From a virus, in IMG/VR virus record IMGVR_UViG_3300033153_000640, positions 1-31,954 of that record: a stretch of 31,954 bases of DNA, one strand, 5' to 3'. This document shows, piece by piece, positions 1 through 31,954 of this stretch. The notes under the pieces were generated by a model, which was not told the DNA's origin, did no database searches, and was given only the letters and a program-made list of their open reading frames with translations. A program made the translations under genes and the position numbers. How positions within the stretch are numbered: the first letter of the stretch is position 1; each line of letters starts with the position of its first letter.

Positions 1-4
1 TTTT

Positions 5-259
5 TCATATTACTGGTATTGTTTGTAGTTCTTTGAATGAGGTTGATATTGCTCCCCCATCATTCCCTTCATCATCCATCATAGGCACTAACCAATCTTT
101 ATTATCTAACTGAATGGCTATGGGTTTTTTATACCACATATTTTTTTCCATTTCTTCATCCCCAATATATTCTACTTTTGTTATTGTTTTACCAACTAAA
201 TGTTCTGATATTAATTCAGTCCAGTATTTCTCTACTTTTTCTTTACTATAATTTTTCAT
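5..259 (-). CDS. small hypothetical early protein (84 aa)
   Basis: An 84-residue acidic soluble protein that I do not recognise; no signal peptide or membrane segment is visible. It lies at the downstream end of the visible part of the leftward operon. Its ATG sits just after the TAA of the 98-aa gene (TAATATG arrangement). Its own TGA overlaps an ATG (minus strand, positions 8-6) that opens a further gene leaving the window on the left. This tight coupling supports translation of the whole series as one message. The mid-protein motif KPIAIQLDNKDWLVPMMDDEG suggests a small beta fold, but I assign no function. Confidence 0.75.
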   Translation of the reverse strand: MKNYSKEKVEKYWTELISEHLVGKTITKVEYIGDEEMEKNMWYKKPIAIQLDNKDWLVPMMDDEGNDGGAISTSFKELQTIPVI

Positions 260-260
260 A

Positions 261-557
261 TTATCTATATTTTATTTTTTCTATTTTAATTGTTCCACTA
301 TTAATCATCTCCCATACTTCCTCCCAGTCTCCTCCATCCATTTCCCACTCAATATCATCTTTCTTATATTTCGTTTGAAAATTAGAGAACGCTTGAGGGG
401 ATGTAGAAATTTTGTAATCCCCATTATCGTTTTTATATACACTCCATCTATACTTGTTATCACACATAACTGATACTACATCAATTTTAATTTCTCTCGG
501 TTTTCCCTCTATTTTTAGTAAAGGTGGATCTAATCTTAATTTATGGTATAAACTCAT
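261..557 (-). CDS. hypothetical early protein (98 aa)
   Basis: A 98-residue unrecognised protein, rich in Lys, Asp and Trp, with no membrane segment. The start ATG overlaps the TGA of the upstream 40-aa gene (ATGA), so the two are probably translationally coupled. The TAA lies 1 base before the next ATG. The C-terminal third (DDIEWEMDGGDWEEVWEM) is strongly acidic and aromatic, common in small phage host-takeover proteins but not diagnostic. Confidence 0.75.
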   Translation of the reverse strand: MSLYHKLRLDPPLLKIEGKPREIKIDVVSVMCDNKYRWSVYKNDNGDYKISTSPQAFSNFQTKYKKDDIEWEMDGGDWEEVWEMINSGTIKIEKIKYR

Positions 558-676
558 TTTATTTTCTTTTTATTTATTTTACTTACTTCCTTATGGATGT
601 ATTTCATCCATTCGGTATAACTCTTGTTGGTATTTTTACCAACCTTCTTAACTCTCATAGGTTTTATTTTATTCAT
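554..676 (-). CDS. small basic hypothetical protein (40 aa)
   Basis: A short frame fills the gap between the 139-aa and 98-aa genes exactly. Its ATG overlaps the TAA of the upstream gene (ATGAATAA), and its TGA overlaps the ATG of the downstream gene. The 40-residue product is basic (begins MNKIKPMRVKKVGK, ends NKKKIK). The double overlap is the main reason to call it real. Its mRNA can form two perfect 7-bp hairpins, described under findings. Function unknown. Confidence 0.6.
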   Translation of the reverse strand: MNKIKPMRVKKVGKNTNKSYTEWMKYIHKEVSKINKKKIK

Positions 677-1088
677 TACAAAAATCTCTAAATGAACCTA
701 CACTACCATTAAACACTTCAACTCCATCATAATTGTTTACTTTTATGTTTAACCCATCCTCATCATTTCCTTCTATTATATATTCAAAGTCCTCATAATC
801 CATTTCACTATTTGGATCTTGGACATATATGTTTCCTATTCCAGTCTTAAAGTAGGATATTAATTCTGCTCCGAAACATCCCATTCCGTTGTTATATTTT
901 TCGTTTTCGTGTCTACAACTAAATCCGTTTACAATTTGTCTACCGAACAAAAATTCTGATAACTCTTGTCCGTGTCCACTTGGATAACCATCATATTGTC
1001 TATACATACATATAAGGTTTGTTTTGTGTTTCTTGTTTTCTTTGTCCGTGTAGGTTTCTATAACCTTTGTTAAACTTCTTGTTCCCAT
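669..1088 (-). CDS. conserved phage protein of unknown function, MGTRSLT/MYRQYDGYPSGHG type (139 aa)
   Basis: The N-terminal MGTRSLTKVIE and the central MYRQYDGYPSGHGQELSEFL are the signature of a small soluble protein that I recognise as common in tailed phages of many hosts. No biochemical role is known to me. The family usually has about 130-160 residues, so this copy is full length. A TACATTTG promoter box lies 33 nt upstream (minus strand), making this the first gene of a sub-operon with the 40-, 98- and 84-aa genes. The stop codon overlaps the start of the 40-aa gene. Confidence 0.85.
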   Translation of the reverse strand: MGTRSLTKVIETYTDKENKKHKTNLICMYRQYDGYPSGHGQELSEFLFGRQIVNGFSCRHENEKYNNGMGCFGAELISYFKTGIGNIYVQDPNSEMDYEDFEYIIEGNDEDGLNIKVNNYDGVEVFNGSVGSFRDFCNE

Positions 1089-1120
1089 TTTTTTAATTTT
1101 AATAGATTAATAATTTTTGA

Positions 1121-1128
1121 CAAATGTA
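1121..1128 (-). promoter_or_regulatory. Bacteroidota-type -7 box TACATTTG
   Basis: On the minus strand the octamer TACATTTG fits the TAnnTTTG -7 consensus of Bacteroidota sigma-ABfr promoters. A TTGACTTG block lies about 16 nt upstream. The box is 33 nt ahead of the 139-aa gene, in one of the few real gaps (about 80 nt) of the leftward operon. Confidence 0.55.
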
Positions 1129-1171
1129 TAATAAAATAATAATACAAGTCAAGTTTTTGTTTAATTATTTT

Positions 1172-1408
1172 TTATATTTTGTATATTACTTGAAGAAATT
1201 GATATAAAAAGAACCCTAAAATTAATAGAAAAACACTCATTCCGAACCCAAAAAGCAACCCTTCTCTTATTAAATTTGGTAGATTTTTCTTAAATTCGTT
1301 CCATTCTTTTGTGTCTTTTTCAGTCCAGTCCATTTCGTTTACAATTTTATCTGACTTGTCTTTGTCGGATAATTTACTCCATTTGTTTAGTTTCTCTATT
1401 CTTTTCAT
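1172..1408 (-). CDS. small single-pass membrane protein (78 aa)
   Basis: A charged, helical, probably cytoplasmic N-terminus (residues 1-48, rich in Lys/Asp/Trp) is followed by one hydrophobic segment at about residues 51-72 and a short tail. It is unrecognised; small phage membrane proteins of this build include superinfection-exclusion and inner-membrane host-takeover factors, but nothing here distinguishes these. It begins 1 nt after the stop of the 150-aa gene and is followed by the only sizeable gap of the operon. Confidence 0.75.
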   Translation of the reverse strand: MKRIEKLNKWSKLSDKDKSDKIVNEMDWTEKDTKEWNEFKKNLPNLIREGLLFGFGMSVFLLILGFFLYQFLQVIYKI

Positions 1409-1409
1409 T

Positions 1410-1862
1410 TTATTTAATTTTAATTGTATAATGTTCTCCCATTGGTGAGTCGTGGTGAGATATTTTTACTTGATATTCTTTTTCTTTTACTTTTTCTATA
1501 TAATAAGTTAAATCACATTCAGGTATAATTTTATAGAAGATGTCCTCTCCTCTCTCCAGTGTAAACTCTTTATATCCAGTCCTATTTCTCCATCCCATAT
1601 TTTTACCCTCAACATAAACCTCATCATCTATATAGTCCATAAACTCCTCGTTCATATCATTCAAAAATTGTTCTCTATGTATTTCATACAAATAACAATC
1701 ACTATAAAAATGATCCTCAATTTCTTTATCCGTTACACTTTCAACCTCTCTATCTTCATCCCATAGTATACTAACAAGAAACTCTTGTTTATCATTCTTA
1801 AAAAAGTCAATTTCATCCATTAAAAATTGTCCTTCATCATATTTTGTTTTCCAGTTTTCCAT
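1410..1862 (-). CDS. hypothetical acidic early protein (150 aa)
   Basis: A 150-residue, strongly acidic, aromatic-rich protein with no recognised motif. Near residues 90-110 it has an Arg/Gly-containing turn region (GWRNRTGYKEF). The C-terminus (EYQVKISHHDSPMGEHYTIKIK) looks like a beta hairpin. It lies 22 nt behind the 95-aa gene. DNA mimicry or host-enzyme inhibition is possible for such acidic early proteins, but that is speculation. Confidence 0.75.
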   Translation of the reverse strand: MENWKTKYDEGQFLMDEIDFFKNDKQEFLVSILWDEDREVESVTDKEIEDHFYSDCYLYEIHREQFLNDMNEEFMDYIDDEVYVEGKNMGWRNRTGYKEFTLERGEDIFYKIIPECDLTYYIEKVKEKEYQVKISHHDSPMGEHYTIKIK

Positions 1863-1884
1863 AATTTTATTTATTTAATTTAAT

Positions 1885-2172
1885 TTAAGAGTATAGAACC
1901 TCGTGTCCTTCTCCGTTATAACAACCCAGTAGAATGTAAATGTGTTCAGAGTGTAAAAATTCTTCCAGTGTTGGTGTTTCTTCCGTGTCCCAGTCGTTTT
2001 GTATATCATATTTATATCTATCATATAACTCGGTTATCTCCTCTATATCGTTAAAATACACTACTTGTATTTTTGTTCTTTCATCTGAACGAATATATCC
2101 TATATTTAACATAGGATCTATATATGTTCCAACTGATTTAGTAAACTCGTTTAATTCAATTTCAATTTTCAT
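1885..2172 (-). CDS. hypothetical early protein (95 aa)
   Basis: A 95-residue acidic soluble protein. It begins with a beta-strand-like MKIEIELNEF and ends in HEVLYS. Unrecognised. It is placed 15 nt after the 59-aa gene in the same leftward series, with an AT-rich leader and no Shine-Dalgarno sequence, as is usual for Bacteroidota. Confidence 0.75.
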   Translation of the reverse strand: MKIEIELNEFTKSVGTYIDPMLNIGYIRSDERTKIQVVYFNDIEEITELYDRYKYDIQNDWDTEETPTLEEFLHSEHIYILLGCYNGEGHEVLYS

Positions 2173-2187
2173 AATTTTTATATTTAA

Positions 2188-2367
2188 TTAGTTAGTAAAA
2201 TAATTTATTAGTTCTTTTATGTTCATATAATAAGTTTCCCATCCATCTACAAAACAATTTACTTCCCATTCATTTGTATTAAGTCTTATTATTTCTTTTG
2301 TTGATAGTCCGAACCTTTTCATTTCTAAATGTTCTCCCATCCTCATTGATAAAAATTTCTCTTTCAT
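2188..2367 (-). CDS. small hypothetical protein (59 aa)
   Basis: I translated this minus-strand gap directly: ATG at 2367, 59 codons, TAA at 2190-2188. The product starts MKEKFLSMRMGEHLEMKRFG and ends NIKELINYFTN. It packs between the 54-aa gene (4-nt gap) and the 95-aa gene without overlap, which supports it. It may be a small helical protein; there is no function to assign. Confidence 0.65.
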   Translation of the reverse strand: MKEKFLSMRMGEHLEMKRFGLSTKEIIRLNTNEWEVNCFVDGWETYYMNIKELINYFTN

Positions 2368-2371
2368 TTTA

Positions 2372-2536
2372 TTATATTTTAGTTAATTTTAATTCCTCAT
2401 ACAAATCATATCCATAAGATTCTTTATGTTCATCATCTTTATTAAATCTATCATAAACAACTCCCTCTATATCAAATTTAATTACTATATAATCTCCATT
2501 AGGTAGATATATATATTTATACTCTTTATTTTCCAT
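2372..2536 (-). CDS. small hypothetical protein (54 aa)
   Basis: Directly translated frame: ATG at 2536, 54 codons, TAA at 2374-2372. The product begins MENKEYKYIYLPNGDY and ends EELKLTKI. The sequence alternates beta-prone and acidic stretches. It starts 12 nt after the stop of the 105-aa gene. No family recognised. Confidence 0.65.
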   Translation of the reverse strand: MENKEYKYIYLPNGDYIVIKFDIEGVVYDRFNKDDEHKESYGYDLYEELKLTKI

Positions 2537-2548
2537 ATCTATTTAATT

Positions 2549-2866
2549 TTATTGGTGTTGATTACATTCCGGACAAAAGGGATGTAAGTCCGTGTATTGT
2601 ATATCCTCTCTACAATCCCAACATTGATCCTCATATACTGGTGTTGTTTCATACTCCAGTATTTTAAGTATCTCAATACAATGTTCAATTTTCTCCTCAT
2701 CATCCCACATCATAACTCCCTTTTGATATTGTATATTTGATAGGGTTGTTTCCATTCTTTGTCTAACTGATTTTACATTTGAGTCTATAAGTAAAACACT
2801 TTTTAACTCTTGTCTAAAGTCAGAGTCCCTCATCATTTCAGATTTAATATCTTCTTTTGTCTTCAT
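2549..2866 (-). CDS. zinc-ribbon-tailed hypothetical protein (105 aa)
   Basis: A helical N-terminal part of about 75 residues is followed by a C-terminal zinc ribbon with two CxxC knuckles, Cys82/Cys85 and Cys98/Cys101, separated by 12 residues. Such ribbons bind structural zinc and often contact nucleic acid or protein; the precise role here is unknown. It is the first gene after hammerhead ribozyme 1: predicted cleavage would give its mRNA a 24-nt leader with a 5' hydroxyl end. Confidence 0.8.
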   Translation of the reverse strand: MKTKEDIKSEMMRDSDFRQELKSVLLIDSNVKSVRQRMETTLSNIQYQKGVMMWDDEEKIEHCIEILKILEYETTPVYEDQCWDCREDIQYTDLHPFCPECNQHQ

Positions 2867-2884
2867 TTTTATATATTTTTTATT

Positions 2885-2938
2885 GTAATAGACTGGTATT
2901 TCTACCAGTTTCGTGTATTAAACACTCATCAGTATTAC
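2885..2938 (-). ncRNA. type I hammerhead self-cleaving ribozyme 1
   Basis: Read on the minus strand, this 54-nt element has every conserved hammerhead part. Stem I pairs GTAATA with TATTAC. Then come the core CTGATGA, stem II (GTGT, loop TTAAT, ACAC) and core GAAA. Stem III is CTGGTA, a GAAA tetraloop and TACCAG. The A of GAAA also pairs with the U before the scissile site, and the site is GTC. Predicted cleavage is between plus-strand positions 2891 and 2890. Beyond stem I an AA/AAT internal loop is followed by a possible T6/A6 helix (2941-2946 with 2876-2881). The TAA of the upstream 42-aa gene lies inside stem I. Hammerheads cleave their own RNA by transesterification, leaving a 2',3'-cyclic phosphate and a 5' hydroxyl. 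Confidence 0.93.
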
Positions 2939-3063
2939 TTAAAAAAGTTTATTATTCTTCTAATTAAACTCGGTTTAGGTAATGTCGGTAAACTCCTATA
3001 AGGTTTTATTTTTTGTCCTTTATAGTTTACACAATACGATATTTCATTTTCTTGGTAGTTCAT
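2935..3063 (-). CDS. small hypothetical protein (42 aa)
   Basis: Direct translation: ATG at 3063, 42 codons, TAA at 2937-2935. It begins MNYQENEISYCVNYKGQK and ends IRRIINFFK, with an acidic start and a basic, hydrophobic end that could be an amphipathic helix. It begins 1 nt after the stop of the 91-aa gene. Its last codons and stop are part of ribozyme 1 stem I, so a terminating ribosome would cover the ribozyme. Confidence 0.65.
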   Translation of the reverse strand: MNYQENEISYCVNYKGQKIKPYRSLPTLPKPSLIRRIINFFK

Positions 3064-3064
3064 C

Positions 3065-3340
3065 TTAATTAAGGTTTTTTAGTTTATACTCTTTTGATTT
3101 TATTTTCTTTTCCGTATCTTGTTTACTCTCTCCTAAAAATATATTTCTATATTTTCCGGTTGTTGTTGAGTAGTCCCAGTAATTTTTGTCCAGTGTAGTT
3201 ATTCCGGTGTTATGATTAATCATACAAATAATACTATCGTAAGACTGAAAAATTGTTGTTCCTTTAGTTCGGATGATAAACTGATTTTTTACCTCGTTTC
3301 CTCCGTGTCCGATTATGTTTGATATTTTAGGTAAGTTCAT
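3065..3340 (-). CDS. conserved small phage protein, WDYSTTTGKYRNIFLGE type (91 aa)
   Basis: The segment FQSYDSIICMI, then a Thr/Leu-Asp turn and WDYSTTTGKYRNIFLGE, form a pattern that I recall from short uncharacterised phage proteins of many hosts. I give no family name because I cannot check it. The layout suggests a small beta sheet followed by a basic C-terminal helix (TEKKIKSKEYKLKNLN). It is 2 nt downstream of the lipoprotein gene. Confidence 0.75.
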   Translation of the reverse strand: MNLPKISNIIGHGGNEVKNQFIIRTKGTTIFQSYDSIICMINHNTGITTLDKNYWDYSTTTGKYRNIFLGESKQDTEKKIKSKEYKLKNLN

Positions 3341-3342
3341 AA

Positions 3343-3597
3343 TTATTCTATTGTTAGTCCTTCATGTTTATACACATCATTAGAGGTTTTTATACAACAT
3401 TCTTTGAATTTTCCGTTGTTCTCTATGATACTATCCCTTTTAATATACAAACTATCGATTGAGTAAGAGTAATTAATCCATAACTCATCCATTTGTTTGT
3501 CTATCTTGTTTATCTCCCCTCGTTGTTCGGTTGTTAGGTGTCCTATCCCACAAGAAGAGAAGAAAACAAGACTACCTATAAAAATACATTTTTTCAT
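3343..3597 (-). CDS. predicted small lipoprotein (84 aa)
   Basis: The N-terminus MKKCIFIGSLVFFSSC is a lipoprotein signal: two lysines, a hydrophobic core and a lipobox ending in Cys16 (FSSC). The mature protein of about 69 residues is charged and helical. In Bacteroidota such proteins are acylated and placed in the inner or outer membrane. Phage-encoded lipoproteins often block superinfection by masking receptors or injection machinery; that is inference. It is the first gene after ribozyme 2, whose cut would leave a 31-nt leader. Confidence 0.75.
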   Translation of the reverse strand: MKKCIFIGSLVFFSSCGIGHLTTEQRGEINKIDKQMDELWINYSYSIDSLYIKRDSIIENNGKFKECCIKTSNDVYKHEGLTIE

Positions 3598-3622
3598 AAC
3601 TTTTTTATTTATTTAATTATTT

Positions 3623-3676
3623 GTTAATGACTGGAATTTCTTCCAGTTTCGGACATTTAGTCCTCATCAGATTAAC
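3623..3676 (-). ncRNA. type I hammerhead self-cleaving ribozyme 2
   Basis: Minus strand, 54 nt, same layout as ribozyme 1. Stem I pairs GTTAAT with ATTAAC, followed by core CTGATGA. Stem II is GGAC, loop TAAAT, GTCC, followed by core GAAA. Stem III is CTGGAA, a GAAA tetraloop and TTCCAG, and the cleavage triplet is GTC. The predicted cut is between plus-strand positions 3629 and 3628. Relative to ribozyme 1, all three stems carry substitutions and every one keeps Watson-Crick pairing, while the core and tetraloop are identical. It begins 2 nt after the stop of the 101-aa gene. Confidence 0.93.
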
Positions 3677-3678
3677 TT

Positions 3679-3984
3679 TTATTCTCTATCAAATGGAATG
3701 TTTAACTCATTACAAAGATCTTGTCCGAACCAGTAAACAAGATGATTTACCAGTTTTTCGGTGTTGTCGAATGTTGTTTGTATCTCTCCGAAATGTTCCA
3801 TCTCATACTCATTACATATATTAACTCCTTCCAGTTCTCCAATGTTATGAAGTTTTAACCATTGTTCAGACTGGTAATATCCTATTATATAATAGTCCTC
3901 GTTAAACATTGTAAAATGATTTTGTTCATCTCTTTGGAAATCGTTAATGTGTTCGGTTAGTTCTTGTCTTACTGAATTTTTCAT
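3679..3984 (-). CDS. hypothetical early protein, first gene of leftward operon (101 aa)
   Basis: A 101-residue acidic soluble protein. The segment YYIIGYYQSEQWLKLHNIG, followed by a C-terminal helical part with LVNHLVYWFGQDL, resembles small uncharacterised phage proteins that I have seen, but I give no name. It is promoter-proximal: a TATCTTTG box lies 48 nt upstream on the minus strand. Ribozyme 2 follows its stop codon, so cleavage would leave this message with a structured 3' end. Confidence 0.78.
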   Translation of the reverse strand: MKNSVRQELTEHINDFQRDEQNHFTMFNEDYYIIGYYQSEQWLKLHNIGELEGVNICNEYEMEHFGEIQTTFDNTEKLVNHLVYWFGQDLCNELNIPFDRE

Positions 3985-4031
3985 AGTTGTAAACTTTTTA
4001 ATTTATTATTATTATTTGTTTAATTATTGTT

Positions 4032-4039
4032 CAAAGATA
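4032..4039 (-). promoter_or_regulatory. TATCTTTG promoter of the leftward operon
   Basis: The exact octamer TATCTTTG occurs on the minus strand, with a TTTG about 21 nt upstream (4061-4064). This matches the Bacteroidota -33/-7 layout. It precedes the 101-aa gene by 48 nt. Confidence 0.75.
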
Positions 4040-4556
4040 GTATATTTATTTTAATATAAACAAACAATTTTTGTTTTATTTTTGTCCCAGTGTGAAAATA
4101 ATTTTTAAGTTGTTGATGTTCAGGTAGTTAGAGAGAAAAAAAATTTGTGTTTTCTTGGTGTTTTGTTTGTGTTTCGGTGTGTTCGTGGGGGTATTATTCC
4201 CTTTCTTTCAGTGTCTAAATGTTTATTTAGTCGATTAATTGGGGGAAGGTTTAACAATTTAATGGATTTATATATATATTATTAAAGATCTGAGAACGGA
4301 ACGAGGGAAGGAGGACGGACGGACAGAGAAACAGACAGACAGACAGACAGACAGAGGAACAACCACCACCACAACCACCACCACAACCGGACACAGACAC
4401 AACCAACCAACCACCACCAGAAAAACCCCAAAAAATCGGACTGGAAATTTTGAAAACAACACCCCCACCCCCAAAAAACAAATCACTTTTCTATACCGGA
4501 CTTCCATCGTATCACCTATAATAACCCTCAACCCCCAGACATCTAAAAAAATTTTA
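4040..4556. other. divergent non-coding hub with strand-asymmetric, T-free tract
   Basis: About 500 bp between outward promoters without a credible gene. From 4144 to 4192 the plus strand has no A (G/T-rich). From 4292 to 4435 it has no T for 144 nt and is made of A, C and G. Inside are six ACAG units (4331-4354), two perfect copies of AACCACCACCAC (4361-4384) and CCAACCAACCACCACC. A hairpin CTAAAT-GTTT-ATTTAG lies near 4215-4230. Either strand read outward is nearly U-free. Candidate roles are replication origin, packaging or recognition site, or long leader DNA; the sequence alone does not decide. Confidence 0.6.
4331..4384. repeat. short tandem repeats: (ACAG)6 and (AACCACCACCAC)2
   Basis: Six perfect ACAG units run from 4331 to 4354. 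Two perfect 12-nt AACCACCACCAC units run from 4361 to 4384. They lie inside the T-free tract and are prone to replication slippage, so copy number may vary between relatives. Confidence 0.85.
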
Positions 4557-4564
4557 TATCTTTG
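4557..4564 (+). promoter_or_regulatory. TATCTTTG promoter for the 72-aa gene
   Basis: Exact TATCTTTG octamer 16 nt before the ATG at 4580. The implied transcript would have a leader of only about 8-10 nt. Confidence 0.7.
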
Positions 4565-4579
4565 TAAAAAATTAGAACT

Positions 4580-4798
4580 ATGAAAAAAATGACAAACCCT
4601 TTTATTGGATCTGACAACGTTGACGGACTTTATGTTAAAGACGGAAGACTAATGAACGAAAGAAGAGATGGAGAAACCGGTATAGCAAAAGCCGCGCGTA
4701 TCAAAAGAGCAGTAACAAACGATAGAAAAATAAATAGAATAGCTGAAGGTATAGAATTAGCTGAAGATAAAAAGAACTGGAGAGAGTTAGAGTTCTAA
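4580..4798 (+). CDS. small charged hypothetical protein (72 aa)
   Basis: A 72-residue protein with a Gly/Asp-rich beginning (NPFIGSDNVDGLYVKDGRLMNERRDGETG) and a helical, basic centre (IAKAARIKRAVTNDRKINRIAEGIELAEDKK). It stands alone between its own promoter and a rho-independent terminator, so it is a single-gene unit, the first rightward gene from the divergent hub. The helical part could bind nucleic acid, but I recognise no family. An early regulator is plausible from position only. Confidence 0.75.
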   Translation: MKKMTNPFIGSDNVDGLYVKDGRLMNERRDGETGIAKAARIKRAVTNDRKINRIAEGIELAEDKKNWRELEF

Positions 4799-4822
4799 AA
4801 GAATCCCATTTGTTCTGTTGTG

Positions 4823-4859
4823 AAAAGGAGGTAAGACATTCAGTCTGCCTCTTTTTTTT
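4823..4859 (+). terminator. rho-independent terminator after the 72-aa gene
   Basis: Stem GAGG-TA-AGAC, loop ATTCA, GTCT-G-CCTC with a small bulge, followed by eight T. The preceding AAAA can pair with the T run. It isolates the 72-aa unit from the groEL operon. Confidence 0.85.
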
Positions 4860-5114
4860 ATATCTATGTCAAACATCGACACAAGATTCCACTTTGTAAA
4901 AAAAAACGACACAAACTAACTTATTGATTTTCAATCTATTATATTTATTTATGTCGATATGTCGATTTGAAATACAAAATATATAAAAATATATATAGAG
5001 ATAGGAGAGTTATATATATATACAATATAGAAAATTTATTTCGACATACCGTCACAATTGTAATTATTATTTTTATATCTTTGCACAAATTAAATTTAAT
5101 TAAATCACAACACA
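4860..5114 (+). promoter_or_regulatory. groEL promoter region with repeated TGTCGAT sites
   Basis: A non-coding, very AT-rich stretch. ATGTCGAT occurs twice in tandem (4951-4966). Inverted copies ATCGACA (4875-4881) and TCGACAT (5041-5047) flank it, and there is a partial CGACA at 4907. TATCTTTG at 5076-5083 is the -7 box, 32 nt before the groEL ATG. The repeated sites look like an operator for a phage or host regulator; this is inferred. Confidence 0.55.
5076..5083 (+). promoter_or_regulatory. TATCTTTG promoter of the groEL operon
   Basis: Exact octamer TATCTTTG, 32 nt upstream of the groEL start. The leader is AT-rich with no Shine-Dalgarno sequence. Confidence 0.75.
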
Positions 5115-6737
5115 ATGAAAGACTCTGGATACATTCCAAAAGACTTAGCGTTTAATGAAGACGCAAGAACAAAGCTTACCTCGGGAATCTCTAAAATATC
5201 TAATGCAGTTAAATCAACTCTTGGCCCTCAAGGGCAAACTGTATTGATAGAATCAACAGAACATACTCAAGGATTAACCGTTACTAAAGATGGAGTAACT
5301 GTAGCTAAATCAATATCTCTTATTGACCCAATCGAAAACCTTGCGGTTAGAATGATGAAACAAGCTTCTGAAAAAACAGCTAATACCGCTGGTGATGGAA
5401 CAACTACTGCTATTGTATTAACTGAAGCTTTAGTGAAGGCTGGTCAGAAACATATAAAAGAAGGAGATAATAAAATTAAAATAATTAGAGAGCTCAGAGT
5501 TCAAGGAGAGATAATAGATAATAAAATAAAGACAGAGGCTGTTGAGGTTACTGAGAATATGTTAGAAGATATAGCAACCATCTCTGCGAATAATGATAAA
5601 GAGATTGGTGAGATTATAGCTAAAGCATATAAAGAAGTTGGTAAAGATGGGATAGTAACTGTAGAGCGATCTCAAACAGATAAGACTTTTGCTGAAGTAA
5701 CTAATGGTATTAAAGTAGATAGAGGATGGACTTCTCCTATGTTTATTAATGACCAAAGAAAAGACGAGTGTGTATATGAAGGAGTGAAGATTCTTATATG
5801 TGATTCAGAGATTAGTAACATATTACAAATTGAGAATATATTAAAACCTATTATTAATGCGGGAGACAAGCTTTTAATTATTGGAGATTGCGGACAGAAT
5901 GTTATTAATACAATGGCAGCCAATGTTCAAAGAAATGGATTAAAGTTTTGTAATATACAACCTCCGTCATTTGGATATAAAACTCACGAGTTAATGCAAG
6001 ACATAGCATTTTCTGTAGGAGCTAAATACTTTTCTGAAAAAACAGGAGATGATTTATCTCTAATTAGAATGGAAGACTTAGGGCATGCAGATAAGATTAT
6101 AGTAGGTAAAGACTCTACTATCATTATTAAAGACGGAGAGATTACTAATGAGACTATTGATAGAGTAGAAGAATTAAGAGACCAACAAGAAAGATTAACA
6201 GCTAAACATGAGAAGGATTTTATTAATGAAAGAATAGCTTCTTTAGTTGGAGGGATAGGATGTATACATGTAGGTGCTACATCTGACATAGAACAAAAAG
6301 AAAAATTTGACCGAGTCGATGACTCGGTATGCGCGGTGCGCAGTGCCCTTCAAGAAGGAATTGTGCCAGGAGGAGGGTTGTTATTATACAATATAGCTCA
6401 AACTTATAATGGCAAAAAGACTTCTCATAAAATATTAAAAGAAGCTTTAGAAGCTCCTTTACGTCAAATTCTAAAAAATGCAGGATTAGATAAAAAAGAT
6501 ATATATGATAAGCCAGGGTTTATTCCTAATCTTCCAGAAGGAGGCCTTACTACTAAACAAAAAAAGAATATAGGATATAACGTGGTAACAGGAGAGTATG
6601 GAAATATGTTTGATATGGGGGTTATTGATCCAGCAAGAGTAACCACTCAAGCATTGTCTAACGCTATTAGTGTAGCTACTACCATATTAACTACTAACGC
6701 TATAATTACTCACGCGAGAATAAATAAGGATGAGTAA
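5115..6737 (+). CDS. groEL: GroEL-type group I chaperonin (540 aa)
   Basis: The family folds proteins inside a double heptameric ring by ATP hydrolysis. Here it probably serves phage proteins such as the capsid or tail. Full length (540 against about 545 residues). Visible landmarks are AVKSTLGPQGQTVLIE (31-46), VTKDGVTVA with Asp59, the nucleotide motif GDGTT (93-97), VDDSVCAVRSALQEGIVPGGG (401-421, catalytic Asp403) and the equatorial C-terminal part. The Gly-Gly-Met tail of bacterial GroEL is missing; the protein ends in HARINKDE. The apical domain (about 190-370) is divergent, as expected for an adapted substrate range. Bases 6310-6342, coding for the VDD loop, are locally GC-rich and hold two perfect hairpins. 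The stop overlaps the next gene's start by 8 nt. Confidence 0.97.
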   Translation: MKDSGYIPKDLAFNEDARTKLTSGISKISNAVKSTLGPQGQTVLIESTEHTQGLTVTKDGVTVAKSISLIDPIENLAVRMMKQASEKTANTAGDGTTTAIVLTEALVKAGQKHIKEGDNKIKIIRELRVQGEIIDNKIKTEAVEVTENMLEDIATISANNDKEIGEIIAKAYKEVGKDGIVTVERSQTDKTFAEVTNGIKVDRGWTSPMFINDQRKDECVYEGVKILICDSEISNILQIENILKPIINAGDKLLIIGDCGQNVINTMAANVQRNGLKFCNIQPPSFGYKTHELMQDIAFSVGAKYFSEKTGDDLSLIRMEDLGHADKIIVGKDSTIIIKDGEITNETIDRVEELRDQQERLTAKHEKDFINERIASLVGGIGCIHVGATSDIEQKEKFDRVDDSVCAVRSALQEGIVPGGGLLLYNIAQTYNGKKTSHKILKEALEAPLRQILKNAGLDKKDIYDKPGFIPNLPEGGLTTKQKKNIGYNVVTGEYGNMFDMGVIDPARVTTQALSNAISVATTILTTNAIITHARINKDE

Positions 6738-7029
6738 AAAATATTATAAAAGTCAGTATACTACAGAGTATATTAGACTTTGTGATATTAATGGAGACTT
6801 TACTAATTACACTATACATCAGTTAATAACTAATGATAGAGGTTATGATTGGACTGGGCTTTTGCACGATATAGATAATAACGGATTAAAAGAATTAATA
6901 GAGGTTACTAAGAAAGAAGGAAAGTATTGGGTGGTTCAAGGAAATCATAGACTTAAGATTCTTCAGTATTTGTACCCGAAATGTAATGTATTAAAATTTA
7001 AAATAAAAAGATATGAAACCAATAGGTAA
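6730..7029 (+). CDS. ParB/Srx-fold small protein (99 aa)
   Basis: The segment LLHDIDNNGLKELIEVTKKEGKYWVVQGNHRLKILQYL (residues 44-81) matches the ParB-like nuclease/CTPase domain: a helix, a short basic beta hairpin, then the GNHRL loop that corresponds to the family's G-x-x-R motif. Only this domain is present, with no helix-turn-helix. Such stand-alone domains occur in phages as DNA- or nucleotide-binding proteins. It overlaps groEL (ATGAGTAA) and the groES start, so it is made together with the chaperonins. A role in chaperonin function is not implied by the fold. Confidence 0.7.
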   Translation: MSKKYYKSQYTTEYIRLCDINGDFTNYTIHQLITNDRGYDWTGLLHDIDNNGLKELIEVTKKEGKYWVVQGNHRLKILQYLYPKCNVLKFKIKRYETNR

Positions 7030-7270
7030 GTATATTATAATTAAATCGATAAAAGAAGAATTAAAAACAGAATCAGGACTTTTACTTTCTGCTCAAGATG
7101 CGTCTGACTTTAGATACAAAAAAGGAGAAGTAATAAAAGAAGGAACTGATGTTAATGTCATAAAGAAAGGAGACATAGTTTATTATGACGGAGCGGCTGG
7201 ACATCAAATGCTTATTGAAGATAATCCATATACGATTATTACTGAGAGAGATGTCGTTGTTGTTTTATAA
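7013..7270 (+). CDS. groES: GroES-type co-chaperonin (85 aa)
   Basis: GroES caps the GroEL ring. Seen here: N-terminal PIGKYIIIK, the mobile-loop region KTESGLLLSAQDASDF (about 19-34, SGLLL standing for the usual GGIVL), then GEVIKEG, VIKKGDIVYYDGAAGHQMLIE and the C-terminal strand YTIITERDVVVVL. At 85 residues it is about 10 shorter than bacterial GroES, mainly in the roof and C-terminal region. The start at 7013 overlaps the upstream gene. The 3' end overlaps the convergent regulator gene by 32 nt. Its linkage to groEL strongly supports a phage-specific pair. Confidence 0.93.
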   Translation: MKPIGKYIIIKSIKEELKTESGLLLSAQDASDFRYKKGEVIKEGTDVNVIKKGDIVYYDGAAGHQMLIEDNPYTIITERDVVVVL

Positions 7271-7709
7271 AGTTATTCATTTCTATAATCATATTACGAT
7301 AAATCTTATCCATATAAGAGGCATCGTGTCTAAATAAAGGATTGGCTTGAGGGCTTTCCCCTATTTCTTCTCCATTTAATTTCTTATATAGAGTGTTAAT
7401 CATACGTTTACCTTTATAAGATAACTCATAAAGCGTTGTTTCTTTACCTTGTCTTTTTCTCCAAACATGAATCCATCCCTGTTTAAGTAGTCTATAGAAC
7501 CTCGGTTCGTCCCAAGACATACACTCTTCGAAGTCTTTAAACTTTGTTTTGTTAAATATTTGTTCGCTATAAAGGAAAAATAGCATATCTATATCGGGAG
7601 TTCCGACTTTGTATTTGGCTTTAGCCCAATACCTTATCACCCTCCAATACTTCATGTAATCGTGTGAGGGCTGAACTCTATCGTAGTTCTTTCTTATTAT
7701 ATTTGACAT
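7239..7709 (-). CDS. winged-helix transcriptional regulator-like protein (156 aa)
   Basis: The only minus-strand gene right of the hub. Residues about 40-112 have winged-helix layout: LFFLYSEQIFN, FEECMSWDEPRFYRLLKQGWIHVWRKR, then ETTLYELSYKGKRMINTLYKKL. The Leu-Tyr-Glu-Leu-Ser-x-Lys-Gly-Lys wing is typical of MarR/PadR-like proteins. The C-terminal part is a helix rich in Met/Asn. It is transcribed towards groES, and its own promoter (7737-7744) faces the promoter of the basic-protein block, so self-control or a switch between the two blocks is plausible. Fold assignment is moderate; the target is unknown. Confidence 0.7.
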   Translation of the reverse strand: MSNIIRKNYDRVQPSHDYMKYWRVIRYWAKAKYKVGTPDIDMLFFLYSEQIFNKTKFKDFEECMSWDEPRFYRLLKQGWIHVWRKRQGKETTLYELSYKGKRMINTLYKKLNGEEIGESPQANPLFRHDASYMDKIYRNMIIEMNNFIKQQRHLSQ

Positions 7710-7722
7710 TAAATTAAATTTG

Positions 7723-7730
7723 TATCTTTG
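7723..7730 (+). promoter_or_regulatory. TATCTTTG promoter of the basic-protein block
   Basis: Exact TATCTTTG with TTTG 17 nt upstream (7702-7705), 52 nt before the ATG at 7782. It forms an inverted repeat with the opposing box at 7737-7744. Confidence 0.75.
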
Positions 7731-7736
7731 CAGTCA

Positions 7737-7744
7737 CAAAGGTA
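7737..7744 (-). promoter_or_regulatory. TACCTTTG promoter of the winged-helix gene
   Basis: Minus-strand TACCTTTG fits TAnnTTTG and lies 28 nt before the winged-helix ATG. It faces the plus-strand box at 7723-7730 with only 6 nt (CAGTCA) between, so each start site would fall in the other promoter. Confidence 0.6.
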
Positions 7745-7781
7745 TTAAAATAATAACGATAAATTATAAAATCATAAAATC

Positions 7782-8366
7782 ATGCCAGATCCTAAAAAGA
7801 AAAAAACAGACAGAGAAAAGCTTAACAAATTAGTTAAGAAAAGAACTAAGACTAATGAAAGACTTAAAAAGCTAAAAGATACAGATGGCAAGATAAAGCC
7901 TTTAAGAAAGTTAAGAACAAAGATTCAGGAGAAAAAGAAGAAAAGAATCCAGAAAAAAATTAATGCCAATCCTAAAGCTCAAGAGGATAGAAAGAGAGGT
8001 AAGGATAAGGAGAGAAGAAATAAGTATAGAGAAGATATGGAAAGGTTAAATAAGGTAATAAGAAAGAAAAAAGAAACAAAAAAACCAACAAAACCAAAAA
8101 GACCAACAAAACCAAAAACTGAAGATAGGAAAAAGGATATTGAGAAGAGGCTTAAGAAGCATTTTGACATAAAGAGAAAGAACGTTGGTCCAGACGGGAC
8201 TAAGAAGAAAAAGGTTACAAAAAAAATAAATCCAGGACTTCCTCCAAGACCACCGCGTAAAAAGAAAGATTCTGAAGGAGTGAAGAAGATGATGAAGAAA
8301 GTAACAAAACGTTTAAAAAGAGATTTGAGCAATCCAATGTCTCCTTCTATTTTTGACAAACCATAA
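7782..8366 (+). CDS. extremely basic Lys-rich protein (194 aa)
   Basis: By my count 81 of 194 residues are Lys or Arg (about 42%). There is no hydrophobic core, and Pro/Lys stretches (KKPTKPKRPTKPK) lie near residues 99-112. The protein is probably disordered or a long charged helix, and ends in a less basic SNPMSPSIFDKP. It could condense DNA or fill the capsid as an internal or ejection-associated protein. I know no family for it. It starts the block behind the 7723 promoter, 5 nt before the second basic gene. The codons are strongly purine-biased on the plus strand, which creates long antisense frames of no meaning. Confidence 0.8.
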   Translation: MPDPKKKKTDREKLNKLVKKRTKTNERLKKLKDTDGKIKPLRKLRTKIQEKKKKRIQKKINANPKAQEDRKRGKDKERRNKYREDMERLNKVIRKKKETKKPTKPKRPTKPKTEDRKKDIEKRLKKHFDIKRKNVGPDGTKKKKVTKKINPGLPPRPPRKKKDSEGVKKMMKKVTKRLKRDLSNPMSPSIFDKP

Positions 8367-8371
8367 AGACT

Positions 8372-9100
8372 ATGCCACATAAACCATTTCATAGAGCTAA
8401 TGTTTCTAAAAAGAGTACGGTAAAATCTAAGTCTACTATTAAAAAAGAGGCTGACGCTAAGAAAAGAAAAGAAGCGGACGAAAGAAGAGACCGTAAGATT
8501 GAAGAGGCTAAATTAAAGCAGAAACAAAAAGCATCTACTCACACTGCTAAAGACAAAGTAAGAAGAAGTAAGGAAAAGCAAAAAGAGAAGAAAGAGAAGA
8601 TTCGTAAGAAATCTCTGCAAAAAAATATTGATGCGGATAAAAGGTCTATAAAAAAACAAGGAGACCTTGCTTCTAAAAGACAGAAAGCCAGCACTAAGTC
8701 TATAGAGAGTACTCGAGAGACTAAAGCAAAAATAAAAGAAGTACAGGCTAATACTGAGCTTACTAAGGAAAAGAGAGATAAAAAACTGGCGAGATTAAAA
8801 TCTAAGTTAGATAAGATAAAGAATAAAGAAACCAAAACTAAATCTCGATTAAAAACTAAAGAGGCTAAAAGAAAAGACAGGGAGACCAGACAAAACGAAA
8901 CAAGAAAGAAGAGAACGTCTAATCGTATAGAAAGAGAAAATACTCGTGGGAAAAAGCGAGAGGATAGAGCTACTGGTAAAACTAAAATGAATAAAGACAT
9001 TAGGAGAGCTAAAAAAAGAGCAGGAAGAAAAAAACGTTCTCAAGCTTTAACGGGTATCAAAAGATGGGATAGTTCTTGGCAGAAGGATAAATCGTACTAA
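8372..9100 (+). CDS. extremely basic coiled-coil protein (242 aa)
   Basis: By my count 94 of 242 residues are Lys or Arg (about 39%), with many Glu, Ala, Thr and Ser. The sequence looks like an uninterrupted highly charged helix, ending with RAKKRAGRKKRSQALTGIKR. The N-terminus MPHKPFHRANVSKK differs from the rest. As with its upstream neighbour, DNA compaction, packaging or ejection is a reasonable inference, but no motif proves it. An origin of the pair by duplication is possible but not visible in sequence beyond composition. Confidence 0.8.
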   Translation: MPHKPFHRANVSKKSTVKSKSTIKKEADAKKRKEADERRDRKIEEAKLKQKQKASTHTAKDKVRRSKEKQKEKKEKIRKKSLQKNIDADKRSIKKQGDLASKRQKASTKSIESTRETKAKIKEVQANTELTKEKRDKKLARLKSKLDKIKNKETKTKSRLKTKEAKRKDRETRQNETRKKRTSNRIERENTRGKKREDRATGKTKMNKDIRRAKKRAGRKKRSQALTGIKRWDSSWQKDKSY

Positions 9101-9121
9101 ACAGATATAAATAAATATTAC

Positions 9122-9129
9122 TATCTTTG
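9122..9129 (+). promoter_or_regulatory. TATCTTTG promoter
   Basis: Exact octamer 24 nt before the ATG at 9153, in the 52-nt gap after the second basic gene. Confidence 0.7.
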
Positions 9130-9152
9130 TAAAATATTAAAAATTATAAATT

Positions 9153-9362
9153 ATGAAAAAGCAAGGTTACAATTCAAGATTAGATGAGTCTTTAGGCGCA
9201 AAGCATAAAGGAAAACATTCACAATCTATGAAATCAAGAAGAGACGAGTCAAAAGCTATGTCTAAAAAAGATTACGGTCATGCGTATGGTGGAGATCACA
9301 ATATGTCTTATGAGTGTATTAATAATGTGAAGAAAAAAATCGGATCAGCAATTAGAAAATAA
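9153..9362 (+). CDS. small basic conserved phage protein (69 aa)
   Basis: Starts MKKQGYNSRLDESLGAKHKG and contains SRRDESKAMSKKDYGHAYGG. This RxDESLG / RRDESK pattern is familiar from small proteins encoded near structural genes of marine phages. It is basic and probably mostly unstructured. It is first in a run of four small genes (9153-9908) with gaps of 2 nt, so it is likely a minor virion component. Function unknown. Confidence 0.75.
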   Translation: MKKQGYNSRLDESLGAKHKGKHSQSMKSRRDESKAMSKKDYGHAYGGDHNMSYECINNVKKKIGSAIRK

Positions 9363-9364
9363 TT

Positions 9365-9571
9365 ATGGCTACTAAGGGAAGAACTAAAAAAGGAGCCTTT
9401 CCAGAAATAAAAGAATCTCGTCAGGGAGCTTTTACTAAGTGGGCTAAAAATAACGGATTCAAAGATGCGTGTAGTGCCGCTACTGCTGTAATGAAGAAGA
9501 CTGACAAGTATTCTGAAAAAGTAGTAAAAATGGCTAACTACGCTAACAACTTTGGGTGTAAAAATAAATAA
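9365..9571 (+). CDS. small basic conserved phage protein (68 aa)
   Basis: The sequence FTKWAKNNGFKDACSAATAVMKKTDKYSEKVVKMANYANNFG is a pattern that I recall from short marine phage proteins of the late region. It is helical and basic, with two Cys residues. It lies 2 nt after the 69-aa gene and 2 nt before the Cys-rich 46-aa gene. Unknown role; a virion or DNA-associated protein is the likeliest guess from position. Confidence 0.75.
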   Translation: MATKGRTKKGAFPEIKESRQGAFTKWAKNNGFKDACSAATAVMKKTDKYSEKVVKMANYANNFGCKNK

Positions 9572-9573
9572 AG

Positions 9574-9714
9574 ATGGGTAAATTATTAATTTGGTTAGGA
9601 GAGTCAATCTCTAACCTGTGGTGTAAATTCCAGTGTAAATGGAATTGGTTAATTTCAAAAATAATGTTTAATGTAGAGTCTTGTCCTAACAAGCTCTGTA
9701 CTTGTAAGAAATAA
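9574..9714 (+). CDS. tiny Cys/Trp-rich protein (46 aa)
   Basis: Direct translation: ATG at 9574, 46 codons, TAA at 9712-9714. The product has five Cys (17, 21, 37, 42, 44) and four Trp. The N-terminal half is hydrophobic (MGKLLIWLGESISNLW) and it ends ESCPNKLCTCKK. It could be membrane-associated or bind zinc through its Cys residues. It fits exactly between two neighbours with 2-nt gaps, which supports it as a gene. No family recognised. Confidence 0.65.
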   Translation: MGKLLIWLGESISNLWCKFQCKWNWLISKIMFNVESCPNKLCTCKK

Positions 9715-9716
9715 GT

Positions 9717-9908
9717 ATGCGCAGAACTAAAATTGAAGATATTCCAAATATGAAAAAATCTCGAGGCTTTGGAGATACTATACAAAAATTTACACAGGCA
9801 ACGGGAATAAAAAAAGTAGTAGACACAGTAGCAAAAAAAACAGGTAAGGATTGTGGTTGCGGAAAAAGACGAGATGCTTTAAACCGAGCTTTTCCTTACA
9901 ATAAATAA
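9717..9908 (+). CDS. small conserved phage protein with DCGCGKRRDALNRAFPY tail (63 aa)
   Basis: The region GFGDTIQKFTQATGIKKVV followed by KDCGCGKRRDALNRAFPYNK is a pattern seen in many short phage proteins near head and tail genes. A CxC pair is followed by a basic helix. Function is unknown to me. It closes the four-gene run and precedes the 181-aa virion protein by 11 nt. Confidence 0.75.
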   Translation: MRRTKIEDIPNMKKSRGFGDTIQKFTQATGIKKVVDTVAKKTGKDCGCGKRRDALNRAFPYNK

Positions 9909-9919
9909 AAAGAAAAAAA

Positions 9920-10465
9920 ATGGCATATCAAAAATTACAATCAAGAGAAGCGTTAAAAATTATACCAAGTAATACGGTAAGAATACCTGATCCAACTTCA
10001 GCAATTAACTTAATTAGCACTACAGTAGAAGCAACAGATGGAGTAACCATGTTTCAAGTAGCGGCAAATGCAGCAAGTGTTTTAACAGGAACTAACACTA
10101 AGTTCACTGAAATGAATATAAAGCAAGGTATGATTGTTTATAATGGAACAGCTTCAGAATGTTATTATGTAGTTTCGGTAGATAGCGACACTCAAATTAC
10201 TGTTTCTGCAGCTGTAGGTGGTGGTGTTTCAGATTTTATTACTATATACGAAAAACCAACAATAGGATGTACTTTGTTTGTAGGTACTGGTGGAGATATA
10301 CATGTAAAAATGGCAGAACAAGGAGGAAATGTAAATGCCGCTAATACTCCTGCTAATACAACACAGATTTATAAAAATATAGCGAATGGGTCATTTATGC
10401 CTATTCAAGTAATTCAAGTATATGTGGGGGATACTACAGCTACGGATATTATAGCAATGTGGTAA
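9920..10465 (+). CDS. beta-rich virion protein (181 aa)
   Basis: An all-beta protein of head-decoration or fibre type. Residues about 52-112 (FTEMNIKQGMIVYNG ... YVVSVDSDTQITVS) match a domain repeated in several other virion proteins of this window. The C-terminal part (GCTLFVGTGGDIHVKM ... IQVIQVYVGDTTATDIIAMW) is a second beta unit typical of small phage structural proteins with the ending ATxIIAxW. It is 1 nt before the LamG gene, so it may form part of a surface decoration or receptor-binding set. Confidence 0.7.
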   Translation: MAYQKLQSREALKIIPSNTVRIPDPTSAINLISTTVEATDGVTMFQVAANAASVLTGTNTKFTEMNIKQGMIVYNGTASECYYVVSVDSDTQITVSAAVGGGVSDFITIYEKPTIGCTLFVGTGGDIHVKMAEQGGNVNAANTPANTTQIYKNIANGSFMPIQVIQVYVGDTTATDIIAMW

Positions 10466-10466
10466 T

Positions 10467-11222
10467 ATGGCAATTGTTAACGGAAACGGAAATGCAAATC
10501 TATGGTTAGACAATAGCACACCCTACACACCACGTCCATTTTCTAATCTTTATTCAGTAAAATTTAACGGGGTTGACCAAAGACTTCAAAACACAATTAA
10601 AGCTCCTTTGTTGGGAACCCTGGGTACAGGTAATTGGAGTGTTTCTTTTTGGATAAAAGTTGATACTATGGTTACTTTTGCAAATCAAAGACTTTTTAGT
10701 TTTGGAGCTGGAGGAACTCTTCAGACTCAAATGTACATAACTTCTTCGGGGAACCTACAATTCGGAGGCCCATGGTCTGACGGATTTGCTTGGGGAGCCA
10801 GCGCAGGAACTTGGTACCACGTTATATATAGAGCAGACACAGCAGGAACAACCCAAAATGTAGGGTATGTACTTGACGGTTCTACTATTAATAATAAAAA
10901 CCAGACTATTACAACTACTTTTGACGAAACAGGAGCTACCTATATAGGAAGAAATTCAGGGTCTTATGGATTTGAAGGATGGATAGATGAGTTTGCTGTC
11001 TGGAATAAATATTTAACTGATGCCGAGTGTTTAGAAATATATAATGGGGGCGCAGGTGTAGATTTAAATACAGTAGCTGCTTCGGGGAATCTACAACACT
11101 GGTGGAGAATGGGGGATCCGGATGGAACAGCTTCTTACGCTACTATTGTTGACGCTAAAGGAAGTTTAGATTTATCAATGGTTAATCAAGTAAGTTCTGA
11201 TATTACAACAGATGTACCATAA
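10467..11222 (+). CDS. LamG/concanavalin-like adhesion protein (251 aa)
   Basis: Residues about 25-205 form a LamG-type jelly roll: LYSVKFNGVDQRL, WSVSFWIKVD, QRLFSFGAG, TWYHVIYRAD, ATYIGRNSGS, then WIDEFAVWNKYLTDAECLEIYNGG, the typical last-strand and helix signature. Such domains bind glycans and proteins. In phages they occur on virion surfaces or fibres, so host surface attachment is the likely role. The tail has WWRMGDPDG. Its stop codon overlaps the start of the next gene (TAATG). Confidence 0.85.
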   Translation: MAIVNGNGNANLWLDNSTPYTPRPFSNLYSVKFNGVDQRLQNTIKAPLLGTLGTGNWSVSFWIKVDTMVTFANQRLFSFGAGGTLQTQMYITSSGNLQFGGPWSDGFAWGASAGTWYHVIYRADTAGTTQNVGYVLDGSTINNKNQTITTTFDETGATYIGRNSGSYGFEGWIDEFAVWNKYLTDAECLEIYNGGAGVDLNTVAASGNLQHWWRMGDPDGTASYATIVDAKGSLDLSMVNQVSSDITTDVP

Positions 11223-11443
11223 TGTTATATTCTACCTTAGACATATCGCTTATAAATGACGTTAATTATACTACTGTTATACAAGGTTCAGCCGCTACGG
11301 TAAGACAAAATAACGACAGTACTTTATTTATCATATCATTTCCTAATGATAATATTCCACCGATTGCAGAAGGAGAGACGCATTACACTTGGACAGAAAT
11401 TTACGAACTAACTACTAACCCGGATAACGGTTGGGTTGAATAA
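11222..11443 (+). CDS. small hypothetical protein (73 aa)
   Basis: A 73-residue acidic protein with beta-prone sequence (STLDISLINDVNYTTVIQG, TLFIISFPNDN) and a Trp-containing end (TNPDNGWVE). It is coupled to the LamG gene by TAATG. I recognise no family. It may be an accessory or cap of the LamG protein, an inference from coupling only. Confidence 0.65.
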   Translation: MLYSTLDISLINDVNYTTVIQGSAATVRQNNDSTLFIISFPNDNIPPIAEGETHYTWTEIYELTTNPDNGWVE

Positions 11444-11455
11444 AAATAAACAATT

Positions 11456-11761
11456 ATGCCTAAAACAGAAAAAAAACATCGTACCAAAAAGAAGAATGAG
11501 AAAAGAAAGAGTGACGGATTAAATTATAATACACAGCCTTCTGTATCAGATTCAGCAAATAGAGGTAATGTTGTAAAGCCGGTGGTAATTGAGAAAAAGA
11601 AAAAGGAAACATATAATCCTGGTAAGAACGCTCCAAAGCCTGGTAAAGTATATGACCCTGTTAAAGCCAGAATAAATAAATTAAAGAAAAGTAATTCTCT
11701 TATTGCTTTAGGTACAGGTATCTCGGATACAGTAAAATCCTTCAAAAAGAAGAAGCCATAA
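11456..11761 (+). CDS. basic hypothetical protein (101 aa)
   Basis: Lys-rich and Pro/Asn-containing. It begins MPKTEKKHRTKKKNEKRK and ends with a helix (DTVKSFKKKKP). It resembles in composition the basic proteins at 7782-9100 but is less extreme. Probably unstructured; possibly DNA-binding or virion-internal. No recognised domain. Confidence 0.7.
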   Translation: MPKTEKKHRTKKKNEKRKSDGLNYNTQPSVSDSANRGNVVKPVVIEKKKKETYNPGKNAPKPGKVYDPVKARINKLKKSNSLIALGTGISDTVKSFKKKKP

Positions 11762-11768
11762 AATTTAT

Positions 11769-11776
11769 TATATTTG
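11769..11776 (+). promoter_or_regulatory. weak candidate -7 box TATATTTG
   Basis: TATATTTG fits TAnnTTTG but lies only 6 nt before the ATG at 11782, so a transcript from it would be leaderless for that ATG. It could serve the lysis cassette starting at 11855. Confidence 0.3.
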
Positions 11777-11781
11777 CAATT

Positions 11782-11862
11782 ATGAATTGGACACAAACAG
11801 CAACGGGGAACGGAAAAATAACGTGGGTACAAACCGCAACTTATCCTTTAAAAAATGACTAA
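11782..11862 (+). CDS. possible tiny peptide ahead of lysis cassette (26 aa)
   Basis: ATG at 11782, 26 codons, TAA at 11860-11862. The peptide contains the near-repeat WTQTATGNGKITWVQTATYP. Its stop overlaps the start of the next gene (AATGACTAA), which would allow coupling. It is very short, with no independent support, so it may be only a leader. Confidence 0.35.
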   Translation: MNWTQTATGNGKITWVQTATYPLKND

Positions 11863-12013
11863 AGAAGTGAAAGACACCATCGAAGTAGTAGCAGCCAATG
11901 GGGGAGCCTTGGGATTAACCCTTACTCAATGTAATGAAATTTTACAATTTGTTTCTTTAAGCTTAGCGATAGCCTTCACGGTTTATAAGTTTGCTAAAGC
12001 AAAGAAGAAATGA
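11855..12013 (+). CDS. small one-TM protein, candidate pinholin or antiholin (52 aa)
   Basis: Direct translation: ATG at 11855, 52 codons, TGA at 12011-12013. One hydrophobic segment (about 29-46, ILQFVSLSLAIAFTVYKFA) follows a polar N-terminus and is followed by a basic tail (KAKKK). The TGA overlaps the endolysin ATG (ATGA), a classic lysis-cassette arrangement. Size, single membrane span and position suggest a holin, antiholin or other lysis accessory; a second holin lies at 12685. Confidence 0.65.
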   Translation: MTKEVKDTIEVVAANGGALGLTLTQCNEILQFVSLSLAIAFTVYKFAKAKKK

Positions 12014-12384
12014 GTTATAAATATTTTACCTTAAAAGAATTTGACTCTCCAGATGTTCCTGGTTCGGGCGAAAATATGAATCATGACTTTTTAGAGCTTT
12101 TAGATTTTGCTCGAGAAGAAGCAGGAGTTCCTTTTAAAATATCTTCTGGATTTCGTACACAGGACTATAATAAAGACTTATTAAAAAGAGGATACCAAGC
12201 CTCTAAAACCAGCTCACATCTTAAAGGGTGTGCCGCAGATATTGTGTGTACGGATTCTGTAAAAAGAAGTACAATAGTTAGAGCTTTAATCAATGTCGGA
12301 TATACCAGATTGGGGATTGCAAAATCCTTCATACATGTTGACAATGACCCTGGTAAACCTGACGCAATTTGGCTATACGCATAA
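12010..12384 (+). CDS. endolysin, peptidase M15 family (124 aa)
   Basis: A zinc D,D-/L,D-carboxypeptidase-like peptidase that cuts peptidoglycan cross-bridges at lysis. Motifs: ISSGFRTQDYN (44-54), SSHLKGCAADI (68-78) with zinc ligands His70 and Asp77, and FIHVD (107-111) with His109. These are the standard residues of the M15_3 (VanY/L5-like) fold. At 124 residues it is a minimal catalytic domain without a cell-wall-binding part or signal peptide, so it needs a holin for export. It lies between a one-TM protein and a 3-TM holin. Confidence 0.93.
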   Translation: MSYKYFTLKEFDSPDVPGSGENMNHDFLELLDFAREEAGVPFKISSGFRTQDYNKDLLKRGYQASKTSSHLKGCAADIVCTDSVKRSTIVRALINVGYTRLGIAKSFIHVDNDPGKPDAIWLYA

Positions 12385-12674
12385 TGGCAGAGAAGAGTAA
12401 AATGAAATGTAACCGAGTTGTAGCTTCTGACCGACCGGGTAAGAAGAAGATGGTTAAAGCGTGTGAGGGAGGTAAAGAGAAGTTAATTCACTTTGGGGCT
12501 AAAGGTTATGGTCATAACTATTCTACTGCTGCAAGAAAGTCTTTTAAAGCAAGACATAAATGTGGAACAGCAAAATCAAAACTAACAGCAAGATACTGGT
12601 CGTGTAAAAAATTATGGGCAGGCAAAGGGGGTTCAACTAAAAGTTCACCATCTAATAGGAGGGGTAAATATTAA
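12384..12674 (+). CDS. small basic conserved protein, HFGAKGYGHNYS type (96 aa)
   Basis: I choose ATG 12384, which overlaps the endolysin stop (TAATG), rather than a TTG 15 nt upstream. The sequence KLIHFGAKGYGHNYSTAARK followed by SFKARHKCGTAKSKLTARYWSCKKLW is a pattern that I recall from small proteins of marine phages and some large DNA viruses. It has conserved Cys, Lys and Trp and is very basic. It may bind nucleic acid and zinc; function not established to my knowledge. Confidence 0.8.
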   Translation: MAEKSKMKCNRVVASDRPGKKKMVKACEGGKEKLIHFGAKGYGHNYSTAARKSFKARHKCGTAKSKLTARYWSCKKLWAGKGGSTKSSPSNRRGKY

Positions 12675-12684
12675 TAAAAAAAAT

Positions 12685-13077
12685 ATGAATTGGCTTACAA
12701 AAATATTCGGAGGAGCTGCGGGAGATGTTGCTGATAAAGTAGCAGGAATTGCAGATCAATTTATTCAAACTAAAGATGAAAAGGCTAAGTTTGAAATGGA
12801 AATGGAAAAGCTTTTTATTTCAGCCGAAGAGGCAATTCAAAAAAACGTAACAGAAAGATGGAGGCATGATATGACCAGCGATTCCTGGTTAAGTAAAAAT
12901 GTGAGACCTCTGGTTCTTATATTTTTAGTTGTATGCACAGTGTTAATGATATTTATAGACGCGGGGTCTATTAATTTTGTAGTAGAAGAAAAATGGACAT
13001 CTTTATTAGAGATTGTTTTAATAACTGTTATTGGGGCTTATTTTGGAGGAAGGTCGTTTGAAAAAATTAAAAAGTAA
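12685..13077 (+). CDS. holin of the 3-TM (GTA-like) superfamily (130 aa)
   Basis: An amphipathic N-terminal helix (1-60) is followed by SWLSKNVRPLVLIFLVV (68-83), the hallmark of the 3-TM holin family found in gene-transfer agents and many phages. Hydrophobic spans are at about 75-92 and 105-121, with a C-terminal GGRSFEKIKK. Holins form lesions in the inner membrane to release or trigger the endolysin. It is two genes downstream of the M15 endolysin, supporting a lysis cassette. TAATG overlap with the next gene. Confidence 0.9.
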   Translation: MNWLTKIFGGAAGDVADKVAGIADQFIQTKDEKAKFEMEMEKLFISAEEAIQKNVTERWRHDMTSDSWLSKNVRPLVLIFLVVCTVLMIFIDAGSINFVVEEKWTSLLEIVLITVIGAYFGGRSFEKIKK

Positions 13078-13211
13078 TGGCTAAGTCACCTGCATTTATA
13101 TTTCGTGGAAACCGTCAGAAGAAAAGACCAGGAGTACACTCTAAATCTAAGAGTAGTTCTTTAAAATCCAGCAAGCATTATCTTAAGAAATATAGAGGTC
13201 AAGGAAAGTAA
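13077..13211 (+). CDS. tiny basic phage protein, KRPGVHSKSKSS type (44 aa)
   Basis: Direct translation: ATG at 13077, overlapping the holin stop, 44 codons, TAA at 13209-13211. The product contains RQKKRPGVHSKSKSSSLKSS and ends YLKKYRGQGK. I recognise this RPGVH..K.S.LK.SK.Y.K.YRGQG pattern from short marine-phage genes near the lysis region. It is highly basic with no hydrophobic residues to speak of. Unknown function. Confidence 0.75.
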   Translation: MAKSPAFIFRGNRQKKRPGVHSKSKSSSLKSSKHYLKKYRGQGK

Positions 13212-13232
13212 AATACATTCCATAACTTTTAT

Positions 13233-13240
13233 TATCTTTG
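13233..13240 (+). promoter_or_regulatory. TATCTTTG promoter for fibre/head block
   Basis: Exact octamer in the 63-nt gap, 35 nt before the ATG at 13275. Confidence 0.7.
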
Positions 13241-13274
13241 TAGAAATATTAATCATCACTAAAATTTAATTAAA

Positions 13275-13520
13275 ATGAAAAAAATTGAAGAAAAAGAATT
13301 ACAATCTTTACAGACTTTAAATGTGGAATTTAACAAACTTAAAACTAATCTTGGAGATTTAGCTTTACAAAAGCACGGAATTTGTTTAAGAGTAGAAGAG
13401 TTAAAAACAGAGTTCTCACATTTAGAGAGAGACTTAATGACTAAGTACGGGAAAGATGCAGTAATAAATTTAGAGACAGGAGAAATAAAAGAAAAAGAGG
13501 AACCGAAAGAAAAAGAGTAA
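13275..13520 (+). CDS. small coiled-coil protein (81 aa)
   Basis: Residues 1-58 have a heptad pattern (LQSLQTLNVEFNKLKTNLGDLALQK, then VEELKTEFSHLERDL), followed by DAVINLETGEIKEKE and an acidic/lysine tail. Similar short coiled coils with an IN.ETGEI motif occur beside fibre genes in other phages. It is 1 nt before the first fibre-type gene, so a scaffold or chaperone for fibre assembly is possible but unproven. Confidence 0.75.
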   Translation: MKKIEEKELQSLQTLNVEFNKLKTNLGDLALQKHGICLRVEELKTEFSHLERDLMTKYGKDAVINLETGEIKEKEEPKEKE

Positions 13521-13521
13521 A

Positions 13522-14112
13522 ATGGCAAAAATTGAAAACACAGTCGCATACCCCTTAGTCAAGCCTCAAGCTAACGACTATGTGGTGCTAACAGATGTTA
13601 GTGATAATAATGAAACTAAAACCTGTTTAGTTGGCGACTTGTGGGCTTTTTATGGTTGGAAATATTTTGATAGAACTTTAACAGCTGCAGAGGTTTTAGG
13701 CGCAGAAGCTATGCCGGTTATTTTAATACCAGCTCAAGGAGCAGGAGTAATAGTTATGCCTGAGATAGGAGAATTGGTCGCTCAGACAATAACCAATACC
13801 TCAGTTCCTCCCGACAACTTTGATTGCACTAATCAAGCGTGGATAAGGTCAGCCAGTTCTATTAGTACTTGTAACATATATGCTATGGACGAAAACAATA
13901 TAAACCAATCAGGATTTCCTTGGCCGCTTACAACAAATCTTGTTTATGGAAGTCGTGCTCAGACAGGGGATAATCAATATGGAAACGATATGACTGGTAT
14001 GGTAAACGAACCGATTGTTTTTACATTTGATGCTGGTGATGGACCAACAAACGGAAATGGGTCAATAAGGATTACTTTTAGATATAGAATACTTTCAGGA
14101 TTTAATTTATAG
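13522..14112 (+). CDS. short fibre-type virion protein (196 aa)
   Basis: The first 40 or so residues (MAKIENTVAYPLVKPQANDY, TDVSDNNETKTCLVGDL) are nearly the same as those of the next gene, down to the nucleotide level, so the two share an anchoring domain by duplication. The rest is an all-beta domain ending GNGSIRITFRYRILSGFNL, likely a knob or capsule-binding head. I infer an attachment-tip protein that docks to the same virion site as the 757-aa fibre. Confidence 0.7.
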   Translation: MAKIENTVAYPLVKPQANDYVVLTDVSDNNETKTCLVGDLWAFYGWKYFDRTLTAAEVLGAEAMPVILIPAQGAGVIVMPEIGELVAQTITNTSVPPDNFDCTNQAWIRSASSISTCNIYAMDENNINQSGFPWPLTTNLVYGSRAQTGDNQYGNDMTGMVNEPIVFTFDAGDGPTNGNGSIRITFRYRILSGFNL

Positions 14113-14114
14113 AA

Positions 14115-16388
14115 ATGGCAAAAATTGAAAATACAGTCGCATATCCTACGGTTACACCATCCGCAGACGACTTACTAATAGCAACAGACACGAGTGACGA
14201 TAATAAGACGGTTACGTTTTTAGTTGGAGCAATTGCAGGCGGTGGTCCTCTTCAAGGACTTCAATCTGTTTTAGACACAGGTAATACCGCTACTCAAAAC
14301 ATGACCCTCACAGGTGTAGGACCAGGTGGAGGTATAACCGTAGTCGGTACAATTTATCCTACTACAATTACCGCTGGAGGATCCGTTGGTGCGGCAGGTC
14401 AGATACTATCATCTACAGGAACAGGTATTCAGTGGATTAATTCTCCTGCTACTTCTTGTTGTAGTTGGAATGATACTTTAACTATAAACAATACAGCTGT
14501 TCAAAAAGCTATAGTGGACGGAGCTACCTTTCAAATTATAAATGCGGGAGGTCAGTTAGAGATATTAAGTCCGGCTGCTTTAGTTAACACCGGAACTTCA
14601 GCATTTTCTGGACAAGTAAATATTAATAGCACTACGTTAAATTTTAATTCAACAGCTTTATTGAATGATGGTGCTGGTTCGGTAGGAACTCCGGGACAAT
14701 TTTTAACATCCACAGGTACGGGAGTAGCATGGTCAAGCTCATTACCTCCAGCTTCTTGTTGCGGATTACAAAGCACGATTGCTTCAGGAAACACGTCTAC
14801 CAGTCAAAATGTTACCTTATCAGGAACCGGTGTCTGGACATACGAGCCTAACGTTTCTATTAATTCAGAAGGAAATAATAGTTGGGCAGGAAATAATCAA
14901 TATACTAATACTGGAGTAACAGGTTCCACCTCAGCAATATCTTTATTAGGAAGTTTATGGGACGGAACTTCTGTAGGGACTGCAGGACAGGTATTAACAT
15001 CTACAGGAACAGGGGTGTTATGGGCTGCGGCCAGCGGAGGAACACAAGATTTACAATCTGTTTTAGATACAGGAAACTCAGCGTCAGGAGCAAATGCCGA
15101 TATAACTATTTCAGGAACATTAGATGCTGGGACTATAACAGATTCTACATCCTCAGTCGGATTAGCGGGACAAATATTATCATCTACAGGAACAGGTTTA
15201 ACATGGATTAATGCTGCTTGTTGTGATTTACAAGACACTTTAACAGCGGGAAATACAGCTATCACCAGTATAATTTTATCAGGAGCAGGTACTAACGTTA
15301 CAGCTCCTCTTATGATTCCAACTCAAATTGAAGATGCGACAGGATCTACTGGAGCCATTGGGCAAGTTTTAGGATTAAATGCATTAGGAACCGCAATAGA
15401 ATGGGTAGCTGGAGGTGGTGGAGGTGGAGTAACGTCCGTAAACTCATCATTAGGTTCTTCAGCAGGAGCCCCATTAACAATAGCTCCAACAACAGGAGCA
15501 GTAATAATTCAGTCTAACGCTTATGCTGGAACTACTAACGTTGGACATGTACCAACAGGAGGTAGTGCTACAACATTCTTAAGAGGAGATGGAACATGGG
15601 TTACACCAAGTGCTACCGCAGGAGTAAGTGACCTAAGTGTAGGGGCAATTAGCGCTTCAACAGGATTGCCACTTTTAATTAGCCCAGTCTCTCCAGCAAC
15701 AGGATCAGTAACTATTAATCAAGCAAGATATACAGGAGATTTGAATGAAGGATGTGTTCCAAGAGGTTCAGGAAATGATGCTACTAAATATTTAGATGGT
15801 ACAGGAAACTGGACAGTTCCAGCAGGTGGAGGTGGTAGCAAATCATGGGAAAACATACACCAAAGGTTCTATATGACTAAAACAGTTCCAGGCGCTGACT
15901 ACTGGACCTTCCCATCATTAGCTGATATTACTGTGGGTAATAAGGATATAAATCAATTACTATACAACAACGCTAACGCTCCAGACCATGCTCATTGGAA
16001 TCAAGGAGAATTAAACGGGGGTATGTTTTATAGATTAGCGGAAATAAACGGATGTGATGCGGATATATCAGGTTTAACATTTTGTTCTTTGAGTTTTCAG
16101 ATTACAGCTGATGTTGCCGACACTTATGGTTTAGCTGTATATGGCTTTGACCCTTGTAGCACCGCAACACCTGTCTATCTAATTGGAGCATGCGAGATGT
16201 TAATTGGAGGAGCACCTACTCCAACAGAACCAGAAGTAGCATGTTGTAGTGCAGACTCGCTTAGTAGTAATGTACTTGCGCCCGGCCACGGTTTAATTCT
16301 TACTATGCGAACGTTAGGTGGATTAGGAACACCAACTGTTGCGGGGAGTGTTTCACTGAGAGCGGAGCACACAAGTGGAACGAAATAA
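14115..16388 (+). CDS. long repetitive tail fibre protein (757 aa)
   Basis: The N-terminal anchor (1-45) is shared with the upstream 196-aa protein. Residues about 45-440 hold some five imperfect repeats of 75-110 residues. Each has a piece like LQSVLDTGNTA, a beta segment ending in SG/TG, then GxxGQxLxSTGTGxxW. Three are followed or preceded by a CC pair (SCCSW, SCCGLQ, ACCDLQ). A Gly-rich linker (VAGGGGGG) and repeats of FLRGDGTWVTP and YLDGTGNWTVP type follow. The C-terminal 200 residues from KSWENIHQRF form a different domain with several Cys, a probable receptor-binding head. Ser/Thr/Gly/Ala-rich composition fits a trimeric fibre. Confidence 0.85.
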   Translation: MAKIENTVAYPTVTPSADDLLIATDTSDDNKTVTFLVGAIAGGGPLQGLQSVLDTGNTATQNMTLTGVGPGGGITVVGTIYPTTITAGGSVGAAGQILSSTGTGIQWINSPATSCCSWNDTLTINNTAVQKAIVDGATFQIINAGGQLEILSPAALVNTGTSAFSGQVNINSTTLNFNSTALLNDGAGSVGTPGQFLTSTGTGVAWSSSLPPASCCGLQSTIASGNTSTSQNVTLSGTGVWTYEPNVSINSEGNNSWAGNNQYTNTGVTGSTSAISLLGSLWDGTSVGTAGQVLTSTGTGVLWAAASGGTQDLQSVLDTGNSASGANADITISGTLDAGTITDSTSSVGLAGQILSSTGTGLTWINAACCDLQDTLTAGNTAITSIILSGAGTNVTAPLMIPTQIEDATGSTGAIGQVLGLNALGTAIEWVAGGGGGGVTSVNSSLGSSAGAPLTIAPTTGAVIIQSNAYAGTTNVGHVPTGGSATTFLRGDGTWVTPSATAGVSDLSVGAISASTGLPLLISPVSPATGSVTINQARYTGDLNEGCVPRGSGNDATKYLDGTGNWTVPAGGGGSKSWENIHQRFYMTKTVPGADYWTFPSLADITVGNKDINQLLYNNANAPDHAHWNQGELNGGMFYRLAEINGCDADISGLTFCSLSFQITADVADTYGLAVYGFDPCSTATPVYLIGACEMLIGGAPTPTEPEVACCSADSLSSNVLAPGHGLILTMRTLGGLGTPTVAGSVSLRAEHTSGTK

Positions 16389-16409
16389 AAAATAATTAAA
16401 TTAAATGAA

Positions 16410-16628
16410 ATGGACATTAGAAAAATATCAATTGGCGCTGACTACAAGTCAGGCGCTATGCATTATATTGTTGGGCAAGACGTATTAGGAGGTAGTCATA
16501 CCATTCATTTAATACAAGCGCTCGAAGGTTCATATAAAATTTGGATACAGAAAAATAACGAAATTTATGTGTGGAAAGAGTTCCTTGTTACCCTTCCTAT
16601 ATCCTTAGAATACAATATAAACTTTTAA
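16410..16628 (+). CDS. small beta-rich conserved phage protein (72 aa)
   Basis: A 72-residue protein (ISIGADYKSGAMHYIVGQDV, IHLIQ, GSYKIWIQKNNEIYVWKEF) that looks like a compact beta barrel. It lies between the fibre gene and the co-chaperonin-like gene, and its stop overlaps the next ATG (TAATG). I recall similar proteins in marine phages without known function. Confidence 0.7.
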   Translation: MDIRKISIGADYKSGAMHYIVGQDVLGGSHTIHLIQALEGSYKIWIQKNNEIYVWKEFLVTLPISLEYNINF

Positions 16629-17191
16629 TGAGATCTCCATATAATTTTATAGTCACTCCTGTAAAAAATAAAAGATACGATAATAGTACTCAAATCGGGG
16701 AGGTAGACTTTATAACCAGCGTATCTCAAGAAGACCATACTTCCGCTAATCGTTTAGCTACCGTTATTTCTACACCTATTGGTTATCAAGGCGAAATACA
16801 AAAAGGAGACACTCTATTGGTTCATCATAATGTTTTTAAATTTTACTATGACATGTACGGTCGTCAAAAAAGCGGAAGAAGTTATTTAAAAGACGACCAC
16901 TTCTTAGTAGAAAACGATCAGTTTTTCTTATATAAAAATAATAATAAATGGAAGGCTCACGGAAAATATTGTTTTATAAAACCTCTAACACTTCAAGATT
17001 CATTTATGTATAAAGGAGGTAATGAGGAGCCTTTAATGGGAGAAGTAAAATATATCAATAATGAATTAATTAAATTAGGAGTAAAAGAAGGAGATAAAAT
17101 TTCTTTTGCTCCAGACAGCGAATATGAGTTTAAGGTAGAAGGAGAAAAACTATACCGCATGTTTACTAAAAATATAACAATGATAATATGA
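16628..17191 (+). CDS. probable tandem GroES-fold protein (187 aa)
   Basis: I choose ATG 16628 (overlapping the upstream stop) over an upstream alternative. Two parts each look like GroES. Residues 4-70 run from YNFIVTPVKNKR to ATVISTPI and IQKGDTLLVHHNVF. Residues 112-187 run from GKYCFIKPLTLQD to GEVKYIN, GVKEGDKISFAPDSEYEFKVEGEKLYRMFTKNI and MII. The second strongly mirrors the GroES ending (VKvGDkV-F, ve-GEelliv-e-dIlaii). Between them is a basic insert with Arg/Lys and Tyr (YDMYGRQKSGRSYLKDDHF). I infer a co-chaperonin or chaperone-like assembly protein; the phage groES at 7013 is a separate gene. Confidence 0.6.
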   Translation: MRSPYNFIVTPVKNKRYDNSTQIGEVDFITSVSQEDHTSANRLATVISTPIGYQGEIQKGDTLLVHHNVFKFYYDMYGRQKSGRSYLKDDHFLVENDQFFLYKNNNKWKAHGKYCFIKPLTLQDSFMYKGGNEEPLMGEVKYINNELIKLGVKEGDKISFAPDSEYEFKVEGEKLYRMFTKNITMII

Positions 17192-17772
17192 TACGAATTA
17201 TAGATAATTTCGTGGATAAAGATTTATTTGACTTAGCAACTAATTATTTAAAAAAGGGAGAATTTTTAAAACATACAGTAGGGGAAAAAGATTTTTATAC
17301 TCAATCATCGCCCGAGACTTTTACTAACTATATGACAAATAAGTTAGGATTGGTAGAGGGTAGGCCTGTAGAAAATATATTAAGTTTTTTTAGAACATCT
17401 ACAGATAGTGAGGATACGGATTGGAGGATACATTCAGATTTAAAAATAAAAGGAGAGCAGCCAGATAGAGCGGCAGTCTTATATATGTCCCCTCGGGAGA
17501 AAGAAGAGTTGCACGGAACAGCATTTTGGGAGCATATAATCTACGGACAGTTTTTACCTGAACATGTCGAGGATAAAGAATATAATGAAATGATAAGGGT
17601 TGATGCAAATGAATTAGAAAAATGGAGATTAGTTTCGGTAGCTGGATATGAGGAAAATAGGCTTATATCTTATCCTGCAAATTACTTTCATAGTAAATAT
17701 CCAAACCAATCATGGAAGGAGGGGAGAAATGTTTTTGTAATATTTTATAAATATAAAAAAAATGAAAAGTGA
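17188..17772 (+). CDS. 2OG-Fe(II) oxygenase (194 aa)
   Basis: A prolyl-4-hydroxylase-like dioxygenase that uses 2-oxoglutarate, O2 and Fe(II). The iron triad is His82-x-Asp84 (WRIHSDLKI) and His168 (NYFHSKYP). Arg180 (GRNVFVIFY) is the 2OG carboxylate binder; the double-stranded beta-helix core runs from about 65 to 190. LHGTAFWEH (108-116) is typical of phage members. Targets of such phage enzymes are largely unknown; proteins or modified bases are candidates. ATGA overlap with the GroES-like gene and an 11-nt overlap with the SET gene indicate coupled synthesis. Confidence 0.88.
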   Translation: MIRIIDNFVDKDLFDLATNYLKKGEFLKHTVGEKDFYTQSSPETFTNYMTNKLGLVEGRPVENILSFFRTSTDSEDTDWRIHSDLKIKGEQPDRAAVLYMSPREKEELHGTAFWEHIIYGQFLPEHVEDKEYNEMIRVDANELEKWRLVSVAGYEENRLISYPANYFHSKYPNQSWKEGRNVFVIFYKYKKNEK

Positions 17773-18085
17773 AGAAAACTATAAACCGTTGCCTGAATAT
17801 CTTTCTATCGGCCCCTCGCCAATACACGGGGCTGGTATTTTTGCAACCGAGGATGTTCCGAAAGATATTATTATTGGTATTACTCATATTTACGATCCAG
17901 AGTTTCAGCATGATTTTATTCGGACTCCGTTAGGAGGATTTATAAATCATAGCGAAAACCCTAATTGTGAGCTAATAGAAGACGAAGGAGATTATAATTA
18001 TAAAAAATTAAAGACTCTTCGTAAGATAAAAGAAGGCAGAGAGTTAACTTTAAAATATAGTATATATAAATTTAAAAAAAATTAA
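17762..18085 (+). CDS. minimal SET-domain protein methyltransferase (107 aa)
   Basis: SET proteins transfer a methyl group from SAM to lysine. Visible motifs are HGAGIFATEDV (22-32, SAM-binding start), GGFINHSENPNCEL (58-71, the NHSxxPN motif with pseudoknot) and EGRELTLKYS (91-100, ending in the catalytic-Tyr type motif). At 107 residues it lacks pre- and post-SET zinc clusters and most of the SET-I insert, among the shortest recognisable SET domains. Substrate unknown; phage virion or host proteins are possible. It overlaps the oxygenase gene by 11 nt. Confidence 0.88.
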   Translation: MKSEENYKPLPEYLSIGPSPIHGAGIFATEDVPKDIIIGITHIYDPEFQHDFIRTPLGGFINHSENPNCELIEDEGDYNYKKLKTLRKIKEGRELTLKYSIYKFKKN

Positions 18086-18088
18086 ATC

Positions 18089-18295
18089 ATGGGAGTACAA
18101 AAAAACATTGGAATTTTAAAAGCAAAAGTAGAAGCGTTAACCTCTAATCTTCAAAAGTTAATTCTTGAAGAAAAACAAACCAGAGATATGGTGTTAGGAG
18201 CGCTGCAAATTTTAAAAGAAATGCCAGGTCACGAAAAGGCTTTAGGAAAATTACAGGAAAAATTTAAAGAAGAAGATGGACATAAAGGAAATTAA
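18089..18295 (+). CDS. small coiled-coil protein (68 aa)
   Basis: A helical protein with a heptad pattern (IGILKAKVEALTSNLQKLILEEKQTRDMVLGALQILKEM) and an acidic/basic tail. It overlaps the following gene by 20 nt. It could be a terminase- or fibre-associated oligomerising helix. Unrecognised. Confidence 0.7.
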   Translation: MGVQKNIGILKAKVEALTSNLQKLILEEKQTRDMVLGALQILKEMPGHEKALGKLQEKFKEEDGHKGN

Positions 18296-18554
18296 ATTAA
18301 GCATCATACAGGCTGGCGAAAAAGCGGTTAAGCAATTAATTAAGGTAGCTAAAGAGGATATTATTAAATATGAAGCGGAAGATCCTTTAGCGGCTGACAG
18401 ACTTAAAAATGCAGCGGCCACTAAAAAGCTTTGTATTATGGATGCGTTTGAAATACTAAAACGTATTGAAGAAGAAAAAACTATGCTGGAGGGAGGTATA
18501 GTAAAAAATAAAACTAATACAGTAAAAGGATTTGCGGAAAGAAATTCAAAATAA
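18276..18554 (+). CDS. possible small terminase subunit (92 aa)
   Basis: A 92-residue, largely helical protein (IKLSIIQAGEKAVKQLIKVAKEDIIKYE, ADRLKNAAATKKLCIMDAFEILKRIEEE). It ends inside the start of the large terminase gene (23-nt overlap), the usual place for TerS. Size is at the low end for TerS, and no helix-turn-helix is obvious. Position is the main argument; an assembly factor is an alternative. Confidence 0.5.
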   Translation: MDIKEIKLSIIQAGEKAVKQLIKVAKEDIIKYEAEDPLAADRLKNAAATKKLCIMDAFEILKRIEEEKTMLEGGIVKNKTNTVKGFAERNSK

Positions 18555-20778
18555 CTTATATACAGAATTAAAAGGAGTTATATCCAAGTCTGTTATATCT
18601 AATAAAAATAGAGGAAGAAGCTGGCTTTATGGGTATAATGCTAAATACGATGTTGTTGTTATTTCTAAAACAGGACAGATAGATAAGGTTATAGATATTA
18701 ATGGATTAAGGATAGCTTTACCTAAACCACCTAAAGATATATATAAAAGACACGCAGATAAAGAAGAGCAATATTGGGAGGCGGCTCCTATTGCTAAAGA
18801 GCTTAGTAGGATTAAATCTATTTTTCAATGGCACGAAACTCCTGATATATTTAAATCTCAATGGGTAGAATATATAGAAGAAGAGTTTGATAGAAGAGAG
18901 CAAGGGTATTGGTTTATGAATAAAGGAGTTCCTACTTATATTACAGGTACTCATTATATGTATTTGCAGTGGACTAAAATTGATGTAGGAAATCCAGATT
19001 TTAGAGAAGCTAATAGAATATTCTATATTTTTTGGGAGGCTTGCAAGGCGGATAAACGAAGTTTTGGAATGTGCTATTTAAAAATTAGACGTTCTGGGTT
19101 TTCTTTTATGAGTTCTTGCGAGGGCGTAAATCAAGCTACTATAACTAAAGATTCGCGTATAGGTATTTTATCAAAAACCGGATCGGACGCTAAGAAAATG
19201 TTTACCGACAAAGTGGTCCCTATTTCTAATAACTACCCATTCTTTTTCAAACCTATTCAAGATGGTATGGATAAACCTAAAACAGAATTAGCGTATAGAG
19301 TTCCAGCTTCTAAGATTACTAAAAAAAATATGCATAAAATATCTGACGAGGAATTAGAGGGGTTAGATACAACTATTGACTGGAAGAATACAGGAGATAA
19401 TAGTTATGACGGAGAAAAACTACAACTACTTTTGCATGATGAGAGTGGTAAGTGGGAAAAACCAGATAACATATTAAATAACTGGAGGGTAACTAAAACT
19501 TGTTTAAGATTAGGTAGTAAGATTATTGGTAAATGTATGATGGGGTCTACTTCTAATGCGTTAGATAAAGGGGGTTCTAATTTTAAAAAGTTATACGAAG
19601 ATTCTTTTCCTTCTAATCGAAATGCTAATGGTCAAACTAAAAGCGGATTATACTGCTTGTTTGTTCCTATGGAATGGAATTTTGAAGGTTATATTGATAG
19701 GTATGGGATGCCCGTGTTAAATACTCCACCATCTCCAGTAATAGGAATTGACGGAGAGGATATTGTAGTAGGGGCTGTAGATTATTGGGAAAATGAAGTA
19801 GACTCTTTATCTCAAGACCCAGATGCTTTAAATGAATTTTATAGACAGTTTCCTCGAACTGAGTCTCACGCTTTTAGGGATGAGAGTAAACAATCGTTGT
19901 TTAATTTAACTAAAATTTATCAACAGATAGATTATAATGACTCTTTAATTATGGACCATCATACTACTCGAGGTTCTTTTTATTGGGCAGATGGAATTAA
20001 AGATTCTAAAGTAATGTGGTCTCCTAATCGAAAAGGAAGATTTTTAGTTAGCTGGACTCCTAAAAAAGAATTACAGAATAATATAATTACAGAAAGGGGA
20101 ATAAAAAAACCAGGAAATGAACACTTAGGTTCATTTGGATGTGACTCTTATGATATATCGGGAGTAGTGGTAGGAAAGGGGTCTAACGGAGCTTTACACG
20201 GATTGACTAAATTTAATATGGATGAAGCTCCAAGTAATGAGTTTTTCTTAGAATACATAGCTCGACCACAAACCGCGGAGATATTTTTTGAAGAAGTGTT
20301 AATGGCATGTATATTTTATGGGATGCCTATTTTATGCGAGAACAATAAACCTCGTCTTTTGTATCATTTTAAAAACAGAGGGTATAGAGGTTTTTCTTTA
20401 AACCGCCCCGATAAAACTTATAATAAATTATCTAAAACAGAACGGGAGTTAGGAGGTATCCCAAACACCTCGGAAGACGTAAAACAATCTCATGCCTCAG
20501 CAATTGAATCTTATATAGAAAAATATGTAGGAATTGATTTTACTGGAGATTATAGAGATCAAGGGGACATGGGTGTAATGCACTTTGGTCGCACATTGGA
20601 AGACTGGGCTAAGTTTGATATTAGTAATAGAACCAAGTTTGATGCGGCTATTAGTTCTGGATTAGCTATTATGGCTAATCAGAAGCACTTATACACACCG
20701 TCTAAACAAAAATCAAAAATAAGTGTTAACTTTGCAAGATATAACAATACCAATACCCAAAGCCGAATAATCCGATGA
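18532..20778 (+). CDS. terL: terminase large subunit (748 aa)
   Basis: The packaging motor ATPase and nuclease. A deviant Walker A is KIRRSGFSF (184-192). Walker B is LQLLLHDES (297-305, with Asp303-Glu304), and the coupling motif is GKCMMGSTSN (333-342). FPRTESHAFRDES (440-452) is the conserved hinge. The RNase H-like nuclease has GCDSYD (Asp538) and LCENN (Glu603), then a C-terminal Asp region. It uses TTG as start within the 23-nt overlap with the 92-aa gene; no in-frame ATG exists near. Length (748) is larger than usual (450-650) because of an N-terminal extension of about 100 residues, as in crAss-like and flavobacterial phages. Stop overlaps the portal start (ATGA). Confidence 0.92.
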   Translation: MRKEIQNNLYTELKGVISKSVISNKNRGRSWLYGYNAKYDVVVISKTGQIDKVIDINGLRIALPKPPKDIYKRHADKEEQYWEAAPIAKELSRIKSIFQWHETPDIFKSQWVEYIEEEFDRREQGYWFMNKGVPTYITGTHYMYLQWTKIDVGNPDFREANRIFYIFWEACKADKRSFGMCYLKIRRSGFSFMSSCEGVNQATITKDSRIGILSKTGSDAKKMFTDKVVPISNNYPFFFKPIQDGMDKPKTELAYRVPASKITKKNMHKISDEELEGLDTTIDWKNTGDNSYDGEKLQLLLHDESGKWEKPDNILNNWRVTKTCLRLGSKIIGKCMMGSTSNALDKGGSNFKKLYEDSFPSNRNANGQTKSGLYCLFVPMEWNFEGYIDRYGMPVLNTPPSPVIGIDGEDIVVGAVDYWENEVDSLSQDPDALNEFYRQFPRTESHAFRDESKQSLFNLTKIYQQIDYNDSLIMDHHTTRGSFYWADGIKDSKVMWSPNRKGRFLVSWTPKKELQNNIITERGIKKPGNEHLGSFGCDSYDISGVVVGKGSNGALHGLTKFNMDEAPSNEFFLEYIARPQTAEIFFEEVLMACIFYGMPILCENNKPRLLYHFKNRGYRGFSLNRPDKTYNKLSKTERELGGIPNTSEDVKQSHASAIESYIEKYVGIDFTGDYRDQGDMGVMHFGRTLEDWAKFDISNRTKFDAAISSGLAIMANQKHLYTPSKQKSKISVNFARYNNTNTQSRIIR

Positions 20779-23210
20779 AAAATGTAAAAATAGATATCAA
20801 TGCTGCTGCTTTTCCCGACCAATTTGTTTCAGACAGCGAAAAGAAGACAGAAGAGTTTGGACTGCAAGTAGGACAAGCTATACAATACGAATGGTTCAGG
20901 AAAGACGGATATAATTGTAGGTTCTATAATCAGTGGGCAGAATTTCATAGACTACGTTTATATGCGAGAGGAGAACAATCTGTTGCTAAATATAAAGATG
21001 AGTTATCAATAGATGGGGACTTGTCTTATTTAAATTTAGACTGGACTCCTGTTCCTATCATCCCTAAATTTGTAGATATAGTTGTAAATGGAATGGCTGA
21101 CAGAATGTTTGATGTAAACTGTGTAGCTATGGATGCTATGTCGGCAGAAAAAAGAAACGAGTTTCAGCGAGAGGTAGAAAAGAATGTGGTAGCGAAAGAT
21201 TTATTTTTACAAATAGAAAAAGACTTTCAGGTTCCTATGTTTTCTCAGGACCCTAAAAATTTACCAGAGTCTGACGCTGAGATGGAGTTATATATGCAGT
21301 TAAACTACAAGCCTGGAATTGAGATTGCTAATGAGATTGCTATTAATACTATGATGGAGGAAAACCATTATAACGACACTCGTAAACGTGTGGATTATGA
21401 TATAACTACTTTAGGAATAGGTATTACTAAACACATGTTCCAGAAAGGTGATGGTATAAGAGTAGAATATGTAGACCCAGCCAATGTTGTTTATAGCTAT
21501 ACTGAGGACCCATACTTTAAAGATACTTTTTATTGGGGAGAAATAAAAACAGTTCCTATCGGGGAGTTGGTAAAAATAGATCCTGAGATTACTAACGAAG
21601 AGATGGAGGAAATTTCTAAGTATAGTCAAGCTTGGTATGATTATTATAATGTAGCGGCTATGTACGAGAACAGTATGTTTGCTCGAGACACATGTACATT
21701 ACTCTACTTTAATTACAAAACTACTAACACTTTTGTGTATAAGAAAAAACAAGTGGCGGAAGGTACGTTTAAGACAGTGCAAAAAGACGACCAGTTTAAC
21801 CCTCCTCCAGAGATGATGGAAGAAGGTAAGTTTGAAAGAGTAGAAAAAAAGATTGATGTATGGTATGAAGGAGTAATGGTTATGGGTACGAATATTATTT
21901 TAGAATGGAAAATGATGGAGAATATGGTGAGGCCTAATTCTGCCAACCAATTTGCAATGCCTAATTATGTAGCCTGTGCTCCTAAGTTATATAAAGGAAC
22001 GTTAGAATCTTTAGTAAGAAGAATGATTCCTTTTGCGGACCTTATACAATTAACTCATTTAAAAATACAACAAGTTGTTTCTAAAGTTGTTCCAGATGGG
22101 GTATTTATTGACGCGGACGGATTAAGCGAAGTTGATTTAGGAACTGGAGCTGCATATAATCCAGAGGATGCGTTGAGGTTATATTTCCAGACTGGTAGTG
22201 TAGTAGGAAGAAGTTATACTCAGGATGGAGAATTTAATAATGCCAGACAGCCTATTAGTCAATTAACATCAAGTAGTGGGCAAAGTAAAATGCAGATGTT
22301 GGTAGGTAATTATAATCATTACTTAGGAATGTTAAGGCAGGTAACAGGATTAAATGAAGCTCGAGATGCCTCTACTCCGGACCCTAATTCTTTAGTGGGG
22401 ATTCAAAAGTTAGCTGCTTTAAATTCTAATGTAGCTACTCGACATATATTAAATGCAAGTTTATATATAACTAAAACATTAGCGGAATGTTTATCTATAA
22501 GAACTGCAGATATTTTAGAGTATGCGGATTTTAAAGACGAGTTTGCTATGCAGATAGGTAAATATAATATGGGAATACTGGAGGAGATTAAAAATTTATA
22601 CCTATATGACTTTGGTATATTTATAGAAATGTCTCCGGATGAAGAGGAGAAACAACAACTCGAAGCTAACATTCAGATGGCTCTTCAACAACAAGGAATT
22701 GATTTAGAGGATGCTATTGATATTAGAACTATTAATAATTTAAAATTAGCTAATCAACTTCTGAAAGTTAAAAGAAAACAAAGTGCTGCCGAGAAACAAG
22801 CGCAAGAGCAACAAAAACAAGCTATGCAAGGTCAGCAACAACAACAGTTGCAACAACAAGCGGCTCAAGCTAAAATGCAACAAACTCAAGCCGAGATACA
22901 AGCTAAAATACAAATTAAACAAGCAGAGATTGCTTTTGAGATTGAAAAGCAAAATAATGAAGCTCAGTTAAAACGTAGATTAATGGATGCTGAATTTAAT
23001 TACAATATGCAGCTTAGAGGTCAAGAGCAACAACAGATAGATATGCGAGAAGAAAGAAAAGAAAAAGGTAAATCTCAAAGAATTGCTGAAGGTAATACTC
23101 AGCAGTCTAAAATGATTGAACAACGTAAAAGAAACTTACCAGCTATGAACTTTGAATCTAACGAAGACAGTTTAGATGGATTTGACTTAGCTGAATTTAA
23201 TCCAAGATAA
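20775..23210 (+). CDS. portal protein (811 aa)
   Basis: Forms the dodecameric DNA gate at one capsid vertex. The position after terL with ATGA overlap, the length and the central text FVDIVVNGMADRMF, RMIPFADLIQLTHLKIQQVVSK, then MLRQVTGLNEARDASTPDP with SLVGIQKLAALNSNVATRHI, are typical of portals in large Bacteroidota podoviruses. The C-terminal 160 residues are a Gln/Lys-rich coiled coil (about 660-770, with poly-Gln runs), corresponding to the barrel or a DNA-contacting tail. It ends with acidic DSLDGFDLAEFNPR. Confidence 0.88.
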   Translation: MKNVKIDINAAAFPDQFVSDSEKKTEEFGLQVGQAIQYEWFRKDGYNCRFYNQWAEFHRLRLYARGEQSVAKYKDELSIDGDLSYLNLDWTPVPIIPKFVDIVVNGMADRMFDVNCVAMDAMSAEKRNEFQREVEKNVVAKDLFLQIEKDFQVPMFSQDPKNLPESDAEMELYMQLNYKPGIEIANEIAINTMMEENHYNDTRKRVDYDITTLGIGITKHMFQKGDGIRVEYVDPANVVYSYTEDPYFKDTFYWGEIKTVPIGELVKIDPEITNEEMEEISKYSQAWYDYYNVAAMYENSMFARDTCTLLYFNYKTTNTFVYKKKQVAEGTFKTVQKDDQFNPPPEMMEEGKFERVEKKIDVWYEGVMVMGTNIILEWKMMENMVRPNSANQFAMPNYVACAPKLYKGTLESLVRRMIPFADLIQLTHLKIQQVVSKVVPDGVFIDADGLSEVDLGTGAAYNPEDALRLYFQTGSVVGRSYTQDGEFNNARQPISQLTSSSGQSKMQMLVGNYNHYLGMLRQVTGLNEARDASTPDPNSLVGIQKLAALNSNVATRHILNASLYITKTLAECLSIRTADILEYADFKDEFAMQIGKYNMGILEEIKNLYLYDFGIFIEMSPDEEEKQQLEANIQMALQQQGIDLEDAIDIRTINNLKLANQLLKVKRKQSAAEKQAQEQQKQAMQGQQQQQLQQQAAQAKMQQTQAEIQAKIQIKQAEIAFEIEKQNNEAQLKRRLMDAEFNYNMQLRGQEQQQIDMREERKEKGKSQRIAEGNTQQSKMIEQRKRNLPAMNFESNEDSLDGFDLAEFNPR

Positions 23211-23239
23211 TTGGCTTAAAAATATAATAAAATTAGTAT

Positions 23240-23247
23240 TAACTTTG
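23240..23247 (+). promoter_or_regulatory. TAACTTTG promoter for scaffold/capsid unit
   Basis: TAACTTTG fits TAnnTTTG and is 21 nt before the scaffold ATG. It lies in a 57-nt gap, giving the highly expressed capsid genes their own start. Confidence 0.6.
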
Positions 23248-23267
23248 TAAAAATTAAATTAAATAAA

Positions 23268-24428
23268 ATGGAAGAGAATAAATTTACAGTAAAAGACGTA
23301 TCGGGAGCTGAAAAATCCAAAGTAGAAGTAGAAGAAAAATTACTTAAGGAACATGAAGAAAAATTCCAAGATACAGAAAGTAACCCTAACGTGGAGCGAG
23401 TGGATACAAGCTCTACGAGTGCCGAAACCATTCCGGAACAAAAAGAAGTACAATCGGAAGGAGAAGCACAAGAAGAAACTCCCGCACCAGAGTTAAATGA
23501 TGCAGAAGTTCTTTCTTATATTAAAAAAAGATATGATAAAGATATCGAATCGGTAGATCAATTATTTGATGCGAAAGAAACAAATGAAGACTTACCAGAA
23601 GATGTAGCGGCATATTTTAAATATAAAAAAGAAACAGGTCGAGGTATCAATGACTTTGTAGAATTACAAAAAGACTACGAAGAAATGGACGGAGACAAAG
23701 TGCTAACAGCTTACTATAAAACCACTGAAGAAGGTTTAGATAGTGAGGATATTCAAGATATCATTGAGGATAAATTTTCTTACGATGAAGATTTGGACGA
23801 ACCAAAAGATATTAAGAAAAAGCAGTTAGCTAAAAAAAGAGAACTTGTTAAAGCTAAAAAGTTTCTAACTGAACAGCGAGACAAATATAAAGCTCCTCTT
23901 GGGTCAAGCGGGGGTGGATTGTCAGCCGATGAGAAGAAAGAGATAGAAGGCTATAAAAGTTATATAGAGGAATCGAAAAGTGCACAGGAAGCGCAGAAAA
24001 AAAGGTACGATTATTTTGTAAATAAAACCAACGAGGTTTTTAACGATGAGTTCAAAGGTTTTGAGTTCAATATCGGAGACAAAAATTTTACCTTCAAGCC
24101 GGGTGATAGAGATGAGTTAAAAAGTAAACAGTCTGATGTTAATAATTTCGTGGGTAAATTCATGGATAAAGAAAGCGGACTAATGACTGACCCTCAAGGA
24201 TATCATAAAGCTATGTCTGTAGCGATGAATTTAGACAAGTTTGCTGAATTTTGTTACAATCAAGGAATGACCGCAGCTGTAGATGATGTTACTAAGAAGT
24301 CAAAAAACATTAATATGGATATGCGTAAAACTCCACAAAGTTTCAGTAAAGATGGTTTAAAGATTAGATCGGTAGGCGACTCAAGCAGTGGAAAAGGACT
24401 CAAAATTAGAAGTATAAAAAAAGTATAA
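23268..24428 (+). CDS. head scaffolding protein (386 aa)
   Basis: An acidic, Glu/Lys-rich, mainly helical protein placed directly before the major capsid gene (19 nt). The N-terminal 80 residues are low-complexity and acidic. A helical middle (about 160-250) includes a predicted coiled coil (DIKKKQLAKKRELVKAKKFL). The C-terminus is small and basic (KTPQSFSKDGLKIRSVGDSS, then KGLKIRSIKKV, a near repeat), as expected for the capsid-binding end of scaffolds. No protease motif was seen. Confidence 0.8.
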   Translation: MEENKFTVKDVSGAEKSKVEVEEKLLKEHEEKFQDTESNPNVERVDTSSTSAETIPEQKEVQSEGEAQEETPAPELNDAEVLSYIKKRYDKDIESVDQLFDAKETNEDLPEDVAAYFKYKKETGRGINDFVELQKDYEEMDGDKVLTAYYKTTEEGLDSEDIQDIIEDKFSYDEDLDEPKDIKKKQLAKKRELVKAKKFLTEQRDKYKAPLGSSGGGLSADEKKEIEGYKSYIEESKSAQEAQKKRYDYFVNKTNEVFNDEFKGFEFNIGDKNFTFKPGDRDELKSKQSDVNNFVGKFMDKESGLMTDPQGYHKAMSVAMNLDKFAEFCYNQGMTAAVDDVTKKSKNINMDMRKTPQSFSKDGLKIRSVGDSSSGKGLKIRSIKKV

Positions 24429-24447
24429 TTAAAAAAATTTAGAAATT

Positions 24448-25896
24448 ATGGCAGTATTAGGAACACCAGGCTTTGATTTGCAACCAAGTGCGCAGCAAGT
24501 CGCTTTAGCCTCAAACTACCTAACTAACTTTAATTTTTTGAATCAGTATCTTCCTGATACTTATGAAAAAGAATTTGAGCGTTATGGTAACAGAACAGTA
24601 GCATCATTCTTAAGAATGGTAGGCGCTGAAATGCCTTCAAACTCAGACCTTATAAAATGGGCTGAACAAGGAAGGTTGCACACTAAATATACAGCGTGTA
24701 CGTTAGCTACCTACACAGGTGCGGAAACTACACAAACTATTACAATCCCTACAGCACAGGTTAATCCAGCTTCTCCTCCAGCATCATCAGCTCCGGCTAA
24801 TGGTTTTGCAGCTATCAGAGTAGGTCAAACTATTATGATATCTGATGAGACAGCAGGTTCAACTTTAAGTAATAAAGCGATTGTAACAGCTAATTCAGGA
24901 GCAGGTGCTCCATTCTCTATAACAGTAGCTTACTACGAAGCAACACAAGCAGCTTATGCAGCAGCTTCAACTGTAAGTGTATTTGTTTATGGGTCTGAAT
25001 TTGCTAAAGGTCAGCCAGGTATGGTTGGTTCATTAGAGTCTCAAGACTTTATATTCGAAAACTCTCCAATCATCATTAAGGATACTTATGAAGTAAGTGG
25101 TTCTGACATGGCACAAATTGGATGGGTAGAGATAAGTACAGAAAACGGAGGTACAGGATACCTTTGGTACTTAAAGTCTGAGCACGAAACAAGACTTCGT
25201 TTTGAAGACTATCTTGAAACAGCAATGGTTGAAGCAGTTCCAGCAGTAGCAGGTTCTGGTGCAGCAGCGGCTGTAGCTCCAGTAGGAAACAAAGGTTCTG
25301 AAGGAGTTTTCCATGTAGTTAACACGCGAGGAAATGTATGGAGTGGTGGTAACCCAGTTGCTCTTGCAGGTTTTGATTCAGTAATCCAAAGATTAGATAA
25401 GCAAGGAGCTATTGAAGAAAATGTTATTTTCGTAAATAGAGATTTCTCATTTGACATTGACGATATGTTAGCGGCACAAAACTCTTATGGAGCGGGTGGT
25501 ACTTCGTATGGTTTATTTGATAATGATGAAGATATGGCTCTTAACTTAGGATTCACAGGATTCCGTAGAGGTTATGACTTCTATAAGTCGGACTGGAAAT
25601 ACTTAAACGATCCTACTATGAGAGGTGGTTTAACAGGTGGTGCAATCAACGGGCTTTTAGTTCCTGCTGGTTCAACTACAGTTTATGACCAAATCTTAGG
25701 TAAGAACGCTAAGAGACCATTCTTACATGTTAGATATAGAGCTTCTGAAACTGAAGATAGACGTTACAAAACTTGGATCACTGGTTCTGCTGGTGGAGCG
25801 AGAACGTCTGATATAGACAAGATGCAAGTTAACTTCTTATCTGAAAGAGCTTGTTGTACTTTAGGTGCAAACAACTTCTTCTTATTTAGAGACTAA
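24448..25896 (+). CDS. major capsid protein (482 aa)
   Basis: The most abundant virion protein, presumably HK97-fold. Evidence is order (portal-scaffold-MCP), length, an upstream promoter and a strong terminator directly after, plus the sequence itself. The N-terminal arm has NYLTNFNFLNQYLPDTYEKE, and the E-loop region contains ERYGNRTVASFLRMVGAEMPSN. A P-domain/spine part has DYLETAMVEAVPAV, and the C-terminal core has VNFLSERACCTLGANNFFLFRD. Residues about 95-183 look like an inserted beta-domain (AIRVGQTIMISDE ... ITVAYYEATQ) of the type repeated in other virion proteins here. Codon use is the least AT-extreme of the window, consistent with high expression. Confidence 0.9.
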   Translation: MAVLGTPGFDLQPSAQQVALASNYLTNFNFLNQYLPDTYEKEFERYGNRTVASFLRMVGAEMPSNSDLIKWAEQGRLHTKYTACTLATYTGAETTQTITIPTAQVNPASPPASSAPANGFAAIRVGQTIMISDETAGSTLSNKAIVTANSGAGAPFSITVAYYEATQAAYAAASTVSVFVYGSEFAKGQPGMVGSLESQDFIFENSPIIIKDTYEVSGSDMAQIGWVEISTENGGTGYLWYLKSEHETRLRFEDYLETAMVEAVPAVAGSGAAAAVAPVGNKGSEGVFHVVNTRGNVWSGGNPVALAGFDSVIQRLDKQGAIEENVIFVNRDFSFDIDDMLAAQNSYGAGGTSYGLFDNDEDMALNLGFTGFRRGYDFYKSDWKYLNDPTMRGGLTGGAINGLLVPAGSTTVYDQILGKNAKRPFLHVRYRASETEDRRYKTWITGSAGGARTSDIDKMQVNFLSERACCTLGANNFFLFRD

Positions 25897-25913
25897 TAAG
25901 TATCATTAATTTA

Positions 25914-25943
25914 GGGGAGGATTAACCTCCTCCCCTTTTTTTT
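25914..25943 (+). terminator. strong rho-independent terminator after capsid gene
   Basis: Perfect 8-bp stem GGGGAGGA / TCCTCCCC with loop TTAACC, followed by eight T. Confidence 0.93.
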
Positions 25944-25966
25944 AACTTTAATTAAATTATAATAAA

Positions 25967-26764
25967 ATGAAAAAAAGAAACACAACTGCTGTTGCTAAAC
26001 AGTATAGATTAAAAAGAAACGTAGCGCCATTAGCGTTTATGTTATCTTCCCACAACAATAAAAGAACACCATTACTTTATTTTGATGAAGATAAAGGTGT
26101 AAACCGAGCTTTACGTTATGCTCGAAACCAAAAAAGCCCTTTTGAAGACGAGCAAGATGGAAATGCTATTTTAGAACCTATTGTATTTGAAGATGGGTTT
26201 TTAAATGTTGATAGAGGAAACCAAGTTCTTCAAGAGTTCTTATATTACCACCCACAAAACGGGCATGTATTTGAGGAAATTAATAAAGCTAAAGATGCAG
26301 CTGAAGAATTAGAATATGAGGAAATTATTTTAGACGCTCAAATTTTAGCTAAAGATTTAGATTTAACTACTTTAGAAAGTTTATCGAGAGTTCTGTTTGG
26401 GGCGGCTGCAGATAAAAGAAGCACATCTGAATTAAGAAGAGACATGTTGATATTCTCTCGAGAAAATCCTGGAGAATTTATTGATATGCTAAACGATCCT
26501 TCTTTACAGGTTTATGATGATGTGGCTAAGTTTTTTGGAGCAGGCTTATTGTCTACACGAAATAAAAATAGAGACGTGTATTTTAATTTACCTACCAACA
26601 AAACTAAAATGCTAACTATTCCATACGGAGAAGACGCTGAAGATATTGTCGCTTCGTATATGCAAACGGATGAGGGTGTTGAAACTTATAAGCTTTTAAA
26701 TCGTATGTTAAAAGGCGATAAGAAAAAACCTCAAAAAAAGAAGTCTGAGAAAGACGAAGAGTAA
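25967..26764 (+). CDS. head/neck-region structural or assembly protein (265 aa)
   Basis: Unrecognised. The N-terminus is basic (MKKRNTTAVAKQYRLKRN). The middle is an acidic helical region (INKAKDAAEELEYEEIILDAQILAKDLDL), then LFGAAADKRSTSELRRDMLIFSRENPGEF. The last 20 residues are a charged linker (KGDKKKPQKKKSEKDEE). The linker-like end followed in phase by another open frame (26765-26968) is odd. By place after the capsid gene it may be a neck, assembly-chaperone or capsid-associated protein. Confidence 0.75.
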   Translation: MKKRNTTAVAKQYRLKRNVAPLAFMLSSHNNKRTPLLYFDEDKGVNRALRYARNQKSPFEDEQDGNAILEPIVFEDGFLNVDRGNQVLQEFLYYHPQNGHVFEEINKAKDAAEELEYEEIILDAQILAKDLDLTTLESLSRVLFGAAADKRSTSELRRDMLIFSRENPGEFIDMLNDPSLQVYDDVAKFFGAGLLSTRNKNRDVYFNLPTNKTKMLTIPYGEDAEDIVASYMQTDEGVETYKLLNRMLKGDKKKPQKKKSEKDEE

Positions 26765-26968
26765 GCCGCTGGGTCTATTGTTTCTTATCATTACAAAGGA
26801 ACTTCTTCTGTATTAGCTATAGCTGTGCAGTTAGGCGAACAAGAAGGTCTTAAGGAGACTATTAACCGAGCAATTGTTGCGGCTATAAAAGGAGGGGAGC
26901 AACAACAATTTTATCCTGTTGAAATTTACACCAGCAATTCTGGGGGTCTATTAGGAGGTTGGGTCTAA
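26765..26968 (+). CDS. open frame in phase behind a stop codon, no standard start (67 codons)
   Basis: Directly after the TAA of the 265-aa gene the same frame stays open for 67 codons and ends at TAA 26966-26968. The sequence is protein-like (AAGSIVSYHYKGTSSVLAIAV, then GEQEGLKETINRAIVAAIKG, FYPVEIYTSNSGGLLGGWV), balanced in composition and unlike random AT-rich DNA. The first ordinary start codon in frame is a GTG at codon 21; ATT occurs at codon 5. Options are stop-codon readthrough giving a 333-aa form, a non-standard ATT start, a recent nonsense change or a sequencing error. The Lys-rich end of the upstream protein would make a natural linker. Confidence 0.45.
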   Translation, partial: AAGSIVSYHYKGTSSVLAIAVQLGEQEGLKETINRAIVAAIKGGEQQQFYPVEIYTSNSGGLLGGWV

Positions 26969-26989
26969 AATTCTTATTTCTTTTTTACT

Positions 26990-26997
26990 TATCTTTG
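26990..26997 (+). promoter_or_regulatory. TATCTTTG promoter
   Basis: Exact octamer 30 nt before the ATG at 27027. Confidence 0.72.
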
Positions 26998-27026
26998 CGC
27001 TTTATTAACCATTAAAATTATTAATT

Positions 27027-27302
27027 ATGGACAAATTTTTAGACACTCCGGTAACGGGAGAAACAAACATGCTCATCAGTTGTTCTGATGTGATTGCAGT
27101 TACAAAAACATCTACAACGAAAACAACAATCACTTACAATAGTGGTAACACTGCTGAACTTGAACACGCTGCAGAAGCTTTCGTTAATGAAATGAGAGAT
27201 GATGTACAAAACGCTATGGAAGAAGCTTTAAAAACTTCTTGGACTGATGTTGCATTTGCATGGGTTCCAGCTAAAGCGGTTAGTGCAGTAGTAATAGCCT
27301 AA
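27027..27302 (+). CDS. small virion-associated protein (91 aa)
   Basis: An N-terminal beta part (TGETNMLISCSDVIAVTKTSTTKTTITYNSG) is followed by a long helix (ELEHAAEAFVNEMRDDVQNAMEEALKTSW) and a hydrophobic end (VPAKAVSAVVIA). No recognised family; similar small beta-plus-helix proteins in marine phages accompany capsid genes. It is followed after 5 nt by the 264-aa gene, in the same short unit closed by a terminator. Bases 27063-27079 hold a perfect CATCAG/CTGATG hairpin inside the coding region. Confidence 0.72.
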   Translation: MDKFLDTPVTGETNMLISCSDVIAVTKTSTTKTTITYNSGNTAELEHAAEAFVNEMRDDVQNAMEEALKTSWTDVAFAWVPAKAVSAVVIA

Positions 27303-27307
27303 GTAAG

Positions 27308-28102
27308 ATGGAGAGATATATTAATGTACCTATACAAATGTACCCGGGATCGACAGCAACAAATGCAGCTGCTGTGGATTCAGGTACAACAAGTGCTGCT
27401 ACAGAAGGAAAACTAACTGAAGCAGGTCAAAACTTTACAACTACAGTTAATGTAGGAGATTATGCTGTTATTACAACCGCAGTAGGAGCTTACGCTAAAA
27501 GAAGCTGGGCTTTAGTAACAGCGGTAGATAGCGATACTGTTTTAAGTATTAAAGGACCAGCAGTTGCAGCTACAGGGACAGGAGGTTTATCTGCTTCTGG
27601 AACAGCTTATTCTATTATAGCAGCGGCAGACGCTTCTAAATGTGTATTGTCAGGAGCTACTTTTACAGAGAATGTATCTGTAGGGGATTTAGTTTGTAAT
27701 GTTACTTCTAATGAAAACTATATAATAGCTGAAGTTGCAGATGATACTACTCTTGTTTTGACAGGAATTACTTTTGGTATTCTTAATGGAGATGACTTTT
27801 TTATCTTATCCGATAAAGGGGCTCATGGTAAGAACCAGGTGAGATTAGATAACGCTACTGAAATTAGAGGTAACGTTGCTGATGGAGAAGTAACAGTTCA
27901 TTATAAAAGAGGAGCTACCAGCCAAAAATTAGTTATCGCTATGGGAGATGCTGTAAGTGATGATGCTTACTTTATTAAGTTTAAAGAAGTGGCATTAGAA
28001 TGTATGAAGTCTCAATGGCAAGTTAACACTGAAGATATGCCTTTAACGGTATCCAGTGGTACTCAAGGGGTTCAATGGGCAGCATCATTTACTTGGTCAT
28101 AA
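27308..28102 (+). CDS. beta-rich virion protein with two repeated domains (264 aa)
   Basis: Two copies of the short beta-domain common in this phage. Copy 1 is residues about 36-104 (AGQNFTTTVNVGDYAVITT ... ALVTAVDSDTVLSIK). Copy 2 is residues about 113-168 (SGATFTENVSVGDLVCNV ... IIAEVADDTTLVLTG). The C-terminus (VRLDNATEIRGNVADGEVTV ... MPLTVSSGTQGVQWAASFTWS) is a further beta unit. Likely a capsid decoration or tail component; function inferred from fold and place. Confidence 0.7.
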   Translation: MERYINVPIQMYPGSTATNAAAVDSGTTSAATEGKLTEAGQNFTTTVNVGDYAVITTAVGAYAKRSWALVTAVDSDTVLSIKGPAVAATGTGGLSASGTAYSIIAAADASKCVLSGATFTENVSVGDLVCNVTSNENYIIAEVADDTTLVLTGITFGILNGDDFFILSDKGAHGKNQVRLDNATEIRGNVADGEVTVHYKRGATSQKLVIAMGDAVSDDAYFIKFKEVALECMKSQWQVNTEDMPLTVSSGTQGVQWAASFTWS

Positions 28103-28124
28103 GTTGATATTGACATTTTAAAAG

Positions 28125-28159
28125 AGAGGCTTACAAAAAAAGTAGGCCTCTTTTTTTTT
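28125..28159 (+). terminator. rho-independent terminator
   Basis: Stem AGAGGCTTAC pairing with GTAGGCCTCT (one T-G wobble) around loop A7, followed by nine T. The next promoter box starts 3 nt after the T run. Confidence 0.9.
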
Positions 28160-28161
28160 AC

Positions 28162-28169
28162 TATCTTTG
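28162..28169 (+). promoter_or_regulatory. TATCTTTG promoter for tail block
   Basis: Exact octamer, 19 nt before the ATG at 28188 and directly behind a terminator, separating the tail block from the decoration unit. Confidence 0.75.
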
Positions 28170-28187
28170 TAAAAATGTTTAGAGAGT

Positions 28188-29141
28188 ATGGCAGCATCTA
28201 TTAATGAAGTAAGAAATACCGTTTTAGCGATAGCTAATAAGAATAACTACGGATACATTTCTCCACAAGATTTTAATCTTTACGCAAAACAAGCTCAAAT
28301 TGATATGTTTGAAGATTATTTTTATGCTTATAATAATTGGATTAATAAGCAGAACTCGAGAATGTCTGGAAGTGGTTATGCAGATATAATTAAAGGGTTA
28401 GTAGAGGTAATAGACACTTTTTCAACTCAAGTGTTTTTACCTCAAAATAATGCTAATACTTATAATTTACCTAATGATTATTACTTAATAAATAAGTTAT
28501 TTTATTATTCTACCCCTTTATTTACAGGAACAAATAGTGCGGTAGCAGCTAATCAGTTAATAGACGCGGCAGCAGTAGGATGGACTACTATCCCTGCGTC
28601 AGCTCCTACTCCGCTTCCTGGTAGTATAGTGGTTAACACCACTACATTTCAAGAGGCTTATGTAACTGGAGTAGTTAACACCACTACAATAACATTAAGC
28701 GCAGATATATTTACAGCTACTCCTGAAACTTATGTTATTTATGCAGATACTAAAATTAGAGAGGTAGAAAGAGTTAATCAAAGTAAAATATTTTATTTAA
28801 CAAATTCTATGTTGACAGCTCCAACCACAACTTACCCAGCGTATGTGTTGGATGGAAATACTATTACAGTATATCCTACTACTATATTACAGGCAGGAGC
28901 TATCAGATCTCAATACATAAGATACCCACTTACTCCAAGATGGACGTGGACAAATTTAGTTATAGGAGAACCGCAGTTTGACCCTACGCAGACAGATTTT
29001 CAAGAGTTTGAATTACCAGACTCAGATGAGCCAACGCTTATTGCGAAAATATGTCAATATGTAGGTATAGAAATTAGAGAAGCAGACGTATATAATTTTG
29101 GGAAAACAGAAGAAGGTAACGAAATATCAGAAAGCAGTTAA
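28188..29141 (+). CDS. head-tail connector/ring-type structural protein (317 aa)
   Basis: The helical N-terminus (INEVRNTVLAIANKNNYGYIS, then DFNLYAKQAQIDMFEDYF) and the later beta segments (LPNDYYLINKLFYYS, REVERVNQSKIFYL, AYVLDGNTITVYPTT, SQYIRYPLTPRW) resemble connector or ring proteins that sit below the portal in podoviruses. Residues about 121-187 are an inserted beta-domain (LPGSIVVNTTTFQEAYVTGV, then TTTITLSADIF) shared with other virion proteins. It ends with a helix for assembly (LIAKICQYVGIEIREADVY). Gap of 2 nt to the next gene. Confidence 0.7.
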   Translation: MAASINEVRNTVLAIANKNNYGYISPQDFNLYAKQAQIDMFEDYFYAYNNWINKQNSRMSGSGYADIIKGLVEVIDTFSTQVFLPQNNANTYNLPNDYYLINKLFYYSTPLFTGTNSAVAANQLIDAAAVGWTTIPASAPTPLPGSIVVNTTTFQEAYVTGVVNTTTITLSADIFTATPETYVIYADTKIREVERVNQSKIFYLTNSMLTAPTTTYPAYVLDGNTITVYPTTILQAGAIRSQYIRYPLTPRWTWTNLVIGEPQFDPTQTDFQEFELPDSDEPTLIAKICQYVGIEIREADVYNFGKTEEGNEISESS

Positions 29142-29143
29142 TT

Positions 29144-30076
29144 ATGGCATATATTACAGATTACGTTTATTACGAAAATAATATTGGACCACCATACGCA
29201 AGTCCTTCAGACGCGAATTGGGGTTCATATCAGTATGTTTCTTTAGAGGATATTGTAAACAACTTCATGTTAATGTTTCAAGGAAACAATGAAATTATTA
29301 ATAATGTAAATAGATATCAAGTTTTGTTTCATGCAAAGAGAGGTATTCAGGAGTTAAACTATGATGCGATGAAAGAAATTAAGATATTAGAATTAACAGT
29401 CTGTGATACTCTTAGATTTGTTCTTCCTCCAGATTATGTAAACTGGGTAAGAATCTCCTGGGAAAAAGATGGAATGTTATATCCTTTAACGGAAAACATT
29501 CAAACTAATTGGAGTGGAGCGTATTTACAAGACCATAATTGCAGGGTTTTATTCGATATAGATGGCAACGTATTAAAGCCAAGTGATTCGTTTTGGGACA
29601 CACAACGATTAAATGGAAATCAAAAAACAATGTATTTAGGAGAAGGTCAGTATAATGGTCAGCAAGGATGGTGTGTAGATGGCTGTTGGTATTTTGACTA
29701 TCAAATAGGTGACAGGTTTGGATTAAACACTGAAACCGCAAATATAAACCCTACCTTTAGTATAAATAAAAAAGGAGGGGTCATTAACTTTAATTCAGTT
29801 ATGTCGGGACAAATGGTAGTATTAGAATATGTTTCAGACGGCATGGAGAATGGCGATGACTCCAGTGTAAGTGTAAATAAAATGTTTGAAGAATTTATAT
29901 ACGCATATATTAAATTTGCTATTTTGAATGGTAGATTCGGGGTTCAGGAATATGTAGTTAATCGAGCAAGAAAGGATAAATCCTCCTTGCTTCGTAATGC
30001 AAAATTAAGATTAAGTAATATACACCCTGGAAGACTCTTGATGAATTTAAGAGGCCAGGATAAATGGTTAAAATAA
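29144..30076 (+). CDS. head-tail connector or tail tube protein (310 aa)
   Basis: An alpha/beta protein beginning with aromatic-rich MAYITDYVYYENNIGPPYA. A helix block (NRYQVLFHAKRGIQELNYDAM) is followed by LRFVLPPDYVNWVRISWEKDGM, then MVVLEYVSDGM and a C-terminal helix pair (EEFIYAYIKFAILNGRFGVQEYVVNR). The pattern LPPDYVNWVRIS is common in head-tail joining proteins of Bacteroidota and marine podoviruses, where these act as a ring between portal and tail hub. It is 1 nt before the long tail gene. Confidence 0.72.
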   Translation: MAYITDYVYYENNIGPPYASPSDANWGSYQYVSLEDIVNNFMLMFQGNNEIINNVNRYQVLFHAKRGIQELNYDAMKEIKILELTVCDTLRFVLPPDYVNWVRISWEKDGMLYPLTENIQTNWSGAYLQDHNCRVLFDIDGNVLKPSDSFWDTQRLNGNQKTMYLGEGQYNGQQGWCVDGCWYFDYQIGDRFGLNTETANINPTFSINKKGGVINFNSVMSGQMVVLEYVSDGMENGDDSSVSVNKMFEEFIYAYIKFAILNGRFGVQEYVVNRARKDKSSLLRNAKLRLSNIHPGRLLMNLRGQDKWLK

Positions 30077-30077
30077 T

Positions 30078-31954
30078 ATGTCGTTAACGTCAACAAATTT
30101 CGTAGCAGGAAAAATGAACAAGTCTATTGACGAACGACTTGTTCCTCCAGGAGAATATATTGATGCGCTGAATGTGCGTTTAGGGTCTACCGAAAACACA
30201 GAGATTGGTGCGGTAGAAAATTCCCGAGGTAACACTCTGTTAACTCAGTTAGAGTATAATAATCAACCTTTAGTTGGAGACGCTCGATGTATTGGAGTAT
30301 ATGAAGACGGTATAAATGAAACATTATACTGGTTTGTACATAATGAAGGTAACCCTAATTCAGTAATTACCGGAGTGGTAGATTTAGTGGTATCCTATAA
30401 CACTAATACAGGGTCTTTAATTTACCACTGTATTAGTACAGAGGTTTTAAATTTTGACTTTAAATATCTTATTACCGGAGTCGATAAAATTGAGGGGTTG
30501 TTATTTTGGACGGATGATTTGAATCCTCCAAGAATGATAAATGTTACTACGGATTATGATTATCCGGTAGGTGGATTAGATACTATATTTGAAGAAGAAG
30601 ATGTAAGTGTAATTGTAAAACCACCAGGGTTTGAAGACTTCGATACCACTGCCAGTCAATGGGCTCCTTTAGGATCTCCTGAAGTAGAAAATTATCGTTT
30701 GGTAGGGCAAGAGAATTACATGGAAACGAGATTTCTTTCTTTTGCTTATAGATATAGATATGATGACGGGCAATATAGTGCTACATCTTTATTTTCAACT
30801 CCCGCCTTTCAACCTAAGCAATTTAGATTCAGTATTCAGGATTATCTAAATGCTGGGATGTATAATCGTTTTAACGCTTGTAGAGTTACTTTTTCAACCG
30901 GTTCAAAAAGAGTAAAAGAAATAGATTTACTATACAAACAAACTACCAGTAATACTATTTATGTAATAAAGAGGTTTCGTAAGGCAGATTTAGGATGGGC
31001 TGATAATACTTACCAGACTGAAGCTTTTAGTAATAGTGAAATATATACCACTTTAGGTTCGGATGAGTTATTAAGACTATACGATAATGTTCCGCGAATT
31101 GCTAAGGCTCAAACTATCCAAGGAAATCGTTTAATGTATGGGAATTATGTAGACGGATATAATATAAAAGTAGCTCCAGGTGGTGCAGATATTGATGTAG
31201 ATTATTGGTGTGCACCAACCTCTAAAGAAATCGCAGGGGAGGCTATAGGAGATGGAGGAACTACTAATCCGCAGGTTGCTAATTCAGCATATACTATTGG
31301 GGGAGGAACCGCTGGTCAAGACTCTCTTTTAACGTGGGATTTAACTAATGCTAATCCAGCAGCTGGAGATATTGTAGCTGGAACCACTTTTAACTTCTCT
31401 TTTTCATTAGAACAAAACGCTTTACAATGTAACCCTGGAGGAACCGCTGATTGTGTTGCTGCCAGTACTTTTGTCCAGTCTTCTCCTTTCACCGTAACCT
31501 GTACTTTTACATGTCCTGTGGATTACCCAGATGTAACCACTATGTGTGCAAGCCCGGAGTTTGCGGCTCGTTTTGGAGGAAGCGCATCTCAAGGTTATAC
31601 AGGAACAGGAATAATGCAGCAAGTGTACCCTTGTAACAACACAGATAGCGGAGGAACTTTATCAGATAGATTTTATGCCGCAGCTATTGATCCGATGACC
31701 GGAACCACTATGGAATTAATTAGTGGAGGATTTACTGCAGCAGGCCAGTGTGCTACACCTATAGGAGGGTGGCCTCTACTCTGTAGTACCACTGTAATTT
31801 CATCAGGAGTAACCGATGGAACTGTTGTTAATTTTTTAACAGACTCTACAGCAGATTTTATTTCAGATGGAGTTGCGAATGGAGATTTAGTTATGGATAT
31901 GGCTACTGGGTTGTTAGCTATAGTAGACACAACTTTAGGGGCTATTACGATGAC
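30078..31954 (+). CDS. tail hub/stabilisation-type protein, 3' end outside window (625+ aa)
   Basis: Starts at ATG 30078, 1 nt behind the upstream stop, and is open to the window end (625 codons seen). The N-terminus (MNKSIDERLVPPGEYIDALN, VRLGSTENTEIGAVENSRGN) matches a start that I recall from large tail or stabilisation proteins (P22 gp10-like position) of crAss-like and marine podoviruses. Successive beta blades with LYWFVH, GLLFWTDDLNPPRMINV, FLSFAYRYRYDDGQYSATS and GNRLMYGNYVDGYNIKV suggest a propeller. Near the right end (TDSTADFISDGVANGDLVMD) the shared beta-domain appears again. It is incomplete here, not broken. Confidence 0.82.
   Translation, partial: MSLTSTNFVAGKMNKSIDERLVPPGEYIDALNVRLGSTENTEIGAVENSRGNTLLTQLEYNNQPLVGDARCIGVYEDGINETLYWFVHNEGNPNSVITGVVDLVVSYNTNTGSLIYHCISTEVLNFDFKYLITGVDKIEGLLFWTDDLNPPRMINVTTDYDYPVGGLDTIFEEEDVSVIVKPPGFEDFDTTASQWAPLGSPEVENYRLVGQENYMETRFLSFAYRYRYDDGQYSATSLFSTPAFQPKQFRFSIQDYLNAGMYNRFNACRVTFSTGSKRVKEIDLLYKQTTSNTIYVIKRFRKADLGWADNTYQTEAFSNSEIYTTLGSDELLRLYDNVPRIAKAQTIQGNRLMYGNYVDGYNIKVAPGGADIDVDYWCAPTSKEIAGEAIGDGGTTNPQVANSAYTIGGGTAGQDSLLTWDLTNANPAAGDIVAGTTFNFSFSLEQNALQCNPGGTADCVAASTFVQSSPFTVTCTFTCPVDYPDVTTMCASPEFAARFGGSASQGYTGTGIMQQVYPCNNTDSGGTLSDRFYAAAIDPMTGTTMELISGGFTAAGQCATPIGGWPLLCSTTVISSGVTDGTVVNFLTDSTADFISDGVANGDLVMDMATGLLAIVDTTLGAITM

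Follow-up and report, generated by a model that had tools for sequence, protein, structure and literature searches.

Two 54-nt elements on the minus strand of a phage genome (IMG/VR record IMGVR_UViG_3300033153_000640, positions 1 to 31,954; the window, that is, the whole 31,954-nt stretch analysed) have the core and stems of hammerhead ribozymes and lie at gene junctions. We propose, with a probability of about 0.77, that both are active type-I hammerheads, cutting a polycistronic transcript of the phage where one gene meets the next. This proposal is inferred from an intact core, three covarying stems, a placement between stop and start codons and recurrence in many unrelated phages; there are no cleavage or transcript data for this form. 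That the elements are real hammerhead-type RNAs under selection we regard as extremely likely, and our confidence that they cleave is nearly as high, self-cleavage itself being an inference.

What hammerheads do in bacteria and phages has been described as unknown (PMC10085705, PMC6155905). The stop-to-start placement reported here, with up to 14 copies per contig, makes gene-by-gene cutting of messages directly testable, and the cultured Flavobacterium elemo phages, which carry the element in 68/68 matching records, offer a tractable test system. The elements could also be used in synthetic operons, as compact natural insulators between genes.

Two hammerheads and their gene context

A first-pass annotation of the window had described positions 3623–3676 as a 54-nt hammerhead with a GAAA tetraloop, covarying with a first copy. 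Inspection of the minus strand confirmed the described sequence, stems and tetraloop at 3623–3676 (ribozyme 2) and likewise at 2885–2938 (ribozyme 1), with the following parts.

3623–3676, minus strand: hammerhead ribozyme 2, type I; model match 61.7 bits, E = 7.9e-14
3671–3676 with 3623–3628, minus strand: stem I of ribozyme 2
3664–3670, minus strand: core CTGATGA of ribozyme 2
3660–3663 with 3651–3654, minus strand: stem II of ribozyme 2; loop TAAAT at 3655–3659
3648–3650, minus strand: GAA of ribozyme 2
3641–3647 with 3630–3636, minus strand: stem III of ribozyme 2; GAAA tetraloop at 3637–3640
3629, minus strand: C17 of ribozyme 2; predicted cut 3629/3628
2885–2938, minus strand: hammerhead ribozyme 1, architecture as in ribozyme 2; model match 62.0 bits, E = 6.7e-14
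2933–2938 with 2885–2890, minus strand: stem I of ribozyme 1
2926–2932, minus strand: core of ribozyme 1
2913–2925, minus strand: stem II and loop of ribozyme 1
2892–2909, minus strand: stem III of ribozyme 1; GAAA at 2899–2902
2891/2890, minus strand: predicted cut of ribozyme 1

Read on the minus strand, ribozyme 2 (3676 to 3623) is GTTAAT-CTGATGA-GGAC(TAAAT)GTCC-GAA-ACTGGAA(GAAA)TTCCAGT-C/ATTAAC and ribozyme 1 (2938 to 2885) is GTAATA-CTGATGA-GTGT(TTAAT)ACAC-GAA-ACTGGTA(GAAA)TACCAGT-C/TATTAC, the slash marking the predicted cut. Core membership (CUGANGA, GAA, the A15.1–U16.1 pair and H17) is complete in both copies, and both fulfil the type I permutation with its open stem I. All the compensations that the annotation had listed between the copies are present: GTAATA/TATTAC to GTTAAT/ATTAAC in stem I, GTGT/ACAC to GGAC/GTCC in stem II and one T-A to A-T exchange in stem III. 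Its further claim that the copies are independent is not shown, as they may be paralogues; the compensatory changes hold in both cases. The cut that it placed between 3629 and 3628 follows from C17 at 3629 and remains a prediction, with cleavage inferred.

The core pattern matches twice in the window, against 0.00 matches expected, and never in shuffled copies. For each copy, the 58-nt element has precisely the hammerhead as its minimum free energy (MFE) fold (−15.9 kcal/mol, z = −3.35, with 0/200 shuffles as good, and −14.0 kcal/mol, z = −3.04, with 2/200). In a 111-nt context ribozyme 1 retains the full hammerhead fold; the stem I of ribozyme 2, which is AT-rich and weak, falls outside the MFE structure there, with stems II and III kept. 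A covariance model built from 71 elements, with the window and a near-identical relative left out, recovers both copies at the scores listed above. The core columns of the 71 aligned elements are invariant except for free position 7, these elements having been chosen by the core pattern. Relatives of the window itself add little: contig G001 (99.9% identical) is too close to provide evolutionary information on the ribozyme 2 locus, and MW202828.1 gave no ribozyme match, nor were any window proteins found in the searched part of that record.

Both ribozymes lie in a series of small genes on the same strand.

3679–3984, minus strand: gene upstream of ribozyme 2, 101 aa, unknown function, phrog_10208
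3598–3628, minus strand: A-rich 31-nt leader that would begin the downstream mRNA after the cut (family median 27 nt)
3343–3597, minus strand: gene downstream of ribozyme 2, 84 aa; weak match only, to phrog_5353, unknown function
3065–3340, minus strand: 91-aa gene between the two ribozymes, phrog_21575, unknown function
2935–3063, minus strand: 42-aa ORF upstream of ribozyme 1; stop TAA at 2935–2937, inside stem I
2867–2890, minus strand: 24-nt leader in the sequence, from the cut of ribozyme 1 to the next start codon
2549–2866, minus strand: gene downstream of ribozyme 1, 105 aa, without a family match
2891–3628, minus strand: 738-nt RNA that cleavage by both ribozymes would release, inferred from the two cut sites

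The stop codon of the 101-aa gene (TAA, 3679–3681) stands 2 nt before stem I of ribozyme 2. The predicted 738-nt RNA, with a 5′-OH and a 2′,3′-cyclic phosphate at its ends, would hold the 84-, 91- and 42-aa ORFs, all three complete.

Judged by terminase, the window phage is a relative of the elemo and Cellulophaga phages. Within the 91-aa gene, about 100 bp (3079–3186) are 76–80% identical to genes of 11 Pelagibacter phages, which, judged from the sequence of this Flavobacterium/Cellulophaga-related phage, is gene sharing between phages of distant hosts. The phage also appears to encode GroEL and GroES (5115–6737 and 7013–7270), as does MW202828.1, and two adjacent, probably structural proteins (13522–14112 and 14115–16388) have a common N terminus, MAKIENTVAYP, which suggests that both use one segment for assembly or attachment.

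A compact form recurring in many phages

To find relatives, we ran pattern searches, with stem I left unspecified, against 2.9 million viral contigs. Three patterns matched 15, at least 120 and 62 stretches of DNA, and a control pattern with a mutated core gave 0 matches among the viral contigs, compared with at least 120 for the real pattern. The first pattern found two loci in a collection of bacterial and archaeal genomes. Among the matches listed there are 241 distinct elements at 145 loci, all of one compact form; this count requires three stems and includes near-duplicate copies of the window. When whole contigs were searched, G002 (39.8 kb) gave 14 elements, G051 13, G010 8, and G003, G004 and G015 7 each; the copies run in series on one strand and, as mapped for G002, are mostly intergenic. 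Named carriers include Pelagibacter phages HTVC019P, HTVC131P and Jormungand, Cellulophaga phage phi19:3 and Agrobacterium phage OLIVR1. A query of phages for a third form of the ribozyme was negative, and no homologues of the four window genes were found near the elemo ribozyme. One of the two loci from the bacterial and archaeal collection, a 5.8-kb contig from a metagenome-assembled genome (MAG) labelled Aliivibrio (JAAGZR010000219.1), with nine model matches in series on one strand between small genes, is probably a phage fragment binned into that MAG.

The compact form has a 6-bp open stem I, usually a 4-bp stem II, a U-N-A-N-U-like loop II and a tetraloop-capped stem III. Stem I is exactly 6 bp in 216/241 elements. 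In matches that were not selected by loop II, the first base of this loop is U in 116/118 and the third is A in 106/118. On the two sides of stem I, the adjoining base is A in 205/240 and 215/240 elements. These preferences, which are features of sequence alone, suggest that loop II makes a tertiary contact with the A residues beyond the short stem I. Watson–Crick pairing of at least four bases between loop II and either stem I flank, as a pseudoknot would require, is possible in 40/207 elements, compared with 44 ± 4 expected, without excess over shuffles. Two variants of the form were seen. At four Pelagibacter phage loci (L198, L212, L213 and L216), the ribozyme lies upstream of a MarR regulator/integrase block, GUA replaces GUC at the cut and stem I runs straight into an ATG. 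At three others (L036, on G003, L174 and L197), stem I has 5 bp and the stems are rich in G and C, often followed by an AGGAGG-like ribosome-binding site; this sub-form may belong to phages of a different host group.

Selection on RNA structure, which the annotation had inferred from the two window copies, is upheld by the search of related phage contigs that it proposed: hundreds of relatives were found, and both their stem I pairing and their covariation at homologous junctions support it. All six stem I positions are paired in 18/19, 133/143 and 45/49 pattern matches, and in 7–12% after the strands are re-dealt, a test independent of the search patterns because these leave stem I unspecified. 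Elements that precede homologous genes on different contigs differ, in their stem I and stem II pairs, by 167 two-sided and 8 one-sided changes that keep pairing and by 0 that break it. This comparison scores only matches with at least 10 pairs in all, so the count of zero is somewhat biased; the 100% pairing in alignment A1 is an artefact of row selection and is not used as evidence.

Unpaired stems in relatives, named by the annotation as a possible refutation, do occur in a small group at a different place: 2/6 elemo representatives have two mismatches in stem II, a genuine exception. For the exact window locus no sufficiently divergent relative is available. Five ribozyme positions vary among the elemo phages; four of them make up two base pairs of stem II, and the remaining one is the free core position. 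Stem II is fully paired both as GACT/AGTC and as GGTT/AACC; elemoF and elemoD have a mixed, mismatched GACT/AACC, and this ribozyme may be an intermediate or a weakened form.

Placement between genes and a possible role

The position of the elements relative to coding sequence is constrained: they meet an intercistronic criterion in which the predicted cut falls after a stop codon and before a start codon, between two genes on the same strand. The ATG of a same-strand ORF of at least 40 aa lies within 150 nt of the predicted cut in 223/231 elements (46/231 on the opposite strand), at a median distance of 27 nt (quartiles 23–30). Stem I marks the end of a same-strand ORF of 100 aa or more in 74/210 cases, and such an ORF begins after the cut in 73/210, each compared with 6/210 in the control. 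An upstream stop codon precedes the cut in 232/232 scored elements. The window copies fit this placement, with starts 31 nt (ribozyme 2) and 24 nt (ribozyme 1) past the cut. On the opposite strand, a ‘hypothetical protein’ annotated over an elemo phage ribozyme (MT497017.1, 17275–17382; L218:2776–2883) is probably not a gene.

In the proposed mechanism, which extends hammerhead chemistry to these transcripts, the RNA would cut itself after C17. The upstream mRNA would keep its stop codon and finish with the hairpins of stems II and III and a 2′,3′-cyclic phosphate, and the downstream mRNA would begin, at a 5′-OH, with the released stem I strand as part of a short unstructured leader that holds the ribosome-binding site. 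Constitutive division of operon transcripts in this way could give each piece its own stability and translation. By extrapolation from what is generally known of RNA decay in bacteria, the 3′ hairpins may hinder 3′ exonucleases much as a terminator hairpin does, and the 5′-OH end may avoid decay stimulated by a 5′ monophosphate. Several observations weigh against the proposal: most starts of homologous genes on other contigs lack the element, two elemo representatives have the mismatched stem II, the relative MW202828.1 gave no match, and stem I of ribozyme 2 drops out of the MFE fold in the longer context.

The same placement admits a different reading, in which a ribosome completing translation of the upstream gene would occlude stem I and the core. 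Cleavage would then depend on that translation, and the ribozyme would report or control translation and not act constitutively. In most elements the upstream stop codon either adjoins the ribozyme or falls within it, frequently in stem I or in the core (offsets from the stem I start peak at 0, 1, 6 and 10 nt), as such gating would predict. However, stem I and the core contain TAA and TGA, which makes the overlap partly mechanical, and compact phage genomes yield overlaps anyway; we consider translation gating unlikely, without setting it aside.

A more improbable reading is that a selfish or passively duplicated cassette, of little function, has spread within phage genomes as ribozyme plus leader by recombination between similar copies. 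At one locus (L143, 6232–7944 and further copies, minus strand), near-identical cassettes of a ribozyme and an approximately 40-nt leader precede different genes, evidence, at the level of sequence, that the two may be copied as one unit. The distribution is also patchy: on the other contigs compared the element is present at only 69/187 starts of homologous genes, and is therefore dispensable at a given junction. Against a merely selfish origin, long-term compensatory change in all stems indicates selection on structure, the rigid same-strand stop-to-start placement indicates selection on position, and no mobility gene was seen in the element.

We are very doubtful of an elaboration in which paired ribozymes release segments that host RtcB would join into circular mRNAs (here a 738-nt circle with three ORFs). 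No phage-encoded RtcB was found in 32 phage records, in a search in which control genomes gave matches, so the host would have to supply the enzyme; a search for T4-type RNA ligase gave no phage match, but its control gave none either.

We give scant credence to a ligand- or condition-responsive 5′-UTR regulator of the downstream gene. The start codon is close by, and a similar role has been suggested for the HF1/HF2 hammerhead (PMC3088659), but the loops are short, without an extra ligand-binding domain, and the downstream genes are very diverse. They include RNA polymerases, endolysin, tail lysins, anti-restriction proteins and many unknowns, and no common function or family was found among them, which fits a general processing element. 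Finally, DNA-level or terminator-type inverted repeats that mimic a hammerhead would explain stable hairpins between genes, but this already disfavoured idea has next to no standing given that the unpaired core residues are invariant, the altered-core pattern finds nothing and stem I pairs at a distance and covaries.

Relation to known hammerheads

By core, stems and permutation the elements are hammerheads, and they lie outside the curated Rfam families at threshold. When the window was scanned with Rfam, first at the gathering cut-off and then with E-values relaxed, RAGATH-1 was the only hammerhead family to match, below its threshold; matches to PyrR and the L20 leader likewise fell short of the cut-off. 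Across 12 multi-copy loci, one element reached the Rfam cut-off, with about 50 further elements present there. What appears to be new is the compact form itself, largely missed by Rfam, its scale, its rigid placement between stop and start codons and its cultured carriers, with the reservation that a recent description could be missed, subscription papers and preprints being unsearched.

The best Rfam match to the window copies, the RAGATH-1 hammerhead (RF03152), is alike in permutation and core, and the copies score 29.1 and 23.6 bits, short of the 56.3-bit cut-off. RAGATH-1 has an upstream hairpin, whose position is occupied by coding sequence at ribozyme 2, and a longer stem III, which the window copies lack. 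Hammerhead_1 (RF00163, clan CL00010), which neither window copy matches, shares with the phage form the CUGANGA and GAA core, the A-U pair, C17, three stems and an open stem I. In contrast to RF00163, however, the phage form ends its 6-bp stem I in single-stranded A residues, without an internal loop or second helix, and has a conserved U-N-A-N-U-like loop II.

A precedent in setting is the clustered prophage hammerheads of Perreault et al. (2011), for which processing of long phage transcripts has already been proposed, with cleavage shown for three prophage clusters in vitro and for one in E. coli (PMC3088659). There, as here, several hammerheads flank genes in phage-related operons (PMC3088659). 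The tested arrays contained three ribozymes (PMC3088659), whereas the compact form reaches 14 per contig, and about 40% of that collection use a Watson–Crick pseudoknot (PMC3088659), for which pairing in the compact phage form is no more frequent than chance. The hammerhead of haloviruses HF1/HF2 lies 13 nt upstream of a start codon, and a transcript 5′ end maps within 3 nt of its cut (PMC3088659). This HHphage hammerhead has a variant core and is known from one archaeal virus pair (PMC3088659), whereas the compact form has canonical cores and occurs in many bacterial phages.
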